Below, in pieces: positions 1-64,000 of a DNA stretch of 64,000 bases. Origin of the DNA: Pseudomonas maumuensis (GTDB lineage: Bacteria; Pseudomonadota; Gammaproteobacteria; Pseudomonadales; Pseudomonadaceae); assembly GCF_019139675.1 (NCBI RefSeq), contig NZ_CP077077.1, forward strand, positions 1,922,001 to 1,986,000. Reading direction: 5' to 3'. Below the pieces are notes generated by a model that was not told where the DNA came from, made no database searches, and worked only from the letters and a program-made list of their open reading frames with translations. The translations under genes and the position numbers were made by a program. Numbering within the stretch: position 1 is the stretch's first letter; each line of letters starts with the position of its first letter.

Positions 1-1
1 T

Positions 2-934
2 GCTGCCGCCGACGCTGGTGAAGACGACCCGGTTGCCGCGCCTGCCGCGCGCAAGCTGGCCGAAGAGAACGGCATCGACCTGGCTACCGTTGCCGGCACC
101 GGCAAAGGCGGTCGCATCACCAAGGAAGACGTGGTTGCGGCTGTTGCCAACAAGAAGTCCGCGCCTGCCGCCGCTCCGGCTGCCAAGCCTGCCGCTGCTG
201 CCGCTGCCCCGGTTGTGGTTGCCGCTGGCGACCGCACCGAGAAGCGCGTGCCGATGACCCGTCTGCGCGCCAAGATCGCCGAGCGTCTGGTCGAAGCCCA
301 GTCGAACATGGCGATGCTGACCACCTTCAACGAAGTCGACATGACCGAAGTCATGGCCCTGCGTTCGAAGTACAAAGACCTGTTCGAGAAGACCCACAAT
401 GGCGTGCGCCTGGGCTTCATGTCGTTCTTCGTCAAGGCTGCCACCGAGGCGCTGAAGCGCTTCCCAGCGGTCAACGCCTCGATCGACGGCAACGACATCG
501 TCTACCACGGTTTCGCTGACGTCGGCGTCGCCGTCTCCAGCGATCGCGGCCTGGTGGTTCCGGTCCTGCGCAACGCCGAGTCGATGTCGCTGGCCGAAAT
601 CGAGAACGGCATCGCCACCTTCGGCAAGAAGGCCCGTGATGGCAAGCTGTCGATCGAAGAGATGACCGGCGGTACCTTCACCATCACCAACGGTGGTACC
701 TTCGGCTCGATGATGTCGACCCCGATCGTCAACCCGCCGCAGGCTGCCATCCTGGGCATGCATAACATCATCCAGCGCCCGATGGCCATCAATGGCCAGG
801 TCGTGATCCGTCCGATGATGTACCTGGCGCTGTCCTACGACCACCGCCTGATCGACGGCAAGGAAGCGGTAACCTTCCTGGTGACCATCAAGAACCTGCT
901 GGAAGATCCGTCTCGCCTGCTGCTGGACATCTAA
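2..934 (+). CDS. sucB: Dihydrolipoyllysine succinyltransferase (E2 of 2-oxoglutarate dehydrogenase), 5' end missing
   Basis: The gene runs in from the left edge, so the N-terminal lipoyl domain is not seen. What remains opens with a peripheral subunit-binding domain (segment [17 protein letters not shown], then [13 protein letters not shown]), continues through an Ala/Pro-rich linker and ends in the acyltransferase core. The catalytic DHRLIDG motif is near the C-terminus (about base 840). The enzyme moves succinyl groups from E1 to CoA in the TCA cycle and forms the core of the complex. lpdG, encoding the E3 subunit, follows after 90 bases, and sucCD after that, which fixes the identity as SucB rather than the pyruvate dehydrogenase E2. 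The internal ATG at 131 is not the true start because the reading frame stays open to base 2. Confidence 0.96.
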
Positions 935-954
935 TCAACTAGCTGCGCGCCGCC

Positions 955-980
955 GGCCCCGTTTTTCAAGAGACGGGGCC
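955..980 (+). promoter_or_regulatory. Intercistronic hairpin between sucB and lpdG
   Basis: GGCCCCGT (955-962) pairs exactly with ACGGGGCC (973-980) around a 10-base loop. There is no U-tract after it, so it looks more like an mRNA-stability or processing hairpin than a terminator. A good ribosome site (AAGGA, about 1012) precedes lpdG. Confidence 0.5.
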
Positions 981-1000
981 GTGCGGTACGCGGCTTGTAG

Positions 1001-2461
<1,461 letters not shown>

Positions 2462-2471
2462 TTATAAGAAA

Positions 2472-2510
2472 CCACGGCGGTCTGCCCGTCGTGGGTCTTG
2501 CGTGCAAGAC
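2472..2510 (+). promoter_or_regulatory. Two adjacent hairpins in the lpdG-sucC gap
   Basis: The 172-base gap between lpdG and sucC holds one stem at 2472-2479/2487-2494 (CCACGGCG with CGTCGTGG, one G-U pair) and, directly after it, GTCTTGC-GT-GCAAGAC at 2495-2510. A third possible stem (GCGCC/GGCGC) lies near 2579-2595. None has a U-tract. They may set relative expression of sucCD within the operon or mark a processing site; this is inference. Confidence 0.4.
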
Positions 2511-2633
2511 TCACCGCGGAACGTCCGCCGGACCGGATCACATGGGAAAACCCGGGGTCAACGGTCACAGGTGGTGCGGCGCCAGTAATGGCGCAGCGCC
2601 GAAGCGCAGTACCTAACGAAGACGGTAAAAAGC

Positions 2634-3800
2634 ATGAATCTTCACGAGTATCAGGGTAAGCAGCTGTTCGCTGAATACGGCCTGCCAGTTTCCAAGGGTT
2701 TCGCAGTCGACACCCCTGAAGCTGCAGCAGAAGCCTGCGACAAGATCGGCGGTTCCGAGTGGGTTGTAAAAGCCCAGGTTCACGCTGGTGGTCGCGGTAA
2801 AGCGGGCGGCGTCAAGCTGGTTCGCAGCAAGGAAGACGCCAAGGCGTTCGCTGCCCAGTGGCTTGGCAAGAACCTGGTTACCTACCAGACCGACGCCAAT
2901 GGTCAGCCAGTTTCCAAGATCCTGGTCGAATCCTGCACTGACATCGCCAAAGAGCTGTACCTGGGCGCTGTAGTCGATCGTTCGAGCCGCCGCATCGTGT
3001 TCATGGCTTCCACCGAAGGTGGCGTGGACATCGAGAAAGTCGCTCACGACACTCCTGAGAAGATCCTCAAGGCCACCATCGATCCGCTGGTCGGCGCTCA
3101 GCCGTTCCAGGGTCGCGAGCTGGCGTTCCAGCTGGGCCTGGAAGGCAAGCAAGTTCAACAGTTCGCCAAGATCTTCGTAGGCCTGGCCAAGCTGTTCAAG
3201 GATCACGATCTGGCCCTGCTGGAAGTGAACCCGCTGGTGATCAAGGCCGATGGCGATCTGCACTGCCTCGATGCCAAGATCAACATCGACGCCAACGCCA
3301 TGTACCGTCAGCCTAAGCTGAAGACCTTCCACGACCCGTCGCAGGACGACGCCCGTGAAGCCCACGCCGCCAAGTTCGAACTGAACTACGTTGCCCTCGA
3401 AGGCAACATCGGCTGCATGGTCAACGGTGCCGGCCTGGCCATGGGTACCATGGACATCGTCAACCTGCACGGCGGCAAGCCTGCCAACTTCCTCGACGTT
3501 GGCGGCGGCGCTACCAAAGAGCGCGTTACCGAAGCGTTCAAGATCATTCTGTCGGACAGCAATGTCGCGGCCGTACTGGTCAACATCTTCGGCGGCATCG
3601 TTCGCTGCGACATGATTGCCGAAGGCATCATCGGTGCGGTGAAAGAAGTCGGCGTCAAGGTTCCGGTTGTCGTTCGCCTTGAAGGCAACAACGCCGAACT
3701 GGGCGCTAAAGTACTGGCAGAAAGCGGTTTGAACATCATTGCGGCAACCAGCCTGACCGACGCTGCTCAACAAGTTGTCAAAGCTGCGGAGGGCAAGTAA
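2634..3800 (+). CDS. sucC: Succinyl-CoA synthetase (ADP-forming), beta subunit
   Basis: The 388-residue beta subunit carries the ATP-grasp nucleotide-binding domain and the CoA-ligase domain, and with SucD makes ATP from succinyl-CoA in the TCA cycle. The start [20 protein letters not shown], the ATP-grasp segment [18 protein letters not shown] (about residues 45-62), the metal/nucleotide segment LEVNPLV (about 199-205) and the C-terminal [13 protein letters not shown] (about 322-334) are all family hallmarks. Its stop codon shares one base with the sucD start (TAATG), so the two subunits are translationally coupled. The ribosome site is weak for so highly expressed a gene. Confidence 0.97.
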
Positions 3801-4684
3801 TGAGCGTCCTGATCAATAAAGACACCAAAGTCATCTGCCAGGGCTTCACCGGCTCGCAGGGTACTTTCCACTCCGAACAAGCCATCGCCTACGGCACCAA
3901 GATGGTCGGCGGCGTTACCCCAGGCAAGGGTGGCACCACCCACCTGGGCCTGCCGGTGTTCAACACCGTGAAAGAAGCCGTAGAGGCCACCGGCGCTGAC
4001 GCGTCGGTCATCTACGTACCGGCTCCTTTCTGCAAGGACTCGATCCTGGAAGCCGCCTTCGGTGGCATCAAGCTGATCGTCTGCATCACCGAGGGTATCC
4101 CTACCCTCGACATGCTGGACGCCAAGGTCAAGTGCGACGAGCTGGGCGTGACCCTGATCGGCCCGAACTGCCCAGGCGTGATCACTCCGGGCGAGTGCAA
4201 GATCGGCATCATGCCAGGTCACATCCACCTGCCAGGCAAGGTCGGTATCGTTTCGCGTTCCGGAACCCTGACCTACGAAGCTGTCAAGCAGACCACCGAC
4301 GCCGGCTTCGGCCAGTCGACCTGCGTCGGCATCGGCGGTGACCCGATCCCGGGCTCCAACTTCATCGATATCCTGAAGCTGTTCCAGGAAGATCCGAAGA
4401 CCGAAGCGATCGTCATGATCGGTGAGATCGGCGGTTCCGCTGAGGAAGAAGCCGCGGCCTACATCAAGGCCAACGTGACCAAGCCTGTCGTTTCCTACAT
4501 CGCCGGTGTTACCGCACCAGCGGGCAAGCGCATGGGCCACGCTGGCGCCATCATCTCTGGTGGCAAGGGTACCGCGGACGAGAAGTTCGCCGCCCTGCAG
4601 GACGCTGGTGTTAAGACCGTGCGTTCCCTGGCTGACATCGGCAAGGCCCTGGCCGAGCTGACTGGCTGGGAAGTCAAGAAGTAA
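3800..4684 (+). CDS. sucD: Succinyl-CoA synthetase, alpha subunit
   Basis: The 294-residue alpha subunit binds CoA through an N-terminal Rossmann domain and carries the phosphorylated active-site histidine. [29 protein letters not shown] is the CoA-binding N-terminus, GPNCPGVI lies mid-protein, and the phospho-histidine is His247 in MGHAGAI. Length matches other SucD proteins closely. It is the last gene of the suc operon, overlaps sucC by one base, and is followed by a strong Rho-independent terminator. Confidence 0.97.
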
Positions 4685-4713
4685 GCAATACGTAGTACCC
4701 CCCACGCGCACAG

Positions 4714-4738
4714 AGGCCACCTTCGGGTGGCCTTTGTC
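4714..4738 (+). terminator. Rho-independent terminator of the suc operon
   Basis: AGGCCACC and GGTGGCCT form a perfect 8-bp stem capped by a UUCG tetraloop (4714-4733), followed by TTTGT. It lies 30 bases after the sucD stop. Confidence 0.9.
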
Positions 4739-4745
4739 GTTGTTG

Positions 4746-5075
4746 GGGGATTACTTTGTGTCGCAGAGTTGCACACATGCGGAATTTCCTATGACCTCTA
4801 TCAGGATTTTCAACCAGACATTCGCTTGAATACGCAATAAATTGTCGCTTAACACGGTCAACCAGACGACAAACACATACGCACATCGGACAAGCAGCAC
4901 TGTGCCAGTGCGTTTGTCGGGCAAAACAGGTAGGCTACGCGTTCACTCTGTGCCCGTACCCCAAAAGGGAACGACACGCTAAACGGGTCTGGCTCACCAA
5001 GCCGGGCAGCATTTCCCTTCATCCTATGGGAAATCCCCTCCGACTCCCGATTTCAGCAGTGTGGTATTTCCTTAA
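4746..5075 (+). promoter_or_regulatory. Long noncoding leader region upstream of brnQ
   Basis: This stretch of about 330 bases has no convincing gene. It must hold the brnQ promoter, but I see no strong -35/-10 pair. Near the gene a hairpin ATTTCCC (5011-5017) / GGGAAAT (5028-5034) forms with a 10-base loop. I looked for a leader peptide rich in Leu/Ile/Val that would suggest attenuation and found none. The brnQ start itself lacks a clear Shine-Dalgarno sequence. Confidence 0.45.
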
Positions 5076-6389
5076 ATGAAAGAGTTAAAAGGCCAGGATA
5101 TCCTGGCGCTTGGCTTTATGACGTTTGCGCTTTTCGTAGGCGCCGGCAACATCATCTTCCCGCCCATCGTCGGCCTGCAGTCCGGTCCGCACGTGTGGAT
5201 GGCCGCGCTCGGCTTCCTGGTTACCGCCGTGGGCCTGCCGGTCATCACCGTGGTCGCCCTGGCCAAGGTCGGTGGCGGCATGGACGCCCTGAGCAGCCCT
5301 ATCGGCAAGTTCTTTGGCGGCCTGCTGGCGGCGGTGTGCTACCTCTCGGTTGGCCCGCTGTTCGCTACCCCGCGCACCGCGACCGTGTCGTTCGAAGTGG
5401 GCGTGGCGCCGCTGACCGGTGAAAGCCCGATCGCGCTGCTCATCTACAGCGTGGTGTACTTTGCCGTGGTCCTGGCCGTGTCCATGTACCCGGGCAAGCT
5501 GCTCGACACCGTGGGGCGTTTCCTGGCGCCGTTGAAGATCATCGCCCTGGCTGTGCTGGGCATCGCGGCGTTCGCGTTGCCAGCCGGCACCATCGGCGAG
5601 GCCCAGCCTGCTTACGCCGCCGCCGCGTTCTCCAAAGGTTTCTCCGATGGTTACCTGACCATGGACACGTTGGGAGCCCTGGTCTTCGGTATCGTCATCG
5701 TCAATGCCATCCGCTCGCGCGGAGTCGAGTCGCCGAAGCTGATCACCCGCTATGCCATCATCGCGGGGCTGATTGCCGGCGTGGGCCTGGTCCTGGTGTA
5801 TGTCAGCCTGTTCCGCCTCGGCGCGGGCAGCCATGACATCGCCGCCGATGCCACCAACGGTGCGATGGTATTGCATGCCTATGTGCAGCACACCTTCGGT
5901 TCGCTGGGCAGTGGTTTCCTGGCGGTACTGATCGCGCTTGCCTGCCTGGTCACCGCCGTGGGTCTGACCTGCGCCTGTGCCGAGTACTTCAGCCAGATCC
6001 TGCCGCTGTCGTACCGTGCCCTGGTGGTGATCCTGGCTGGTTTCTCGCTGGTGATCTCCAACCTGGGCCTGACCAAGCTGATCATGTTCTCGATTCCGGT
6101 GCTGACGGCGATCTACCCACCGTGCATCGTGGTCGTGGGCCTGAGCTTCGTGAAAGACCTGTGGAACTCGCCAACCCGCATCCTGGCCCCAGTCATGCTG
6201 GTGTCGCTGGTGTTCGGCGTTGTCGACGCCATCAAGGGCAGCAGCTTCGCCCACGTGCTGCCTGACGCCATGGCTCACCTGCCGTTCAGCAATGAAGGCA
6301 TGGCCTGGCTGGTGCCTTCGGTGGTCACCCTGGCCGTCGCCGTGGTCTGCGACCGCATGCTGGGCAAGCCGCGCGAGGCGCTGGCCTGA
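5076..6389 (+). CDS. brnQ: Branched-chain amino acid:cation symporter (LIVCS family)
   Basis: This 437-residue inner-membrane carrier resembles BrnQ/BraB, which import leucine, isoleucine and valine with Na+ or H+. It begins [20 protein letters not shown] and continues into [12 protein letters not shown], the family signature, and has about twelve hydrophobic segments along its whole length. Position immediately after sucD matches braB in P. aeruginosa as I recall it, which supports this paralogue. The ATG at 5076 is the only start that keeps the conserved N-terminus. A terminator with a nested GAAA tetraloop follows. Confidence 0.93.
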
Positions 6390-6456
6390 TGGATTGAAAC
6401 CCAATGGTGGGGCGCTGGCCAAAAGCCGAAGGGCCCCCGTCAAAGGTGGATATCGA

Positions 6457-6489
6457 AACCCCGCTGCCGAAAGGCGCGGGGTTTTTTAT
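6457..6489 (+). terminator. Rho-independent terminator of brnQ
   Basis: AACCCCGC (6457-6464) pairs with GCGGGGTT (6476-6483). The inner GCC-GAAA-GGC (6466-6475) extends the stem, and a run of six T follows. Confidence 0.88.
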
Positions 6490-6508
6490 TACCGTCTTTC
6501 TGTTCTGG

Positions 6509-6581
6509 CCTCATCGCCGGCAAGCCGGCTCCCACAGAGGGGCAGTGATCCCTTGTGGGAGCCGGCTTGCCGGCGATGAGG
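6509..6581. repeat. Paired P. putida-type REP element
   Basis: Two 28-base arms, 6509-6536 and 6554-6581, are perfect inverted copies of each other and contain the core GCCGGCAAGCCGGCTCCCAC. They are separated by 17 bases. Each arm also folds on itself through CCGGCAAGCCGG. The pair lies between brnQ and the DUF599 gene, downstream of the brnQ terminator. Confidence 0.9.
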
Positions 6582-6673
6582 TCAGTGCAGGCAAAAACTG
6601 AACGCCAGACACGTGTCTTTTAACGAATCCGGGCGTCGAAAACCGGTCTGTTTCTCTTTAAAGGGATTCCTGC

Positions 6674-7423
6674 ATGACCTTCATCCAAAACAACCTGGGC
6701 AACCTCCTGGCCGTCTGCTGGTTCGCCATCTGCTGGGGCGGCTACACCCGCTATGCCACCTGGAAGGGACGTGATACTGCGTGCCTGGCCAGCGTGTTGC
6801 ACCTTTACCGCGAGGATTGGATGCGCCGTATGCTGCTGCGCGACAATCGCATCGCCGATGCCAGCGTAATCGGCAACCTCGAGCGCAACGCATCGTTCTT
6901 CGCCTCCAGTACCCTGATCATCCTTGCCGGCATCCTCACCGTGCTTGGAGCGTCCGACCGTGCATTGTCGCTGCTGGCCGACCTGCCACTGGTGCAGCAG
7001 GCCTCCCAGGGCATGTCGGAAATCAAGCTGTTGTGCCTGGCGACGGTGTTCGTCTATGCGTTCTTCACTTTCAGCTGGTGCATGCGTCAATACAACTTCG
7101 CCGCAGTGTTGGTGGGCTCGGCGCCAATGATCGGCGAACGTCAGGTCAACGAGCTCGAACGCAAGGCTTTCGCTTCCCGGGCGGCGCGGGTGCTGTCGCT
7201 GGCCGCCAACCAGTTCAACCTGGGCTTGCGCTCTTACTATTTCGGCATGGCCATGTTGAGCTGGTTCATCAGCCCCTGGTTGTTCATGGCTATGAGCGTG
7301 GGTGTGGTGTTCATCCTGTATCGTCGGGAATTCCATTCACATGTGTTGGAAGTGATGGTATTCACGCCCACCGAAAGTGCCTCGGTAGATGCAGGGAGGG
7401 AAACTTCCGATGGTGCTGGGTGA
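6674..7423 (+). CDS. DUF599 family membrane protein
   Basis: The 249-residue product has the features of the DUF599 family, whose function is unknown. It shows an N-terminal transmembrane segment (about residues 5-24), then a cytoplasmic loop with the conserved segment DWMRRMLLRDNRIADASVIGNL, then hydrophobic segments around 75-95, 120-140, 180-200 and 210-228. An AAGGGA ribosome site precedes the ATG at 6674. The same neighbour follows braB in P. aeruginosa as I recall. It appears to be monocistronic, between a REP pair and a bidirectional terminator. No role can be inferred beyond membrane location. Confidence 0.8.
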   Translation: MTFIQNNLGNLLAVCWFAICWGGYTRYATWKGRDTACLASVLHLYREDWMRRMLLRDNRIADASVIGNLERNASFFASSTLIILAGILTVLGASDRALSLLADLPLVQQASQGMSEIKLLCLATVFVYAFFTFSWCMRQYNFAAVLVGSAPMIGERQVNELERKAFASRAARVLSLAANQFNLGLRSYYFGMAMLSWFISPWLFMAMSVGVVFILYRREFHSHVLEVMVFTPTESASVDAGRETSDGAG

Positions 7424-7450
7424 AGCCTTTCAGCTTTAAATGGCAGGTAT

Positions 7451-7478
7451 AAAAAAACCCGACATTGTCGGGTTTTTT
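7451..7478. terminator. Bidirectional terminator between the convergent DUF599 and lipoprotein genes
   Basis: CCCGAC (7458-7463) and GTCGGG (7467-7472) form a stem flanked by seven A on the left and seven T on the right, so it can act in both directions. Confidence 0.9.
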
Positions 7479-7488
7479 TACTGCTCGA

Positions 7489-7764
7489 TTACTGCTTGGC
7501 AGGCTCAGCAGGTGCAGTGGTCGGCGCTGGGGTGGTCGGTGCGGCTTCCTCGGCGGCCTTCTGCTGCGCTTCGGCCTGATCTTTGGCGGCTTCGGCGTTT
7601 TCCTTGGCGGCTTCGTTCATCTTATCCTGAGCTTCGCCCATCTTCTCTTGGGCTTGCTCGGCGTGTTGCTGTGCGTCCTGGGCTTTGTCTTCGCTCGCTT
7701 TATCGCAAGCAGCCAGGCCCATGGCAGCGGCCAGCATCAGAGCAAAAGCAAAAGGTTTACGCAT
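7489..7764 (-). CDS. Small Ala/Glu/Lys-rich lipoprotein
   Basis: The 91-residue product starts with a lipoprotein signal peptide ending in the lipobox LAAC (Cys20). The following ~50 residues are almost entirely Ala, Glu, Lys, Gln and Asp with heptad-like spacing (AEQAQEKMGEAQDKMNEAAK), so they should form a long helix or coiled coil, much as in the major lipoprotein OprI. A Pro/Thr/Ala-rich tail (PTTPAPTTAPAEPAKQ) ends the protein. It is probably an outer-membrane or periplasmic structural lipoprotein, but the function is not known. It is convergent with DUF599 across a shared terminator. Confidence 0.75.
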   Translation of the reverse strand: MRKPFAFALMLAAAMGLAACDKASEDKAQDAQQHAEQAQEKMGEAQDKMNEAAKENAEAAKDQAEAQQKAAEEAAPTTPAPTTAPAEPAKQ

Positions 7765-7900
7765 GGGGTGTTTCTCCTGGGTGGAATAACTTTGTATGTT
7801 CCTTCGAGTACGCCACTGACGAATAAGTTCAACGCAGGTTACAGATATATAACTGCCCGGCCTATATAGACTTTTTACCCATTTTATGCGGCGGCGGACA

Positions 7901-8377
7901 ATGAATGAGACTCCATTGATGGCGATGGCCGAGCGTTTTCTCTCGGCGCTGAAACATTGCCAGGTACTGCAAATGCGCGTGCATCATGCCGACGCCGACG
8001 GCATGACACTGGTACTGCCCTGGTCGCCGGCCATTGTCGGCAATCCGCAGAATGGTGCGGTTCACGGCGGCGTGCTGACCACGCTGATGGACACCACCTG
8101 CGGCATGGCCACGCTCTGCGCGCTACCACGTTTCGAGGTGTGCCCGACGCTGGACCTGCGCATCGACTACATGCATCCGGCCGAGGCGGACAAGGACATC
8201 TACGGTCATGCCCAGTGCTACCGGGTGACCCGCGATGTGATCTTCACCCGGGGTACGGCCTACCAGGACGACCCCGCGCAACCGATCTGTCAGGTGGTCG
8301 GCACCTTCATGCGCCTGGGGCAGGACGTCAAGGGTGGCATCCGCTTCGGCAACAGCCTCAAGGAGGGTCGCGCGTGA
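7901..8377 (+). CDS. PaaI-type hotdog thioesterase
   Basis: A 158-residue hotdog-fold protein. The conserved segment GAVHGGVLTTLMDTTCGMAT (about residues 49-68) carries the HGG motif and the acidic residue (Asp in LMDTT) that PaaI-like acyl-CoA thioesterases use for catalysis, and LDLRIDYMHPA is the typical central strand. I start it at the ATG at 7901; an in-frame ATG at 7886 would add five residues and has no better ribosome site. Its last four bases overlap the start of a second hotdog gene, so two different subunits are made together. The substrate is unknown. Confidence 0.85.
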   Translation: MNETPLMAMAERFLSALKHCQVLQMRVHHADADGMTLVLPWSPAIVGNPQNGAVHGGVLTTLMDTTCGMATLCALPRFEVCPTLDLRIDYMHPAEADKDIYGHAQCYRVTRDVIFTRGTAYQDDPAQPICQVVGTFMRLGQDVKGGIRFGNSLKEGRA

Positions 8378-8832
8378 TTCCCGCCGACATCCGCCAGCAA
8401 CTGAACCAGGCCCACGCCCGGGGCGATTACCAGCCTTTGCTGGCGTTGATCCCGTATGCCGGACTGATCGGTATCGAATGCGAGCGCCAGGGCGAAGACC
8501 TGTTGTTCCGCCTGCCGGCCAATCCGGACAATATCGGCAACCCGTTGCTGCCGGCGATCCATGGCGGCGTGATCGCCGGGTTCATGGAGCTGTCCGCGGC
8601 GCTCTACCTGCTGATCTACAGCGAAAGTGCGAGCATCCCGAAGATCATCGACTTCTCCATCGATTACCTGCGTGCCGGCCATTTCCGTGACACCTACGCC
8701 CAGTGTCAGCTGTGGCGCCAGGGGCGGCGGGTGACCAACGTCGCCATCACCGCCTGGCAGGGCGATCGCGACACCCCGATCGCCACGGCGCGTGCGCATT
8801 TCAAGATTGAACCCGAAAAGCCCTTGAAATAG
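8374..8832 (+). CDS. Second PaaI-type hotdog thioesterase, GTG start
   Basis: The 152-residue product starts at a GTG that overlaps the stop of the preceding gene (GTGA), a classic coupled start. It is again a hotdog protein: [20 protein letters not shown] holds the HGG motif, and [11 protein letters not shown] is the central strand. Compared with its partner the acidic residue falls at Glu in FMELS, as in some catalytic hotdog enzymes. The pair may form a heterodimer, which is inference. The last codons (CCC TTG AAA TAG) contain the -35 element of the htpG heat-shock promoter. Confidence 0.83.
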
Positions 8833-8850
8833 TCAGGGCTGCCCCCATCT
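8823..8850 (+). promoter_or_regulatory. Sigma-32 (RpoH) promoter of htpG
   Basis: CTTGAAA (8823-8829) and CCCCATCT (8843-8850), separated by 13 bases, match the heat-shock sigma factor consensus (CTTGAAA, CCCCATnT) without mismatch. The -35 overlaps the last codons of the upstream thioesterase gene. Transcription should begin near 8857, about 70 bases before htpG. Confidence 0.85.
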
Positions 8851-8926
8851 GCTGGACATCCGCCATCAAAAGCCGTCCCGACGGCCGCCAGGCGTCACCA
8901 ACCAACAGATTGGAGTTTTGAAGACC

Positions 8927-10834
8927 ATGAGTGTGGAGACTCAAAAAGAAACCCTGGGCTTTCAGACCGAGGTAAAGCAACTGCTGCACCTCATGATCCA
9001 TTCCCTGTATTCGAACAAGGAGATCTTCCTGCGCGAGCTGATCTCCAACGCCTCCGACGCCGCCGACAAGCTGCGCTTCGAGGCCCTGGCCAAGCCTGAG
9101 CTGCTCGAAGGCGACGCCGACCTGAAGATCCGCGTCAGCTTCGACAAGGCCGCCAACACCGTGACCCTCGAGGACAACGGCATCGGCATGAGCCGCGAAG
9201 ACGTGATCGCGCACCTGGGTACCATCGCCAAGTCCGGCACCGCCGACTTCATGAAGAACCTCACCGGCGACCAGAAGAAGGACTCGCACCTGATCGGTCA
9301 GTTCGGCGTGGGCTTCTACTCCGCGTTCATCGTCGCCGACAAGGTCGACGTGTTCAGCCGTCGCGCCGGCCTGCCGGCTGCCGAGGGCGTGCACTGGTCG
9401 TCGAAAGGCGAGGGCGAGTTCGAAGTCGCCACTGTCGACAAGCCGCAGCGCGGTACCCGCATCGTCCTGCACCTGAAGAAGGGTGAGGATGAATTCGCCG
9501 ATGGCTGGCGCCTGCGCAACGTGGTCAAGAAGTACTCCGACCACATTGCTCTGCCGATCGAGCTGCCCAAGGAGCAGGCTGAGGCCGCCGAAGGCGAGGA
9601 AAAGCCGGCGCAGGAATGGGAAACCGTCAACCGCGCCAGCGCCCTGTGGACCCGTTCGCGCACCGAGGTGAAGGACGAGGAGTACCAGGAGTTCTACAAG
9701 CACATCGGCCATGACTTCGAGAACCCGCTGGCCTGGAGCCACAACAAGGTCGAAGGCAAGCTCGAGTACAACTCGCTGCTGTACGTGCCGGCCCGCGCGC
9801 CGTTCGACCTGTACCAGCGCGAAGCGCCACGCGGCCTGAAGCTGTACGTGCAACGCGTGTTCATCATGGACCAGGCAGAGTCGTTCCTGCCGCTGTACCT
9901 GCGTTTCATCAAGGGTGTGGTCGACTCCAACGACCTGTCGCTGAACGTTTCCCGCGAGATCCTGCAGAAAGACCCGATCATCGACTCGATGAAGACCGCG
10001 CTGACCAAGCGCGTGCTGGACATGCTGGAGAAACTGGCGAAGAACGAGCCTGAGCAGTACAAGGGCTTCTGGAAGAACTTCGGTCAGGTGCTGAAGGAAG
10101 GCCCGGCCGAAGACTTCGCCAACAAGGAGAAGATCGCCAGCCTGCTGCGCTTCGCTTCCACCCATGACGACAGCGGCGAGCAGAGCGTCGCCCTGGCCGA
10201 CTACCTGGCCCGCGCCAAGGAAGGCCAGGACAAGATCTACTTCCTGACCGGCGAATCCTACGCCCAGGTCAAGAACAGCCCGCACCTGGAAGTCTTCCGC
10301 AAGAAAGGCATCGAAGTGCTGCTGCTGACCGACCGCATCGACGAGTGGCTGATGAGCTACCTCAACGAGTTCGACGGCAAGGCCTTCGTCGACGTCGCCC
10401 GCGGCGACCTGGACCTGGGCAAGCTGGACTCCGAAGAGGACAAGAAGGCCCAGGAAGAAGTCGCCAAGGACAAGGAAGGCCTGGTCGAGCGTCTCAAGGG
10501 CGCGCTGGGTGACAGCGTTGCCGAGGTGCGTGTCTCGCATCGCCTGACCGACTCGCCGGCGATCCTCGCCATCGGCGAACAGGACCTGGGCCTGCAGATG
10601 CGCCAGATCCTCGAGGCCAGCGGGCAGAAGGTGCCGGAGTCCAAGCCGATCTTCGAGTTCAACCCGAGCCACCCGCTGATCGAGAAGCTCGATGGCGAGC
10701 AGAGCGAAGACCGCTTCGCCGAGCTTTCGCATATCCTGTTCGACCAGGCGGCCCTGGCGGCCGGTGACAGCTTGAAGGATCCGGCGGCCTACGTACGCCG
10801 GCTCAACAAGCTGCTGGTCGAGCTGTCGGCTTGA
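8927..10834 (+). CDS. htpG: Molecular chaperone HtpG (bacterial Hsp90)
   Basis: This 635-residue ATP-dependent chaperone acts as a dimer in the cytoplasm on partly folded clients. The GHKL ATPase domain opens with [20 protein letters not shown] and holds [17 protein letters not shown] (the Glu and Asn of the ATP site), DNGIGM and [11 protein letters not shown] (ATP lid). The middle domain includes LNVSREILQ, and a C-terminal dimerisation domain follows. I choose the ATG at 8927, with GGAG 11 bases upstream; a TTG three codons earlier is less likely. The gene follows a perfect sigma-32 promoter and ends at a strong terminator, so it is a single heat-shock-controlled unit. Confidence 0.97.
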
Positions 10835-10848
10835 CCTGAGGCAAGAAA

Positions 10849-10872
10849 AGCCCGCTTCGGCGGGCTTTTTCA
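10849..10872 (+). terminator. Rho-independent terminator of htpG
   Basis: AGCCCGC (10849-10855), UUCG loop, GCGGGCT (10860-10866), then a T-run. Confidence 0.93.
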
Positions 10873-10935
10873 TGTCTGCCGTTGCCACGAATACATCTAT
10901 CCTGTCCTGACCCGTGAACGCCCAAGGAGAGCTGA

Positions 10936-11661
10936 ATGAGCAAGGTCATCGTCGAGTCGTTGGTTTATCACCTGTCAGGCAAGGCTTACGAAAGCCGCCT
11001 GGTCTACGCCCCGGGCGCGCTGCCGCAGCCGGGCCTGGTGATGGCGCCGAACTGGATGGGTATCGGCGAGGGCGCCGAACGTATCGCCAAGGAAGTGGCC
11101 GAGCAAGGCTATGTGGTGCTGATTGCCGACTTGTATGGCCAGTCGGTGCGGCCGTCCAATGCTGACGAAGCCGGTACGGCGATGATGCCGCTGAAGAACG
11201 ACCGCGCCGAACTGCGCAAGCGCATGCAGGAAGCGCTGGCGCAATTGCTGGGGCAATCGAAGGCGTTGTTGGCGCCCGGCAAGGTGGCCACCTTCGGCTT
11301 CTGCTTTGGTGGTTGCTGTGCTCTGGAGCTGGCCCGTACCGGCGCCGACCTGAAGGCCGCCGTTTCTTTCCACGGCACCCTGGACACACCAAGCCCCGAG
11401 GATGCTAAGCGTATCAAAGGCTCCGTGCTGGTACTGCATGGTGCTTCCGATCCGTTGGTGCCGAAGGAGCAATTGCCAGCCTTCGAGGAAGAGATGAACG
11501 CCGCCAAGGTCGACTGGCAACTGCTTAGTTATGGTGGCGCTGTGCATTCGTTCACCGATCCGAACGCCAATGTGCCGGGCAAGATGCAGTATGACCGGCG
11601 TACGTCCGAGCGGGCGTTCCGCTCGATGCATAACTTGCTCAAGGAAGTGTTCGCAGGCTGA
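10936..11661 (+). CDS. Dienelactone hydrolase family protein
   Basis: The 241-residue alpha/beta hydrolase has the cysteine nucleophile of dienelactone hydrolases: Cys123 in GFCFGGCC, with Asp172 (GASDPLVP) and His204 (GAVHSFTDP) completing the triad. The C-terminal FTDP segment and the length fit the family. True dienelactone hydrolases act in chlorocatechol degradation, but no other gene of such a pathway is nearby, so the natural substrate is unknown. It follows htpG, as in P. aeruginosa as I recall, and is followed by a REP pair. AAGGAGA provides a good ribosome site. Confidence 0.87.
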   Translation: MSKVIVESLVYHLSGKAYESRLVYAPGALPQPGLVMAPNWMGIGEGAERIAKEVAEQGYVVLIADLYGQSVRPSNADEAGTAMMPLKNDRAELRKRMQEALAQLLGQSKALLAPGKVATFGFCFGGCCALELARTGADLKAAVSFHGTLDTPSPEDAKRIKGSVLVLHGASDPLVPKEQLPAFEEEMNAAKVDWQLLSYGGAVHSFTDPNANVPGKMQYDRRTSERAFRSMHNLLKEVFAG

Positions 11662-11685
11662 ACGTTCAGGGGCCTGCGACGCAGC

Positions 11686-11756
11686 CCCATCGCCAGCAAG
11701 CCGGCTCCCACAGAAGCAATGCAAATTCCTGTGGGAGCCGGCTTGCCGGCGATGGG
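11686..11756. repeat. Paired REP element
   Basis: Arms at 11686-11713 and 11729-11756 are inverted copies with one mismatch (CCAGC in the left arm against CCGGC). The right arm continues into the usual GGGCCGC-GAA-GCGGCCC tail. It separates the convergent hydrolase and pirin genes. Confidence 0.88.
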
Positions 11757-11773
11757 CCGCGAAGCGGCCCCCG

Positions 11774-12637
11774 TTAACGCGGCAGTTCGATCCGCCCGTT
11801 TTCCCCCGGTACCACTGGCCAATCCCCCGCCGCCCAGCGCGCCCGGGCCGACTCTATCAATGCCGGATCACTGGCGACGAAGTTCCAGTTCATCCGCCGC
11901 GGCCCATCCAGTGGCGCGCCGCCGATCAACACCAGCTGGCACGTTTCCTCGGCATACAACACCACCTCTTCGCCCTCGGGCAGCACGACCAGGCTGCATG
12001 GCTCGACCTCCTCGTCATCCAGCATCAACTCACCTTCGAGCAGGTACAGCGCGCGCTGCGCGTGCTCCGTCGGCACGATCAAGGTGGTAGCCGCTTGCAT
12101 GTGTACATGGGCATAGAGCGTGGGGGAGAGCACTGGCACGGGGGACTTCAGGCAGAAACCTGTGCCGGCGATCATGCGGACTCGCACGCCGAGGCTGTCG
12201 CTGATCGGCAGCCTGTCGGCCGGGTGATGGCTGTAGCTCGCCAGCCCTTGTTCGGCGCTTTGCGGCGAGGCCAGCCAAACCTGCAGCCCATGCAGCCTTG
12301 AGCCCTGTTCGAGCGCCTCGGCCGGGGTGCGCTCGACGTGCGCCACGCCTGCCCCGGCGGTCATCCAGCTGACATCGCCCGGCAGCACGCGCTGGTCCGA
12401 GCCGAGGCTATCTTTGTGCTGGATCTCGCCTTCGAACAGGTAGGTGAGGGTGGACAGGCCGATATGCGGGTGCTGGCGGATGTCCATGCCATGGCCGGGG
12501 GCGTAGTCGGTTTCCAGCATATGGTCGAAGAATACGAAGGGCCCGATGCTGCGGCACTGGGCCGAGGGCAGTGGGCGCAGGATGGGTTGGCCCTCGACCG
12601 ACTCGGCGCGTGGGCGGATGACCAGGGGGCTGCTCAT
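11774..12637 (-). CDS. Pirin family protein (cupin)
   Basis: The 287-residue bicupin has the pirin N-terminal domain with its metal ligands: HPHIGLSTLTYLFEGEIQHKDS holds two His of the first set and the His and Glu-adjacent positions of the second (HKDS and VAHVERTP). GPFVFFDHMLE is the signature start of the domain. Pirins bind Fe; some have quercetin dioxygenase activity and others regulate enzymes or transcription, so no specific role is claimed. I start it at MSSPLV (base 12637), which has GGAG upstream and the conserved N-terminus, although the frame stays open further upstream. It is convergent with the dienelactone hydrolase and divergent from an amidohydrolase. Confidence 0.87.
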   Translation of the reverse strand: MSSPLVIRPRAESVEGQPILRPLPSAQCRSIGPFVFFDHMLETDYAPGHGMDIRQHPHIGLSTLTYLFEGEIQHKDSLGSDQRVLPGDVSWMTAGAGVAHVERTPAEALEQGSRLHGLQVWLASPQSAEQGLASYSHHPADRLPISDSLGVRVRMIAGTGFCLKSPVPVLSPTLYAHVHMQAATTLIVPTEHAQRALYLLEGELMLDDEEVEPCSLVVLPEGEEVVLYAEETCQLVLIGGAPLDGPRRMNWNFVASDPALIESARARWAAGDWPVVPGENGRIELPR

Positions 12638-12752
12638 GGCGAAACTCCGGGCAGGCAAGGGACGTCTGCAAGCATAGCGGTTCGTGGCGCGGGGCTGAAC
12701 CGTCGCTGAAGGGGGCGGGTCTACTCTTGCGGTATTGGCAAAGGAGCCTGAG

Positions 12753-13760
12753 ATGATCGCCCGCACATTGGCCTGCCTGCTATTGAGCATGGGCTTGTTC
12801 GACAGCGTACATGCCCGCGACTACCGCTACAGCGATGCGCACCTGCATTACGTGGATTTCTTCCAGGAAACCGAGGGCATGCCGGCCTTGCTCAAGGCCA
12901 TGGACGAGGCCGGGGTAGAGCAGTCGATGATCTCCGGCATTCCGGTGGCCAAAAAATGGCACGAGGACGAACCCAAGCGCCCGCGCTACTACGCCGGCGA
13001 CGATGCCGATGCATACTGGTACAGCGCCACCGACCTGTACGTTGCCGCCGCGCTGGAAAAGCTGCCTGCCGAACAGCGCAAGCGCTTCCATCCGTTTCTT
13101 ACCGGCTTCAACCCGGTAGACAAGAATGCCGTCAACCATATCGAGCGCATGCTCGAACTTTATCCGGGGTTGTGGCAGGGCATCGGCGAGGTATTCACCC
13201 GCCATGACGACCTCACCGCCCTGACCAGCGGCGATACACCGCGGGCCAACAACGAAGCCATGACCCGCATCTATCACCTGGCCGCCGAGCGCGACCTGCC
13301 GGTGCTGTTGCATTCGAACATCACCTCCAAGCGCGAGCGCAACCCGCTGTACCTGGCGGAAATCGAAGAGCCGTTGCGTAACCACCCGCATACCCGCTTC
13401 ATCTGGGCCCATGCCGGCAGCAGCGTGGAGATTCACCGGCACCAGGAGCGCATGGACTTTCTCCTGCCGGTGCTAACCCGATTGCTCGAGGACTATCCAA
13501 ACCTGTACGTGGACTTGTCCTGGAGCGTGCTCGAGCCCTACCTGCTGGATGAGCAGGGCGTGCCACGCAAAGCCTGGGTCGAACTGGTCGTGCGCTTTCC
13601 CGAGCGCTTCATGCTCGGGTCCGATGTGGTGGGGCGCTTCGGCAGCATCGGCGAGCAGATGCATGCTTTCAATCCATTCCTCGATGCCTTGCCTGAAGCG
13701 GTGGCAGAGCGCGTGAGCCGGAGGAATTTTGTCGAACTGCTGCCAAAAAGCGCGAAATAG
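12753..13760 (+). CDS. Exported amidohydrolase-2 family protein
   Basis: This 335-residue protein starts with a signal peptide (MIARTLACLLLSMGLFDSVHA, cleavage predicted before RD), so the enzyme acts in the periplasm. The mature part has the metal-dependent amidohydrolase (TIM barrel) layout: SDAHLHYVDFFQ is the HxH strand, LHSN and FIWAHAGSS supply further His ligands, and FMLGSDVVG gives the late Asp. These features fit the PF04909 group of decarboxylases and hydrolases. AGGAG lies eight bases upstream of the ATG at 12753. The substrate cannot be read from the sequence, and neighbours give no pathway. Confidence 0.8.
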   Translation: MIARTLACLLLSMGLFDSVHARDYRYSDAHLHYVDFFQETEGMPALLKAMDEAGVEQSMISGIPVAKKWHEDEPKRPRYYAGDDADAYWYSATDLYVAAALEKLPAEQRKRFHPFLTGFNPVDKNAVNHIERMLELYPGLWQGIGEVFTRHDDLTALTSGDTPRANNEAMTRIYHLAAERDLPVLLHSNITSKRERNPLYLAEIEEPLRNHPHTRFIWAHAGSSVEIHRHQERMDFLLPVLTRLLEDYPNLYVDLSWSVLEPYLLDEQGVPRKAWVELVVRFPERFMLGSDVVGRFGSIGEQMHAFNPFLDALPEAVAERVSRRNFVELLPKSAK

Positions 13761-13874
13761 CGAGTTTCATGCACGGATAGCTTTTTGATATCGCCTTTTC
13801 GTCTTACGCAATTTCCAGATGGCCCGATACCTTTTTTAAGCAATGGAATATCACGCTTGGGAGGGATCCTGGAA

Positions 13875-15500
13875 ATGAGCCTGAGACGCTTGAACATCGC
13901 GCCGCGCGCCGGCCTTGGCTTTGGCATCATGGCGCTGCTGGTAGTGGCGCTGGGCGGCTTCGCGCTGCAGCAGATGACCAACATGCGCCAGCAGTCCGAG
14001 CAGGTCGACAACAACTGGCTGCCGAGCGTGATCTCGGTGGGCCGCATGACCCAGGACATGCTGCGCATCCGCGCCTTGACCCTGCGCCTGCTGGTCAACA
14101 CCGACCCGGTCGCCCAGCAGCAGAACCGTGCCCGCATCGACGAGGTCAAGGGTGGCCTGAGCAAGGCTCAGAGTCACTACGATGCCTTGATCGTGCTTCC
14201 TGAGGAGCGGACGTTGTTCGACCGTTACCAGGGCCTTGAGCGTCAATACATGACCTTGCAGGGGCAGGTGGTGCAATTGGCCACCGATGGGCATGTCCAG
14301 GCAGCGGCGGCGCTGGTAAACGGCGAGATGAACCAGTTGGCCGACCAGATGACGGCGACCCTCAACGAGCTGATCGAGCTGAACAACCATCAGGCCAACT
14401 CAGCCACCGACCTGGCCGAGGCCGTGTACAACGGTGCGAAGGTCTGGGTCGGCGTGTTGCTGGTGATCGCCCTGAGCCTCACCGTGGTGCTCGCCCTGGC
14501 CTTGACCCGTAGCATCGTGCGGCCGCTCGGCCAGTCGCTGAAGGTGGCCGAGACGGTCGCCACTGGCGACCTGACTCCACAGATCACCGTGCAGGGCGAT
14601 GACGAGCCGGCGCGCCTGCTGGCGGCGCTCAAGAGCATGCAGCAGAGCCTGCGCGAGACCATCGGGCGAATTTCCGACTCGGCCAGCCAACTGGCCTCGG
14701 CCTCCGAAGAGCTGAGCGCGGTCACCGAAGACGCCACCCATGGTCTGCAACAGCAGAGCATGGAGATCGAGCAGGCCGCGACCGCAGTGAACCAGATGAC
14801 CGCGGCAGTGGAGGAGGTGGCGAGCAACGCGGTGGCTACCTCCGAGGCCTCGCGTGAGTCGGACCAGATTGCCCGCCGTGGGCGCGAGCAAGTGCGGGCG
14901 ACTGTCACTGCCATCGAGGCGCTGGCCACTGGCGTGGCGGGCAATGCCGAGGAGGTCGGGCAACTGGCTCAGCAGGTGCATGACATCAGCAAGGTGCTGG
15001 ATGTGATCGGCTCGATTGCCGAGCAGACCAACCTGCTGGCGCTCAATGCGGCCATCGAGGCGGCGCGGGCTGGTGAGGCCGGGCGCGGATTCGCCGTGGT
15101 CGCCGACGAGGTGCGGGCGCTGGCCCACCGTACGCAGAGCTCGACCCAGGAGATCGAGCAGATGATCGTCGCCATCCGCAGCGGTGCCGAGCGGGCCGTG
15201 CAGGGCATGCAGCACAGCGATGCCCAGGCCCGTTCGACCCTTGACGGTGCCCATGCCGCGGGCCAGGCGCTGGAGGCGATCGCCGCGGCCATCGGCCAGA
15301 TCAACGAGCGCAACCTGGTGATCGCCAGCGCCTCGGAGCAGCAGGCCCAGGTGGCGCGGGAGGTGGACCGCAACCTGACCACTATCCGCGACCTGGCGCA
15401 CCAGTCCTCGGCCGGGGCCGAGGAGACGTCAGCCGCGAGCCAGGCGTTATCGCGGTTGGCGGTGGACCTCAACACCTTGGTACAACGGTTTTCAGTGTAA
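13875..15500 (+). CDS. Methyl-accepting chemotaxis protein with four-helix-bundle sensor
   Basis: This 541-residue transducer has an N-terminal transmembrane helix (about residues 16-32), a periplasmic helical sensor of about 150 residues rich in Gln/Met/Leu that fits the 4HB_MCP type, a second transmembrane helix (about 190-210), a HAMP linker starting at [23 protein letters not shown], and a long cytoplasmic signalling helix hairpin. The hairpin tip is [34 protein letters not shown], the CheA/CheW contact. The ligand is unknown; 4HB receptors sense small acids, amines and many others. It lies just upstream of fabB on the opposite strand, as a chemoreceptor does in P. aeruginosa as I recall. 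The start at 13875 is chosen for its transmembrane N-terminus and GGATCCTGGAAA upstream. Confidence 0.9.
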
Positions 15501-15524
15501 GAGTCATCGCGGTGTACAAACAAA

Positions 15525-15550
15525 AACGCCCCGACCTAGGTCGGGGCGTT
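15525..15550. terminator. Bidirectional terminator between the chemoreceptor gene and fabB
   Basis: A perfect 26-base palindrome centred on CCTAGG (15535-15540), with arms AACGCCCCGACC and its complement, lies between the two convergent genes. It is preceded by AAAA and followed by CTCGTT. Confidence 0.85.
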
Positions 15551-15571
15551 CTCGTTCAGCGTGTCAGGCGA

Positions 15572-16792
15572 TCACTTGCCAGTCCAGCGCTTGAGCACCA
15601 GGGTGGCGTTGGTGCCGCCGAAGCCGAAGCTGTTGCTCATGACCGTGTCGATCTTGGCGTTCTCTTCGGTCTTGCGCAGTACCGGCAGGTCGGCGACCTC
15701 CGGGTCCAGCTCGTCGATGTTGGCGGAGCCGGCGATGAAGTTGTTTTCCATCATCAGCAGGCAGTAGATCGCCTCGTGTACGCCAGCGGCGCCCAGCGAG
15801 TGGCCCGACAGGCTCTTGGTCGAGCTGATCTTCGGTGCCTTGGCGCCGAACACTTCACGCACACCCTTCATCTCGGCGACGTCGCCGACCGGGGTGGAGG
15901 TGCCGTGGGTGTTCAGGTAGTCGATCGGGGTGTCGACGGTGGACAGCGCCTGCTGCATGCAGCGGATCGCGCCTTCGCCGCTCGGGGCGACCATGTCGTA
16001 GCCATCGGAGGTTGCGCCGTAGCCGACGATCTCGGCATAGATCTTGGCGCCGCGGGCCAGGGCGTGCTCGAGCTCCTCGACTACCACCATGCCGCCGCCG
16101 CCAGCGATGACGAAGCCGTCACGGTCGGCGTCGTAGGCGCGCGAGGCCAGCTCAGGGGTTTCGTTGCGCTTGGTCGACAGGGCGCCCATGGCATCGAACA
16201 GGAACGACTGGCTCCAGTGCTCTTCTTCACCACCGCCGGCGAAGACGATGTCCTGCTTGCCCCACTGGATCTGCTCCAGGGCGGTGCCGATGCAGTGCGC
16301 GGAGGTGGCGCAGGCCGACGAGATCGAGTAGTTGATGCCCTTGATCTTGAACGGGGTGGCCAGGCACGCCGACACGGTGCTGCCCATGGTGCGGGTGACG
16401 CGGTACGGGCCGACGCGTTTGACACCTTTCTCGCGCAGGGTGTCCAGGGCTTCCATCTGGTTCAGCGTGGAGGCGCCACCGGAACCGGCCACCAGGCCGG
16501 TGCGTGGGTTGGAAACCTGCTCTTCGGTCAGGCCGGCGTCCTTGATCGCGTCCTGCATCGCCAGGTAGGCGTAGGCGGCAGCGTGGCCGACGAAGCGATA
16601 GACCTTGCGGTCGATCAGCTCTTCGAGGTTGAGGTCGATGGAACCGGAAACCTGGCTACGCAGCCCCATTTCCTTATATTCCGGGTTGTAGCGGATACCC
16701 GGACGGCTGTTGCGCAGGTTTTCGGTGACGGTCTCTTTGTCATTGCCCAGGCACGATACGATGCCCAGACCAGTGATAACGACGCGGCGCAT
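15572..16792 (-). CDS. fabB: 3-oxoacyl-ACP synthase I
   Basis: The 406-residue condensing enzyme elongates unsaturated acyl-ACPs in fatty acid synthesis. It has the N-terminal [18 protein letters not shown], the nucleophilic Cys in [12 protein letters not shown] (about residue 163), His in [11 protein letters not shown] (about 298) and His in [13 protein letters not shown] (about 333), the Cys-His-His triad of KAS I/II. Linkage eleven bases downstream of fabA marks it as FabB rather than FabF and fits the Pseudomonas fabAB operon. Both are required for anaerobic synthesis of unsaturated fatty acids. Confidence 0.97.
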
Positions 16793-16803
16793 GCGAATAA
16801 CCC

Positions 16804-17319
16804 TTAGAAATTGTCAGTGGAGGTGAACACGCCGACCCGCAGGCCTTCGGCAGTGTAGATCTCGCGTCCGTCGACGCTGACCGAGCCATCGGCGATGGCC
16901 ATGTTCAGCTTGCCCTTCAGGACGCGCTTGATATGAATGTTGTAGGTGACTTTCTTCGCTTGCGGCAGAACCTGGCCGAAGAATTTCACTTCGCCCGAGC
17001 CCAAGGCGCGGCCACGGCCTGGCAGACCCTGCCAGCCAAGGAAGAAACCGACCAGTTGCCACATGGCGTCAAGGCCCAGGCAGCCTGGCATCACCGGGTC
17101 GCCTTCGAAGTGGCAGGCGAAGAACCACAAGTCTGGATTGATATCCAGCTCGGCGACCAATTCACCTTTGCCGAACTTGCCGCCCTCTTCGCTGATATGG
17201 GTGATGCGATCGACCATCAGCATGTTCGGGGCGGGCAGTTGCGCATTACCGGGGCCGAACAGCTCACCGCGACTGCAGCGCAGCAGGTCTTCCCGAGTAA
17301 AGGCGTTTTGTTTGGTCAT
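16804..17319 (-). CDS. fabA: 3-hydroxydecanoyl-ACP dehydratase/isomerase
   Basis: The 171-residue hotdog enzyme dehydrates 3-hydroxydecanoyl-ACP and isomerises the trans-2 product to cis-3, the entry into unsaturated fatty acids. The catalytic pair is His70 ([10 protein letters not shown]) and Asp84 ([10 protein letters not shown]), at the positions known for E. coli FabA. It starts [13 protein letters not shown] after a strong GAGGAG ribosome site and is the first gene of the fabA-fabB operon. The promoter must lie in 17320-17525, where an imperfect dyad is a possible operator. Confidence 0.97.
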
Positions 17320-17435
17320 GCGAGCTCCTCAATAACCCCCTGTGGCAGGGGACGAATCTTCCCGGCCGGCCCGAAGCGCTTTGCATCCGAGGCGGCAGCC
17401 TACAGGTAGACTATTGCGTTGTGGTGAAAGTCACA

Positions 17436-17465
17436 GCGCACCTGGCAAAAGAAGTACAGGTGTGC
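17436..17465. promoter_or_regulatory. Candidate operator dyad upstream of fabA
   Basis: GCGCACCTG (17436-17444) and CAGGTGTGC (17457-17465) are inverted with one mismatch and a 12-base spacer, about 120 bases before the fabA start. A TetR-type regulator controls fabAB in some pseudomonads (DesT in P. aeruginosa). I cannot say this is its site, because I do not recall a matching consensus. Confidence 0.3.
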
Positions 17466-17503
17466 ACTGAAATGTTATTTTCCGGCCCTGGGGCGGTCCT
17501 GTC

Positions 17504-17518
17504 CAGTCTTTAAGACTG
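17504..17518 (-). terminator. Weak hairpin after the hybrid kinase gene
   Basis: CAGTCTT-T-AAGACTG lies just past the stop of the minus-strand kinase operon. A stem of seven pairs with a one-base centre and no clear U-tract makes this a doubtful terminator. Confidence 0.3.
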
Positions 17519-17525
17519 CCGCACT

Positions 17526-19450
<1,925 letters not shown>

Positions 19451-19454
<4 letters not shown>

Positions 19455-20341
19455 GGGGTGGAGGCTCCTTCGGCGAGGGCCAGGGCGGCGGCATCCGGGT
19501 CGATCGCTTCCAGGCCCAGGGCCCGGGCCACCTGCTGGTTACCGCTGACGCCAAAGTGCGTGGGGTAGAGGCTGCGCGGCCAGCGCGCCGGTGGCTGGTC
19601 GAGCAACTGCTCGAGTACCGCCAGCCAATCGTCCTGGTCGCTGTAGGTGCTGGCCAGGGCGCCGGCGCGGACGAAGCCGGCGTTCGGACCGATCAGCGCC
19701 ATTTGCCGGCCATAGCTGCTGAGCAGCACGTTCTTGGCCGATTTCGAGTTGTACAGGTCGGGGTCGTCCAGCCCAAGCAACACATCACTGCTGTTCAGCA
19801 ACTGCTGCAATGGGCGGCTGTCACGCAGGTCGGGCCAGTCTTGGGCGACGATTTCCAGCCCCAGAGGGTGGGCGGCCTGGCGCAGTTCATCGAGCAGAAA
19901 GCGGCTGTGCTCGCCATACAGCACGCCGATGCGCCGGGCCTGCGGCAGTAGGTAGCGGGCCAGGCGCAGTTGCCGGGCCAGGGGCGGATCACTCCACAGC
20001 AGGGTGAGGTAGGCGGGGCGCGCTACCCCCAGGCGTTGCTCGGCCTGGACCCGGCTGATTCGCAGCGCCAATGCCGATGGCCCTGTGGCCTCTGTCAGGC
20101 GCCATTCCAACGCCGGAATGTCGAGCAATACCAGGCGCGTGTCGGCCTTGAGCTTGCCTGGGGCAGGCAGTTGCTCGACAGTCTGGAACCGCACCTGGTC
20201 GTGCGTCCTGCGTTTCTCCAGGGCGGCGACGAAGCTGCGGATGCCGGGCTGGTCTTCGCCGCCGACCAGCAGGACTTCGCTGGCCGACAGCGTGCCCAGG
20301 GGCCAGAGGCACAGCAGCAGCAAACGCAGCAGGCGGATCAT
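19451..20341 (-). CDS. ABC transporter substrate-binding-like periplasmic protein
   Basis: This 296-residue protein has a signal peptide ([20 protein letters not shown]) and a two-lobed layout like the ABC_sub_bind (PF04392) family: an early strand [13 protein letters not shown], then [21 protein letters not shown], then [13 protein letters not shown] and [20 protein letters not shown]. No ABC permease or ATPase genes are near, so it more likely presents a ligand or signal to the kinase encoded downstream than feeds a transporter. Its start codon shares one base with the receptor stop (TGATG), and its stop overlaps the kinase start, so all three proteins are made in step. Confidence 0.78.
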
Positions 20342-22488
20342 CAGAATTCCAGCTCCGCGCTGACGCTCAGGCGGTGCCGGCTGTCATAACGGTTCTGCTC
20401 GAGGGTGACCGGCTCGTCGTCCAGGCGCTGCTGCCACAGTGCGGCCAGTTCCAGGTTGCTGCCCTGGATCTTGAAGCGCTTGGCCAAGCGCAGGTCTATC
20501 CGCTCGTAACGGTACTGGTTGAGGGCGTCGTCGCCGTAATAGAAGAGGGCGCTGGACCAACCCTCGCCCCAGTCGCGCAGCCAGCCGGCCGAGCCGCTGT
20601 TGCGCGCGCTCAGGCGGCGGTCGGCCGGGTTGCTGGCCCAGGCGTCGACATAGGCATAGGTCAGGCGCAGGCGGTCGCGCTGGGTGACGCGCCAGTCGAA
20701 CTGCGCCTCGCTGCCGCTGAAACGCGCCTTGTTGGCATTGCTGGCGATGAACTGGTTGTTCTTCAACGGCTCGCTGATCATGCCGGTGATCTCGTCGTAA
20801 AACAGCTTTACGTCCACGTTCAGGTCGAGGTCGCTAAAGGCGCCGTTGTAGCCGAGTTCGCGCGAGCGCATGCGCTCCTGGTCGAGGTTGCCCGGGCCGC
20901 GGGTCTTGACGAAGTATTCGCCGTTCTGCAGGCCGTACAGGTTGGGCGAGAGGTTCTTGACCGTGTAGCTCCAGTTGACGTTGTTCTCGAACATGTCCGG
21001 CGAGCGGATGGCCTCGGAATAGACCGCGCGCAGGCCGTGGCGAGGGGTGATCAGGTAGTTCACCGCCACGCGCGGGGTGAGCGAGTTGCCTGACAACTGC
21101 GAGTGCTCGTACATCGCGCCGCCCTGGACGATCCAGTGTTCGTCGGCGCGCCATTCGAGCTGGCCGAACAGGCGCCAGGTCTGGTCGTCGAGGCTGCCGT
21201 TGAAGTAGGTCTGCGAGTCGGCGCGGTCGTAGCGGTAGTTCATGCCACTGACCAGGCGCAGGCTGTCGGTCAGGCTCAGGGTGTCCTGGATTTCCAGGTC
21301 GTAGCGGGTTTCGCGGGTGCTCTGGTCGACGTCGCCGCAGATCGTGTTGCGGCCGCCGCTGGCCCACTGGTTCTGTACCTGGCCCATCAGCGCTCCGAGT
21401 TCGGGATCGGTGGTGATCGGCAGGTTGCCGGTGTAAAGGTTGCGCGCGACCTTCTCGGCGAAGTTCGGGTCGAGTTGCCACAGGCGTGTCAGCTCGGGGC
21501 TGAAGGCGATCGCCGCATCGCAGGCGCGCCATACCTGCTGGCGGTCGAAGTGCTGCGCCGAACCCTGCACATACAGGCTGTGCTCGGGGTTCAGGTCGAG
21601 GTTCCAGCGCACGGAGCCAGCGTAGTCCTTGGCGTTGACGTCGGCGTTGTCGCCGGCGCGGTAGTTGCCGAACACCGGCTGGTAGGTATAGGGCCGCTGG
21701 TTGCTGCCTTCCTTGGCCGCCAGTTGCCATTCCAGGGTCTGATCAGGCGCCAGGGTATGCACGGCATTGATGTTGATGCGGTTGGCGCGGCGGCTGTCGC
21801 GGTAGTCGCGGCCGAACTGGTCGTGGTCGAAGCCGTCGTCCTGCTGGCCGGAGAGCGACAGGCGCAGGTCGCCACTGTCCCAGCCGAAGCCTTGGCTTGC
21901 GTAGTAGTCGTTGATGCCGTCCTGGCCGCGGGTCAGCTTGACTCGCGTGCCATGGCTGTCGGCCGGGTTGCGGGTGAGGATGTTGACCACCGCCATCAGC
22001 GCGTTGGCGCCGTAGCTGACGGTGTTCGGGCCGCGGAACACCTCGATGCGCTCGATGTCCTCGATAGCCACGGGGATGTCGCTCCAGTCCACCGTGGCCA
22101 GGCCCGCGCGGTACACCGAGCGGCCATCGATCAACACTTGCATGCGCCGGGCGTCGCTGACGTTGCTGCCGTGGTAGTTGACCGTCGGCTGGTTGCCGGC
22201 GCCGTAGCCGATCATCATGCCGGGCACCAGGCGCAGCAGTTCGGGGATATCGCGGGCGCCACTGGCGCGGATCAGTTCGTTGTCGAGCACGGTCATGCTC
22301 CCCGGCACCGCCGCCGGGGATTGTTTCAGGCGCGTGGCGGTCAGAACCTGCGGCAGGTCCTGGTTGTCGATGAACAGGTCTTCGGCCAGGGCCGGACCGC
22401 CCAGCAGGGCAGTCAGCAACAGCAGGCGTGGGTAAGGTGGCGTGCCTGGGAACACGAAACGGCCTTGTTTCAGAAATGAATCAGGCAT
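20341..22488 (-). CDS. TonB-dependent outer-membrane receptor
   Basis: A 715-residue outer-membrane receptor. The signal peptide lies in the first ~36 residues (LLLLTALLGGPALA). The plug domain follows: TVLDNELIRASGARDIPELLRLVPGMMIG, then VLIDGRSVYRAGLATVDWSDIP and IERIEVFRGPNTVSYGANALMAVVNI, which is very typical. A 22-strand barrel comes next and the protein ends in Phe (SAELEF). There is no N-terminal FecA-type signalling extension, and no sigma/anti-sigma pair is nearby. The ligand is not known; the linked binding protein and kinase suggest it both imports and reports a molecule. I start it at the ATG at 22488, directly before the basic signal-peptide region; a GTG at 22530 is also open. 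Confidence 0.88.
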   Translation of the reverse strand: MPDSFLKQGRFVFPGTPPYPRLLLLTALLGGPALAEDLFIDNQDLPQVLTATRLKQSPAAVPGSMTVLDNELIRASGARDIPELLRLVPGMMIGYGAGNQPTVNYHGSNVSDARRMQVLIDGRSVYRAGLATVDWSDIPVAIEDIERIEVFRGPNTVSYGANALMAVVNILTRNPADSHGTRVKLTRGQDGINDYYASQGFGWDSGDLRLSLSGQQDDGFDHDQFGRDYRDSRRANRININAVHTLAPDQTLEWQLAAKEGSNQRPYTYQPVFGNYRAGDNADVNAKDYAGSVRWNLDLNPEHSLYVQGSAQHFDRQQVWRACDAAIAFSPELTRLWQLDPNFAEKVARNLYTGNLPITTDPELGALMGQVQNQWASGGRNTICGDVDQSTRETRYDLEIQDTLSLTDSLRLVSGMNYRYDRADSQTYFNGSLDDQTWRLFGQLEWRADEHWIVQGGAMYEHSQLSGNSLTPRVAVNYLITPRHGLRAVYSEAIRSPDMFENNVNWSYTVKNLSPNLYGLQNGEYFVKTRGPGNLDQERMRSRELGYNGAFSDLDLNVDVKLFYDEITGMISEPLKNNQFIASNANKARFSGSEAQFDWRVTQRDRLRLTYAYVDAWASNPADRRLSARNSGSAGWLRDWGEGWSSALFYYGDDALNQYRYERIDLRLAKRFKIQGSNLELAALWQQRLDDEPVTLEQNRYDSRHRLSVSAELEF

Positions 22489-22520
22489 GTTAACCGACCG
22501 GGCGGCTTTTGCCAGTGACC

Positions 22521-22550
22521 GCGACACCAAGACAGGGCGCCCCGTATAAT
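22521..22550 (+). promoter_or_regulatory. Probable sigma-70 promoter of gpsA
   Basis: A perfect -10 TATAAT (22545-22550) lies 18 bases after GCGACA (22521-22526, four of six matches to TTGACA), about 40 bases before the gpsA start. The receptor operon starts divergently from the same 102-base gap. Confidence 0.55.
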
Positions 22551-22590
22551 GCGCGGGTCGCCACTTACATTATTGGTTAACGGATTGGAT

Positions 22591-23616
22591 ATGACTGAAC
22601 AGCAACCTGTTGCAGTTCTTGGAGGCGGCAGCTTCGGCACCGCCGTGGCGAACCTCTTGGCACAGAACGGCCATCCGGTACGGCAGTGGATGCGCGACCC
22701 GGCGCAAGCCGAGGCAATGCGCGTCGACCGCGAGAATCCGCGTTACCTCAAGGGCATCCGCCTGCATGACGGCGTCGAACCGGTCAACGACCTGCTCGCC
22801 ACCCTGCAGGGCAGCGCGCTGATTTTCGTCGCCTTGCCCTCAAGCGCCTTGCGCAGCGTGCTGGCGCCCCACGCCGAGCTGCTGCGTGGCAAAGGCCTTG
22901 TCAGCCTGACCAAGGGCATCGAGGCGCACACCTTCAAGCTGATGAGCCAGATTCTCGAAGAGATCGCTCCTCATGCGCGCATCGGCGTGCTGTCGGGCCC
23001 CAACCTGGCCCGCGAGATCGCCGAGCATGCGTTGACCGCCACCGTGGTCGCCAGCGAGGACGAAGCGTTGTGCCAACAGGTGCAGGCCGTGTTGCATGGC
23101 CGCACTTTCCGCGTTTACGCCAGCAGCGACCGCTTCGGTGTCGAGCTGGGCGGCGCGTTGAAGAACGTCTACGCCATCATCGCTGGCATGGCCGTGGCCT
23201 TGGGAATGGGCGAGAACACCAAGAGCATGCTGATTACCCGGGCCCTGGCCGAGATGACCCGCTTCGCCGTGAGCCAGGGCGCCAACCCCATGACCTTCCT
23301 TGGGCTGGCCGGGGTCGGTGACCTGATCGTCACCTGCTCCTCGCCCAAGAGCCGCAACTACCAGGTCGGACATGCGCTCGGCCAGGGCCTGAGCCTCGAG
23401 CAGGCGGTCAGCCGCCTGGGTGAAGTTGCCGAAGGCGTCAACACCCTCAAGGTGCTCAAGGCCAAGGCCCAGGAAGTGGGCGTGTACATGCCGCTGGTGG
23501 CAGGGCTGCACGCGATCCTGTTCGAAGGTCGCACGCTGAACCAGGTGATCGAGCACCTGATGCGCGCCGAGCCCAAGACCGACGTCGATTTCATTTCCAC
23601 CAGCGGTTTCAACTGA
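22591..23616 (+). CDS. gpsA: NAD(P)-dependent glycerol-3-phosphate dehydrogenase
   Basis: This 341-residue enzyme makes sn-glycerol-3-phosphate for phospholipid synthesis from dihydroxyacetone phosphate. The N-terminal Rossmann motif is [22 protein letters not shown] (about residues 7-28). GPNLAREIA and [15 protein letters not shown] carry the substrate-site Lys (in GALKN), and [18 protein letters not shown] is the family signature. I choose the ATG at 22591 (MTEQQPVA), because the open frame upstream to 22549 adds residues not seen in the family. Its location near fabA matches other pseudomonads. A DUF4389 gene and sixA follow closely. Confidence 0.96.
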
Positions 23617-23627
23617 AGGAGCGACCT

Positions 23628-23975
23628 ATGAACGATACCCCGGAACGCGCCGCGCGCGAGTCGATCATCCTGCGCGTGCTGTGGATGCTGGTGTTCCTGG
23701 TGGCCTGGCAACTGGCAGAGCTGCTGCTCGGTGGTCTGGTGCTGGTACAACTGATCTATCGCCTGATCTACGGCGCGCCCAGCGCCAGCCTGATGAACTT
23801 CGGCGACAGCCTGAGCCAGTACCTGGCACAGATCGGCCGTTTCGGCACCTTCCATAGCGACCAGAAACCCTGGCCGTTCGCCGACTGGCCGAGCCCGCGT
23901 ACCCCGGAAGGCGAAGCGCCCCACGCTGTCGCCCCGGCGCCACACCCGGTGCGTGACGAGGAGCCCAAACTGTGA
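23628..23975 (+). CDS. DUF4389 domain membrane protein
   Basis: A 115-residue protein with a hydrophobic core (ILRVLWMLVFLVAWQLAELLLG then VLVQLIYRLIYG, about residues 13-45), followed by the conserved SLSQYLAQIGRFGTFHSDQKPWPFADWP, which is characteristic of DUF4389 proteins. A Pro/Ala-rich tail ends it. Function is unknown. It sits 11 bases after gpsA and overlaps the next gene, sixA, by four bases (GTGA), so the three are one operon; this arrangement recurs in pseudomonads as I recall. AAGGAG precedes the start. Confidence 0.8.
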   Translation: MNDTPERAARESIILRVLWMLVFLVAWQLAELLLGGLVLVQLIYRLIYGAPSASLMNFGDSLSQYLAQIGRFGTFHSDQKPWPFADWPSPRTPEGEAPHAVAPAPHPVRDEEPKL

Positions 23976-24430
23976 AGCTCTGGGTGCTGCGCCACGGCGA
24001 GGCGGAGCCACGGGCCAACACCGACGCCGAGCGGCGTTTGACCGCCCATGGTCGCGAGCAGGTGCTGCACAGCGCCGCACGCCTGCTGGGCCAGCCGTTG
24101 CAGGCGATCATCGCCAGCCCTTACGTGCGCGCTCAACAGACCGCCGCTTTGGTGCATGGTGCCCTGGGCTTCGCTGAGCCGGTGCGCACGGTGCCCTGGT
24201 TGACCCCGGAAAGCGATGTACACCAGGTGATCGGCGAAATCGAGCGCCTGGGGCTCGAGCATGTATTGCTGGTCAGCCACCAGCCACTGGTGGGGGCCCT
24301 CGTCGGCCAGCTCGAACATAGCCACGGTCAGCACCCGGCACCGTTGAGCACGGCCAGCCTGGCCGAGCTGGAGGGCGACTGGCCACTGGCCGGGCTGATG
24401 ACCCTGCGCAGTCTCAACCACCCTGGCTGA
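23972..24430 (+). CDS. sixA: Phosphohistidine phosphatase SixA
   Basis: The 152-residue histidine-phosphatase-superfamily enzyme has the RHG motif at residues 7-9 (LWVLRHGEAEPRAN) with His8 as nucleophile, and a second conserved His in LLVSHQPLVGALVG. SixA removes phosphate from phosphohistidine; in E. coli it acts on ArcB and on the nitrogen PTS protein NPr. The GTG start overlaps the preceding stop. With gpsA and the DUF4389 gene it forms one operon. A long hairpin follows the stop. Confidence 0.9.
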   Translation: MKLWVLRHGEAEPRANTDAERRLTAHGREQVLHSAARLLGQPLQAIIASPYVRAQQTAALVHGALGFAEPVRTVPWLTPESDVHQVIGEIERLGLEHVLLVSHQPLVGALVGQLEHSHGQHPAPLSTASLAELEGDWPLAGLMTLRSLNHPG

Positions 24431-24433
24431 CAG

Positions 24434-24463
24434 GCGGCAACTGGCATTTATGCCAGTTGCCGC
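24434..24463 (+). terminator. Long hairpin after sixA
   Basis: GCGGCAACTGGCA and TGCCAGTTGCCGC form a perfect 13-bp stem with a TTTA loop, four bases after the sixA stop. There is no U-run, so it may stabilise the mRNA end or attenuate readthrough into the next gene. Confidence 0.5.
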
Positions 24464-24525
24464 TCGCACCGTGCGGGCCTTAGCGTGGCGGCGTGAATGA
24501 TCGCAACGCCGCGCAAGGAATCCTA

Positions 24526-24873
24526 ATGAGCAGGCAACGCCTGGAGCTGGTGCGCTCCGTCAATCCCCAAAGCGTCATCGACAAGCTGGGTAGCCCCTGC
24601 GCGCTCGATTTCGCCGAATATTGCCTGCTGCGCGATTGCGCCGACGCCAAGCTAGACCAGTTGCTGCGCCGCTTCGAAGGTCAGTACGAACTTGAGCAAC
24701 TGCGCCAGTCTGGAATCCGCATGGCACACCTGCTGCAATCCAGTTGCCTGGCGCTGCGCCGCCTGGTGGATACCCAACAAGACCGCCAGCTCGCCCGTGA
24801 AGCCCTCGAATGGCAACTGGCCTACATGCGTGCCTGCCTGCACCGTTCGATGGTCAGTTTCGACCCGAGTTGA
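24526..24873 (+). CDS. Conserved small protein of unknown function
   Basis: I do not recognise a family name for this 115-residue, mostly helical, soluble protein. It reads MSRQRLELVRSVNPQSVIDK, then an acidic-basic stretch with LDFAEYCLLRDCADAKLDQL, and a helical C-terminal half with LLQSSCLALRRLV and two more Cys. The ATG at 24526 has AAGGA six bases upstream; a GTG at 24493 is in frame but lacks a ribosome site. Homologues in the same place in P. aeruginosa are recalled as hypothetical. It lies between sixA and two alpha/beta hydrolase genes. Confidence 0.7.
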   Translation: MSRQRLELVRSVNPQSVIDKLGSPCALDFAEYCLLRDCADAKLDQLLRRFEGQYELEQLRQSGIRMAHLLQSSCLALRRLVDTQQDRQLAREALEWQLAYMRACLHRSMVSFDPS

Positions 24874-24967
24874 CCTGATCGTTATTGGCGATGACCGTTC
24901 AAGACGTTGCCGCCGCCCGGCCGCTTGCCGACAATGGGCCATCCATCCCCGTGCAGAGCAGGCGGCC

Positions 24968-25756
24968 ATGTCGCAGCAGATCTTCTTCGCCCACGCCAAT
25001 GGCTTTCCTTCGGCAACCTACGGCAAGCTGTTCGCCGCGCTGGCGCCGGACTACCAGGTGCATCACCTGGAACAGCACGCCCACGACCCGCGCTTTCCGG
25101 TCAACGACAACTGGCAGAATCTGGTGGACGAACTGCTGCATCACCTGGAACGGCAGGAGGCACCGGTCTGGGGTGTCGGCCACTCCCTTGGCGGCGTGCT
25201 GCACTTGCACGCGGCGCTGCGTCGCCCGGAGCTCTACCGCGGCGTGGTGATGCTGGATTCGCCGGTGCTGACCCGCGCCGACGAATGGCTGATCCAGGCC
25301 GCCAAACGCCTGGGGTTCATCGACCGCATCACGCCGGCGGGACGCACCTTGGGTCGGCGCGAGGCCTTCCCCGATCGCGACAGCGCTCGCCGCTACTTCG
25401 CCGGCAAGCGTTTGTTTCGCCACTTCGATCCGGATTGCTTGGAAGCCTACCTGGAGCACGGCCTGGAGCAGGGCGAGGAGGGCCTGCGCCTGCGCTTCGA
25501 CCCAGCCACCGAAATCAGCATCTATCGCAGCATCCCTCATGTCAGTCCGGCCCGGCCACGCCAGTTGCAGGTACCCTTGGCGATGGTGCGCGGCGCCCAG
25601 AGCGGGGTGATCCGCAAGCACCACGGCCTGGCCGTGCGCGGCATGCTCAGGGGCGAGTGCCACAGCCTGCCGGGCGGGCACATGTTCCCGCTGGAGCGGC
25701 CCACCGACACTGCCAGCCTGATCAAGGGCCTGTTCGACCGCTGGAGCCAGGCATGA
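24968..25756 (+). CDS. Alpha/beta hydrolase
   Basis: A 262-residue alpha/beta-hydrolase-fold protein. It begins MSQQIFFAHANGFPSATY with the HANGF oxyanion region, and has the nucleophile elbow GVGHSLGGVLHL (Ser of GHSLGG) and a late catalytic His in LPGGHMFPLERP. HANGFPS-type hydrolases are common in pseudomonads, with unknown substrate. The true start is the ATG at 24968; the open frame further upstream overlaps the preceding gene and is unconserved in character. The last four bases overlap the next hydrolase gene (ATGA). Confidence 0.85.
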   Translation: MSQQIFFAHANGFPSATYGKLFAALAPDYQVHHLEQHAHDPRFPVNDNWQNLVDELLHHLERQEAPVWGVGHSLGGVLHLHAALRRPELYRGVVMLDSPVLTRADEWLIQAAKRLGFIDRITPAGRTLGRREAFPDRDSARRYFAGKRLFRHFDPDCLEAYLEHGLEQGEEGLRLRFDPATEISIYRSIPHVSPARPRQLQVPLAMVRGAQSGVIRKHHGLAVRGMLRGECHSLPGGHMFPLERPTDTASLIKGLFDRWSQA

Positions 25757-26607
25757 GCGCCCAGGTCGAGGAGATCCGTCTGACGCTGGGCCACATCGAA
25801 CTGGCCGCGCACCTGTTCGGTCCGGCCGACGGCCTGCCGGTGATCGCCCTGCATGGCTGGCTGGATAACGCCAATAGCTTCGCCCGCCTGGCACCGCAAC
25901 TGAAAGGGCTGCGCATCGTCGCCCTGGACCTGGCGGGGCATGGCTATTCCGAACATCGCCCGGTCGGCGCCAGCTACGCCCTGGCCGACTATGCCCACGA
26001 CGTGCTGCGTGTCGCCGAACAGCTGGGCTGGGAGCGCTTCGGCCTGCTCGGCCACTCGCTGGGCGCGATCATCTCGGTGCAGCTGGCCGGGGCCTTGCCC
26101 GAGCGGATCAGCCACCTGGCACTGATCGACGGGGTGATCCCGCCGACGCTCAGCGAGCAGGACGCCGCCGAGCGTTTGGGGCTGGCGTTGCAGGCGCAAC
26201 TGCGCCTGGAGGGCAAGCGCAAGTCGGTATACGCGACCCTGGAAGAGGGCGTCGAGGCGCGTATGAAGGGCCTGGTCGCGGTCAGCCGCGAGGCCGCCGA
26301 ACTGCTGGCCCAACGCGGCCTGATGCCGGTGCCCGGCGGCTACAGCTGGCGCAGCGACAGCCGTCTCACCTTGCCTTCGCCGACGCGGCTGAACCAGGAC
26401 CAAGCCATGGCCTTCGTCAAGCGCATCGCCTGCCCGGCCTGCCTGGTGGTGGCCGCCGACGGCATGCTGGCGCGCCACACGGAATTGCTGGAGCAGCTAC
26501 CCTTCGAGCTGGTGACCCTGCCGGGCGGCCACCACCTGCACCTGAACGACGCCGGGGGTGCGGCCCTTGTTGCAGACTGTTTCAATCGCTTCTTTGGCAT
26601 TCCTTGA
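25753..26607 (+). CDS. Alpha/beta hydrolase
   Basis: A second hydrolase, 284 residues, translationally coupled to the first through ATGA. It has ALHGWLDNANSFARLAP (oxyanion HG), LDLAGHGYSEH, the nucleophile elbow LLGHSLGAIIS, a lid region of about 70 residues, and a late His in LPGGHHLHLND. It resembles the MhpC/epoxide hydrolase type, but the substrate is unknown. Two different hydrolases made together may act on related esters or detoxify acyl compounds; this is inference. Followed by a tiny coupled reading frame and the DUF4892 gene. Confidence 0.86.
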   Translation: MSAQVEEIRLTLGHIELAAHLFGPADGLPVIALHGWLDNANSFARLAPQLKGLRIVALDLAGHGYSEHRPVGASYALADYAHDVLRVAEQLGWERFGLLGHSLGAIISVQLAGALPERISHLALIDGVIPPTLSEQDAAERLGLALQAQLRLEGKRKSVYATLEEGVEARMKGLVAVSREAAELLAQRGLMPVPGGYSWRSDSRLTLPSPTRLNQDQAMAFVKRIACPACLVVAADGMLARHTELLEQLPFELVTLPGGHHLHLNDAGGAALVADCFNRFFGIP

Positions 26608-26656
26608 CTTGCACCGGACAAGTGTCGAGGCTTGGCGGGTTGAAAGGGAGACAACC

Positions 26657-26713
26657 ATGTACATGCCAGACATTCACCCAACTCGCCCCGCCACCTGCGA
26701 GGGTGGCCGATGA
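26657..26713 (+). CDS. Tiny 18-codon reading frame coupled to the DUF4892 gene
   Basis: An ATG at 26657 behind a strong AAGGGAG ribosome site (about 26643-26650) opens an 18-residue peptide (MYMPDIHPTRPATCEGGR) whose TGA overlaps the ATG of the next gene (ATGA at 26710). It is too short to be a domain. It may serve to load ribosomes for the DUF4892 gene, as a leader peptide does, or be a small protein. The coupling is seen; the role is inference. Confidence 0.4.
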   Translation: MYMPDIHPTRPATCEGGR

Positions 26714-27504
26714 GCGCATCTGTTTTCGTTCGCGTCGCCCTCGCCGCCTGCCTCGCCATGGCCAGCCCACTGCTGTGGGCTGGCAGCCTGCCGGTACCGC
26801 CTGACGCCAAGGTGGTCGACCAGCGCCCGGCGGTGGAGCAGGAGCGGGTCTACCCCATGGGCCCGCTGCGCAAGATCAGCGGCCGCCTGCGGGTCGACGA
26901 TAAGGTCGAGAGCCGCGGCCAGGTCAGTTCCGTGACCTACGAGCTGCCGGTCGAGCGCAGCGCCCGTGAAGCGTTCACCAGCGCCCGCGAGGCATTGCAG
27001 CAGGACGGTGGATATCCGTTGTTCTGGTGTCAGGGCCGCGACTGTGGCGAGGCCAGCCTGTGGGCCAACGACGTGTTCGCCAACGCCCGTCTCAATGGTG
27101 GCGACGAGCAGCAGGCGTTCATCCTGTTGCGCCGCTCCGCCGAGCAAGCCGACACCCTGGTGGCGCTGTACAGCGTGACCCGTGGCAACCGCCGCGCCTA
27201 CCTGCATGTCGAGGAGTTCGTCGCCGGCGGCCCGCTGGGCGACTTGCTGCCTACCGCCGCCACGGTGCTGCGCGAACTGCGCGATACCGGCAAGCTCGAC
27301 TACCCTGATCTGGCCGAGCCCCAGGCTGCCTGGGCAACGCTGCTGGCGCGCAGCCTGAACCTTGACAGCACCCTGCGCGCCAGCCTCAGTGGCAAGGGCG
27401 CCGAAGCCTGGCGCGAGCAACTGGTCAAGGCCGGCGTGCGCAGTGCCCGGCTCGAGGTGGGCGATGCTCCGACCGAAGGCCTGCACCTGGAATTGATCCG
27501 TTGA
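26710..27504 (+). CDS. DUF4892 domain exported protein
   Basis: A 264-residue protein with a signal peptide (MSASVFVRVALAACLAMASPLLWAG, cleavage after AGS region) and a mature part matching my recollection of DUF4892. It contains LPVPPDAKVVDQRPAVEQERVYPMG, then a pair of Cys in FWCQGRDCGEASLWANDVF (probably a disulfide), then repeated alpha/beta segments. Close relatives are described only as hypothetical. The gene is coupled to the 18-codon frame upstream and ends directly at the AI-2E/PerM permease gene, so it belongs to a hydrolase-DUF4892-permease operon. Confidence 0.75.
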   Translation: MSASVFVRVALAACLAMASPLLWAGSLPVPPDAKVVDQRPAVEQERVYPMGPLRKISGRLRVDDKVESRGQVSSVTYELPVERSAREAFTSAREALQQDGGYPLFWCQGRDCGEASLWANDVFANARLNGGDEQQAFILLRRSAEQADTLVALYSVTRGNRRAYLHVEEFVAGGPLGDLLPTAATVLRELRDTGKLDYPDLAEPQAAWATLLARSLNLDSTLRASLSGKGAEAWREQLVKAGVRSARLEVGDAPTEGLHLELIR

Positions 27505-27516
27505 GTGAGCGCCGCC

Positions 27517-28569
27517 ATGGCCAACAATGACCGCCTGTTGATCCAGATCCTGCTGCTGACGTTGCTGGGCGCCGCGCTGTGGGTAATGGCGCCGTTCATC
27601 TCGGCGCTGCTGTGGGGCGCCATCCTGGCCTTTGCCAGCTGGCCTTTGATGCGCCTGCTGACCCGCGTGCTGGGCGGGCGCGAAACCCTCGCCGCGAGCC
27701 TGTTGACCACGGTGTGGATTCTGTTGGTGGCCCTGCCGCTGGTGTGGCTGGGGTTCAACCTGGCCGACCACATCCGCGATGCCACTGCCTTCGTGCGCGA
27801 TGTGCAGGTCGATGGCCTGCCCGACGCGCCGGCGTGGGTGAGCAGTATTCCCTTCGTGGGCGAGCGACTGGTTGGCTGGTGGCAGTCCCTCGACCAGCAA
27901 GGCGCGGCGCTGCTGGCCTCCGCCAAGCCTTATCTGGGGCAGGTGGGCAACTGGCTGCTGGCGCGCAGCGCGCAGATTGGTAGCGGCGTGCTGGAGCTGA
28001 CCTTGAGTCTGGTATTTGTCTTTTTCTTCTACCGCGACGGTCCGCGTCTGGCGGCGTTCGTACACCGCCTGCTGCACCGGCTGGTGGGAGAGCGTGCCGA
28101 GTACTATGTCGACCTGGTGGCCGGCACCGTGCAGCGAGTGGTCAACGGCGTGATCGGCACCGCCGCCGCCCAGGCGCTGCTGGCGCTGATCGGCTTCCTG
28201 ATCGCCGGTGTGCCGGGGGCCATCGTGCTGGGCCTGGTGACCTTCATGCTCAGCTTGATCCCCATGGGGCCGCCGCTGGCGTGGATACCTGCCACCGCCT
28301 GGCTGGTGTCGAAGGGCGACTACGGCATGGCGGTGTTCCTGGGCATTTGGGGCACCTTCGTCATCAGCGGCGTGGACAACGTGCTCAAGCCATACCTGAT
28401 CAGCCGTGGCGGCAACCTGCCGCTGGTCATCGTGCTGCTCGGGGTATTCGGTGGCTTGATCGCATTCGGCTTCATTGGCTTGTTCATCGGGCCGACCCTG
28501 TTGGCGGTGGGCTATAGCCTGCTGCTGGACTGGAGCCGCAATTCCGGGCAGCAATCGCCGCAAAGTTAA
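27517..28569 (+). CDS. AI-2E/PerM family membrane transporter
   Basis: This 350-residue membrane protein has the seven- to eight-helix layout of the AI-2 exporter-like (PF01594) family. Helices lie at about 8-50, 60-85, 150-175, 210-260 and 265-340, and the segments AFASWPLMRLLTRVLGGRE, LVFVFFFYRDG and ISRGGNLPLVIVLLGVFGGLIAFGFIGLFIGPTLLA are characteristic of the C-terminal half. Members export AI-2, act in Na+/H+ exchange or as general permeases; no substrate can be assigned. The ATG at 27517 is preferred; a GTG at 27505 directly after the previous stop would add four residues. It appears to end the operon. Confidence 0.86.
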   Translation: MANNDRLLIQILLLTLLGAALWVMAPFISALLWGAILAFASWPLMRLLTRVLGGRETLAASLLTTVWILLVALPLVWLGFNLADHIRDATAFVRDVQVDGLPDAPAWVSSIPFVGERLVGWWQSLDQQGAALLASAKPYLGQVGNWLLARSAQIGSGVLELTLSLVFVFFFYRDGPRLAAFVHRLLHRLVGERAEYYVDLVAGTVQRVVNGVIGTAAAQALLALIGFLIAGVPGAIVLGLVTFMLSLIPMGPPLAWIPATAWLVSKGDYGMAVFLGIWGTFVISGVDNVLKPYLISRGGNLPLVIVLLGVFGGLIAFGFIGLFIGPTLLAVGYSLLLDWSRNSGQQSPQS

Positions 28570-28776
28570 GTGGCGCGCTGCGTGTGACTGTGGATCAGGT
28601 TGCCTTGAATGCGTTCTTACAGCGTTTCAACTAAGGCATCAAGTCGCGTGCCTTTGGTTGACCATGCCCGACAACTTAGCTTGAAAGCGCCGCCTAAAAT
28701 AAAGCGGTCAGCGTTGATAGCTTGTGCGCTGCCCAGGGTCTTACATTGATCGCTAGGTTCAACCAAGGAGTTACCT

Positions 28777-29838
28777 ATGCTGATCCATGGTAGTCAGATT
28801 TTCCAGTACCAGCCCAACCCAGTCAGCGACCAGCCCGATCCAGGTATTGTTGGTAAGGCGCAGGTGATACCCGTTACTACCTCGCCAGAGGCCCATCGTT
28901 TGGCCACGCGAACAGAACCTAGCTCAGGTAAGGGTTTGCTCCACCACCTGAAAGTATCCATAGTCGAGCCGCTGAAGGAGTTACTCCAATGGTTGTTCAG
29001 TCGTCTCGGTAGAGGCGATGATGCTCAGGCCCTGCCGGAGGATCGACCCATGCAGCACGCCGAGCCGGCTGGCCACGCAGCACATTTCGCCCGTAGTTCT
29101 GGTAATGGCTTCAAGAGCGTGCTGAATACAGTAAGCCTGCTCACGACTTCCTCAAAAGTTGATCAAGAGCTCTTCGATGTAACGCTAAACGCCGAGCAGA
29201 TTAACGCCTTGCAAGACGCCATCGTCGATGGCCGTGCGGATTTTACGACAATTGAGAGGATGGTAAAGACCCGTGGGGACTTGCAACTGGTCCGCACCCT
29301 CGCGTTGAGTTTGACTCACGATGCGGGCTCTCATAAGCCTTCAGTCAAGGCGGCACTAGCGAACTTGGCCACCCAGCGTCCAAATACAGGCGCTTTTCTA
29401 GGTGGGCTGCTGGCATTCGTACACGAACAGGAAAGCCGTTGGTTCGAAAAAGCCAGTAATTCTAAGGTTGTAATGGATGCTGAAGCGCAAAGTAGCTTCA
29501 TTATCGAAGGGTTTCAGGAACATATAACTAAACTGGGTGCTGACGAGGCGCATAAGATACTAGAGCACCTAGAAGGTCATTTCGGTCAGCGGGTACATGA
29601 GGTTATGGGAGCAGCCACCATGCTAGTGGGAGAGGCCGATGATGACGATGAGCTTCTGTGCCGTCTGACCCGCGCTGACGTCGTGGCTGACAAGCTGGTC
29701 AGTTTACTTCGCGCGAAGCTTGATATGCCCGATATTGATAAGCAGTTCAAAATCACTCGTAATCATAGCCCCAACCTCAACGAGTTTAACCCTCTGGAGT
29801 TGGCTGCATTAGTGAGCCTCGGTGTGAAGTTGCAATAG
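28777..29838 (+). CDS. Orphan protein of unknown function, low GC
   Basis: I recognise no family in this 353-residue, apparently cytosolic protein. The first ~50 residues are rich in Pro, Ser, Thr, Gln and poor in structure, followed by a short amphipathic stretch (LLHHLKVSIVEPLKELLQWLFSRL) and then a helical body (about 115-350) with an acidic turn EADDDDELL. There is no signal peptide or transmembrane helix. Two 60-base lines I counted inside the gene have 52% and 42% GC, far below the neighbours, and codon use includes many A/T-ending codons. A good AAGGAG site precedes the ATG. Low GC, lack of recognisable relatives and isolation suggest recent transfer. The disordered Ser/Pro/Gln-rich N-terminus resembles that of secreted effectors, which is speculation. 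No repeats or att sites flank it. Confidence 0.6.
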   Translation: MLIHGSQIFQYQPNPVSDQPDPGIVGKAQVIPVTTSPEAHRLATRTEPSSGKGLLHHLKVSIVEPLKELLQWLFSRLGRGDDAQALPEDRPMQHAEPAGHAAHFARSSGNGFKSVLNTVSLLTTSSKVDQELFDVTLNAEQINALQDAIVDGRADFTTIERMVKTRGDLQLVRTLALSLTHDAGSHKPSVKAALANLATQRPNTGAFLGGLLAFVHEQESRWFEKASNSKVVMDAEAQSSFIIEGFQEHITKLGADEAHKILEHLEGHFGQRVHEVMGAATMLVGEADDDDELLCRLTRADVVADKLVSLLRAKLDMPDIDKQFKITRNHSPNLNEFNPLELAALVSLGVKLQ

Positions 29839-30028
29839 CTAGGGGAATCTCTTAATACTTTTCCGGCTAGCCCGGATAGGTTCCCTGCAGGCGCCAGGCA
29901 ATAGCTAATTGGAACTATGGGCATTGGCAATGCCCGGGTTGCTATGCTGCTTTCGGTCTTGACACAGGGATTGGCCGGCGTTGAATGGCGCTGGCCTGAT
30001 CTTGACCGTGGGCGGGCTGTTTTGACGC
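29839..30028. other. Noncoding gap with one hairpin
   Basis: Between the orphan gene and the flavin reductase gene, convergent. A stem GGGCATT-GGC-AATGCCC near 29919-29935 may terminate transcription weakly, but no U-run follows. Nothing else is recognised. Confidence 0.3.
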
Positions 30029-30532
30029 TCAGGCGACCTGCACCCGTGTCTCAAGGCTGCAGTACTGCCCTTTGAAATACAGCAATGGCTGCGAAGGCGT
30101 TGTTTGCTGCAGGTTCAACGCTTTCACTTCCCCGACGACGATCAGGTGGTCGCCCGCGACGTGTTCAGCGTGGATTTCGCAATCGATCCAATGCAGGCTG
30201 CCGGCAATGATCGGATTGCCCAGCGGCGATGGCTGCCATTCAACCTGGTGCCACTTGTCCGTGCCGCGCCGCGCGAACTGGTTGGAAATTCCGATCTGCT
30301 CACCCGCCAGGATGTTGACCGCGAAGCGGCCGGCCTGGCGAATCCTGGGGTAGCTGGCCGAACTGGCCATCACGCTGAATGACACCAGTGGCGGGGACAT
30401 CGACACGCTGTAGAACGACTGGCAAGTGAAGCCGATCGGCTCGTCATCGGTGTGCGATGTAATGACCGTGATACCGGAGGCGTAGTGCCCGAGCGCTTCG
30501 CGAAAGCTCGATGGCTCGATAGGGAGTGACAT
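30029..30532 (-). CDS. Flavin reductase-like protein linked to MesD/MesX
   Basis: A 167-residue FMN-binding flavin reductase-like protein (PF01613, HpaC/NtaB type). It begins MSLPIEPSSFREALGHYASGITVIT and has TCQSFYSVSMSPPLVSFSV (flavin-binding strand), FAVNILAGEQ and FARRGTDKW, then GDHLIVVGEVKAL near the end, all family hallmarks. Such enzymes reduce free FMN with NAD(P)H for a partner monooxygenase. The start at 30532 keeps the conserved N-terminus. It lies 85 bases downstream of mesD on the same strand, which suggests it supplies reduced flavin to the MesX/MesD pair, whose activity is known to need oxygen. That link is inference. Confidence 0.85.
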   Translation of the reverse strand: MSLPIEPSSFREALGHYASGITVITSHTDDEPIGFTCQSFYSVSMSPPLVSFSVMASSASYPRIRQAGRFAVNILAGEQIGISNQFARRGTDKWHQVEWQPSPLGNPIIAGSLHWIDCEIHAEHVAGDHLIVVGEVKALNLQQTTPSQPLLYFKGQYCSLETRVQVA

Positions 30533-30617
30533 AGTAGATCCTGGGTATGGGTACCGCTCGAAGGCGTGGGAAGGCCCGCATCTGTAGGGGCCTCCACCTG
30601 TTGCCTCCGACCTGGGC

Positions 30618-31652
30618 TCAGCGCTTGTTTGCCAGTTCTCTGCGAACAATCTCCGCGCCCGCACTCAACGCATTGAGCTTGCCTCTTGCCACCTGGCGCG
30701 GCAGGGGCGCCATCCCGCAGTTGGTGCAAGGGTAGAGCTTGTCGGCGTCGACGAACTGCAGGGCCTTGCGCAGGGTATCGGCCACTTCCTCGGGTGTTTC
30801 GATGGCGTGGTTGGCGACATCGATGGCGCCAACCATCACTTTCTTGCCACGGATAAGTTCGATCAGCTCCATCGGCACGTGGGAGTTGTGGCACTCCAGC
30901 GAGACGATGTCGATGTTGGATTTCTGCAGCTTGGGGAAGGCTTCTTCGTATTGCCGCCATTCCGAGCCCAGGGTCTTTTTCCAGTCGGTGTTGGCCTTGA
31001 TGCCGTAGCCGTAGCAAATATGCACGGCGGTTTCGCACTTGAGCCCTTCGATGGCGCGCTCCAAGGTGGCCACACCCCAGTCATTGACCTCGTCGAAGAA
31101 TACGTTGAAGGCGGGTTCGTCGAACTGGATGATGTCGACACCCGCCGCTTCGAGTTCACGGGCCTCCTGGTTGAGTATCTTGGCGAACTCCCAGGCCAGT
31201 TTTTCGCGGCTTTTGTAGTGGGCGTCATACAGTGTGTCGATCATCGTCATGGGGCCTGGCAGCGCCCACTTGATGGGTTGCGAGGTTTGTTGACGCAAGA
31301 ACTTGGCGTCGTCGACGAAGACAGGCTTGCGGCGAGCAACAGCGCCTGAAACCGTCGGCACGCTCGCATCGTAGCGATCACGGATTCTGACGGTCTCGCG
31401 CTTCTCGAAATCGACACCGTCGAGGTGTTCGATAAAGGTCGTGACGAAATGCTGACGAGTCTGTTCGCCATCGCTGACGATATCGATACCGGCGTGCTGT
31501 TGCTCTTGCAAGGACAAGCGCAGCGCGTCTTGCTTGCCCTCGATCAGTTCATCACCCTCCAACTTCCATGGCGACCAGAGTTTCTCAGGCTCGGCAAGCC
31601 AGGCGGGTTTGGGCAGGCTGCCCGCAGTGGAAGTGGGTAACAGCTTTTTCAT
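30618..31652 (-). CDS. mesD: MesD-type core methionine synthase (folate-independent)
   Basis: At 344 residues this is only the catalytic C-terminal half of a cobalamin-independent methionine synthase, without the folate-binding N-terminal half of MetE. The zinc ligands are visible: His211 and Cys213 (VHICYGYG), Glu253 (LECHNSHVPM) and Cys312 (CTNCGM). It begins MKKLLPTSTAGSLPKPAW, the homocysteine-binding start of the fold. Linkage to a DUF1852 gene identifies the MesD family (Price and colleagues), which makes methionine from homocysteine in aerobic bacteria without methyl-folate or cobalamin, and needs DUF1852 and oxygen. The methyl donor is unknown. It lies 26 bases after mesX and upstream of a flavin reductase gene. 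Confidence 0.9.
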   Translation of the reverse strand: MKKLLPTSTAGSLPKPAWLAEPEKLWSPWKLEGDELIEGKQDALRLSLQEQQHAGIDIVSDGEQTRQHFVTTFIEHLDGVDFEKRETVRIRDRYDASVPTVSGAVARRKPVFVDDAKFLRQQTSQPIKWALPGPMTMIDTLYDAHYKSREKLAWEFAKILNQEARELEAAGVDIIQFDEPAFNVFFDEVNDWGVATLERAIEGLKCETAVHICYGYGIKANTDWKKTLGSEWRQYEEAFPKLQKSNIDIVSLECHNSHVPMELIELIRGKKVMVGAIDVANHAIETPEEVADTLRKALQFVDADKLYPCTNCGMAPLPRQVARGKLNALSAGAEIVRRELANKR

Positions 31653-31678
31653 ACTGGAAAACCTTGTGTCTGGTTGAG

Positions 31679-32662
31679 TCAAAGCGCGCAACGGGCAGAC
31701 CACTGCTCGAGAACCGCCTGGTAGGGCTTGATGAAATGCTCTTGCGCGAACTTCCCCTGTTCCACAGCCAGGCGGCTGCGCTCTTCGCGGTCGTAAACGA
31801 TGCGCGTCAGCGAGTAGTCTTGGTGCTGCAGGCTGGGCTGGTAGGTTTTGCCGGCGGCGGAGTTCGCGTTGTAGATTTCAGGCCGGTAGATTTTCTGGAA
31901 GGTGTCCATCGTGCTGATGGTGCTGATCAGTTCCAGGTTGCTGTAGTCGCCCAGCAGATCGCCGGCAAAATAGAACGCCAGCGGCGCGGAACTGTTGGGC
32001 GGCATGAAGTAGCGCACCTTCAAACCCATCTTCTTGAAGTACTCATCGGTCAGCGAGTATTCCGCCTGTAGGTATTCCACGCCCAGGACCGGGTGCTGAT
32101 TTTCAGTGCGGTGATAAACCTTGCTGCTCGAAACGCTCAGGCAGATGACAGGGGGCTTGCTGAAATTCTCCTTGTAGGCGCTCGAATTCACGAAGCACTT
32201 GAACAGCTTTCCGTGCAGGTCTCCGAAATCATCCGGTGTGCTGAAAGTTTGTCGATCCTTGTTGTGCCCCAGTAACAGCACGCTGAAATCGTAATCGCGC
32301 ACATACGACGAAAAATTATTGCCGACCATGCCGTCGATACGCTCGTTGGTTTCCCGATCGACCACCGTCGTTTTCAATATTTCAATCAAGGGTAGTGCAG
32401 GGGTAGTGCCTGAGAGGCCGATATCCATTTCCACTGAAATGATGTCGAGCTCGACCGTGTAGCGGTCGCCTCTGGGATTGTCCCAGTGCGCCAGGGCATT
32501 GAAGCGGTTGTCGATCATTCTCAAGGTATTGCGCAGATTTTCCTGGCGACTGCTGCCCCTCGCCAAGTTGGCAAAGTTGGTGGTGGTGCGCGTCTTGTCC
32601 GAAGGCTGATAGTGCTCATCGAAGCAAATACGTTTGAGGGTGAATGCAATCTCGTTGTTCAT
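31679..32662 (-). CDS. mesX: MesX (DUF1852), partner of MesD
   Basis: A 327-residue cytosolic protein of the DUF1852 family. It begins MNNEIAFTLKRICFDEHYQPS and contains TTNFANLARGSSRQENLRNTLRMIDNRFNALAHWDNP and DRYTVELDIISVEMDI, which I recognise as this family. By published genetics DUF1852 is required for MesD-type methionine synthesis and its biochemical role is unknown. No cofactor motif is evident to me, though conserved His and Asp residues (HWDNP, HRTENQHPVLG) could bind metal. First gene of the mesX-mesD-flavin reductase operon, transcribed away from a metR-like gene. Confidence 0.9.
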   Translation of the reverse strand: MNNEIAFTLKRICFDEHYQPSDKTRTTTNFANLARGSSRQENLRNTLRMIDNRFNALAHWDNPRGDRYTVELDIISVEMDIGLSGTTPALPLIEILKTTVVDRETNERIDGMVGNNFSSYVRDYDFSVLLLGHNKDRQTFSTPDDFGDLHGKLFKCFVNSSAYKENFSKPPVICLSVSSSKVYHRTENQHPVLGVEYLQAEYSLTDEYFKKMGLKVRYFMPPNSSAPLAFYFAGDLLGDYSNLELISTISTMDTFQKIYRPEIYNANSAAGKTYQPSLQHQDYSLTRIVYDREERSRLAVEQGKFAQEHFIKPYQAVLEQWSARCAL

Positions 32663-32804
32663 GGTGATCGTGTGCCCTGGTGTCTGAGGCGAGGCAAGAA
32701 AAAGTTCGGGTTGCTCGGTGATGGGAGCCGTCAGGCGATCGGCGATCTTTCGTCTAAACCCAAGCGGGAAAAATCGAGAGGGGCCTGTGCCAAGCTGCGC
32801 TGTG

Positions 32805-32865
32805 TCATTCGCGCAAATTCAATGAGGGGATTGTCAAAGATCAGGCTGTCATGAGACAAACTCAT
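32805..32865. promoter_or_regulatory. Candidate MetR sites and promoter in the mesX-metR gap
   Basis: Two dyads lie in the divergent gap. ATGAG-ACAAA-CTCAT (32851-32865) has the TGA-N7-TCA geometry of the E. coli MetR site TGAA-N5-TTCA. TCATT-N11-AATGA (32805-32825) is a T-N11-A LysR box. On the minus strand a perfect -35 TTGACA (32837-32832) lies between them, with no good -10, as expected of an activated mesX promoter. The first dyad would sit just upstream of the -35. Confidence 0.5.
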
Positions 32866-32894
32866 TTTTTTTGCAAACAAATGTAGTTTTTCTC

Positions 32895-33824
32895 ATGATC
32901 GATCTGAGACATCTGCGCACCATTCATGCCTTGCGCGAAACGGACAGCCTTTACGAAGCCGCCGAACGCCTGCACCTGACGCAGTCGGCGCTGTCCCACC
33001 AGTTTCGGGAGCTGGAGGAGCGCATCGGTATGCCGCTGTTCATACGCAAATCCAAGCCGGTACGCTTCACCAGCGCCGGCCTCAAGCTGCTGGAGTTGGC
33101 CGGGCAGGTACTGCCGCAGATTCGCGCCACGGAGCGTGACCTGGGCAAACTGGCTGGGGGGACGGCCGGGCGGCTGCACATCGCGATCGAGTGCCACAGT
33201 TGCTACCAATGGCTGATGCCGTCGGTGGACGAATTCCGCAGTGCCTGGCCGGAGGTTGAACTGGACCTGGCATCGGGATTCTCGTTCGCCCCGCTGCCGG
33301 CGTTGGAGCGGGGCGATCTGGATCTGGTGGTTACGTCCGACCCGGTGAAACTGCCGGGGATCACCTACGTGCCACTGTTCGGCTATGAAGCACTGCTGGC
33401 CATCGATAATCATCACGCCTTGCGTGCAAAGCCGTACCTCGAACCCGGCGACATTGCCAGCCAAACGCTGATCACTTACCCGATCGAGCGCAACCGGCTG
33501 GACATTTTCACCCGCTTCCTCGACCCGGCCGACATCGAACCGGCGCAAGTACGCACCTCGGAGCTGACGATCATGATGATGCAACTGGTGGCCAGCGGCC
33601 GCGGTGTGTGCTGCCTGCCGAACTGGGCCGTGCATGAGTACAGCTCGCGCGGTTACGTGACCACCAAGCGACTGGGAGAGAAAGGGCTGCAGGCAAAACT
33701 TTACGCGGCGGTCCGCAGCGACATGCTCGAAGTGCCTTATGTAAGCGACTTCCTGCTCACGGCAAAGGATATGTCCTTCGCGACGCTGGAAGGCGTCAAT
33801 GCTGTTTCCGGGATCGCCGTTTGA
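32895..33824 (+). CDS. metR: MetR-like LysR-type regulator
   Basis: A 309-residue LysR regulator. The N-terminal winged helix is MIDLRHLRTIHALRETDSLYEAAERLHLTQSALSHQFRELEERIG, very close in pattern to MetR, and the effector domain contains RLHIAIECHSCYQWLMPSVDEFR, also MetR-like (homocysteine is the co-effector in enterobacteria). I start it at the ATG at 32895, where homology begins; a TTG at 32871 is in frame. Divergent from mesX with two dyads between, so it likely activates the mesX-mesD operon when homocysteine accumulates. Possible paralogues elsewhere cannot be excluded. Confidence 0.87.
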   Translation: MIDLRHLRTIHALRETDSLYEAAERLHLTQSALSHQFRELEERIGMPLFIRKSKPVRFTSAGLKLLELAGQVLPQIRATERDLGKLAGGTAGRLHIAIECHSCYQWLMPSVDEFRSAWPEVELDLASGFSFAPLPALERGDLDLVVTSDPVKLPGITYVPLFGYEALLAIDNHHALRAKPYLEPGDIASQTLITYPIERNRLDIFTRFLDPADIEPAQVRTSELTIMMMQLVASGRGVCCLPNWAVHEYSSRGYVTTKRLGEKGLQAKLYAAVRSDMLEVPYVSDFLLTAKDMSFATLEGVNAVSGIAV

Positions 33825-34062
33825 CAGCCAGCCCAGCTATCGCAGCGCATTACCTGGCAATCGAGGCGCACGGATCAGCGGGTCATCATCGAGTCGGCAA
33901 GGATCGCGCGAAACACGCTGTATATCCCCGAAAGCGCTGGTTACACATCCAGGCCACACCCTTGCGTGCCCACGACCATAGTTCATGCCCAGGCTTCATC
34001 GGTGCGCGACAGCGCCATTGGTCGGCTGAGGCGTAGCGCAAGCTGGATTCGCTCAGAAAATG

Positions 34063-34078
34063 TACGATGATTTTCGTA
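34063..34078. promoter_or_regulatory. Candidate operator upstream of the toxin gene
   Basis: TACGA-TGATTT-TCGTA forms a small inverted repeat 17 bases before the toxin ATG, where an autoregulated toxin-antitoxin operon would have its operator. It is short and may be chance. Confidence 0.3.
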
Positions 34079-34094
34079 ATGCCAGGGAGGGGTC

Positions 34095-34385
34095 ATGCCA
34101 AAAGGCTTCAAGGCAGCCAAGAGCGCGGTGATTGCCGCGCTCGAATCCGGGAGGTACCTGCATGCAGCGCGGGGCGATATCGAGGTAAAGAACCTGTTGG
34201 CACTTGGCGCGGTCAGTGCGGGCGATGTCATCGAGGTCATCCGTGCTTGCAATGGCACTCACTACAGCTGCAGCCCCCACCATGCGGTGCCAGCCATCGA
34301 AGTCCATGTGCTCAGGCGCTCCGGCTGGTACATCAAGTTCTATTTCATCGAGCCGCACACGTGGTTCATCAGTGTTCACCAATGA
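34095..34385 (+). CDS. MqsR-like toxin (putative mRNA interferase)
   Basis: This 96-residue basic protein follows the layout of MqsR, a RelE-fold mRNA interferase: an opening helix (SAVIAALESGRYLHAAR), a middle helix (LLALGAVSAGDVIEVIRACNG), then strands ending EVHVLRRSGWYIKFYFIEPHTWFISVHQ, which parallels the MqsR C-terminal TGQVYLKITVI..VLIVSFKEK. Identity is low, so the assignment is by pattern. GGAGGGG precedes the ATG. Its last bases overlap the next gene (ATGA), which encodes a zinc-ribbon protein like the MqsA antitoxin. Toxin-first order is also that of mqsRA. Other small basic toxins remain possible. Confidence 0.6.
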   Translation: MPKGFKAAKSAVIAALESGRYLHAARGDIEVKNLLALGAVSAGDVIEVIRACNGTHYSCSPHHAVPAIEVHVLRRSGWYIKFYFIEPHTWFISVHQ

Positions 34386-35029
34386 GTAACCCAAGCATGA
34401 ATATCCTGTTCGAGGGCGACACCGGCCAGGCCCTGTGCGAGCGCTGCCAGGCGTTGGTCGCCATGCATTACACCCGGCGCGACGTGCCTTTCAGCGATGG
34501 CCTCGGCGTGGCGCGGGACATTCTGGTGGGCGTGTGCGATGGCTGCGATACGGTGGTGGCCATTCCGCCGCAGTCCACTCCGGCAATCCGCGAGGCGCGC
34601 AAGCAGCAGCTCAAGTCCATCGAGGCGCGGCTGCCGGCGGTGTATCTCGATGTGCTCGACTCGGCGATGCAAGCGGTCAGCAGCGAGGCGGGGGCACACC
34701 TGCGCAAGCTGTTCCTCGCCCATTATTTCCATTGGCTGGTGCAGGCCCGCCAGGGGGCGGGTCTGCAACCTGGCCATGAGGCCTTCGTCCAGGCACTCGA
34801 CGCGCAGCGGCGTCAGAGGGGGTTGCCGGCGTCCGGGGCCACGCGGCGGCTGTCGATGAAGGTCAACCCGCACATGGCCGAGGATTTCCTGACGCTGCAG
34901 GGGCAAACCCGGATGAGTCAGACTGAGCTGCTCAAGGCGGTGATCGCAAGGATCCAGGAGGATGTGCTCGAGGCGCGTGATCCGCAGGTGATCGAGGCGC
35001 TGCAGCGGCTGACGCGGGTGGCGGGGTAG
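34382..35029 (+). CDS. MqsA/YgiT-like zinc-ribbon protein with C-terminal ribbon-helix-helix (putative antitoxin)
   Basis: This 215-residue protein has an N-terminal zinc ribbon: Cys19-x2-Cys22 (CERC) and Cys52-x2-Cys55 (CDGC), the arrangement in MqsA/YgiT antitoxins, followed by a helical middle of about 70 residues. The C-terminal segment RRLSMKVNPHMAEDFLTLQG then QTRMSQTELLKAVIARI reads as a ribbon-helix-helix DNA-binding domain (strand, helix, helix), where E. coli MqsA has an HTH_3 domain instead. It is translationally coupled to the toxin-like gene by ATGA. As antitoxin it would bind the toxin through the zinc ribbon and repress the operon through the C-terminus. Architecture is seen; function is inferred. 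Confidence 0.6.
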   Translation: MSNPSMNILFEGDTGQALCERCQALVAMHYTRRDVPFSDGLGVARDILVGVCDGCDTVVAIPPQSTPAIREARKQQLKSIEARLPAVYLDVLDSAMQAVSSEAGAHLRKLFLAHYFHWLVQARQGAGLQPGHEAFVQALDAQRRQRGLPASGATRRLSMKVNPHMAEDFLTLQGQTRMSQTELLKAVIARIQEDVLEARDPQVIEALQRLTRVAG

Positions 35030-35060
35030 GTTGGGGCGGGAGCACCGTGCGGGCATCGCC

Positions 35061-35118
35061 CCTCACATGTGAGGCTTGCACAGCTCCTGATCCAGGCGTA
35101 ACGTGCCTCACATGTGAG
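35061..35118 (+). promoter_or_regulatory. Promoter of the yjf-type cluster bracketed by two identical palindromes
   Basis: CCTCACATGTGAGG (35061-35074) and CTCACATGTGAG (35107-35118) are perfect palindromes with the same core. Between them lies a good sigma-70 promoter: TTGCAC (35076-35081), 17 bases, TAACGT (35099-35104). The first palindrome abuts the -35 and the second covers the expected start site (about 35111). Centres are 45 bases apart. This is the layout of a repressor that loops or blocks from both sides. The ATG of the first gene follows at 35137. Confidence 0.75.
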
Positions 35119-35136
35119 ACAAGGACACCCCCTTCG

Positions 35137-35751
35137 ATGGCAGGCAAGAAAAGCTCCACTGACTACATGCGTGACATGCGCGCCCGGCTCAAGGCCGCGG
35201 GCCTGGTCAAGCGTGAGCTGTGGATCCTGCCCGAGCACGCCGCCGCCCTGCGCGGCATCGAGAAGGCTTTACGTCAGCCCTTCGCGGGCAAACAGGTCAG
35301 AACGGAGGATTTCATGACCGAGCACACCCACTGGACGATCGAAACGCTGCACAGCGCCCTGCAAGACTTGGACGAGGTGTGCGGCGGAGCGATCGGCCTG
35401 TCCCTGCAACAGGGCGCCGAGCCCAGCCTCAAGCTGGTGATGAACGAACTGGACGGCCTGCCGCTGTACATCGCTGTGGCCGGTGAGCAGATTTTGGTCG
35501 ACACGCTGCTGGTGGAAGCCAGCCAGGTGAAAGACCGCGCTGCATTCAACGATGCGGTGCTGCGCACTCGCGACGTGTTCCCGCTGTCGTCCATCGGCCT
35601 GCACACGCTGCCCTCGGGCGAGTCGGTGTACACCATGTTCGGCGCCCTGAGCGCGGCCTCGTCGCTGGACAACATCGTCCAGGAGATCCACACCCTGGCC
35701 GACAACGTCATCACCGCCGCCGAAGATTTCGAAGACTACTTCACCCACTGA
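35137..35751 (+). CDS. DUF2170 (YjfI-like) protein with N-terminal DNA-binding-like extension
   Basis: The 204-residue protein has two parts. Residues 1-60 (KKSSTDYMRDMRARLKAAGL then VKRELWILPEHAAALRGIE) resemble the small ribbon-helix-helix domains of MazE-like DUF3018 antitoxins. Residues 60-204 match DUF2170 (YjfI): EHTHWTIETLHSALQDLDEVCGG, LSLQQGAEPSLKLVMNELDGLPLYIAV, FPLSSIGLHTLPSGESVYTMFGALS and an acidic end AAEDFEDYFTH. The E. coli YjfI I recall is about 133 residues, so the N-terminal part is extra. It heads the cluster, so it may bind the two palindromes upstream and regulate its own operon, which is inference. Confidence 0.78.
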   Translation: MAGKKSSTDYMRDMRARLKAAGLVKRELWILPEHAAALRGIEKALRQPFAGKQVRTEDFMTEHTHWTIETLHSALQDLDEVCGGAIGLSLQQGAEPSLKLVMNELDGLPLYIAVAGEQILVDTLLVEASQVKDRAAFNDAVLRTRDVFPLSSIGLHTLPSGESVYTMFGALSAASSLDNIVQEIHTLADNVITAAEDFEDYFTH

Positions 35752-35767
35752 TTCCGGAGATTGCACC

Positions 35768-36469
35768 ATGAGTTTGTTGAGAAAGATCGTCACCGCCCTG
35801 CGTGGCGGCGCTTCGGAAGTCGGTGAGGCGATCGTCGACTCCCAGGCCCTGCGCATCCTCGACCAGGAGATCCGCGACGCGGACAACAACCTGATCGATG
35901 CGCGCAACCAGCTGGTCAAGATCATGGCCAAGCACAAGACCGCGCAACAGCGCATCACCGAGTTCGACAAGACCATCGGCGACTGGGAGCAGAAAGCCAT
36001 CGCCGCGCTGGACAAGGGCGAGGAGGGCCTGGCCCACGAATGCGCGGCGCGCATCGCCGACCTGACCAACCAGCGTGACAGCGAGCAGGCGCTGGCCGAT
36101 CAGTTCGGTGCGTCGGTGACGACCCTGACCGCCACCGTGAGCAAGACCGAGGCGCAGATCAAGGGCCTCAAGCAGCAGGTCGATCTGGTGAAGGCCCGCG
36201 AGAGCGTGCAGCGTGCCCAGGTCAGTGCGGCGTCGGCCACCGGCGGCGCCAATGGCAGCCTGGAAACGGCGGTCGGCTCGCTGGACCGTATCAAGAAGCG
36301 TCAGACCGAGCGTGCCGCCGAGCTGGAAGCGGCGGCGGAGCTGGCGGGCAAGGCTGACGGCAGCGATCTGGAAGCACGCCTGAAGTCGGCCGGGATCGGC
36401 GCCAGCAACAGTGGTGCCGACGATGTGCTGGCACGCTTGAAGGCCAAGGCGGCCAAGCCGGCGGAGTGA
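35768..36469 (+). CDS. PspA/IM30 family protein (YjfJ-like)
   Basis: A 233-residue protein made almost entirely of long helices with heptads, as in PspA/IM30, which form rings and helical rods on membranes and stabilise them under stress. It begins MSLLRKIVTALRGGASEVGEAIVDSQALRILDQEIRDADNNL, where the first amphipathic helix would touch lipid. Coiled coil runs through about 25-190, and a Ser/Gly linker leads to a C-terminal helix GADDVLARLKAKAA. It follows the DUF2170 gene by 16 bases with GGAG as ribosome site. In E. coli the cognate gene yjfJ lies in the yjfI-C cluster. Confidence 0.88.
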   Translation: MSLLRKIVTALRGGASEVGEAIVDSQALRILDQEIRDADNNLIDARNQLVKIMAKHKTAQQRITEFDKTIGDWEQKAIAALDKGEEGLAHECAARIADLTNQRDSEQALADQFGASVTTLTATVSKTEAQIKGLKQQVDLVKARESVQRAQVSAASATGGANGSLETAVGSLDRIKKRQTERAAELEAAAELAGKADGSDLEARLKSAGIGASNSGADDVLARLKAKAAKPAE

Positions 36470-36665
36470 TCTGCCCGGCTGGCGCAAATCCCTGCTGCAG
36501 AACCGTTGGCGGGGCACACGAAAAGCAGTATCGTGTCGCCCCCGCCAAAGGACTGCCGCGACCCAAGGGATTTTCAATGTCGCCTTCTCCCCACAGGCCC
36601 AGCCTGTTCGCTACAGCTCCAGTATTGGCTCCTGTTCCGTCACCCTCTCACCCAGGAGATGCCCC
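36470..36665 (+). other. Noncoding gap inside the yjf-type cluster
   Basis: About 196 bases between the PspA and DUF2491 genes. An ATG at 36577 opens 33 codons rich in Ser/Pro, but it lacks a ribosome site and coding character. No terminator or promoter is clear. AGGAG just before 36666 sets the next start. Confidence 0.4.
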
Positions 36666-37322
36666 GTGGGTTGGTTGAAACGCTTCATGGGCTTCGAAGC
36701 CCCCAAACCTGCCTCCGGCAGCCAGGCCCAAGGCAACCTGCCATTCGGCCTGGGCAGCGGGCGCATGCTCAAGCTCGATCGCTCGCTCAAACTGCTGCTC
36801 GACGGGCATTCCGAGCTGGAGGTCCCCGAGCAGGAAGTGGTCTGGGCGGTCGGTGAAGTCGACCTCGGCCAGTCGGTGCGCCTGGCGCGCTTCTATATGG
36901 AAGACGAGGACTACTGGCTGCAGGTGGTGATGAACGGCGCGTCGGCTGACGATGTGCGTGACATCATCCTGTTCGGTTACTACAGCGTGGTGCCGGTCAC
37001 CAGCGACGCGGAGCTCAAGCGCCTGGTCGGCTCCGAGTCGAACATCGGCCTGCCGTACTACGAGCACGAAGGCTACGAGTTCGTTCGCCAATGGGGCAGC
37101 GAAGAGGGGCAGACCGAGCTCACGCCGATCAGCGAGTGGGTCACCAGCCCCGAGACCAGCTACCGCATCCAGCACCTGTCGATGCTGTATGCCCGCGAAA
37201 CCGGCCTGACCGATCGCCGCGAATTCCTCCTGCTGTCGGTGGAGGAAGACGAGGACGGCAATGTCAGCCTGACCACTTCGGTGGGTGTCACCCTGCAATC
37301 AACGGACTTCAACGTCATCTGA
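36666..37322 (+). CDS. DUF2491 (YjfK-like) protein
   Basis: A 218-residue acidic cytosolic protein of the DUF2491 family. It starts at a GTG (GWLKRFMGFEAPKPASGSQ) with AGGAG upstream; other characteristic parts are LPFGLGSGRMLKLDRSL, YMEDEDYWLQVVMNG and IGLPYYEHEGYEFVRQWG. It has no membrane segment and no known activity. Position third in the cluster matches yjfK in E. coli between the PspA-like and DUF350 genes. By context it may link the PspA scaffold to the DUF350 membrane protein. Confidence 0.85.
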   Translation: MGWLKRFMGFEAPKPASGSQAQGNLPFGLGSGRMLKLDRSLKLLLDGHSELEVPEQEVVWAVGEVDLGQSVRLARFYMEDEDYWLQVVMNGASADDVRDIILFGYYSVVPVTSDAELKRLVGSESNIGLPYYEHEGYEFVRQWGSEEGQTELTPISEWVTSPETSYRIQHLSMLYARETGLTDRREFLLLSVEEDEDGNVSLTTSVGVTLQSTDFNVI

Positions 37323-37334
37323 CAAGGATTCACC

Positions 37335-37760
37335 ATGCTCGACGCACTTCGCATGTCGCTCAACGCCCAGGCGGTGATCGGCTTCATTCTCTACATCAGC
37401 GTGGCGCTGGTGCTGTTCTGGCTGTTCCAGTTCATCTACACGCACCTCACCCCGCACCGCGAATTCGCCCTGATCCGCGACAACAACAGCGCCGCCGCCA
37501 TCGCCCTGGGCGGCGCGCTGATCGGCTTCTCGCTGCCGGCCAGCAACATCATCGCCTACAGCGTCAGCCTGCTCGACTTCGTGGTCTGGGTGGTGATCGC
37601 CGCCGTGGTGCAACTGCTCGCCTTCGCCATCACAAGCCTGGTGCTTAAGGGCTTGGCCAGCCGCATCGCCAAGGGCGAGATGGCCGCCGCGATCTACGCC
37701 GCCGCCGTGGCGATCAGCGTGGGCTTCCTCAACTCGGCCTGCATGACCCCGTCGGTCTGA
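37335..37760 (+). CDS. DUF350 (YjfL-like) membrane protein
   Basis: A 141-residue integral membrane protein with four hydrophobic segments (about 16-38, 52-75, 80-105 and 115-137). LIRDNNSAAAIALGGALIGFSLPASNIIAYS in the middle is characteristic of DUF350. Such proteins are small inner-membrane proteins with no proven activity; in several bacteria they occur with PspA-like or potassium channel genes. It starts 12 bases after DUF2491 with AAGGA as ribosome site. Confidence 0.87.
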   Translation: MLDALRMSLNAQAVIGFILYISVALVLFWLFQFIYTHLTPHREFALIRDNNSAAAIALGGALIGFSLPASNIIAYSVSLLDFVVWVVIAAVVQLLAFAITSLVLKGLASRIAKGEMAAAIYAAAVAISVGFLNSACMTPSV

Positions 37761-37785
37761 GCCGTTTGCGCGCAAGGAGCCATAC

Positions 37786-38538
37786 ATGAGACGCAGTTCC
37801 GTCAAGCTGGTGCTGGCCAGTTCCCTGCCGCTGGCGCTCACCGCGTGCAGCGCGCCCGAGGAAACCTACACGGTCAGCAAGCGCAGCAACTACCCCACCG
37901 TCCAGGCCTGTGTCGATGACAAGATGCCGGTGGATGTGTGTTCCGATGCCTATATGGAGGCGTTGGCCGATCACCGTCGGGTCGCGCCGACCTATGGCGA
38001 CAAGGCGGCGTGCGAGGCCGATTTCGTGCCGGACTACTGCCAGGTCACCAGCGACAACCGCTACATGCCGCGCCTCGGTGGTTTCGAGCTGGCGGTGTCG
38101 GGCGAGGTCAGCCAGTCCCAGGTCGATGCGGCCCGCGCCCAGGTCGAGAACAGCGGCCAGGCCAGCAGCGGTGGTAGCAACTTCAATGGCCTGCTCACCG
38201 GCCTGCTGCTCGGCCAGGTGCTCAGCGGCGGCAATCGTCAGTACTATTCGCAGCCGGTCTACCAGTACCGTGACAGTAGCGGTGGATATCGCACCACCAC
38301 CCTCGGCCAGCAGATCGACCAAGGCAAGCGTTTCGAGCGCTCCGACCAGGCCCAGCAGAGCGGCGGCAGCTACAGCAGCTATTACTCCGGCAGTTCCAGC
38401 GGTAGCAGCTACAAGTCCAGAACCTCGACCCGCTCCAGCGTGTCCTCGTCGATCTCCCGTGGCGGCTTCGGCAGCCAGGCCACTGCGCGCAGCGGCTGGG
38501 GCGGCAAGAGCAGCGGCGGCTTCAGTTTCGGCGGTTGA
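37786..38538 (+). CDS. DUF1190 (YjfM-like) lipoprotein
   Basis: The 250-residue product starts with a lipoprotein-type signal (MRRSSVKLVLASSLPLALTAC, lipobox LTAC at Cys21). The DUF1190 part follows, with SNYPTVQACVDDKMPVDVCSDAYMEALADHR and YGDKAACEADFVPDYCQV; five Cys in this region can form disulfides in the periplasm. After residue about 140 the chain is low-complexity, rich in Ser, Gly, Tyr and Gln (SSSGSSYKSRTSTRSS, ends GGFSFGG). It lies 25 bases after the DUF350 gene and ends just before the ATP-grasp gene. Confidence 0.85.
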   Translation: MRRSSVKLVLASSLPLALTACSAPEETYTVSKRSNYPTVQACVDDKMPVDVCSDAYMEALADHRRVAPTYGDKAACEADFVPDYCQVTSDNRYMPRLGGFELAVSGEVSQSQVDAARAQVENSGQASSGGSNFNGLLTGLLLGQVLSGGNRQYYSQPVYQYRDSSGGYRTTTLGQQIDQGKRFERSDQAQQSGGSYSSYYSGSSSGSSYKSRTSTRSSVSSSISRGGFGSQATARSGWGGKSSGGFSFGG

Positions 38539-38540
38539 GC

Positions 38541-39698
38541 ATGCGCAAGGTCCACTGCGACGAACGCCCGGACTGGCGCACAACCGCCGAGCGCGAGGGC
38601 TTCGCCTTCCATACCATCGACGGTGAGCGCTACTGGGACGAGCGCGGTTATTACCAGTTCAGTGAAGCCCAGGTCAGCCGTGACCTGGAGGCGCCCACCC
38701 AGGAGCTGCACGCGATGTGCCTGGACGCGGTGGCGCGCATCGTCGACAGCGAAGCGCTGATGACCCGCCTGGCGATTCCGCCGGCGTTCTTCGACCTAGT
38801 GCGTCGTTCGTGGAAGGAGGGGCATCCGCACCTCTACGGGCGTTTCGACTTCAGCTACGACGGCACGGGCCCGGCCAAGCTGATCGAGGCCAACTACGAC
38901 ACGCCGACCTCGCTGTACGAAGCCGCGGCGTTCCAGCTGATCTGGCTTGAGCAGCAGATCGAGCGCGGCGTGCTGCCGGCCCATGCCAGCCAGTTCAACA
39001 CCCTGGCTGAAGACCTGGTGCGGGCTTTTGCCGCCTTCGAACGTGAAAGCCCATTCTACTTCTCGGCCATCGGCGGCTCGATCGAGGACCGCGGCACCAC
39101 GGATTTCCTGCGCAAGATGGCCGGGCACGTGGGTATCAGCACCCGGCATATCGACCTGGAGGATATCGGCCTGAACGACGAGGGGCGTTTCGTCGACCTC
39201 GAAGGCCGACCGATCCCGCGTCTGTTCAAGCTGCACGCCTGGGAGCATATCTTCCACGAGGACTTCGGCCAGGCCATCGCCGGTTGCGATACCCAGTTCG
39301 TCGAGCCAGCGTGGAAGTCGCTGATCTCCAACAAGGGCATCCTGCCGTTGTTGTGGGAATGGCATGAGGGCCATCCGAACCTTTTGCCGGCCTTCCTCGA
39401 CGAAGACCCCCGGCGGCCGGTGCCCAAGGGCTGGGTGCGCAAGCCGTATTTCTCCCGCGAGGGTGCGAATGTGGACATTCGCACCACCGATGACCAGCGG
39501 GTGTTCGAGGACGGGCCCTACGATGATGCGCCGTATATCCTGCAAGGCTTTGCGCCTTTGCCGAAGTTCGGTGACAGCTACACCCTGATCGGTTCTTGGG
39601 TGGTCGGTGATCTCGCCTCGGGGATCGGCATTCGTGAAGATGACACCCTGATCACCAAGGACAGCTCGCGGTTCGTGCCGCATGTAGTCGTGGACTGA
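38541..39698 (+). CDS. Glutathionylspermidine synthase-like ATP-grasp ligase (YjfC-like)
   Basis: A 385-residue ATP-grasp enzyme of the glutathionylspermidine-synthase C-terminal domain type (PF03738). Recognisable parts are GRFDFSYDGTGPAKLIEANYDTPTSL, SAIGGSIEDRGTTDFL, LFKLHAWEHIFHEDF, EPAWKSLISNKGILPLLWE, VRKPYFSREGANV and YTLIGSWVVGDLASGIGIRED, which give the nucleotide and metal-binding residues. It lacks the amidase half of E. coli Gss. Enzymes of this class ligate a carboxylate to an amine; in this cluster the substrate may be a peptide, a polyamine or a protein terminus, and is unknown. The ATG at 38541, two bases after the DUF1190 stop, is preferred over a TTG at 38535. Confidence 0.88.
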   Translation: MRKVHCDERPDWRTTAEREGFAFHTIDGERYWDERGYYQFSEAQVSRDLEAPTQELHAMCLDAVARIVDSEALMTRLAIPPAFFDLVRRSWKEGHPHLYGRFDFSYDGTGPAKLIEANYDTPTSLYEAAAFQLIWLEQQIERGVLPAHASQFNTLAEDLVRAFAAFERESPFYFSAIGGSIEDRGTTDFLRKMAGHVGISTRHIDLEDIGLNDEGRFVDLEGRPIPRLFKLHAWEHIFHEDFGQAIAGCDTQFVEPAWKSLISNKGILPLLWEWHEGHPNLLPAFLDEDPRRPVPKGWVRKPYFSREGANVDIRTTDDQRVFEDGPYDDAPYILQGFAPLPKFGDSYTLIGSWVVGDLASGIGIREDDTLITKDSSRFVPHVVVD

Positions 39699-39716
39699 GT
39701 GTCAGGGCTGTCTATG

Positions 39717-39824
39717 CGGGGGCCGCTCCGCGCCCCATCGCCGGCAAGCCGGCTCCCACACTGAGCGCGTCAGCTATCCCTGTGGGAGCCGGCTTGCCGG
39801 CGATGGGGCGCGAAGCGGCCCCTC
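39717..39824. repeat. Paired REP element with long arms
   Basis: Arms 39721-39760 and 39781-39820 are inverted copies over 40 bases with one mismatch, and pairing extends outwards a few bases more. They share the GCCGGCAAGCCGGCTCCCAC core. It ends the yjf-type cluster. Confidence 0.9.
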
Positions 39825-39933
39825 CCATGGTCGGTTTCAGGACGCGCCGGGTCGCCCGCGTACAACCTCTTCGCGCAATAGCTGCCATGCTCTGAGGATG
39901 CCCGTGGACCGCGCGCAGCAAGACGCATGGCCA

Positions 39934-39979
39934 CAGGCAAGGAGGGTGCCTGGCCTGCCGCCACCGTGACGCGGCAGGC
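39934..39979 (+). promoter_or_regulatory. Two back-to-back hairpins in the fds leader region
   Basis: In the 225-base gap between the REP pair and fdsG, CAGGCA-AGGAGGG-TGCCTG (39934-39952) is followed without spacing by GCCTGCCGC (39953-39961) / GCGGCAGGC (39971-39979), a perfect 9-bp stem. The first loop shows an AGGAGGG sequence. I could not match it to a known riboswitch; molybdenum cofactor motifs precede some formate dehydrogenase genes, but I cannot confirm one here. Confidence 0.4.
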
Positions 39980-40049
39980 GCCCCGCAGCTGAACACCGCC
40001 GGACACTGGCCCGCGATCAGGGCCGGGCCGGGTTGCCGAGGTCCGCTGT

Positions 40050-40535
40050 ATGCCTGATGAGTTGAACCACCTGCCGTTGATCCAGCGTGTCCTGGCCCGT
40101 GAAAAGGACACCCCCGGCGCCTTGTTGCCAATTCTCCACGCCATCCAGGCCGGCGCCGGCTACATCCCCGGCGTCGCCGTCGCCGAGATCGCCCATGCCC
40201 TCAACCTCAGCCAGGCCGAGGTGCGCGGGGTGCTCAGCTTCTACCACGATTTCCGTACCACGCCGCCGGCCCGTCATACCCTGCGCCTGTGCCGCGCCGA
40301 GTCCTGCCAGAGCCGTGGCGCCGAGGCGCTGGCCGCGCAATTGCGCGAGCAGCTCGGGCTGGATGATCACGGCCGTAGCGAAGACGGTGCGCTCGACCTG
40401 CGCCCGGTGTATTGCCTGGGTGCCTGTGCCTGCTCGCCGGCGTTGGAGCTCGATGGCCAGCTCCACGCCCGCGTTACCCCGGAGCGCCTACGGGCGCTGG
40501 TGGCGAGCTGCCGAGAGGAGGTGAAGGCATGTTGA
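40050..40535 (+). CDS. fdsG: NAD-dependent formate dehydrogenase, gamma subunit (NuoE-like)
   Basis: A 161-residue thioredoxin-like [2Fe-2S] protein homologous to NuoE. The four Cys ligands are in LRLCRAESCQSRGAE (two) and PVYCLGACACSPALELDG (two). It begins MPDELNHLPLIQRVLAREKD with a helical N-terminal domain. In FdsABG-type enzymes it works with FdsB to pass electrons from formate to NAD+. The gene overlaps fdsB by seven bases. The ribosome site upstream of 40050 is weak. It is the first gene of an fdsGBAD operon. Confidence 0.92.
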   Translation: MPDELNHLPLIQRVLAREKDTPGALLPILHAIQAGAGYIPGVAVAEIAHALNLSQAEVRGVLSFYHDFRTTPPARHTLRLCRAESCQSRGAEALAAQLREQLGLDDHGRSEDGALDLRPVYCLGACACSPALELDGQLHARVTPERLRALVASCREEVKAC

Positions 40536-42073
40536 ACCTGTGCATCTCCTGTGATTCGCTGGCCCGTGCAGTCGGTGCCGACCAAGTGGCCGATGCGGTG
40601 GCCCGCGAGGCGGCGCAGCGCAACCTGCCGCTACGCATCAAGCGCACCAGCTCCCGTGGCTTGTATTGGCTAGAGCCGCTGGTAGAACTGGACACTGCGC
40701 AAGGCCGGCTGGGCTTCGGGCCGGTCACACCTGAGGATGTCCCGGGCCTGCTCGATGCCCTGGCGGGCGAGCACGCCGGCCATGCGCTGGCGCTGGGGCC
40801 GGTCGAGGACATTCCCTACCTGAAAACCCAGCAGCGCCTGTTGTTCGCCCGCGCCGGCATCACCCGGCCACTGTCGCTGGATGACTACCACGCCAACGGT
40901 GGCTTCGAGGGGCTGCGCCAGGCCACGTTGCTGGACGGCGACGAAGTGGTCGCGGCGGTACTCGATTCGGGCCTGCGTGGCCGAGGTGGCGCGGCCTTCC
41001 CGGCGGGCATCAAGTGGCGCACCGTGCGCCAGGCGCCGGCCACGCAGAAGTACGTGGTGTGCAACGCCGACGAGGGCGACTCCGGTACCTTCGCCGACCG
41101 CATGCTGATGGAGGGCGACCCGTTCCTGTTGATCGAGGGCATGATCATCGCCGGCCTCGCCGTGGGGGCGAGCAAGGGCTACATCTATGTGCGCTCGGAG
41201 TACCCCGATGCCGTGCGCGCGCTCAACGAGGCGATCCTGCTGGCCCGCGAGGCCGGTTACCTGGATGTCGCCGGCAGCGGCGTGGCCTTCGACCTCGAGG
41301 TGCGGGTCGGCGCGGGTGCCTATATCTGTGGCGAGGAAACCGCGCTGCTCGAGTCCCTGGAGGGCAAGCGTGGCATCGTTCGCGCCAAGCCGCCGTTGCC
41401 GGCGCTGGAGGGCCTGTTCGGCCAACCGACGCTGGTGCACAACGTGCTCACCCTGGCCTCGGTACCGATCATCCTGGCCAAGGGCGCGGCCTACTACCGC
41501 GACTTCGGCATGGGCCGCTCGCTCGGCACCTTGCCGTTCCAGTTGGCCGGCAATATCCGCCATGGCGGGCTGGTGGAGCGCGCTTTCGGCCTGACCCTGC
41601 GCGAGCTGGTGGAAGGCTACGGTGGCGGCACCGCCAGTGGCCGGCCGATCAAGGCGGCGCAGGTCGGCGGCCCGCTGGGTGCCTGGGTGCCGCCTGAACA
41701 GTTCGACACGCCGCTGGACTACGAGGCCTTCGCCGCCATTGGCGCGATGCTCGGCCACGGCGGTGTGGTGCTGGCCGACGACACCCTGAACATGGCCGGC
41801 ATGGCCCGCTTCGCCCTGCAGTTCTGCGCCGAAGAATCCTGCGGCAAGTGCACGCCGTGCCGGATCGGTTCGACCCGCGGCGTGGAAGTGGTCGACCGAC
41901 TGATCGCCAGCACCGACCCGGCCTACCGCGAAAGCCAGGCGGGGTTGCTGCGCGACCTGTGCGACACGATGCAATACGGCTCGCTGTGCGCCATGGGCGG
42001 GATGACCCCGTACCCGGTGGTCAGCGCCCTCAAGCACTTCCCCGCCGATTTCGGCCTGGAGGCCGCGCAATGA
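40529..42073 (+). CDS. fdsB: NAD-dependent formate dehydrogenase, beta subunit (NuoF-like)
   Basis: The 514-residue subunit binds FMN, NAD and a [4Fe-4S] cluster, and reduces NAD+. A short thioredoxin-like N-terminus (LNLCISCDSLARAVGADQ) is fused to the NuoF part. GLRGRGGAAFPAGIKW and NADEGDSGTFADR form the FMN/NADH site, and ICGEETALLESLEGKRGI lies further on. The cluster ligands are in ESCGKCTPCRIG plus the Cys in YGSLCAMGGM. The ATG at 40529 overlaps the end of fdsG, and the stop overlaps the fdsA start (ATGA), so all are coupled. Soluble enzymes of this type run reversibly between formate and CO2. Confidence 0.95.
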   Translation: MLNLCISCDSLARAVGADQVADAVAREAAQRNLPLRIKRTSSRGLYWLEPLVELDTAQGRLGFGPVTPEDVPGLLDALAGEHAGHALALGPVEDIPYLKTQQRLLFARAGITRPLSLDDYHANGGFEGLRQATLLDGDEVVAAVLDSGLRGRGGAAFPAGIKWRTVRQAPATQKYVVCNADEGDSGTFADRMLMEGDPFLLIEGMIIAGLAVGASKGYIYVRSEYPDAVRALNEAILLAREAGYLDVAGSGVAFDLEVRVGAGAYICGEETALLESLEGKRGIVRAKPPLPALEGLFGQPTLVHNVLTLASVPIILAKGAAYYRDFGMGRSLGTLPFQLAGNIRHGGLVERAFGLTLRELVEGYGGGTASGRPIKAAQVGGPLGAWVPPEQFDTPLDYEAFAAIGAMLGHGGVVLADDTLNMAGMARFALQFCAEESCGKCTPCRIGSTRGVEVVDRLIASTDPAYRESQAGLLRDLCDTMQYGSLCAMGGMTPYPVVSALKHFPADFGLEAAQ

Positions 42074-44946
42074 TCAATTACTTCGACCCCGGCAGCGACC
42101 TCGACCTGGGTACCCCGCAACGCCTCAGCGAGGTGCAGGTCAGCCTGGTCATCGACGGCCGTTCGATCAGCGTGCCCGCCGGCACCTCGGTGATGCGCGC
42201 CGCGGCCATGCTCGGCACCAGCATCCCCAAACTGTGCGCCACCGACAGCCTCGAGGCCTTCGGCTCGTGCCGCATGTGCATGGTCGAGATCGATGGCATG
42301 CGCGGCTACCCGGCTTCCTGCACCACGCCTGTGGGCGAGGGCATGGTGGTGCGCACGCAGACGCCACGCCTGGCTGACCTGCGCCGCAACGTGATGGAAC
42401 TGTATATCTCCGACCATCCGCTGGACTGCCTGACCTGTTCGGCCAACGGCAACTGCGAGTTGCAGACTGTCGCCGGCCAGGTCGGCCTGCGCGAGGTGCG
42501 GTATGGCTACGACGGCGCCAATCACCTGGACGAACACAAGGACATTTCCAACCCGTACTTCGACTACGAGCCGAGCAAGTGCATCGTCTGCAGCCGCTGC
42601 GTGCGTGCCTGCGAAGACATCCAGGGCACCTTCGCCCTGACCATCACCGGGCGCGGTTTCGACTCGCGGGTGGCGGCGGCCGGCGGTGACGATTTCCTCA
42701 GCTCCGAATGCGTGTCCTGTGGCGCCTGCGTGCAGGCCTGCCCGACGGCGACCCTGAGCGAGAAAAGCCTGATCCAGCTCGGCCAGCCCGAGCGCGCGGT
42801 GATCACCACCTGTGCCTATTGCGGCGTGGGCTGCTCGTTCCGCGCCGAGATGAAGGGCGACCAGCTGGTGCGCATGGTCCCGGACAAGAATGGCGGCGCC
42901 AACCACGGCCATGCCTGCGTCAAGGGCCGCTTCGCCTGGGGCTATGCCACGCACCCGGACCGCATCACCAAGCCGATGATTCGCAAGCGCCTGGAGGACC
43001 CGTGGCAAGAGGTCAGCTGGGACGAGGCGGTCACCTATGCCGCCAGCGAGTTGCGGCGCATCCAGCTCAAGTACGGACGAGATTCGATCGGTGGGATCAC
43101 CTCCAGCCGCTGCACCAACGAAGAGGCGTACCTGGTGCAGAAACTGGTGCGCACGGCCTTCGGCAACAACAACGTCGATACCTGCGCGCGGGTCTGCCAT
43201 TCGCCCACCGGCTACGGCCTCAAGCAGACCCTGGGTGAGTCCGCCGGCACCCAGAGCTTCGACTCGGTGATGCAGGCCGACGTGGTGCTGGTGATCGGCG
43301 CCAACCCCACCGACGCGCATCCGGTGTTCGGCTCGCAGCTCAAGCGCCGCCTGCGCCAGGGCGCGCGATTGATCGTCATCGACCCACGGCGTATCGACCT
43401 GGTCGACTCGCCGCATGCCCGTGCCGAACTGCACCTGCAACTGCGTCCGGGTACCAACGTGGCCATGCTCAACGCCCTGGCCCATGTGATCGTCAGCGAG
43501 GGCCTGCTCGACCAGCGCTTCATCGATGCCCGCTGCGAAACCGAGGACTTCGCGCGATGGCGCGATTTCGTCGCCCAGCCCGACAATGCGCCTGAAGTGC
43601 TCGGCCCGGTGTGCGGCGTACACGCCGAGCAGATTCGCGCCGCCGCCCGGCTGTACGCCACCGGCGGCAATGCGGCGATCTACTATGGCCTGGGCGTGAC
43701 CGAGCACAGCCAGGGCAGCACTGCGGTAATGGGTATCGCCAACCTGGCCATGGCCACCGGCAACATCGGCCGCGAAGGGGTGGGGGTGAACCCGCTGCGC
43801 GGGCAGAACAACGTGCAGGGCTCGTGCGACATGGGCTCGTTCCCCCACGAGTTGCCCGGCTACCGGCATATCTCCAACGAAAGCGTGCGCGCCGAGTTCG
43901 AACAGGCCTGGGGCGTGACCCTGCAGCCCGACCCGGGCCTGCGCATACCCAACATGTTCGAGGCTGCGCTGGACGGCAGCTTCAAGGCGCTGTACTGCCA
44001 GGGTGAGGATATCGCCCAGAGCGACCCCAACACCCAGCACGTCACCGCCGCGCTGTTGGCGATGGAATGCGTGGTGGTGCAGGACATCTTCCTCAACGAG
44101 ACGGCCAAGTTCGCCCATGTGTTCCTGCCGGGCAGCTCGTTCCTCGAAAAGGACGGCACCTTCACCAATGCCGAGCGGCGCATCTCGCGGGTGCGCAAGG
44201 TCATGGAACCGCTGGCCGGCAAGGCCGACTGGGAGGCGACCCTGGCCTTGGCCGACGCCCTGGGCTATCACATGGACTACCAGCATCCGTCGCAGATCAT
44301 GGACGAAATCGCCCGCCTGACCCCGACCTTCCGCCGGGTCAGCTATGCCGAGCTCGACCGCCACGGCAGCCTGCAGTGGCCATGCAACGAGGCCGCCCCC
44401 GACGGCACGCCGACCATGCACATCGAGCAGTTCGTGCGCGGCAAGGGGCGCTTCATGCTCACCGGCTACGTGCCTACCGACGAGAAGGTCAACAGCCGTT
44501 ATCCGCTGTTGTTGACCACCGGGCGCATCCTCAGCCAGTACAACGTCGGCGCGCAGACTCGGCGCACCGGCAACGTCGCCTGGCACGACGAGGACCGCCT
44601 GGAGATCCACCCCAGCGACGCCGAGAGCCGCGGCATCGCCGACGGCGACTGGGTGGGCGTGGGCAGCCGCGCCGGGCAGAGCGTGCTGCGCGCCAGGGTC
44701 AGCAGCCGAGTGGCGCCGGGGGTGGTGTACACCACCTTCCACTTCCCCGAGTCGGGGGCCAACGTGATCACCACCGACAACTCCGACTGGGCCACCAATT
44801 GCCCGGAATACAAGGTCACCGCAGTGGAAGTGGTGAAGGTGTTCCAGCCGTCGGAATGGCAGAAACGCTATCAGAGTTTCAGCGACGAGCAGCGGCGCTT
44901 GCTCAAGGAGCGGCGTCAGGCGGAAAAGGCGGAGGTGCGCCGATGA
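42070..44946 (+). CDS. fdsA: NAD-dependent formate dehydrogenase, alpha (catalytic) subunit
   Basis: A 958-residue molybdoenzyme (Mo-bis-MGD). The N-terminal [2Fe-2S] ferredoxin domain shows KLCATDSLEAFGSCRMCMVE. The NuoG-like His/Cys cluster motif HPLDCLTCSANGNCELQ follows, then two [4Fe-4S] clusters (CIVCSRCVRAC and CVSCGACVQACP). The molybdopterin domain starts at CAYCGVGCSF. The likely catalytic ligand is the Cys of ARVCHSPTG with the adjacent His, as in other formate dehydrogenases. The start at 42070 overlaps the fdsB stop (ATGA). A gene for the sulfurtransferase FdhD, needed to activate such enzymes, is not in this window and must lie elsewhere. Confidence 0.96.
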   Translation: MINYFDPGSDLDLGTPQRLSEVQVSLVIDGRSISVPAGTSVMRAAAMLGTSIPKLCATDSLEAFGSCRMCMVEIDGMRGYPASCTTPVGEGMVVRTQTPRLADLRRNVMELYISDHPLDCLTCSANGNCELQTVAGQVGLREVRYGYDGANHLDEHKDISNPYFDYEPSKCIVCSRCVRACEDIQGTFALTITGRGFDSRVAAAGGDDFLSSECVSCGACVQACPTATLSEKSLIQLGQPERAVITTCAYCGVGCSFRAEMKGDQLVRMVPDKNGGANHGHACVKGRFAWGYATHPDRITKPMIRKRLEDPWQEVSWDEAVTYAASELRRIQLKYGRDSIGGITSSRCTNEEAYLVQKLVRTAFGNNNVDTCARVCHSPTGYGLKQTLGESAGTQSFDSVMQADVVLVIGANPTDAHPVFGSQLKRRLRQGARLIVIDPRRIDLVDSPHARAELHLQLRPGTNVAMLNALAHVIVSEGLLDQRFIDARCETEDFARWRDFVAQPDNAPEVLGPVCGVHAEQIRAAARLYATGGNAAIYYGLGVTEHSQGSTAVMGIANLAMATGNIGREGVGVNPLRGQNNVQGSCDMGSFPHELPGYRHISNESVRAEFEQAWGVTLQPDPGLRIPNMFEAALDGSFKALYCQGEDIAQSDPNTQHVTAALLAMECVVVQDIFLNETAKFAHVFLPGSSFLEKDGTFTNAERRISRVRKVMEPLAGKADWEATLALADALGYHMDYQHPSQIMDEIARLTPTFRRVSYAELDRHGSLQWPCNEAAPDGTPTMHIEQFVRGKGRFMLTGYVPTDEKVNSRYPLLLTTGRILSQYNVGAQTRRTGNVAWHDEDRLEIHPSDAESRGIADGDWVGVGSRAGQSVLRARVSSRVAPGVVYTTFHFPESGANVITTDNSDWATNCPEYKVTAVEVVKVFQPSEWQKRYQSFSDEQRRLLKERRQAEKAEVRR

Positions 44947-45155
44947 GCAGCGACAACCTGGTGAAGATGGCCAACCAGATCGGCCATTACTTCGATAGTG
45001 AGCCGGACCATGCCAAGGCGGTGCAGGGGGTGAGGCAGCATCTGCAGAGCTTCTGGACGCCTGGCATGCGTCGGCAGTTGACCGAGAGGGTGCAGGCTGA
45101 TGGGGGCCTGGAGTTGGATGCGCTGGTGCGAGAGGCGGTGCACCCGGTGATTTGA
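44943..45155 (+). CDS. fdsD: Formate dehydrogenase delta subunit
   Basis: This small 70-residue protein is of the FdsD type: MSSDNLVKMANQIGHYFDSE then ending near RQLTERVQADGGLELDAL. FdsD is a small subunit or assembly factor of soluble NAD-dependent formate dehydrogenase, without cofactors. The ATG overlaps the fdsA stop (ATGA). It closes the operon, and a REP pair follows 16 bases on. Confidence 0.9.
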   Translation: MSSDNLVKMANQIGHYFDSEPDHAKAVQGVRQHLQSFWTPGMRRQLTERVQADGGLELDALVREAVHPVI

Positions 45156-45171
45156 TGTAGGGCAGGATCGG

Positions 45172-45258
45172 CCCATCGCCGGCAAGCCGGCTCCCACTCC
45201 GACCGCGTCAGCTCGAGATCATGCGCTACCCTGTGGGAGCCGGCTTGCCGGCGATGGG
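45172..45258. repeat. Paired REP element
   Basis: Arms 45172-45197 and 45233-45258 are perfect 26-base inverted copies of the REP core. It separates the convergent fds operon and an acetyltransferase gene. Confidence 0.9.
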
Positions 45259-45275
45259 GCGCAAGGCGGCCCGGC

Positions 45276-45695
45276 TTATTCTGATATCCAGAAATAGACC
45301 CGCTCCGGGTCCCTTTGGTCGAGGTTTTCGACTACGCCGTTCTCGACGAAGCCCTGGCGCTCCAGCAAGCGGCGCATCGGCTCATTGGAGCGATTGGTCG
45401 AGGTGAACAGCTTCTGCCCACGGCAATCGACTTGTATGCAGGCCAGCAGCGCAGCCCCCAGCCCAGCGCGCCGATGGTTTTCGCCAACCATCAGCATCTC
45501 GATGAACGCACAGCCGAAGAAGTGTCGGTGCATCACCGCATAGGCGGCCGCGTTGCCTTGTACTTCGGCCACCAGGCAACGGTACCGCCCGAGCCAGTCG
45601 GCAATCTGCTCGGCACGCTGCGGGTCTTGGCGGGCAACGCTGTCGATTGCGATCAGTGCCGGCAGGTCCTGTAGTCCAGCAAGGCGAATATGCAT
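45276..45695 (-). CDS. GNAT family N-acetyltransferase
   Basis: A 139-residue GNAT-fold protein. The central strand and acetyl-CoA loop read FIEMLMVGENHRRAGLGAALLACI (motif RRAGLG for the pyrophosphate), with the later NEPMRRLLERQGFVENG as the conserved C-terminal part. The substrate is unknown. The start at 45695 (MHIRLAGLQDLPAL) is where homology would begin; the open frame extends 25 codons further. Convergent with the fds operon across a REP pair. Confidence 0.83.
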   Translation of the reverse strand: MHIRLAGLQDLPALIAIDSVARQDPQRAEQIADWLGRYRCLVAEVQGNAAAYAVMHRHFFGCAFIEMLMVGENHRRAGLGAALLACIQVDCRGQKLFTSTNRSNEPMRRLLERQGFVENGVVENLDQRDPERVYFWISE

Positions 45696-45855
45696 GGTGG
45701 GGCTCTGCGATGAAGGTGCCGCGATTATCCGCGCCCGGACACGTCCTGCACAGATGTTGGCGCAGCGCATGGCCTGGATGAAATGTCCGTCATGTTCGCA
45801 GGGTTAACGAATAGCCGGTGCTACGCTCGCAAAAACACCCTGACGGAAGCCCACC

Positions 45856-47670
45856 ATGGACATGAACTGGCACCAGGCCCTGCAAGCGAGCCTGAGCTGG
45901 CTGGCGATCGCCTCGTTGGTCACCCTTGGCTGCTTCATCGCCGCCGCCTTCCTGGCGGTGTACTGCACCCGCTGGGGCGCTCAGTTCTGGCAACTGGCCG
46001 GGCCTTATTTCAGTTGGCGGCGCAGCTGGCGCCCGCTGCTGGCCTTCGCCCTGCTGCTGGTGCTGACGTTGTTCGCGGTGCGCCTGAACGTGCTGTTTTC
46101 GTTCTGGTACAACGGTTTCTACAGTGCCTTGCAGGCCCTGGACCAGACGGCGTTCTGGTACATGCTCGGGGTGTTCGCGGTGCTGGCGACCATCCATGTA
46201 CTGCGTTCGCTGTTCACCTTCTATGTGACCCAGGCCTTCAACATTCGCTGGCGGGTGTGGCTCACCGAGCGCCTGACCGCCGACTGGATGCACGGCGATG
46301 CCTACTACCGTGGACAGTTTCTCGCAGAGCCCGTGGACAACCCCGACCAGCGCATCGAGCTGGACGTGAACAACTTCGTCACAGGTTCCCTTTCCCTGGC
46401 GCTGGGGGCGGTTGGCGCGGTGGTGTCGCTGGTGGCGTTCACCGGCATTCTCTGGGGCCTGTCGGCGCCACTGGCCGTGGCCGGCGTCGAAATCCCCCGG
46501 GCGATGGTGTTTGCCGTTTACATCTATGTGCTGATCGCCACCTGGATCGCCTTTCGCCTCGGCCAGCCGCTGATCCGCCTGAATTTCCTTAATGAAAAAC
46601 TCACCGCCAACTTCCGCTACGCGCTGATGCGCCTACGCGAGAACGCCGAGAACATCGCCTTCTACCAGGGCGCGCAGGTGGAGCGCGGCACCTTGCTCGG
46701 GCGTTTCTTCGCCTTGATCGGCAACGCCTGGGCCCTGGTGTTCCGAAACCTCAAGTTCAGCGGGTTCAACCTGGGCGTCAGCCAGGTGGCGGTGGTGTTC
46801 CCGTTCATCCTCCAAGCGCCGCGCTTTTTCAGTGGTGCGATCAAGCTCGGCGATGTGATGCAGACCGCCCAGGCCTTCGGCCAGGTGCAGGATTCACTGT
46901 CGTTCTTCCGTGAGTCCTACGACACCTTCGCCCAGTATCGCGCCACCCTAGACCGTTTGACCGGGTTTCTCGATGCCAACCAGCAGGCCAGTGAGTTGCC
47001 ACGGGTGACCACCGTGGACCAGGCGCATGCGCTGGGCATTCATGGTTTGCAGGTGCGCCGCCCCGACGGCCACGCGCTGATTGCCGATCTCGACCTGAAT
47101 TTGCACAGCGGTCAGGCGCTGCTGATCAAAGGGCCCTCGGGCAGCGGCAAGACCACCTTGCTGCGCGCCCTGGCGGGCCTGTGGCCCCATGCCGAGGGCG
47201 AGGTCAGGCGACCGCTGGGGACGCAGGCGCTGTTCCTCTCGCAGCGCCCGTACCTGCCGCTGGGCGACCTGCGCACGGCCATCGCCTATCCGGCACAGGG
47301 CGCGCCCGGCGACGATGCGCGCATGCAGCAGGCTCTGCGCCAGGTCAATCTCGCTCATCTGGCCGAACGGCTGGACGAGCAGCGCGATTGGTCGCGGATC
47401 CTGTCGCTGGGCGAACAGCAGCGCCTGGCGTTTTCCCGGGTGCTGTTCAACCAGCCGCAGGTGGTGTTCCTCGACGAGTCCACCTCGGCAATGGACGAAG
47501 GGTTGGAGCATGCGCTGTATTCGCTGCTGCGCGCGGAGCTGCCAGCGACGCTGCTGGTCAGTGTCGGGCACCGCAGCACCTTGGCGGGGTTTCATTCCCA
47601 TCGCCTGGAGGTGGATGGGCAGGGGGGCTGGTCGCTGCTGGAGCAACAGCCCGCAGCCATGACTCTGTAA
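45856..47670 (+). CDS. ABC transporter, fused permease and ATPase (YddA/SbmA-BacA-like)
   Basis: At 604 residues this half-transporter has an N-terminal membrane domain of the ABC_membrane_2 type with about six helices (about 15-330; WYNGFYSALQALDQTAFWYML is typical of the SbmA/BacA and YddA group). A C-terminal ATPase follows with Walker A GPSGSGKTT (about residue 425), signature LSLGEQQR and Walker B VVFLDES. It works as a homodimer. Relatives transport cobalamin, peptides or long-chain acyl compounds; BacA-type proteins lack the ATPase, which is present here, so YddA or the BacA-related ABC group fits better. The ligand is not known. No partner genes are close. Confidence 0.87.
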   Translation: MDMNWHQALQASLSWLAIASLVTLGCFIAAAFLAVYCTRWGAQFWQLAGPYFSWRRSWRPLLAFALLLVLTLFAVRLNVLFSFWYNGFYSALQALDQTAFWYMLGVFAVLATIHVLRSLFTFYVTQAFNIRWRVWLTERLTADWMHGDAYYRGQFLAEPVDNPDQRIELDVNNFVTGSLSLALGAVGAVVSLVAFTGILWGLSAPLAVAGVEIPRAMVFAVYIYVLIATWIAFRLGQPLIRLNFLNEKLTANFRYALMRLRENAENIAFYQGAQVERGTLLGRFFALIGNAWALVFRNLKFSGFNLGVSQVAVVFPFILQAPRFFSGAIKLGDVMQTAQAFGQVQDSLSFFRESYDTFAQYRATLDRLTGFLDANQQASELPRVTTVDQAHALGIHGLQVRRPDGHALIADLDLNLHSGQALLIKGPSGSGKTTLLRALAGLWPHAEGEVRRPLGTQALFLSQRPYLPLGDLRTAIAYPAQGAPGDDARMQQALRQVNLAHLAERLDEQRDWSRILSLGEQQRLAFSRVLFNQPQVVFLDESTSAMDEGLEHALYSLLRAELPATLLVSVGHRSTLAGFHSHRLEVDGQGGWSLLEQQPAAMTL

Positions 47671-47683
47671 TTCCAGGCACCCC

Positions 47684-47779
47684 GCGTAGCCGTAGAAGCG
47701 GGCTCGCCCCGCGATAGCGTCAGGTCAGGCAATGAAGCTGACCCTGTGGCGTTGGCGCGGGGCAAGCTCGCTCCCGCGA
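47684..47779. repeat. Degenerate REP-like repeat pair
   Basis: Segments around 47696-47714 (AGCGGGCTCGCCCCGCGAT) and 47754-47779 (GCGCGGGGCAAGCTCGCTCCCGCG) are diverged, inverted copies of a second P. putida REP class (GCGGGGCAAGC type). The right one ends next to the stop of the MFS gene. Confidence 0.55.
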
Positions 47780-48982
47780 TCAGCCATTGCGCCGGATAAA
47801 CCACAGCCCCGCCAATGTGATCGCGGCGCAGGCGGCCCCAAACATGAACGTCGTCTGGTACCCCGCCCAGTCCCACAGTCCTCCAGCCAGCACACTGGCG
47901 GCCAGCAACGCGGCCCCGGTCACCAGATGGAACACGCCGAACGCAGTCCCGCGCAGCGCCTCGGGTGCGCTGTCGGCGATCAGGGCGCTGAACACGCCTT
48001 GGGTAAACCCCATGTGCAGCCCCCACAAGATCACGCCCAGCGCCAGGCCGGACAGGCCCGGCAACCAGGCCAGCAGTAGATCGGCCAGTACCAGCAGAAC
48101 CAGCCCGAACATCAACACACCGCGTCGCCCGACCTTGTCGGAGAGTGCCCCGGCAGGATAGGCCGACAGTGAATACGCCAGCGACATCAGCACCAGCACC
48201 GCTGGCGCCCACAAGGGGGCAAGTCCAAGCGCCTGGCCTCGCAGTAACAGAAACGCTTCGCTAAAGCGCGCCAAGGTGAACAGTGTGGCCAGGATGACCA
48301 GGCGCCAGTAACCGTTACCCAACCGGGCCAGTTCGCGCAGTGCCAGAGGCGCAGCCACCTTGATGGCCGCCGCAGGTTTATCGGGCTCGCGGACGCAGAC
48401 AATCAGCACGTACAGAGCCATGAACGCCGGGACCACCGCTACCCAGAACACCGTCTGGAAGTGGCTCGCGGTCAGCCACATCAACAGGATCGCCAGCAAC
48501 GGCCCGACAAAGGCACCTACCGTATCCAGCGCCTGGCGCAGGCCGAATGCTGCACCGCGCAGTTCGGCGGGGGTGATGTCGGCGACAAGCGCATCCCGTG
48601 GCGCGCCGCGGATGCCCTTGCCGACTCGGTCGACGAAGCGTGCCGCAATCAGCCATTCCGGCCCTGGAGCCAGCGGAAACACCGGTTTGGTCATCGCAGC
48701 AAGACCGTAGCCGAGCACCGTCAACAGCTTGCGTTTGCCCAGGCGGTCGCTGAGGGCGCCGGAAAACACCTTGGTGATCGCCGCCGTCGCCTCGGCGATG
48801 CCTTCGATCAGGCCAACGGCCAGCACCGAGGTGCCGAGCACGCTGACCATGTACAGAGGGAGCAGGGCGTGGATCATCTCCGAGGAGGTGTCCATCAGCA
48901 GCGAGACCACGCCCAGGGCCCAGACACTACGGGGGATGGGGGGAAGAGCGTGACGGCGGCGCATGTGTGGATCGTTGTTCAT
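47780..48982 (-). CDS. Major facilitator superfamily transporter
   Basis: A 400-residue protein with twelve predicted helices. The loop after helix 2 carries GALSDRLGKRKLLTVLG, and the matching loop in the second half is GALSDKVGRRGVLMFG, the duplicated MFS signature. DRVGKGIRGAPRDALVAD after helix 4 is typical of a drug/metal-type group, often annotated as MFS drug exporter. Substrate unknown. The ATG at 48982 is open; a Met at residue 7 is another possible start. Confidence 0.85.
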   Translation of the reverse strand: MNNDPHMRRRHALPPIPRSVWALGVVSLLMDTSSEMIHALLPLYMVSVLGTSVLAVGLIEGIAEATAAITKVFSGALSDRLGKRKLLTVLGYGLAAMTKPVFPLAPGPEWLIAARFVDRVGKGIRGAPRDALVADITPAELRGAAFGLRQALDTVGAFVGPLLAILLMWLTASHFQTVFWVAVVPAFMALYVLIVCVREPDKPAAAIKVAAPLALRELARLGNGYWRLVILATLFTLARFSEAFLLLRGQALGLAPLWAPAVLVLMSLAYSLSAYPAGALSDKVGRRGVLMFGLVLLVLADLLLAWLPGLSGLALGVILWGLHMGFTQGVFSALIADSAPEALRGTAFGVFHLVTGAALLAASVLAGGLWDWAGYQTTFMFGAACAAITLAGLWFIRRNG

Positions 48983-49035
48983 CGGTGATCTCGGCCTTGC
49001 TCCGATATCACTGTAGACAGAACCAGCCTCAGCGT

Positions 49036-49074
49036 CGGCAAGCCGGCTTGCCGAAAGGGCCGCAGAGCGGCCCC
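49036..49074. repeat. Single REP-derived palindrome and hairpin
   Basis: CGGCAAGCCGGCTTGCCG (49036-49053) is a perfect palindrome, and GGGCCGC-AGA-GCGGCCC follows (49057-49073), the usual tail of REP units. It lies between the chemoreceptor and MFS genes and may slow transcription through the junction. Confidence 0.7.
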
Positions 49075-49089
49075 AAGGTGTTGGGCAGC

Positions 49090-51030
49090 TTACGACTTGA
49101 AGCGCCCCACCAGCCCGTTCAGTTCATCCGATAGCTGCGCCAGCCTGCCGGAGTCGGCCTGGGCCGAGCTGGCCAATCCTTCCACCAGCCGTGCTTCGTC
49201 GTAGATCTGCTGGATATGCCGGTTGATCTCCTCGGCCACGCTGTGCTGCTCCTCGGCGGCGGCGGAGATCTGCAGGTTCTGGTCACGGATCTCGTTCACC
49301 GAGAGCTGGATGCCTTCGAAGCTGTCGCGGGCATTCTCGATCGATGACACGCTGGCCCGCGACAGATCCAGGCAGCTTTCCATTTTCTGCGAGACCTCTT
49401 GGGTCTTGCCGCCGAGGGTGTTGAGCAGTTGGTCGATCTCACCGGTGGAGTCGGCCGTGCGCTTGGCCAGTGCCCGCACCTCGTCGGCCACCACGGCAAA
49501 GCCGCGGCCCTGATCGCCAGCCCGGGCGGCCTCGATGGCGGCGTTGAGGGCCAGCAGGTTGGTCTGCTCGGCGATGGCGCGGATGGTGCCGAGGATCTGA
49601 TTGATGCTGCGGCTGCCTTCTTCCAGTTCGACCATGGCCTGGGACGACTCGCTCAGGCGTCGGCCCAGGCGATTGACGTTGTCGGTGGTCGCTTCGATCT
49701 GCTGCTTGCCCTCGGCCACGCGGCGGTGACCCTTTTCGGCGGCATCGGCGGCGCTGCTGCACGAGCGCGCCACTTCGTTGGCGGTGGCGACCATCTCGTT
49801 GAACGCGGTGGACACCAGTTCCACTGCCTCGCGCTGGCGCCCGGCGGCCTCGTTCATGTTGCCGGCCATCTCGCTGTTGCTGCGCGAGGCTTCGTGCAGG
49901 TTGGTCGAGGCCGCGCCGATGCGCTGGATCAGCTGGCGGATGGCGGCGAGGAACTTGTTGAACCAGCCTGCCAGCTCGGCTGTTTCATCCTTGCCCTGGA
50001 CCTGCAGGTCGCGGCGCAGGTCGCCTTCACCCTCGGCGATCGACTGCAGGCCGGTGCTGACCTGGCCGATGGGCTTGACGATGACCCGCGAGAACGCCGC
50101 TGCCACCAGGGCAAAGACCAAGGCCAGCACGACCACGATGAGCGCGGTGAGGTAGGTCATGCGGGTCGCGGCGGCCATCACTTCGTCGTACTCGATCAGG
50201 CCGACGAAGCGCCAGCCCAGGCCTGGCGAAGTCCACACGTTGGCCATGTAGCGCACGCCGTCGATCACCACCTCGGTGGAGCCCTGGGTGGTGGCGGCCA
50301 GTTGCGCGTAGGGCGCGCCGAGGTCCTTGAGCTGCTTGAAGCCGTGGGTGGCGTTGCGCGGGTCGACCAGCACGGTGCCGTCCTCGATCAGCATCACGTA
50401 GCCGCTGTCGCCCAGCTTGATGCTCTTGACCAGCTCGGTGAGGTTCTTCAGCGACACGCTGACCACGAACACGCCCTTGGCCTTGCCGGCTTCGTCGAGC
50501 AGCGCCCGAGCGGTGCCGACCAGGGCCACGTCGTCTTTGTCGTAGTAGTAGGCGGTGGTCCGCACGGTCTTGTCCGGGCTGGCCATGGCGGCCTTGTACC
50601 AAGGGCGAGTGCGCGGGTCGTACTTGGCCAGCTGTGGATCGTCCGGCCATTTGGCGTAGCTGCCGTCTTCCAGGCCAATGGAGAGGATCGCCGCCGCCGG
50701 GTGGGTGGTGCCATAGCGGGCGAAGGCGTCGATGACCTTCTGCGCAGCCTCGGGCATCGGCCGGCTGGCGGCGTCGGCGCCGGTGTAGTCCTTCAGTGAA
50801 GTGACCGAGGTGTATACAGGATCCTTGGCCATTTGATCGACATTCTGCACTGTGCCATCGAAGAACTGGCGCATGTTGCCGTCGATCTGGCGGATTTCCC
50901 GGGTGCTGCCGTCGAGGAACTGGTCCACCGCCTCGTTGCGGATGTTCAGCACCGAAATCCCACCGACCAGGGCCACCGGGATGAAGGCCACCAGTACGAA
51001 GGCCAGGATCAGTTTGTTTTTTATTTTCAT
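49090..51030 (-). CDS. Methyl-accepting chemotaxis protein with dCache sensor
   Basis: A 646-residue chemoreceptor. Transmembrane helix one is at about 7-29, the periplasmic double Cache domain at about 33-275, helix two at about 283-303, then HAMP and a signalling hairpin with [36 protein letters not shown]. In the distal pocket it has Tyr137, Arg142, Trp144, Tyr145 and Tyr161/162 of the dCache amino-acid motif, but where amino-acid receptors have Asp (GVVGGD) it has Ser191 (GVFVVS). It probably binds something other than an alpha-amino acid. It starts at 51030 ([11 protein letters not shown]). Confidence 0.9.
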
Positions 51031-51199
51031 CGTGACGCCCATCCGTGAGTGTGAAGGGTGTACATGGCCGCTGCGCTGGAGTGGTGGCCACTTGCTACCT
51101 TTTCTGTTTCGGCGGGCGGAATATAAACCTTTAGTAGATGTTTCGTGTACAGGAAACTTAGAAATTGTCCTGACTTCCTGGGCAGGTAGCAGAGTGGTG

Positions 51200-51534
51200 T
51201 GTACGCGGGCTTGCCCCGCGAAGAGGGTTGGACGGTCGTTTCAAGAGGGATTACTAAGATTTTCCATATCTAGCGTAGGACATTTCCCAAGCAGCCTTTT
51301 GCGGCCTTTCAGCTGTTGTGCTGGTCAGCCGCGTTCCTTAGTCTCGCCCAGTCGTTGCCAATTCAACGACCGGGTGTGCAAGCCCGAGGATATGCTTCAA
51401 GTCGCTCTATGGCGGCTGTACGAGGGAGGCCTTCGGGCCAGCCGGGTTCCTACATCCACGGTCTTGCACACCCGCGTACAGCTGCCTCCCCCGTTCCGAG
51501 CGCAAGCGGATATCCGCAGCGCCCCTGGCTACTT
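51200..51534. repeat. Structured noncoding element with crossing complementary blocks
   Basis: The 504-base gap 51031-51534 has no convincing gene. Its right part is highly self-complementary. GTCGTTG (51351-51357) pairs with CAACGAC (51364-51370). CGGGTGTGCAAG (51371-51382) pairs perfectly with CTTGCACACCCG (51463-51474). GCTGTACG (51415-51422) pairs with CGTACAGC (51475-51482), GGGAGGC (51424-51430) with GCCTCCC (51484-51490), CGCTC (51403-51407) with GAGCG (51498-51502) and GGATAT (51388-51393) with ATATCC (51510-51515). A GGCC-TTCG-GGCC hairpin sits at 51428-51439. Blocks cross rather than nest. I believe similar sequences recur in pseudomonads, but that is memory, not a search. Confidence 0.6.
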
Positions 51535-51984
51535 TCAGTGATCGAGCAGCTTGTGATAGGTCACGAAGTCCTGCTCGGCCTCATACCCCAGCGATTCATA
51601 CAGCGCCTGGGCGGCAAGGTTGCTCCTGGCGGTGTCCAGGCTCAACCGCTGCGCGCCCTCGGCCTGGAAGATCCCGATCAGTTGCTGCATCAGGTAACGG
51701 GCATGACCGCCCCTGCGGGCGTGCGGGACGACGAACAGGTCATACAGCCAGTAGAAGCGCTTCATTGCCAGCGAGCAGGTGGCCGGGTACAGCTGGGCAA
51801 AGGCGATGGCCTGACCCTCGTCGTCCAGCAGCAGGTAGATTCGCGAGTTGCCGGTTTCGAGGTTGGCCTTGAGGAATGCATGGGAAGCGGGGAGGTCGTC
51901 CGCCTCCTGGTAGAACATCCGGTACTGGTTGAAGAGGTCCGCGGCGGCGTCCAGGTGGTGCAGATCACAGGCAATGACGTTCAT
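51535..51984 (-). CDS. GNAT family N-acetyltransferase
   Basis: A 149-residue GNAT protein. The acetyl-CoA region reads YWLYDLFVVPHARRGGHARYLMQQLIGI (motif RRGGHAR in place of the common R/QxxGxG/A), followed by LSLDTARSNLAAQALYESLGYEAEQDFVTYHKLL, the typical C-terminal half. This type acetylates small amines or amino acids in most characterised relatives, but no substrate can be named. The start is MNVIACDLHHLDAAADLF at 51984; thirteen upstream codons are open. Its 3' end adjoins the structured noncoding element. Confidence 0.83.
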   Translation of the reverse strand: MNVIACDLHHLDAAADLFNQYRMFYQEADDLPASHAFLKANLETGNSRIYLLLDDEGQAIAFAQLYPATCSLAMKRFYWLYDLFVVPHARRGGHARYLMQQLIGIFQAEGAQRLSLDTARSNLAAQALYESLGYEAEQDFVTYHKLLDH

Positions 51985-52039
51985 GTCGGGGCTCGCTGTC
52001 AGGTTGTTCGGTGCCCTGGTCATACAGGGTGGCGGGGTA

Positions 52040-52612
52040 TCAGCAGACCAGGACGCGTCGCGCTTCGAGCCATTGTTCGAAGCAGGTGAAGGTAGCTACC
52101 GCCGCTGCTACCGTCCGGGCCTGTGCAGCGGGCTGCGGATCGGCGGCAGCCAGGCGCTGGAGAAAGCTGCGCCAACGTGCTCCGGTCTGCGCGCCATAGA
52201 TGTCGAGAAACGCTCCGCCGCTGTCGGTGTCGATGCCCAAGCGTTCAGCCATGGCCCGCTTGAGCACCTGGCCGCCAAGGGTGGAGCCTTCCAGTACATA
52301 CATCACGCCCAGTGCGCTCGCTTCATCGTCGATGCGAGGCAGGGCGTGGCACACGGGCAGTGCTTGGGCATCGATGGCCAGGGCGCCCAGGTCGCGGGAC
52401 AAGGCGGGCGTCTTGTTGCGTTCGGCGGTCTGGTACTCGGCCAGCAAGGTATCCAGCGGCGCGTGGAAGCCGTGGTAAGCCGCAAGCAGGCGTGCATAGG
52501 CCGCCCGGTCGAAGCCTGCGCTGAAAAACGGCAGGCGCGCTTCCAACCCTTGGTGGCAGGCGCGGGTTCCTTCGCGCAGGGCAAGCAATAGGGGGCTGAC
52601 GGTAACGGACAT
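52040..52612 (-). CDS. Biliverdin-producing heme oxygenase
   Basis: The 190-residue helical protein resembles bacterial heme oxygenases (BphO/PigA type). The proximal heme ligand is His20 in LREGTRACHQGLEARLPFF, followed by FDRAAYARLLAAYHGFHAPLD and the distal helix VMYVLEGSTLGGQVLKR, with the Gly-rich bend over the heme. It opens the heme ring to biliverdin with release of Fe and CO. BphO usually sits beside a bacteriophytochrome gene and PigA/HemO beside heme-uptake genes; neither is here, so whether the purpose is light sensing or iron recovery is open. I start it at 52612 (MSVTVSPLLLALREG). Confidence 0.85.
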   Translation of the reverse strand: MSVTVSPLLLALREGTRACHQGLEARLPFFSAGFDRAAYARLLAAYHGFHAPLDTLLAEYQTAERNKTPALSRDLGALAIDAQALPVCHALPRIDDEASALGVMYVLEGSTLGGQVLKRAMAERLGIDTDSGGAFLDIYGAQTGARWRSFLQRLAAADPQPAAQARTVAAAVATFTCFEQWLEARRVLVC

Positions 52613-52762
52613 GGCGCAGGCTCTGGCAGTGACGCAGCCGATACTGCCAGATCCCGTGGCGCGATCACCACTGCCGATTTTGCGCACCTGGCCGTTGAAC
52701 TGTGGAATCATTGCGCCGCCTCTGGAACGAGGCTTTCACAGCCAAGACAGGAATGCAGCACG

Positions 52763-53803
52763 ATGCGCGCAACAACATGGAACTGGCTGGCCCTGGGGCT
52801 GGCGTTGCTGCCGGGCCTGGCCGCCGCGGCGGAACCAGAGCCGGTACCGGTATACCGGGAGATCAAGGACTGGATTGTAGGCTGCGACAACACGCGTTTC
52901 TGCACCGCGGTCCTGGCCGATCACCCGGAGCGGATGCGAGTGGGCATGCTGGTGCAGCGTGAGGCGGGCGCCTGGGGCAACCTGCATTTGACCCTTGTGG
53001 GGAGCACCGACTGGTCGGGCGAGCCCATGCTCGACGGCCAGCTACTGGTCGCCCCCTGGCGCATGACCCGTGGTGTCGAGACCACCCTGGAACTGGAGGG
53101 CGCCGATGCCTATGCCGTGTTGCGGCAATTGCGCAATGGCCAGCGCCTGGTGGACGACACCCGGCCAGGGGAGCGGGTGAGTTCGCTGCAGGGGCTGAGC
53201 GCCGCCTTGCTGCTGATGGATGCGGTGCAGGGCCGGGTCGGCCACTACAGTGCGCTGATACGCCCCGGCGACAGCGTTGCCGATGCGCAGTTGCCAACTC
53301 CGGCCAAGCCACAGGTGCCGGCATTTGTGGCAGCTACGGCCCTGGGCGCGCAGGAGCAAGCGGGCATCACCCAAGTGGTGATGGCCAAGGCGGCCGCCGA
53401 GAACCAGTTGAAGAACGAATACGATGTCGCTCCCAAGCTCGAGCTGCATGCGCTGGACGATCAGCATGCGCTGGCGTTGCTCAGCTACAACTGCGATGAC
53501 TTCCACTGCCTCTACGCGTTGTACAAGGTGTCGCGTGAAGCGCCTTACACCCTCGGGCCGCTGGAGTTCGAGGCGCCATCGAGCCCGGTGGTGATCAGCC
53601 GGATGCGCGACGCCATCGAGTTCTACCCTGGCAAAGGCGAGCTCCACAGCTATGCCAAGGACGACTATCCCGGCAGTTGTGGGGTGGAGGAAAGCTGGCG
53701 CTACGATGGCATGCGCATGCGCTTGCTCAGGCTGTCACGGATGGACCGCTGCGCCGAAGTGGGCACCGACAGTTGGCCGGTACTCTGGCGCAGTGAAGGC
53801 TGA
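52763..53803 (+). CDS. DUF1176 exported protein, first of a tandem pair
   Basis: A 346-residue protein with a signal peptide (MRATTWNWLALGLALLPGLAAA, cleavage near AEP). The mature part contains YREIKDWIVGCDNTRFCTAVLA, a motif with paired Cys, and later YNCDDFHCLY and SCGVEESWRYDG, so several disulfides are likely in the periplasm. These features fit DUF1176. Function is unknown. A paralogue follows 24 bases on. The ribosome site is modest. Confidence 0.83.
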   Translation: MRATTWNWLALGLALLPGLAAAAEPEPVPVYREIKDWIVGCDNTRFCTAVLADHPERMRVGMLVQREAGAWGNLHLTLVGSTDWSGEPMLDGQLLVAPWRMTRGVETTLELEGADAYAVLRQLRNGQRLVDDTRPGERVSSLQGLSAALLLMDAVQGRVGHYSALIRPGDSVADAQLPTPAKPQVPAFVAATALGAQEQAGITQVVMAKAAAENQLKNEYDVAPKLELHALDDQHALALLSYNCDDFHCLYALYKVSREAPYTLGPLEFEAPSSPVVISRMRDAIEFYPGKGELHSYAKDDYPGSCGVEESWRYDGMRMRLLRLSRMDRCAEVGTDSWPVLWRSEG

Positions 53804-53827
53804 ACGCGCAAAAGGGATTTCAGGGAC

Positions 53828-54880
53828 ATGCAATGGATGAAACACCCGCGTGCGGCATTGCTGCTGACGCTCATGACGCCATCGGTCGTGCAGGCCGAGA
53901 ACGCCCAGGCACCGCTCGAAGCGGTGCCGATGTACCGGCAGATCAAGGACTGGGCGGTTGGCTGCGACAACACTCGTGCCTGCACGGCGGTAATGGCCAT
54001 CGACGACGAGCTGATGGCCGGGCTGCAGACCATCATAAGGCGCGAGGCAGGGCCACAGGGCGCGCTCGAACTGACCCTGCGCGTGGGCCCGGCGTTTGCG
54101 GAACAGGTGCTGCTCGATGGGCAGGCACTGTCGGCCAACTGGCAGCGCGTCCAGCAGGAATACGACTTCGACCTGCTGCTGGAAGACGATGAGGCGCTGG
54201 CGCTCATACGGCGATTGCGCAACGGTACACGCTTGAGTTCATTGACCGAGGATGGCGAGCTGGTCGCGTCCTTGCGGGGGCTCAGTGGCGCGCTGCTGGC
54301 CATCGATGCCGTGCAAGGCCGGGTTGGGCATGCCGATGCCCTGGTGAGAGTGGGAGATGCGCCCGCTGCCGATGTGCCTCGCGCTCCCGATACCGTGGTG
54401 CTGCCACAGTTCGTCGCCGCGCCGCGCATGAACGACGAGCAGGCCCATGAAATCGGCAGGGCGGTAAAACGCCAGGCGAATGTCGAAGGCGATGTGCCGG
54501 GGATGAGCAACAGCCATTACGAGGTACATCCTCTGGACGCTGCCAATGTCCTGGTCATTCTCAACGTCGGGTGCAGTGGCGAGTTTTGCGCCAATTACCT
54601 GTATCGGGTGTCCCGCGCCGCGCCCAATCAGATCAGCGAAATGGCCTTCGAGGCGCCGACGCCGCTGCTGGCGCCGCGTCTGAGTGGCTATGTAGCGTTC
54701 GATGCGCAGAGCGGCCAATTGTTTGCCGCTGACAAAAGCCAGGTAGAGCGTGGTTGCGGGGTGATCCAGCAGTGGCGTTACGACGGTGAGCGCATGCGCC
54801 TCGAGCGCGTGGCGCGGCTCGATCGCTGCGGGTACGTGAAACCGCAGTTCTGGCCGGTGCTATGGCGTGTGCAGGAGTAG
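53828..54880 (+). CDS. DUF1176 exported protein, second of the tandem pair
   Basis: A 350-residue paralogue of the preceding protein. It begins with a signal peptide (MKHPRAALLLTLMTPSVVQA after an MQW start) and shares YRQIKDWAVGCDNTRACTAVMA, a similar VGCSGEFCANYLYRVSR segment and a C-terminal RGCGVIQQWRYDGERMRLERVARLDRC. Both end PVLWR followed by a short tail. The pair looks like a tandem duplication that has diverged greatly while keeping the Cys pattern. Possibly expressed as one unit with the first gene; a REP pair follows. Confidence 0.83.
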   Translation: MQWMKHPRAALLLTLMTPSVVQAENAQAPLEAVPMYRQIKDWAVGCDNTRACTAVMAIDDELMAGLQTIIRREAGPQGALELTLRVGPAFAEQVLLDGQALSANWQRVQQEYDFDLLLEDDEALALIRRLRNGTRLSSLTEDGELVASLRGLSGALLAIDAVQGRVGHADALVRVGDAPAADVPRAPDTVVLPQFVAAPRMNDEQAHEIGRAVKRQANVEGDVPGMSNSHYEVHPLDAANVLVILNVGCSGEFCANYLYRVSRAAPNQISEMAFEAPTPLLAPRLSGYVAFDAQSGQLFAADKSQVERGCGVIQQWRYDGERMRLERVARLDRCGYVKPQFWPVLWRVQE

Positions 54881-54922
54881 GTCGAGGCGAGCTAAGTGCC
54901 CATAGGCGCCGCTGACGCGCCG

Positions 54923-55005
54923 CATCGCCGGCAAGCCGGCTCCCACAGTTCAGCGTTGGCTGCAAATCATGCGCAGTACCTGTGGGAGCCGGCTTGCCGG
55001 CGATG
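54923..55005. repeat. Paired REP element
   Basis: Arms 54923-54947 and 54981-55005 are perfect 25-base inverted copies. It separates the convergent DUF1176 pair and the TauE/SafE gene. Confidence 0.9.
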
Positions 55006-55038
55006 GGCGCGTAGCGCCCGCTATCAGTCAGGCGTGGC

Positions 55039-55824
55039 TCAGAACGCCAGCTTGTAGCCGATCAATAGCAGCATGGTCGCCAGGCAAGGTCGCAGCACGC
55101 GGTCGGAGATGCGCCCGGTCAGGTGGCTGCCCAGGTAGATCCCCGGCAGCGAGCCCAGCAGCAGGTAGCCCAGCAGCGACCAGTCCATGTTGCCCATGCC
55201 GGCATGACCCAGGCCGGCCACCAGGGTCAGCGGCACGGCGTGGGCGATCTCGGTGCCGACCAGGCGGCGAGTGACCAGGAACGGATAGAGCAGGAACAGC
55301 GCCACGGTGCCCAGCGCGCCGGCGCCGATGGAGGTGAGGGTGACCATCACGCCCAGCACCACGCCGGTGATCACGGTGAGGATGTTCAGGGTACGGTCGC
55401 TGAGGTGGTAGTGATCGCCTGCGTGCTTGCTGGCGAAGGCCTGCAGGCGCGACTTGAACAGGATCGCCAGGGCGGTGAGGATCAGCACCACCGCCAGGCC
55501 CTGCTTGATGATGGCGTTGAGCGCCGAGGTGTCGGCGTGCAGGGTGCTGAGGAACCACAGGGTCAGCGCGGCGGCCGGGACGCTGCCCAGGCTCAGCCAG
55601 CCGGTGATCTTCCAGTCGATGTTCTTGTTGCGGCCATGCACCCAGACGCCGCTGGCTTTGGTGATGGCGGCGTAGAGCAGGTCGGTGCCCACGGCGGTGG
55701 CCGGGTTGATGCCGAACCACAGCAGGATCGGGGTCATCAGCGAACCGCCGCCGACGCCGGTCATGCCAACGATGAAGCCTACGATCAGGCCCGCAAGGGT
55801 GAAACCGAAAGAACCTACATCCAT
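55039..55824 (-). CDS. TauE/SafE family membrane exporter
   Basis: A 261-residue membrane protein with about eight helices and the duplicated TauE/SafE motif: GFIVGMTGVGGGSLMTPILLWFGINPATAVGTDLLYAAITKASG in the first half and GVVLGVMVTLTSIGAGALGTVALFLLYPFL in the second. Family members export sulfite, sulfoacetate or other anions; without linked sulfonate genes the substrate is open. Divergent from ridA with about 210 bases between. The ATG at 55824 gives the conserved start. Confidence 0.88.
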   Translation of the reverse strand: MDVGSFGFTLAGLIVGFIVGMTGVGGGSLMTPILLWFGINPATAVGTDLLYAAITKASGVWVHGRNKNIDWKITGWLSLGSVPAAALTLWFLSTLHADTSALNAIIKQGLAVVLILTALAILFKSRLQAFASKHAGDHYHLSDRTLNILTVITGVVLGVMVTLTSIGAGALGTVALFLLYPFLVTRRLVGTEIAHAVPLTLVAGLGHAGMGNMDWSLLGYLLLGSLPGIYLGSHLTGRISDRVLRPCLATMLLLIGYKLAF

Positions 55825-56034
55825 ACGCTACTCGACGCCCAGCTTGCCCGTGATCGGATGAGTGCCAGCATATAGATTTTTTTATAGCCAAATAGACTTG
55901 TTCGTTATTAGGTTATAACCACGCTGTGGCGGTACGCTCCTGAAAATCCACGGTTCATGAGAGTGGGTTTACCGGAAGCTAGCCCGCTCGACTTGTCCCA
56001 GGCACGATTCAGCCAACCATGAAAGGAGCGTTCC

Positions 56035-56409
56035 ATGAGCAATGACATTCAGCGTTTTCCCAGCAGCCTGCCGTTTCCTTTTTCCCGAGCAGTGAAGGCC
56101 GGGGGCTTCCTGTTCCTGTCCGGCCAGGTGCCGATGAGCGCCAGTGGCGAAGTGGTACGCGGTGATATCCAGACACAGACCCGAGCTGCCTGCGAACGTA
56201 TCGCCGAGAGCCTGGCAGTGAGTGGGGCGCGTTTCGACCAGGTGGTGAAATGCACGGTCTGGCTGTCGGACATGAGCCATTTCGCCGGCTTCAACGAGGT
56301 CTACAAAGAGTTCTTTGGCGCGGCGCTACCGGTGCGTTCGACGGTGGCATCGGCGCTCGCGCTGGGGGTCGATGTGGAGATCGAGGTGCAGGCGTTCGTC
56401 GGCGAGTGA
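56035..56409 (+). CDS. RidA family protein
   Basis: A 124-residue YjgF/YER057c/UK114-fold protein. The features of the RidA group are FPFSRAVKAGGFLFLSGQVPMS, the segment TQTRAACERIAESLAVSGARFDQVVKCTVWLSDMSHFAGFNEVYKEFF, and the pocket Arg in LPVRSTVASALALGVDVEIEVQAFV. True RidA deaminates 2-aminoacrylate imines. Whether this paralogue keeps that activity is not certain, since several Rid subfamilies (Rid1-7) occur in pseudomonads. AAGGAG lies seven bases before the ATG. Confidence 0.86.
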   Translation: MSNDIQRFPSSLPFPFSRAVKAGGFLFLSGQVPMSASGEVVRGDIQTQTRAACERIAESLAVSGARFDQVVKCTVWLSDMSHFAGFNEVYKEFFGAALPVRSTVASALALGVDVEIEVQAFVGE

Positions 56410-56470
56410 GGAGTAGCTGAATAATGCCTGCGCATTCGCCGATGTGATCGAAGGCGTGATCGCGGAGGGA

Positions 56471-56501
56471 GCCCGCTCCTGCAGCATGTGCAGGAGCGGG
56501 C
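56471..56501. terminator. Perfect 13-bp hairpin between ridA and a chemoreceptor gene
   Basis: GCCCGCTCCTGCA (56471-56483) and TGCAGGAGCGGGC (56489-56501) form a stem with a 5-base loop between two convergent genes. It lacks a U-run and is likely a REP-class unit that acts as an attenuator in both directions. Confidence 0.6.
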
Positions 56502-56507
56502 GGTAGG

Positions 56508-58394
56508 TCAGATGCGGAAGCTGCCCACCAGTTGCTTGAGGCGCCCGGCCTGCTGGCTCAGGGCGTCGCAGTGGCGCAGGGTGTCGTTGAGGTTCTCCAC
56601 CCCTTGCTGGTTCAGTGCGTTGATCTGGGTGATGTCCAGGTTCAGGCTCTCGACCACGGCGGTCTGCTCCTCGGTGGCGGTGGCCACCGACTGGTTCATG
56701 CCGTCGATCTCGCCGATGCGCTGGGTCACGCTGGCCAGGCGTTCGCCGGCCTCGTTGGCCACCTGCACGGTCTCTTCGCTGGAGACCTGGCTGGTGTTCA
56801 TGGTGTGTACCGCCTCACGCGAGCCGACCTGCAGGCTGGTGATCATGCGGTGGATCTCTTCCGCCGATTCCTGGGTACGGTGGGCCAGGTTGCGCACTTC
56901 GTCGGCGACCACGGCGAAACCACGCCCGGCTTCACCGGCACGCGCGGCCTCGATGGCGGCGTTGAGCGCGAGCAGGTTGGTCTGCTGGGAGATGCCCTTG
57001 ATCACGTCGAGGATCTTGCCGATCTCGTCGGTGCTGGCGTTGAGGGTCTCGATCTGCTCGCAGGACTCGCTGATGCGCTCGGACAGGGCGGTCATGGCGC
57101 TGATCGCCTCTTCGACCACCTGGCGACCACCGTTGGCCTGTTCGCTGGCGCCGCTGGCGTGCTGCGAGGCATCGGCGGCGTTGCGGGCGATTTCCTGGGT
57201 GGCGGCGCCCAGCTCGTTGATCGCCGCGGCGACGCTGTTGGTGCGCATGCTCTGCTCTTCGGAACCGGTGAGCGAGGCATTGGAGGCGACCACGACCTTT
57301 TCCGACAGGTCATGCACCAGGCGGGTGGCCGAGGACACTTCGCTGATCGAGGCGTGGATACGCTCGACGAAACGGTTGAACGAGGTGGCCAGCTCGCCGA
57401 ACTCGTCCTTCTGCTCGACGGTCAGGCGGCGGGTCAGGTCGCCTTCGCCTTCGGCGATGTCCTGCATGGCGCGGCCCATGGTGGTCAGCGGACGCATCAG
57501 CACCGGGATCAGCAGGCCGAGCAGGCCGGCGATGACAGCCACGGCAATCAGCATGGCGATGATGGCCGAGGTGCGGAACTGGCTAAGCGGGGCGTAGGCT
57601 TTTTCTTTGTCGATCGACAGGCCGATGTACCACTGCGCCGACGGCAGGCCGTCCACCGGAGCGAAGGAGATGATGCGGTCCTTGCCGTCGAGGCTGACTT
57701 CCTGGATGCCGGATTCGACCCGCAGCGGGGAGCCTGGGTAGATGTCCTTGAGGTTCTTCATCACCCGGTCCTTGTCCGGGCTGACGATCACCTGGCCATT
57801 GCGGTCGACCAGGAAGGCGTGGCCGAGGCCGCCGAAGTCCACAGCGTTGATGATGTCGACCAGGGTGTTCAGGCTCAGGTCGCCGCCGACCACGCCGATC
57901 AGCTCGCCGCTGGACTTGGCCTTGACCGGCATGGCGATGGTCACCACCAGGCCACCGACTGCGGCCATGTAGGGCGGGGTCAGCATGGTCTGGTTGGCGG
58001 TCACGGCCTGGGTGTACCAAGGGCGCTGACGCGGGTCGTAGCCGTCAGGCATCTTGGCATCGGGGCGCTGGGTGAACAGGCCGGTGTTCTGGCCGAAATA
58101 GGTGAACTGGAAGTTGCTGGTGTACGACGGCTGGTCGACCAGGCCCGGCACGTTGCTGCCGGCGCCTTGCTGGGCGATGTCCTGGGCCAGGTTTTCCAGG
58201 ACCAGGATGCGCCCGCTCATCCAGTTCTGCACGCTGCTGGCGGTCTGCGCGCCGGCCTGGCGCACCGACGACTCGATGTTCTGGCGGATGGTGTTGCGTT
58301 GCAGGTAGTCGTTGTACAGGGTGAACAGGGCGAAGGCCAGTACGACGACGGCGCAGGCACTGAGCAGGATCTTGTGGCGGAATTTCAGGTTCAT
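56508..58394 (-). CDS. PctA-like amino-acid chemoreceptor with dCache sensor
   Basis: A 628-residue chemoreceptor very like the PctA/PctB/PctC group of P. aeruginosa in length and N-terminus ([20 protein letters not shown] then [11 protein letters not shown]). The dCache domain spans about 35-275. The full amino-acid binding motif is present: Tyr119, Arg124, Trp126, Tyr127, Tyr142 and Asp172 (GVVGGD). So it should bind L-amino acids or GABA. HAMP follows the second transmembrane helix, then the signalling hairpin [36 protein letters not shown]. Convergent with ridA; upstream lies a LysR gene on the same strand. Confidence 0.92.
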
Positions 58395-58544
58395 GTTTCG
58401 AGACCTTGAGCCAGTGAAAGGAGGGCGCCGCGTGCTTGTGGCACGAGTGGCGGAGCCTGTTGCAATGCTATCGGCCGATTCTGAAAAATGTTGAAAGACT
58501 AAATGTCGCAGCGCTTGGCCGAATTGCCCTGACAGGGTGACAAA

Positions 58545-59423
58545 TCATGTCGAAGCCAGCAGGCTCACCAAGGTCCTGGCCGCCTGGCCGAGGGGTTGCT
58601 GTTTGAGCCAGAAGGCATTCACCGGCAACTGCAGTTCGTTGCGCGTGTTCTGGAACTTCAAGCGCACCAGGCGTCCATCCGCAATCAGTGGCGCCACCCG
58701 TGCCAGCGGCAGGTCGCCCCAGCCCAGGCCTGCCTCGACCATCTGCAGGGCCAGGTCAAGGCTGTCGGTGCGCCAGTGCGAAGTACCGATCAGCGAGCGG
58801 GGATCGCTCAACGGCAGGTCGCGGCTGCGCACCAGGATCTGACGCAGGTTGACCAGGTCTTCGAGGTTGCGGATGCGCCCTTCGCGCAGCGCGGGGTGGC
58901 TTGGCGACAGGGTGGCCACCAGCGACTCCAGGGCGATGTGCTGGAAGCTGCGGCGCGGGTCCACCTGCAGCCCGGCGAAGGCCAGGCACAGATGCACCCG
59001 GCCACTGTCGAGCAGTTGCAGGGCCTCTTCCTGCGGGGCGGCGAGCAGTTCGATGTCCAGCAGCGGGTAGCGCTCGCCCAGGCGGGTGATGGCCCCGAGC
59101 AACGGACGCTGGTCGATGTCCGGTACCACGGCGATGGCCAGGCTGCTTTCCAGCCCACGCGACAGTTCCAGTGCATGCACCTCCAACAGCCCCATTTGTT
59201 CGGCGATCAGCCGGGCGTGGGGTTCCAGCGCCTGGGCCTGGGCGGTCGGTCGCGCCTCCCGCGATCCGCGCTCGAACAGCGCGTAGCCAAGCTCCGCCTC
59301 GAGGTTGCCAATGGCCATGCTCACCGCCGAGGGCACCCGACCGAGCGCCCGTGCGGCAGCGGAGAACGAACCGCGGTCGAGCACGGCGAGAAACAGCAGG
59401 ATGGTATCGCTGGAAAAGTTCAT
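58545..59423 (-). CDS. LysR-type transcriptional regulator
   Basis: A 292-residue LysR regulator with an N-terminal winged helix (MNFSSDTILLFLAVLDRGSF, then AAARALGRVPSAVSMAIGNLEAELG) and a periplasmic-binding-type effector domain starting near ESSLAIAVVPDID. It is divergent from a PACE-family efflux gene with 100 bases between starts, so it most likely controls that gene, as LysR regulators adjacent to aceI do in other bacteria. The target and effector are not read from the sequence. Confidence 0.87.
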   Translation of the reverse strand: MNFSSDTILLFLAVLDRGSFSAAARALGRVPSAVSMAIGNLEAELGYALFERGSREARPTAQAQALEPHARLIAEQMGLLEVHALELSRGLESSLAIAVVPDIDQRPLLGAITRLGERYPLLDIELLAAPQEEALQLLDSGRVHLCLAFAGLQVDPRRSFQHIALESLVATLSPSHPALREGRIRNLEDLVNLRQILVRSRDLPLSDPRSLIGTSHWRTDSLDLALQMVEAGLGWGDLPLARVAPLIADGRLVRLKFQNTRNELQLPVNAFWLKQQPLGQAARTLVSLLAST

Positions 59424-59523
59424 GGCAGTCTCCTTTCAGTAAATCTGAAAGGTGCCGACTTTTTCTGTCAAGTCTGTTGATGCATCCTGCGCGCCTTCGT
59501 CATATCCGCTACAAGGTAATTCC

Positions 59524-59952
59524 GTGCAAGGACTCAAACGCAAACTGGTCTACGTGACCTTCTATGAACTGATCGGCCTGTGCATGTCGACCCTGGGCCT
59601 GGCTTACCTGTCTGACACTCAGGCCTCGCACACCGGCCCGCTGGCGGTGATGATCACCACCATCGCCATGCTCTGGAACCTCGTCTACAACAGCCTGTTC
59701 GAGTGGTGGGAGAGCCGCCAGGTCGCGCGCGGGCGTAGCCTCGGTCGACGGGTGGCGCACGCCATCGGCTTCCAGTTGACCCTGGTGGTATACCTGATCC
59801 CGCTGATCGCCTGGTGGTTGGACATGACCGTGCTGGAGGCGCTGATGGTGGACCTGGCATTCATCATCCTGGTGCCGTGCTACACCTTCGTCTACAACTG
59901 GGCGTTCGACCGTATCTTCGGGCTGCCGACTTCGGCGCTGGCGACTGCCTGA
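59524..59952 (+). CDS. PACE family efflux transporter (AceI-like), GTG start
   Basis: A 142-residue protein with four transmembrane helices in two tandem BTP (PF05232) repeats. The first repeat starts KRKLVYVTFYELIGL and the second SLGRRVAHAIGFQLTLVVYLIPLIAWWL. The family's essential Glu15 is present at residue 15 (FYELIG) counting from the GTG at 59524. PACE proteins export chlorhexidine, acriflavine and short-chain diamines by proton exchange. Divergent from a LysR regulator. The start is GTG because no ATG precedes the conserved helix, and AAGG lies just upstream. Confidence 0.86.
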   Translation: MQGLKRKLVYVTFYELIGLCMSTLGLAYLSDTQASHTGPLAVMITTIAMLWNLVYNSLFEWWESRQVARGRSLGRRVAHAIGFQLTLVVYLIPLIAWWLDMTVLEALMVDLAFIILVPCYTFVYNWAFDRIFGLPTSALATA

Positions 59953-59971
59953 ACGTGCTACCTGCGCCGGG

Positions 59972-60994
59972 TCATGGCGGCAGGCGAATCAGCAACGGTT
60001 CCTGCGACCGACTCCCGAGCAAGCTGTCCTCGACCTGTCCCGACAGGTAATACACCCCGGCCATGGCGCCGCTCTGGCGATTCTCCATCAGCTCCTGCCA
60101 TTCCTGGTTCAGCGCGACATTGAGGATCACCCGCAACTGCTCGACCATCTGCGGTTGCTCACGGTCATGGGTGATGATGCCGTAGCCGGTTGCCGCCACC
60201 GAGATCAAGGCCCCTGCCGCCTTGCCCACCGCCGCCGCGATGGCGCTGGCGGCGCCGCGTGGCGCCAGTGTGGCGCCGAGTTTCTCGCTGGCCTGGGTGG
60301 CCACCGACGACAGTCCGGCCTCGGTCTGCCCAGGGGCTTTGGCGGCCTGTTGGTGCAAATGCTCGCGCAAGGACTGCCAAGCTGGCTGCTGGTCCAGGGA
60401 CTTGGCCCGCAGCAGTTGGTAGAGCGAGGCATTGCGTGCATCCGGCGGGCCCAGGGCAATGATCGGGATGCGGTTGAGGCGTTGGCTGAACTGCTCGGGC
60501 GGGGCGTTGTAGCGCTGGATGATCGCCGGCAGTTGCTGGCCGAGCAGTTGCAGGTACAGCTCGCTGGCGCGGTCGCGGATGCCCTCGGGGTTGATCTGCT
60601 CGGCCACCGGCTCGATGACCCGTTCGCGGTACTGCTCCTGCAGATACAGGCCCAGGCGTTTTTCCGCAGGTTCCTGGCCATTGCCACTGTTCATCTTGTA
60701 CCAGGCCACCTTGAGGGTGAGCCACTGCTGGGTCCAGTAACCGGTGAACCAAGGGATGAAGTCGTTCTCGGTACGTTGCTGCACCTGCTGTTTCCACACT
60801 CGCATGGAGCGTCGGGCGTAGTCGTTGGCCGAGCCTGCGGCGGCGACCGAGGCCTCGATGATGTCCTGGTCGATGCGCTGCCAGACGGCGGGCGGCAGAT
60901 TTTGCGGCGGGGGCGGGGCGGGTGGGCGTTTGCCGGCGCAACCGGCGAGGGCCAGCAGGAGGCAGAGCGGAACCATCGCGAAGATCGATTTCAC
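59972..60994 (-). CDS. Large lipoprotein of unknown function
   Basis: A 340-residue protein with a lipoprotein signal (MKSIFAMVPLCLLLALAGC, lipobox LAGC at Cys19) and a Pro-rich linker (KRPPAPPPPQNLPPAVW). The rest is mainly helical with Trp-rich segments (VWKQQVQQRTENDFIPWFTGYWTQQWLTLKVAW) and a hydrophobic Ala/Gly stretch (ASAIAAAVGKAAGALISVAATGYGIITHD, about 260-288) that may insert in a membrane. I do not recognise a family. It is convergent with the PACE gene (19 bases between stops), and nothing in the context suggests a role. Confidence 0.72.
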   Translation of the reverse strand: MKSIFAMVPLCLLLALAGCAGKRPPAPPPPQNLPPAVWQRIDQDIIEASVAAAGSANDYARRSMRVWKQQVQQRTENDFIPWFTGYWTQQWLTLKVAWYKMNSGNGQEPAEKRLGLYLQEQYRERVIEPVAEQINPEGIRDRASELYLQLLGQQLPAIIQRYNAPPEQFSQRLNRIPIIALGPPDARNASLYQLLRAKSLDQQPAWQSLREHLHQQAAKAPGQTEAGLSSVATQASEKLGATLAPRGAASAIAAAVGKAAGALISVAATGYGIITHDREQPQMVEQLRVILNVALNQEWQELMENRQSGAMAGVYYLSGQVEDSLLGSRSQEPLLIRLPP

Positions 60995-61055
60995 GTGGAT
61001 TGCCCCCTTGGCGAGAGGCTGGGTGATTACTCGAAGTATAGGCTTGTCCCGCGAT

Positions 61056-61072
61056 GGGCCGCAGAGCGGCCC
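61056..61072. repeat. REP-tail hairpin
   Basis: GGGCCGC-AGA-GCGGCCC repeats exactly the hairpin at 49057-49073. It follows a diverged REP fragment (GGCTTGTCCCGCGATG) and lies between the acetyltransferase and lipoprotein genes. Confidence 0.65.
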
Positions 61073-61094
61073 CTTTGCAGGCTGAGTGCCATGT

Positions 61095-61538
61095 TCAGCC
61101 CTCCAGCTTCAGGTGCAGCAACGGATACGGATCGCCTTGCCCATCCACCTCGGAGCGCCCGACCTGGACGAATCCCTGCTTCAGGTAGAAGCCAACCGCC
61201 TGTGGGTTCTGCTCGTTGACATCGACCTCGCGTACGCCCAACTCATCGATCGTCTGGGCCAGCAGTGCCTTTCCGATGCCTTGACCACGGCAGCCCGGCT
61301 CGACGAACAGCATCTCCAGCTTGCCCTCATGCACCCCGGCAAAGCCCTGGATACGTCCAGCGCCGTCACGCCAGGCCCGCAGCTGGACGAAACCCAGGTA
61401 CTGCTCGCGCACCAGCGGGCGCAGGCGCTCGACGTAACCCTCGGGTAGAAAGTCGTGGGTCGCCCGTACCGAAGCTTCCCAGAGATCGGCCAGCCGATCG
61501 AAGTGCTCCGCGCCGACTGGCGCGATAGTGAAATTCAT
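61095..61538 (-). CDS. GNAT family N-acetyltransferase
   Basis: A 147-residue GNAT protein. LEMLFVEPGCRGQGIGKALLAQTID holds the acetyl-CoA pyrophosphate loop (RGQGIG), and NEQNPQAVGFYLKQGFVQVGRSEVDGQGDPYPLLHLKL the C-terminal half, which resembles YjaB-type acetyltransferases. Substrate is unknown. Divergent from an isochorismatase-like gene with 86 bases between starts. Confidence 0.85.
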   Translation of the reverse strand: MNFTIAPVGAEHFDRLADLWEASVRATHDFLPEGYVERLRPLVREQYLGFVQLRAWRDGAGRIQGFAGVHEGKLEMLFVEPGCRGQGIGKALLAQTIDELGVREVDVNEQNPQAVGFYLKQGFVQVGRSEVDGQGDPYPLLHLKLEG

Positions 61539-61624
61539 AAGCCCTCCAAGGCATTTGGGTGATCGGCACTAGGGTACGGCATTGCGCTATGCTCGGCATT
61601 CGTCCGCGAACAGGAGAGTTGCCG

Positions 61625-62197
61625 ATGAATGTTGCCAAGGCCGACGCCTTGCTGCTGGTGGATGTGCAGTGCGCCTTCATGGAGGGCGCCGATGCGGTGC
61701 CTGGCCACTTGGCCTTGCAGCAGAGCATCGCTCGCTTGCTTGGCCGTGCCCGCCAGGCTGGGGTGGCGGTGATCTTCCTGCAGAACGACGGTGCGCCAGG
61801 CAGCCCGGACGCCCCGCACAGTGCCGGTTGGCAGCTGTATTTTCCGCCTGTGCGGGGTGAACACGTGCTGTTCAAAACCGAGGACGACGGCTTCCTCGAA
61901 ACCGGCTTGCAAACCCTGCTCGATGAACTCGGGGCCCGGCGCCTGGCCCTGTGCGGCATGCTCTCGGAGATGTGCCTGGCGGCCACTGCCCGCGCCGCGC
62001 TGCAAAGAGGCTACAACGTGCTGTTGCCTCACGATGCCCACGCCACCTACGACGTACCACCCGGCCCGGGCGGCTCGCCGGGTGTGCCCGCTGCCCTGGC
62101 AGCCCGGGCGGCGGAGTGGTCGCTGGGGGACGAGGTGCAGATCCTGCCTGGTGTCGAGGCCGTGGCGTTCAGCTTGGCCAGCACGACTGGCGGATGA
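61625..62197 (+). CDS. Isochorismatase-like cysteine hydrolase
   Basis: A 190-residue alpha/beta hydrolase of the isochorismatase superfamily. The triad residues are visible: Asp13 (LLLVDVQCAF), a Lys in VLFKTEDDGF, and the nucleophile Cys in LCGMLSEMCLAATARAA. It also keeps the cis-peptide-like segment before the Cys. Such enzymes are nicotinamidases, carbamoylases or ureido hydrolases, and no neighbour fixes the substrate. The ATG at 61625 has GGAGAG upstream; an open frame to 61559 is not favoured. Its last 29 bases overlap the end of the convergent HD-domain gene. Confidence 0.83.
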   Translation: MNVAKADALLLVDVQCAFMEGADAVPGHLALQQSIARLLGRARQAGVAVIFLQNDGAPGSPDAPHSAGWQLYFPPVRGEHVLFKTEDDGFLETGLQTLLDELGARRLALCGMLSEMCLAATARAALQRGYNVLLPHDAHATYDVPPGPGGSPGVPAALAARAAEWSLGDEVQILPGVEAVAFSLASTTGG

Positions 62198-62804
62198 TGC
62201 TGCAGAAATTGCCCGGGTGGAATGCCGGCTCCTTGTCGGCGATGACGTCTGCCTTGACGTTGCCGAAGGTGCTTTGCGGTTTGTGGCGGATACCGTCGTA
62301 GAAAGCCTGGATGATTGCTTCCTTGAAGCGCTCGCCGCGCGGATGCGCCACCACCACGGCGTCGCGCTCGCCTGCGGCGAGGCCTTCATGGTGCAGGCCG
62401 AGTACATCGGTTTCCACGCCAGCGGTGACCAACGCGATCAGCGGATGCATATGCTCGGGGATACCCGGCGTGGTGTGCAAGGCGATGGCCGTCCAGACCC
62501 GCTCGATGTCGCGCTCGTCGATGCCGTGCTGTTGCAGGAAGTCACGGGCGGCGTTGGCGCCATCGACCTCGAAGCGGCAGCAATCGCTGCTGTGGGTGTG
62601 GGTCAGGCCCATGTCATGGAACATGCAGCCGCAGTACAGCAGTTCGGCGTCGTATTTCAGGCCCAGCCGCCGGCCGGCGAGCGCGGCGAAATAGTAGACG
62701 CGGCTGGAATGGTGAAACAGCAGTGGCGAGGCGGTGTCGCGGACCAGCTCGGTGATCTCGCGGGTCATGGCGCTGTCGGGGATTCGAATGCCGGCGATGG
62801 ACAT
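62169..62804 (-). CDS. HD-domain protein, cyanamide hydratase-like
   Basis: A 211-residue HD-superfamily protein. Metal ligands are in LFHHSSRVYYFA (His), CGCMFHDMGLTHTHSS (His-Asp) and TAIALHTTPGIPEHMHPLI (His). The RVYYFA and CMFHDMGLT segments resemble the cyanamide hydratase (Ddi2/Ddi3) group, which hydrates cyanamide to urea; many bacterial relatives are untested. The start at 62804 is chosen for the conserved MSIAGIRIPDS; the frame is open further upstream but overlaps the divergent gene. Divergent from a GlxA regulator that may control it; its 3' end overlaps the isochorismatase-like gene by 29 bases. Confidence 0.8.
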   Translation of the reverse strand: MSIAGIRIPDSAMTREITELVRDTASPLLFHHSSRVYYFAALAGRRLGLKYDAELLYCGCMFHDMGLTHTHSSDCCRFEVDGANAARDFLQQHGIDERDIERVWTAIALHTTPGIPEHMHPLIALVTAGVETDVLGLHHEGLAAGERDAVVVAHPRGERFKEAIIQAFYDGIRHKPQSTFGNVKADVIADKEPAFHPGNFCSIIRQSCWPS

Positions 62805-62949
62805 GGTAAGGACTCCTCGGTGGGTGAGGTGGCCAGTGTGTGGTGGTTGCGCTATGTCCTCAATTGACGTAACACGCCTAATACTGCCATTGTCCGTGAC
62901 ATGAAGACACGCTGCTGCCAGTACTTGCGCAGTAATCGAGACCGCACCC

Positions 62950-63912
62950 ATGCCCATCACCCTTGCCATTCTCGCCATGCCCGGTGTCCAGTTGCTGGAC
63001 GCCTGCGGCCCGCTCGATGTCTTCGCCGAGGCCAATCGCCAGGCCGGGCGAGAGGCCTATCGGCTATCACTGCTGGCCTGCGAGCCCGGGCCACTGGTCA
63101 GCTCGTCGGGCGCCAGGCTGCTGCCCGATGGCTGGATCGGCGATGCCCTCGGCCCCTTCGACACCCTGCTGATTGCCGGCACGCCTCAGGCTGCCGAGCA
63201 GCACCTGCGCAACGGCATCCTCGATTGGTTGCGCGAGCATGCCGCCAGCAGCCGGCGCTACGGCTCGGTCTGTACCGGCGCTTTCGCCTTGGCCGCCGCC
63301 GGTTTGCTCGATCAACGGCGCATCACCACCCATTGGGCGGTGGCCGAAGCCTTGGCACTACGTTATCCGCAGGTCACGGTGGAAGCCGACGCGATCCAGG
63401 TTCACGACGGCAAGGTGCGCACGGCCGCTGGCGTCACCGCGGGGCTCGACCTGGCCCTGGCGTTGGTGGAGGAAGACCTGGGCCGTCAGGTCGCCAAGCA
63501 GGTGGCAAGCCAGCTGGTGATGTATTTCAAACGCCCCGGCGGGCAGTTGCAGTTCAGCCGCCAGGGCGCCTCGTCAGTGGCGGGGCGTTCGGCGTTGCAG
63601 GGGTTGCAGCGCTACGTGGCGGCCAATCCGGCCCAGGATCATGGGGTCGCTCGTCTGGCGGCGCGGGTCGGCCTCAGCCCGCGGCATTTCGCCCGGCTGT
63701 TCCAGGCCGACGTCGGCATGACCCCGGCGGCCTGGGTAGAGCTGGCGCGGGTCAATGCGGCGCGCGAACGCCTGGAAAACGGGCTGGAACCGCCCAAGCA
63801 AGTGGCGGCGTTGTGCGGCTTCGCCAATGCCGACACCCTGCGGCGGGCCTTCATGCGGCATGTCGGGGTGACCCCCGCCGAGTACCGCAAGCGCTATGCT
63901 CGGCCGGTCTGA
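62950..63912 (+). CDS. GlxA-type transcriptional regulator (DJ-1/PfpI plus AraC)
   Basis: A 320-residue regulator with an N-terminal DJ-1/PfpI-like domain (about 1-185, with the nucleophile-elbow Cys in GSVCTGAFALAAAGLL) and a C-terminal AraC/XylS double helix-turn-helix (LAARVGLSPRHFARLFQADVGMTPAAW, then VAALCGFANADTLRRAFMRHVGVTPAEYR). This class controls arginine, choline/carnitine and nitrile metabolism in pseudomonads. It is divergent from the HD-domain gene (145 bases between starts), the likeliest target. The first residues MPITLAILAMPGVQLLDACGPLDVF are typical. Confidence 0.88.
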   Translation: MPITLAILAMPGVQLLDACGPLDVFAEANRQAGREAYRLSLLACEPGPLVSSSGARLLPDGWIGDALGPFDTLLIAGTPQAAEQHLRNGILDWLREHAASSRRYGSVCTGAFALAAAGLLDQRRITTHWAVAEALALRYPQVTVEADAIQVHDGKVRTAAGVTAGLDLALALVEEDLGRQVAKQVASQLVMYFKRPGGQLQFSRQGASSVAGRSALQGLQRYVAANPAQDHGVARLAARVGLSPRHFARLFQADVGMTPAAWVELARVNAARERLENGLEPPKQVAALCGFANADTLRRAFMRHVGVTPAEYRKRYARPV

Positions 63913-64000
63913 TCCAGGTCGAGTTTGGCTTCCAGATGGTCCAGGTGTTCGTGCATCAGGCTCAGGGCTGCCTGGCCGTCGCCGCTCTCCACCGCATCGA
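63894..64000 (-). CDS. C-terminal end of a GntR/FCD-family regulator, partial
   Basis: The minus strand enters at the right edge and stays open for 34 codons to a TAG at 63896-63894. The peptide reads AVESGDGQAALSLMHEHLDH then LEAKLDL, matching the last helix of FCD-type GntR regulators (the EAxxxLMREHL motif). It overlaps the 3' end of the GlxA gene by 19 bases. The rest, including the DNA-binding domain, is outside the window. Confidence 0.7.
   Translation of the reverse strand, partial: DAVESGDGQAALSLMHEHLDHLEAKLDLDQTGRA

Follow-up and report, generated by a model that had tools for sequence, protein, structure and literature searches.

Where does the folate- and cobalamin-independent methionine synthase MesD obtain its methyl group, and what has the flavin reductase encoded directly behind mesD to do with it? 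MesD and its partner MesX were named by Price, Deutschbauer and Arkin in 2021, who reported for relatives of the present proteins that both are required, that 5-methyl-folate and cobalamin are dispensable, that activity is observed only with air, and that mesX and mesD together rescue metE and metF mutants of Escherichia coli (PMC7857596). The paper also notes that a putative flavin reductase is often encoded near mesD/mesX, predicts a flavin for MesX and leaves the methyl donor of MesD open (PMC7857596). The further methionine-rescued mutants of Sphingomonas koreensis concerned homocysteine synthesis, other processes dispensable in the presence of methionine, or genes of no expected involvement; as given in the text, this list shows no sign of a need for the linked reductase (PMC7857596). 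A limited literature search found neither biochemistry of MesX nor an answer to the methyl donor question later than that paper.

The first-pass annotation of this DNA had stated that MesD needs DUF1852 and oxygen rather than methyl-folate or cobalamin, which is what has been published for relatives, and had suggested a step dependent on reduced flavin and O2 with MesX as the oxygenase. The comparative evidence given below agrees with this suggestion, but it is a restatement because a flavin for MesX had already been predicted in print (PMC7857596). What is added here to the work of 2021 is the variety of the reductases, their pattern relative to Fre, the MetR-like sites and the finding that MesX has no significant relative among solved structures.

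The Locus and Its Genes

The window (the whole stretch of DNA analysed, 64,000 nucleotides) contains at 30029–33824 the genes mesX and mesD and a PF01613 flavin reductase gene, all on the minus strand, plus a divergent gene for a MetR-like regulator:

30029..30532, minus strand: flavin reductase, PF01613, HsaB-like, 167 aa (PF01613, 148 bits; cut-off 27)
30618..31652, minus strand: mesD, core methionine synthase, 344 aa from its ATG (NF006589, 712 bits; cut-off 392)
31679..32662, minus strand: mesX (DUF1852, putative oxygenase), 327 aa (PF08908, 623 bits; cut-off 25)
32852..32864, no strand: palindrome TGAGACAAACTCA, candidate MetR site between mesX and the regulator gene (motif class TGA[AG]N5[TC]TCA)
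32895..33824, plus strand: MetR-like LysR-family regulator, divergent from mesX (LysR_substrate and HTH_1 above cut-off)

MesX is a full-length member (model positions 1–323 of 323) of the Pfam family PF08908, whose name is "Putative oxygenase MesX". MesD belongs to the NCBIfam methionine synthase equivalog NF006589 and has the zinc/homocysteine catalytic domain PF01717 (Pfam); its closest solved relative is 3rpd_A (E 1.1e-206). The zinc ligands His211, Cys213, Glu253 and Cys312 are all at the residues where the first-pass annotation had placed them, and there is, as it had also said, no folate domain above cut-off in the 344 residues (Pfam PF08267, 20.5 bits versus 27). The reported spacing likewise agrees with the coordinates: 26 bases separate the DUF1852 gene mesX from mesD, and 85 bases lie between mesD and the start of the reductase gene. 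The reductase is a clear member of PF01613 (Pfam) with 3nfw_A as best solved relative; its top NCBIfam model is HsaB with 188.5 bits, below the cut-off of 230, which places it outside the HsaB equivalog. The regulator, earlier called MetR, is of the LysR type and has MetR as its top NCBIfam model, but its 296 bits are under the equivalog cut-off of 382, and "MetR-like" is therefore the safer name. This is a real operon, with nothing unusual for the published family to which it belongs. The same genome also encodes MetH and MetE, and MesX is patchy in the genus, being found in 2 of the 19 genomes listed as own or same genus.

Elsewhere in the window there are a 353-aa open frame adjoining the operon (28777–29838, plus strand), for which neither Pfam nor NCBIfam gave a match at E ≤ 0.01, a sucC RNA element (2564–2632, plus strand, 84 bits) and a C4 antisense RNA with its a1/b1 targets (51338–51492, plus strand, 61.7 and 56.5 bits). 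The C4 RNA presumably points to a P4-type prophage or a satellite; it is also present within the mesXD loci L096 (10905–10989) and L103 (827–914).

Pairing and Distribution of mesX and mesD

MesX was found in 44 of the 398 genomes of an even phylum sample. Wherever a MesX locus was inspected, mesD was there: in 59/59 loci with flanks of 1.5 kb (one a partial match), in all of an 80-locus set, in 69/69 further loci (in L191 a reductase gene separates the two) and in 6/6 added loci, these four sets overlapping in genomes. The neighbourhood of mesX and mesD is thus more than chance.

The MesD proteins of L125, L128, L148, L168, L185, L191 and L204 are divergent, scoring 427–454 bits against that of the window, compared with about 640–760 bits for most other full-length MesD proteins; five of these seven loci have an MsuE-type reductase. 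One genome with an intact MesX also carries the remains of a broken second copy, in two fragments (G082:C1:2175963-2176446), and MesX is encoded on two putatively viral contigs (L209 and L210) of a viral collection.

A search for another conserved partner in addition to the reductase, in which up to two neighbours per side were clustered for 43 loci, brought none to light: the largest groups had just 12, 10 and 5 ORFs, which we take to be LysR regulators, TSUP-like transporters and, within the group of 5, short-chain dehydrogenase-like members. PEP-mutase-like and MetF-like neighbours (2 loci each) are too few to be interpreted as partners. In L148 (3433–4293) a PEP-mutase/methylisocitrate-lyase-like gene near mesXD lies inside a 2-methylcitrate cluster, and similar genes are presumably those at 1966–2889 in L185 and 6107–7129 in L190 (mesX taken as plus strand). 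The genes upstream beside mesX in L175 and L176, both of one genus, we assume to be MetF-like, which is odd for a system said to be MetF-independent.

Reductases at mesXD Loci

The 80-locus set comprises the best 80 MesX loci of named genomes (1.28 Mb). Reductases were searched for with one profile of both PF01613 kinds and one MsuE query, other reductase families being outside the scope, within 8 kb in this set and 4 kb in the others, and less at contig ends. In 45 of these best 80 loci a PF01613 gene follows mesD directly and in the same orientation, and only one of the 46 such ORFs in the 1.28 Mb is located elsewhere than behind mesD. Among the linked genes 34 are of the window's type (70–84% identical to it) and 11 are divergent (22–27% identical); in the three of the latter that were scanned (L096, L097, L104) RutF is the top NCBIfam model, below its cut-off. 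In four loci that lack a linked PF01613 gene, an MsuE-type FMN reductase gene stands just upstream of mesX instead (L108, L111, L125, L128), as it does in L148, L171, L173, L174, L204 and L252 of other sets, and in L191 such a gene is inserted between mesX and mesD. The MsuE-type genes contain PF03358 (4/4 scanned) and exceed the cut-off of TIGR03566 (3/3 scanned), and PF03358 and PF01613 reductases are different protein families. Judged by sequence, the reductase slot is filled across bacteria by unrelated, predicted HsaB-like, RutF-like and MsuE-type enzymes.

Since L079, L107 and L130 stop right after mesD and were left out of the denominator, 77 loci of the 80-locus set are testable, 49 of which have a local reductase. 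In the phylum sample minus the window's genome the proportion is 6/43 (2 PF01613, 4 MsuE-type), the other 37 having none of the kinds sought. Six genomes were added, five from the order of G196 and one from the class of G277. Half of them encode a local reductase, which the scores assign to a different type each time (MsuE-type, divergent PF01613, window-type); the other three lack one. The co-occurrence survey proposed in the first-pass annotation thus finds a linkage that is real among close relatives but limited to certain lineages.

Local Reductases and Fre

Fre is the general flavin reductase of E. coli. A genome was called Fre-positive when it had a gene over the cut-off of model NF005963, which is the case for 28 of 60 MesX genomes. 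It should be noted that weaker Fre relatives below the cut-off, or Fre itself, are found in all but one of the 60, and "lacks Fre" therefore means without a gene over the curated cut-off.

A local reductase is encoded in 0/28 Fre-positive and in 16/32 Fre-negative genomes, the window's included (Fisher p 4e-6), a genome-level split that is confounded in so far as close relatives are not independent and the presence of Fre follows lineage. The phylum sample gives 0/28 versus 7/16 (p 3e-4) for 44 genomes including that of the window, and 0/28 versus 6/15 (p 8e-4) without it. The six added genomes are all under the Fre cut-off, and with them the split is 0/28 versus 19/38. Counted by family, a local reductase is present in 0/5 versus 5/10 (p 0.10) and, with the added genomes, in 0/5 versus 8/14 (p 0.045). 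The family sample (17 loci in 16 genomes) was hand-picked from 28 other MesX-positive genomes after some of the reductases were partly visible, and G416, which has two mesX loci, one of them with a reductase, was scored as positive. Within the named set none of 13 testable loci that we take to be of enteric, Vibrio and Alteromonas type has a local reductase. Half of the Fre-negative genomes are also without one. Our reading of this pattern is that MesX would need reduced flavin of whatever origin, and that genomes without Fre have on several occasions gained a dedicated supplier.

Candidate Control Sites Upstream of mesX

The strict form of the MetR site is TGAAN5TTCA. It is absent from the window and found in 34 of 81 loci (shuffle mean 0.48). 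When the motif class was widened to TGA[AG]N5[TC]TCA, which takes in the window's own site, a match was present within 300 bases before mesX in 62/81 loci (mean 1.4 and maximum 4 in single-base shuffles) and upstream of mesX in 32/43 loci of the phylum sample (shuffles 0.75, maximum 5), compared with 2/74 control stretches downstream. The variant TGAGTTTGTCTCA occurs both in the window and in L088; L088 likewise carries a divergently oriented MetR-like gene.

An Rfam scan of the window detected no riboswitch near mesX. Among 21 loci scanned, L126 (2410–2619) and L190 (3676–3874) have a cobalamin riboswitch just upstream of mesX on the mesX strand, which suggests direct repression by B12 in some relatives, and in L097, L129 and L144 such a riboswitch is located on the opposite strand. 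In Acinetobacter baumannii vitamin B12 is reported to lower the expression of the DUF1852 gene (log2 −8.3) and of the flavin reductase gene ABUW_3196 (−2.5) (PMC12892962). MetR-like sites, riboswitches and the response to B12 fit a B12-sparing backup pathway under homocysteine control.

Proposed Mechanism and Alternatives

We propose, with a probability of about 0.6, that MesX uses freely diffusing reduced flavin and O2 to free a methyl group for MesD, the reductase being interchangeable. We infer the use of flavin by MesX, the order of regulation and the hand-over of the methyl group as follows. A build-up of homocysteine probably activates the MetR-like regulator, by which mesX, mesD and the reductase gene would be switched on. 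The reductase would use NAD(P)H to generate freely diffusing reduced FMN (or FAD), with which, and with O2, MesX would cleave a metabolite of the central metabolism. The methyl group, carried on MesX or on a small molecule, would then be handed to MesD, where zinc-bound homocysteine may accept it to yield methionine. Any NAD(P)H:flavin reductase should suffice, namely Fre in enterics and their kin and, in other bacteria, an HsaB-, RutF- or MsuE-type enzyme encoded at the locus. In E. coli the linked reductase is not essential because mesX and mesD alone sufficed there (PMC7857596). This complementation fits a generic reductase and equally well no flavin at all. Two observations lend the flavin hypothesis independent support, namely the Fre pattern and the fact that apparently non-orthologous reductases occupy the same locus; the absence of linkage in many genomes and the missing flavin fold weaken it somewhat. 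MesX has no significant relative in the PDB, neither by sequence nor by Foldseek, and no match to solved structures at E ≤ 1e-3, flavin monooxygenases included, in a Foldseek comparison that covered the listed families; for this reason no flavoprotein fold backs the flavin idea.

An unlikely alternative is that MesX is a mononuclear non-haem iron oxygenase and that the reductase merely keeps the metal reduced or supplies electrons. Indeed, 87 residues are invariant among 161 distinct MesX sequences, and these include His150, His190 and Cys174 as the sole invariant His/Cys and nine acidic residues (E16, E94, D102, D123, D125, E196, E262, D291, E294), so that the two histidines and one of the acidic residues could build a 2-His-1-carboxylate site. 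The requirement for oxygen (PMC7857596) is also what an iron enzyme would show. However, no iron-oxygenase family was among the 10 Pfam families listed at a relaxed E-value for 55 MesX members, and the fact that FMN reductases were recruited repeatedly speaks for flavin.

Somewhat more doubtful still is that the reductase is a member of a MetR or sulfur regulon which is tied to mesXD by co-regulation and not by a need of MesX. That mesXD functions in E. coli without a linked reductase (PMC7857596), that MsuE and other FMN reductases serve in the oxidation of sulfonates and DMS (PMC13352529), and that linkage is missing in 37/43 loci of the phylum sample would all be understandable in these terms. 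Against it speaks that reductases of different lineages directly adjoin mesXD, in L191 even between mesX and mesD, and that the constant partnership is the MesXD pair itself (80/80).

Very improbable is a CoA-binding, GNAT-like MesX for which an acyl-CoA would serve as methyl donor in a reaction that requires O2. A second structural look gave weak GNAT-like similarity, the hhalign probability against the GNAT profile was 0.1 and thus equal to the control, and residues 107–120 of the window's protein, read from the alignment, are without the GNAT CoA motif Q/RxxGxG/A.

Returning to MesX as an enzyme of reduced flavin and O2, a bolder version can be offered tentatively, with the odds leaning somewhat against it: MesX might represent, as its first member, a new structural class of such enzymes, unrelated to the known flavin monooxygenases and perhaps with a GNAT-like core. 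It would remove a methyl group from a central metabolite and deliver it to a zinc methionine synthase, the reductase having been recruited several times from unrelated families and so far only in genomes without Fre.

Should the methyl group indeed be obtained by oxidation and not by reduction of a C1 unit, this would be new chemistry for a core pathway in many aerobic bacteria. Exchangeable reductases of two families, so far found only without Fre, make the flavin idea genetically testable in E. coli; the side chains to be altered are singled out by the residues that are invariant in MesX.

Comparison with Known Systems

Two-component flavin-dependent monooxygenases such as HpaBC, RutAF, MsuDE, SsuDE and HsaAB are systems with which MesX and its reductase can be compared. 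Common to both is that an O2-dependent enzyme has beside it an NAD(P)H:flavin reductase as a separate protein, which seems to be exchangeable between hosts; unlike the oxygenase components, MesX could not be assigned to an oxygenase family besides its own.

The MesD/MesX systems of Acinetobacter baylyi (ACIAD3523/3524) and S. koreensis have the same two families adjacent to each other, the same zinc ligands and a nearby flavin reductase (PMC7857596). The window differs from them in its divergent MetR-like gene and in its host, which also has MetH and MetE. Its reductase is of the HsaB-like type of PF01613, whereas the Acinetobacter loci L096, L100 and L120 have the divergent type, 24–26% identical to it. 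MesD itself shares the zinc/homocysteine catalytic domain with the C-terminal domain of MetE and with MesA, MesB and MesC, but differs from all of these in depending on MesX and oxygen rather than on methyl-folate or B12 (PMC7857596).
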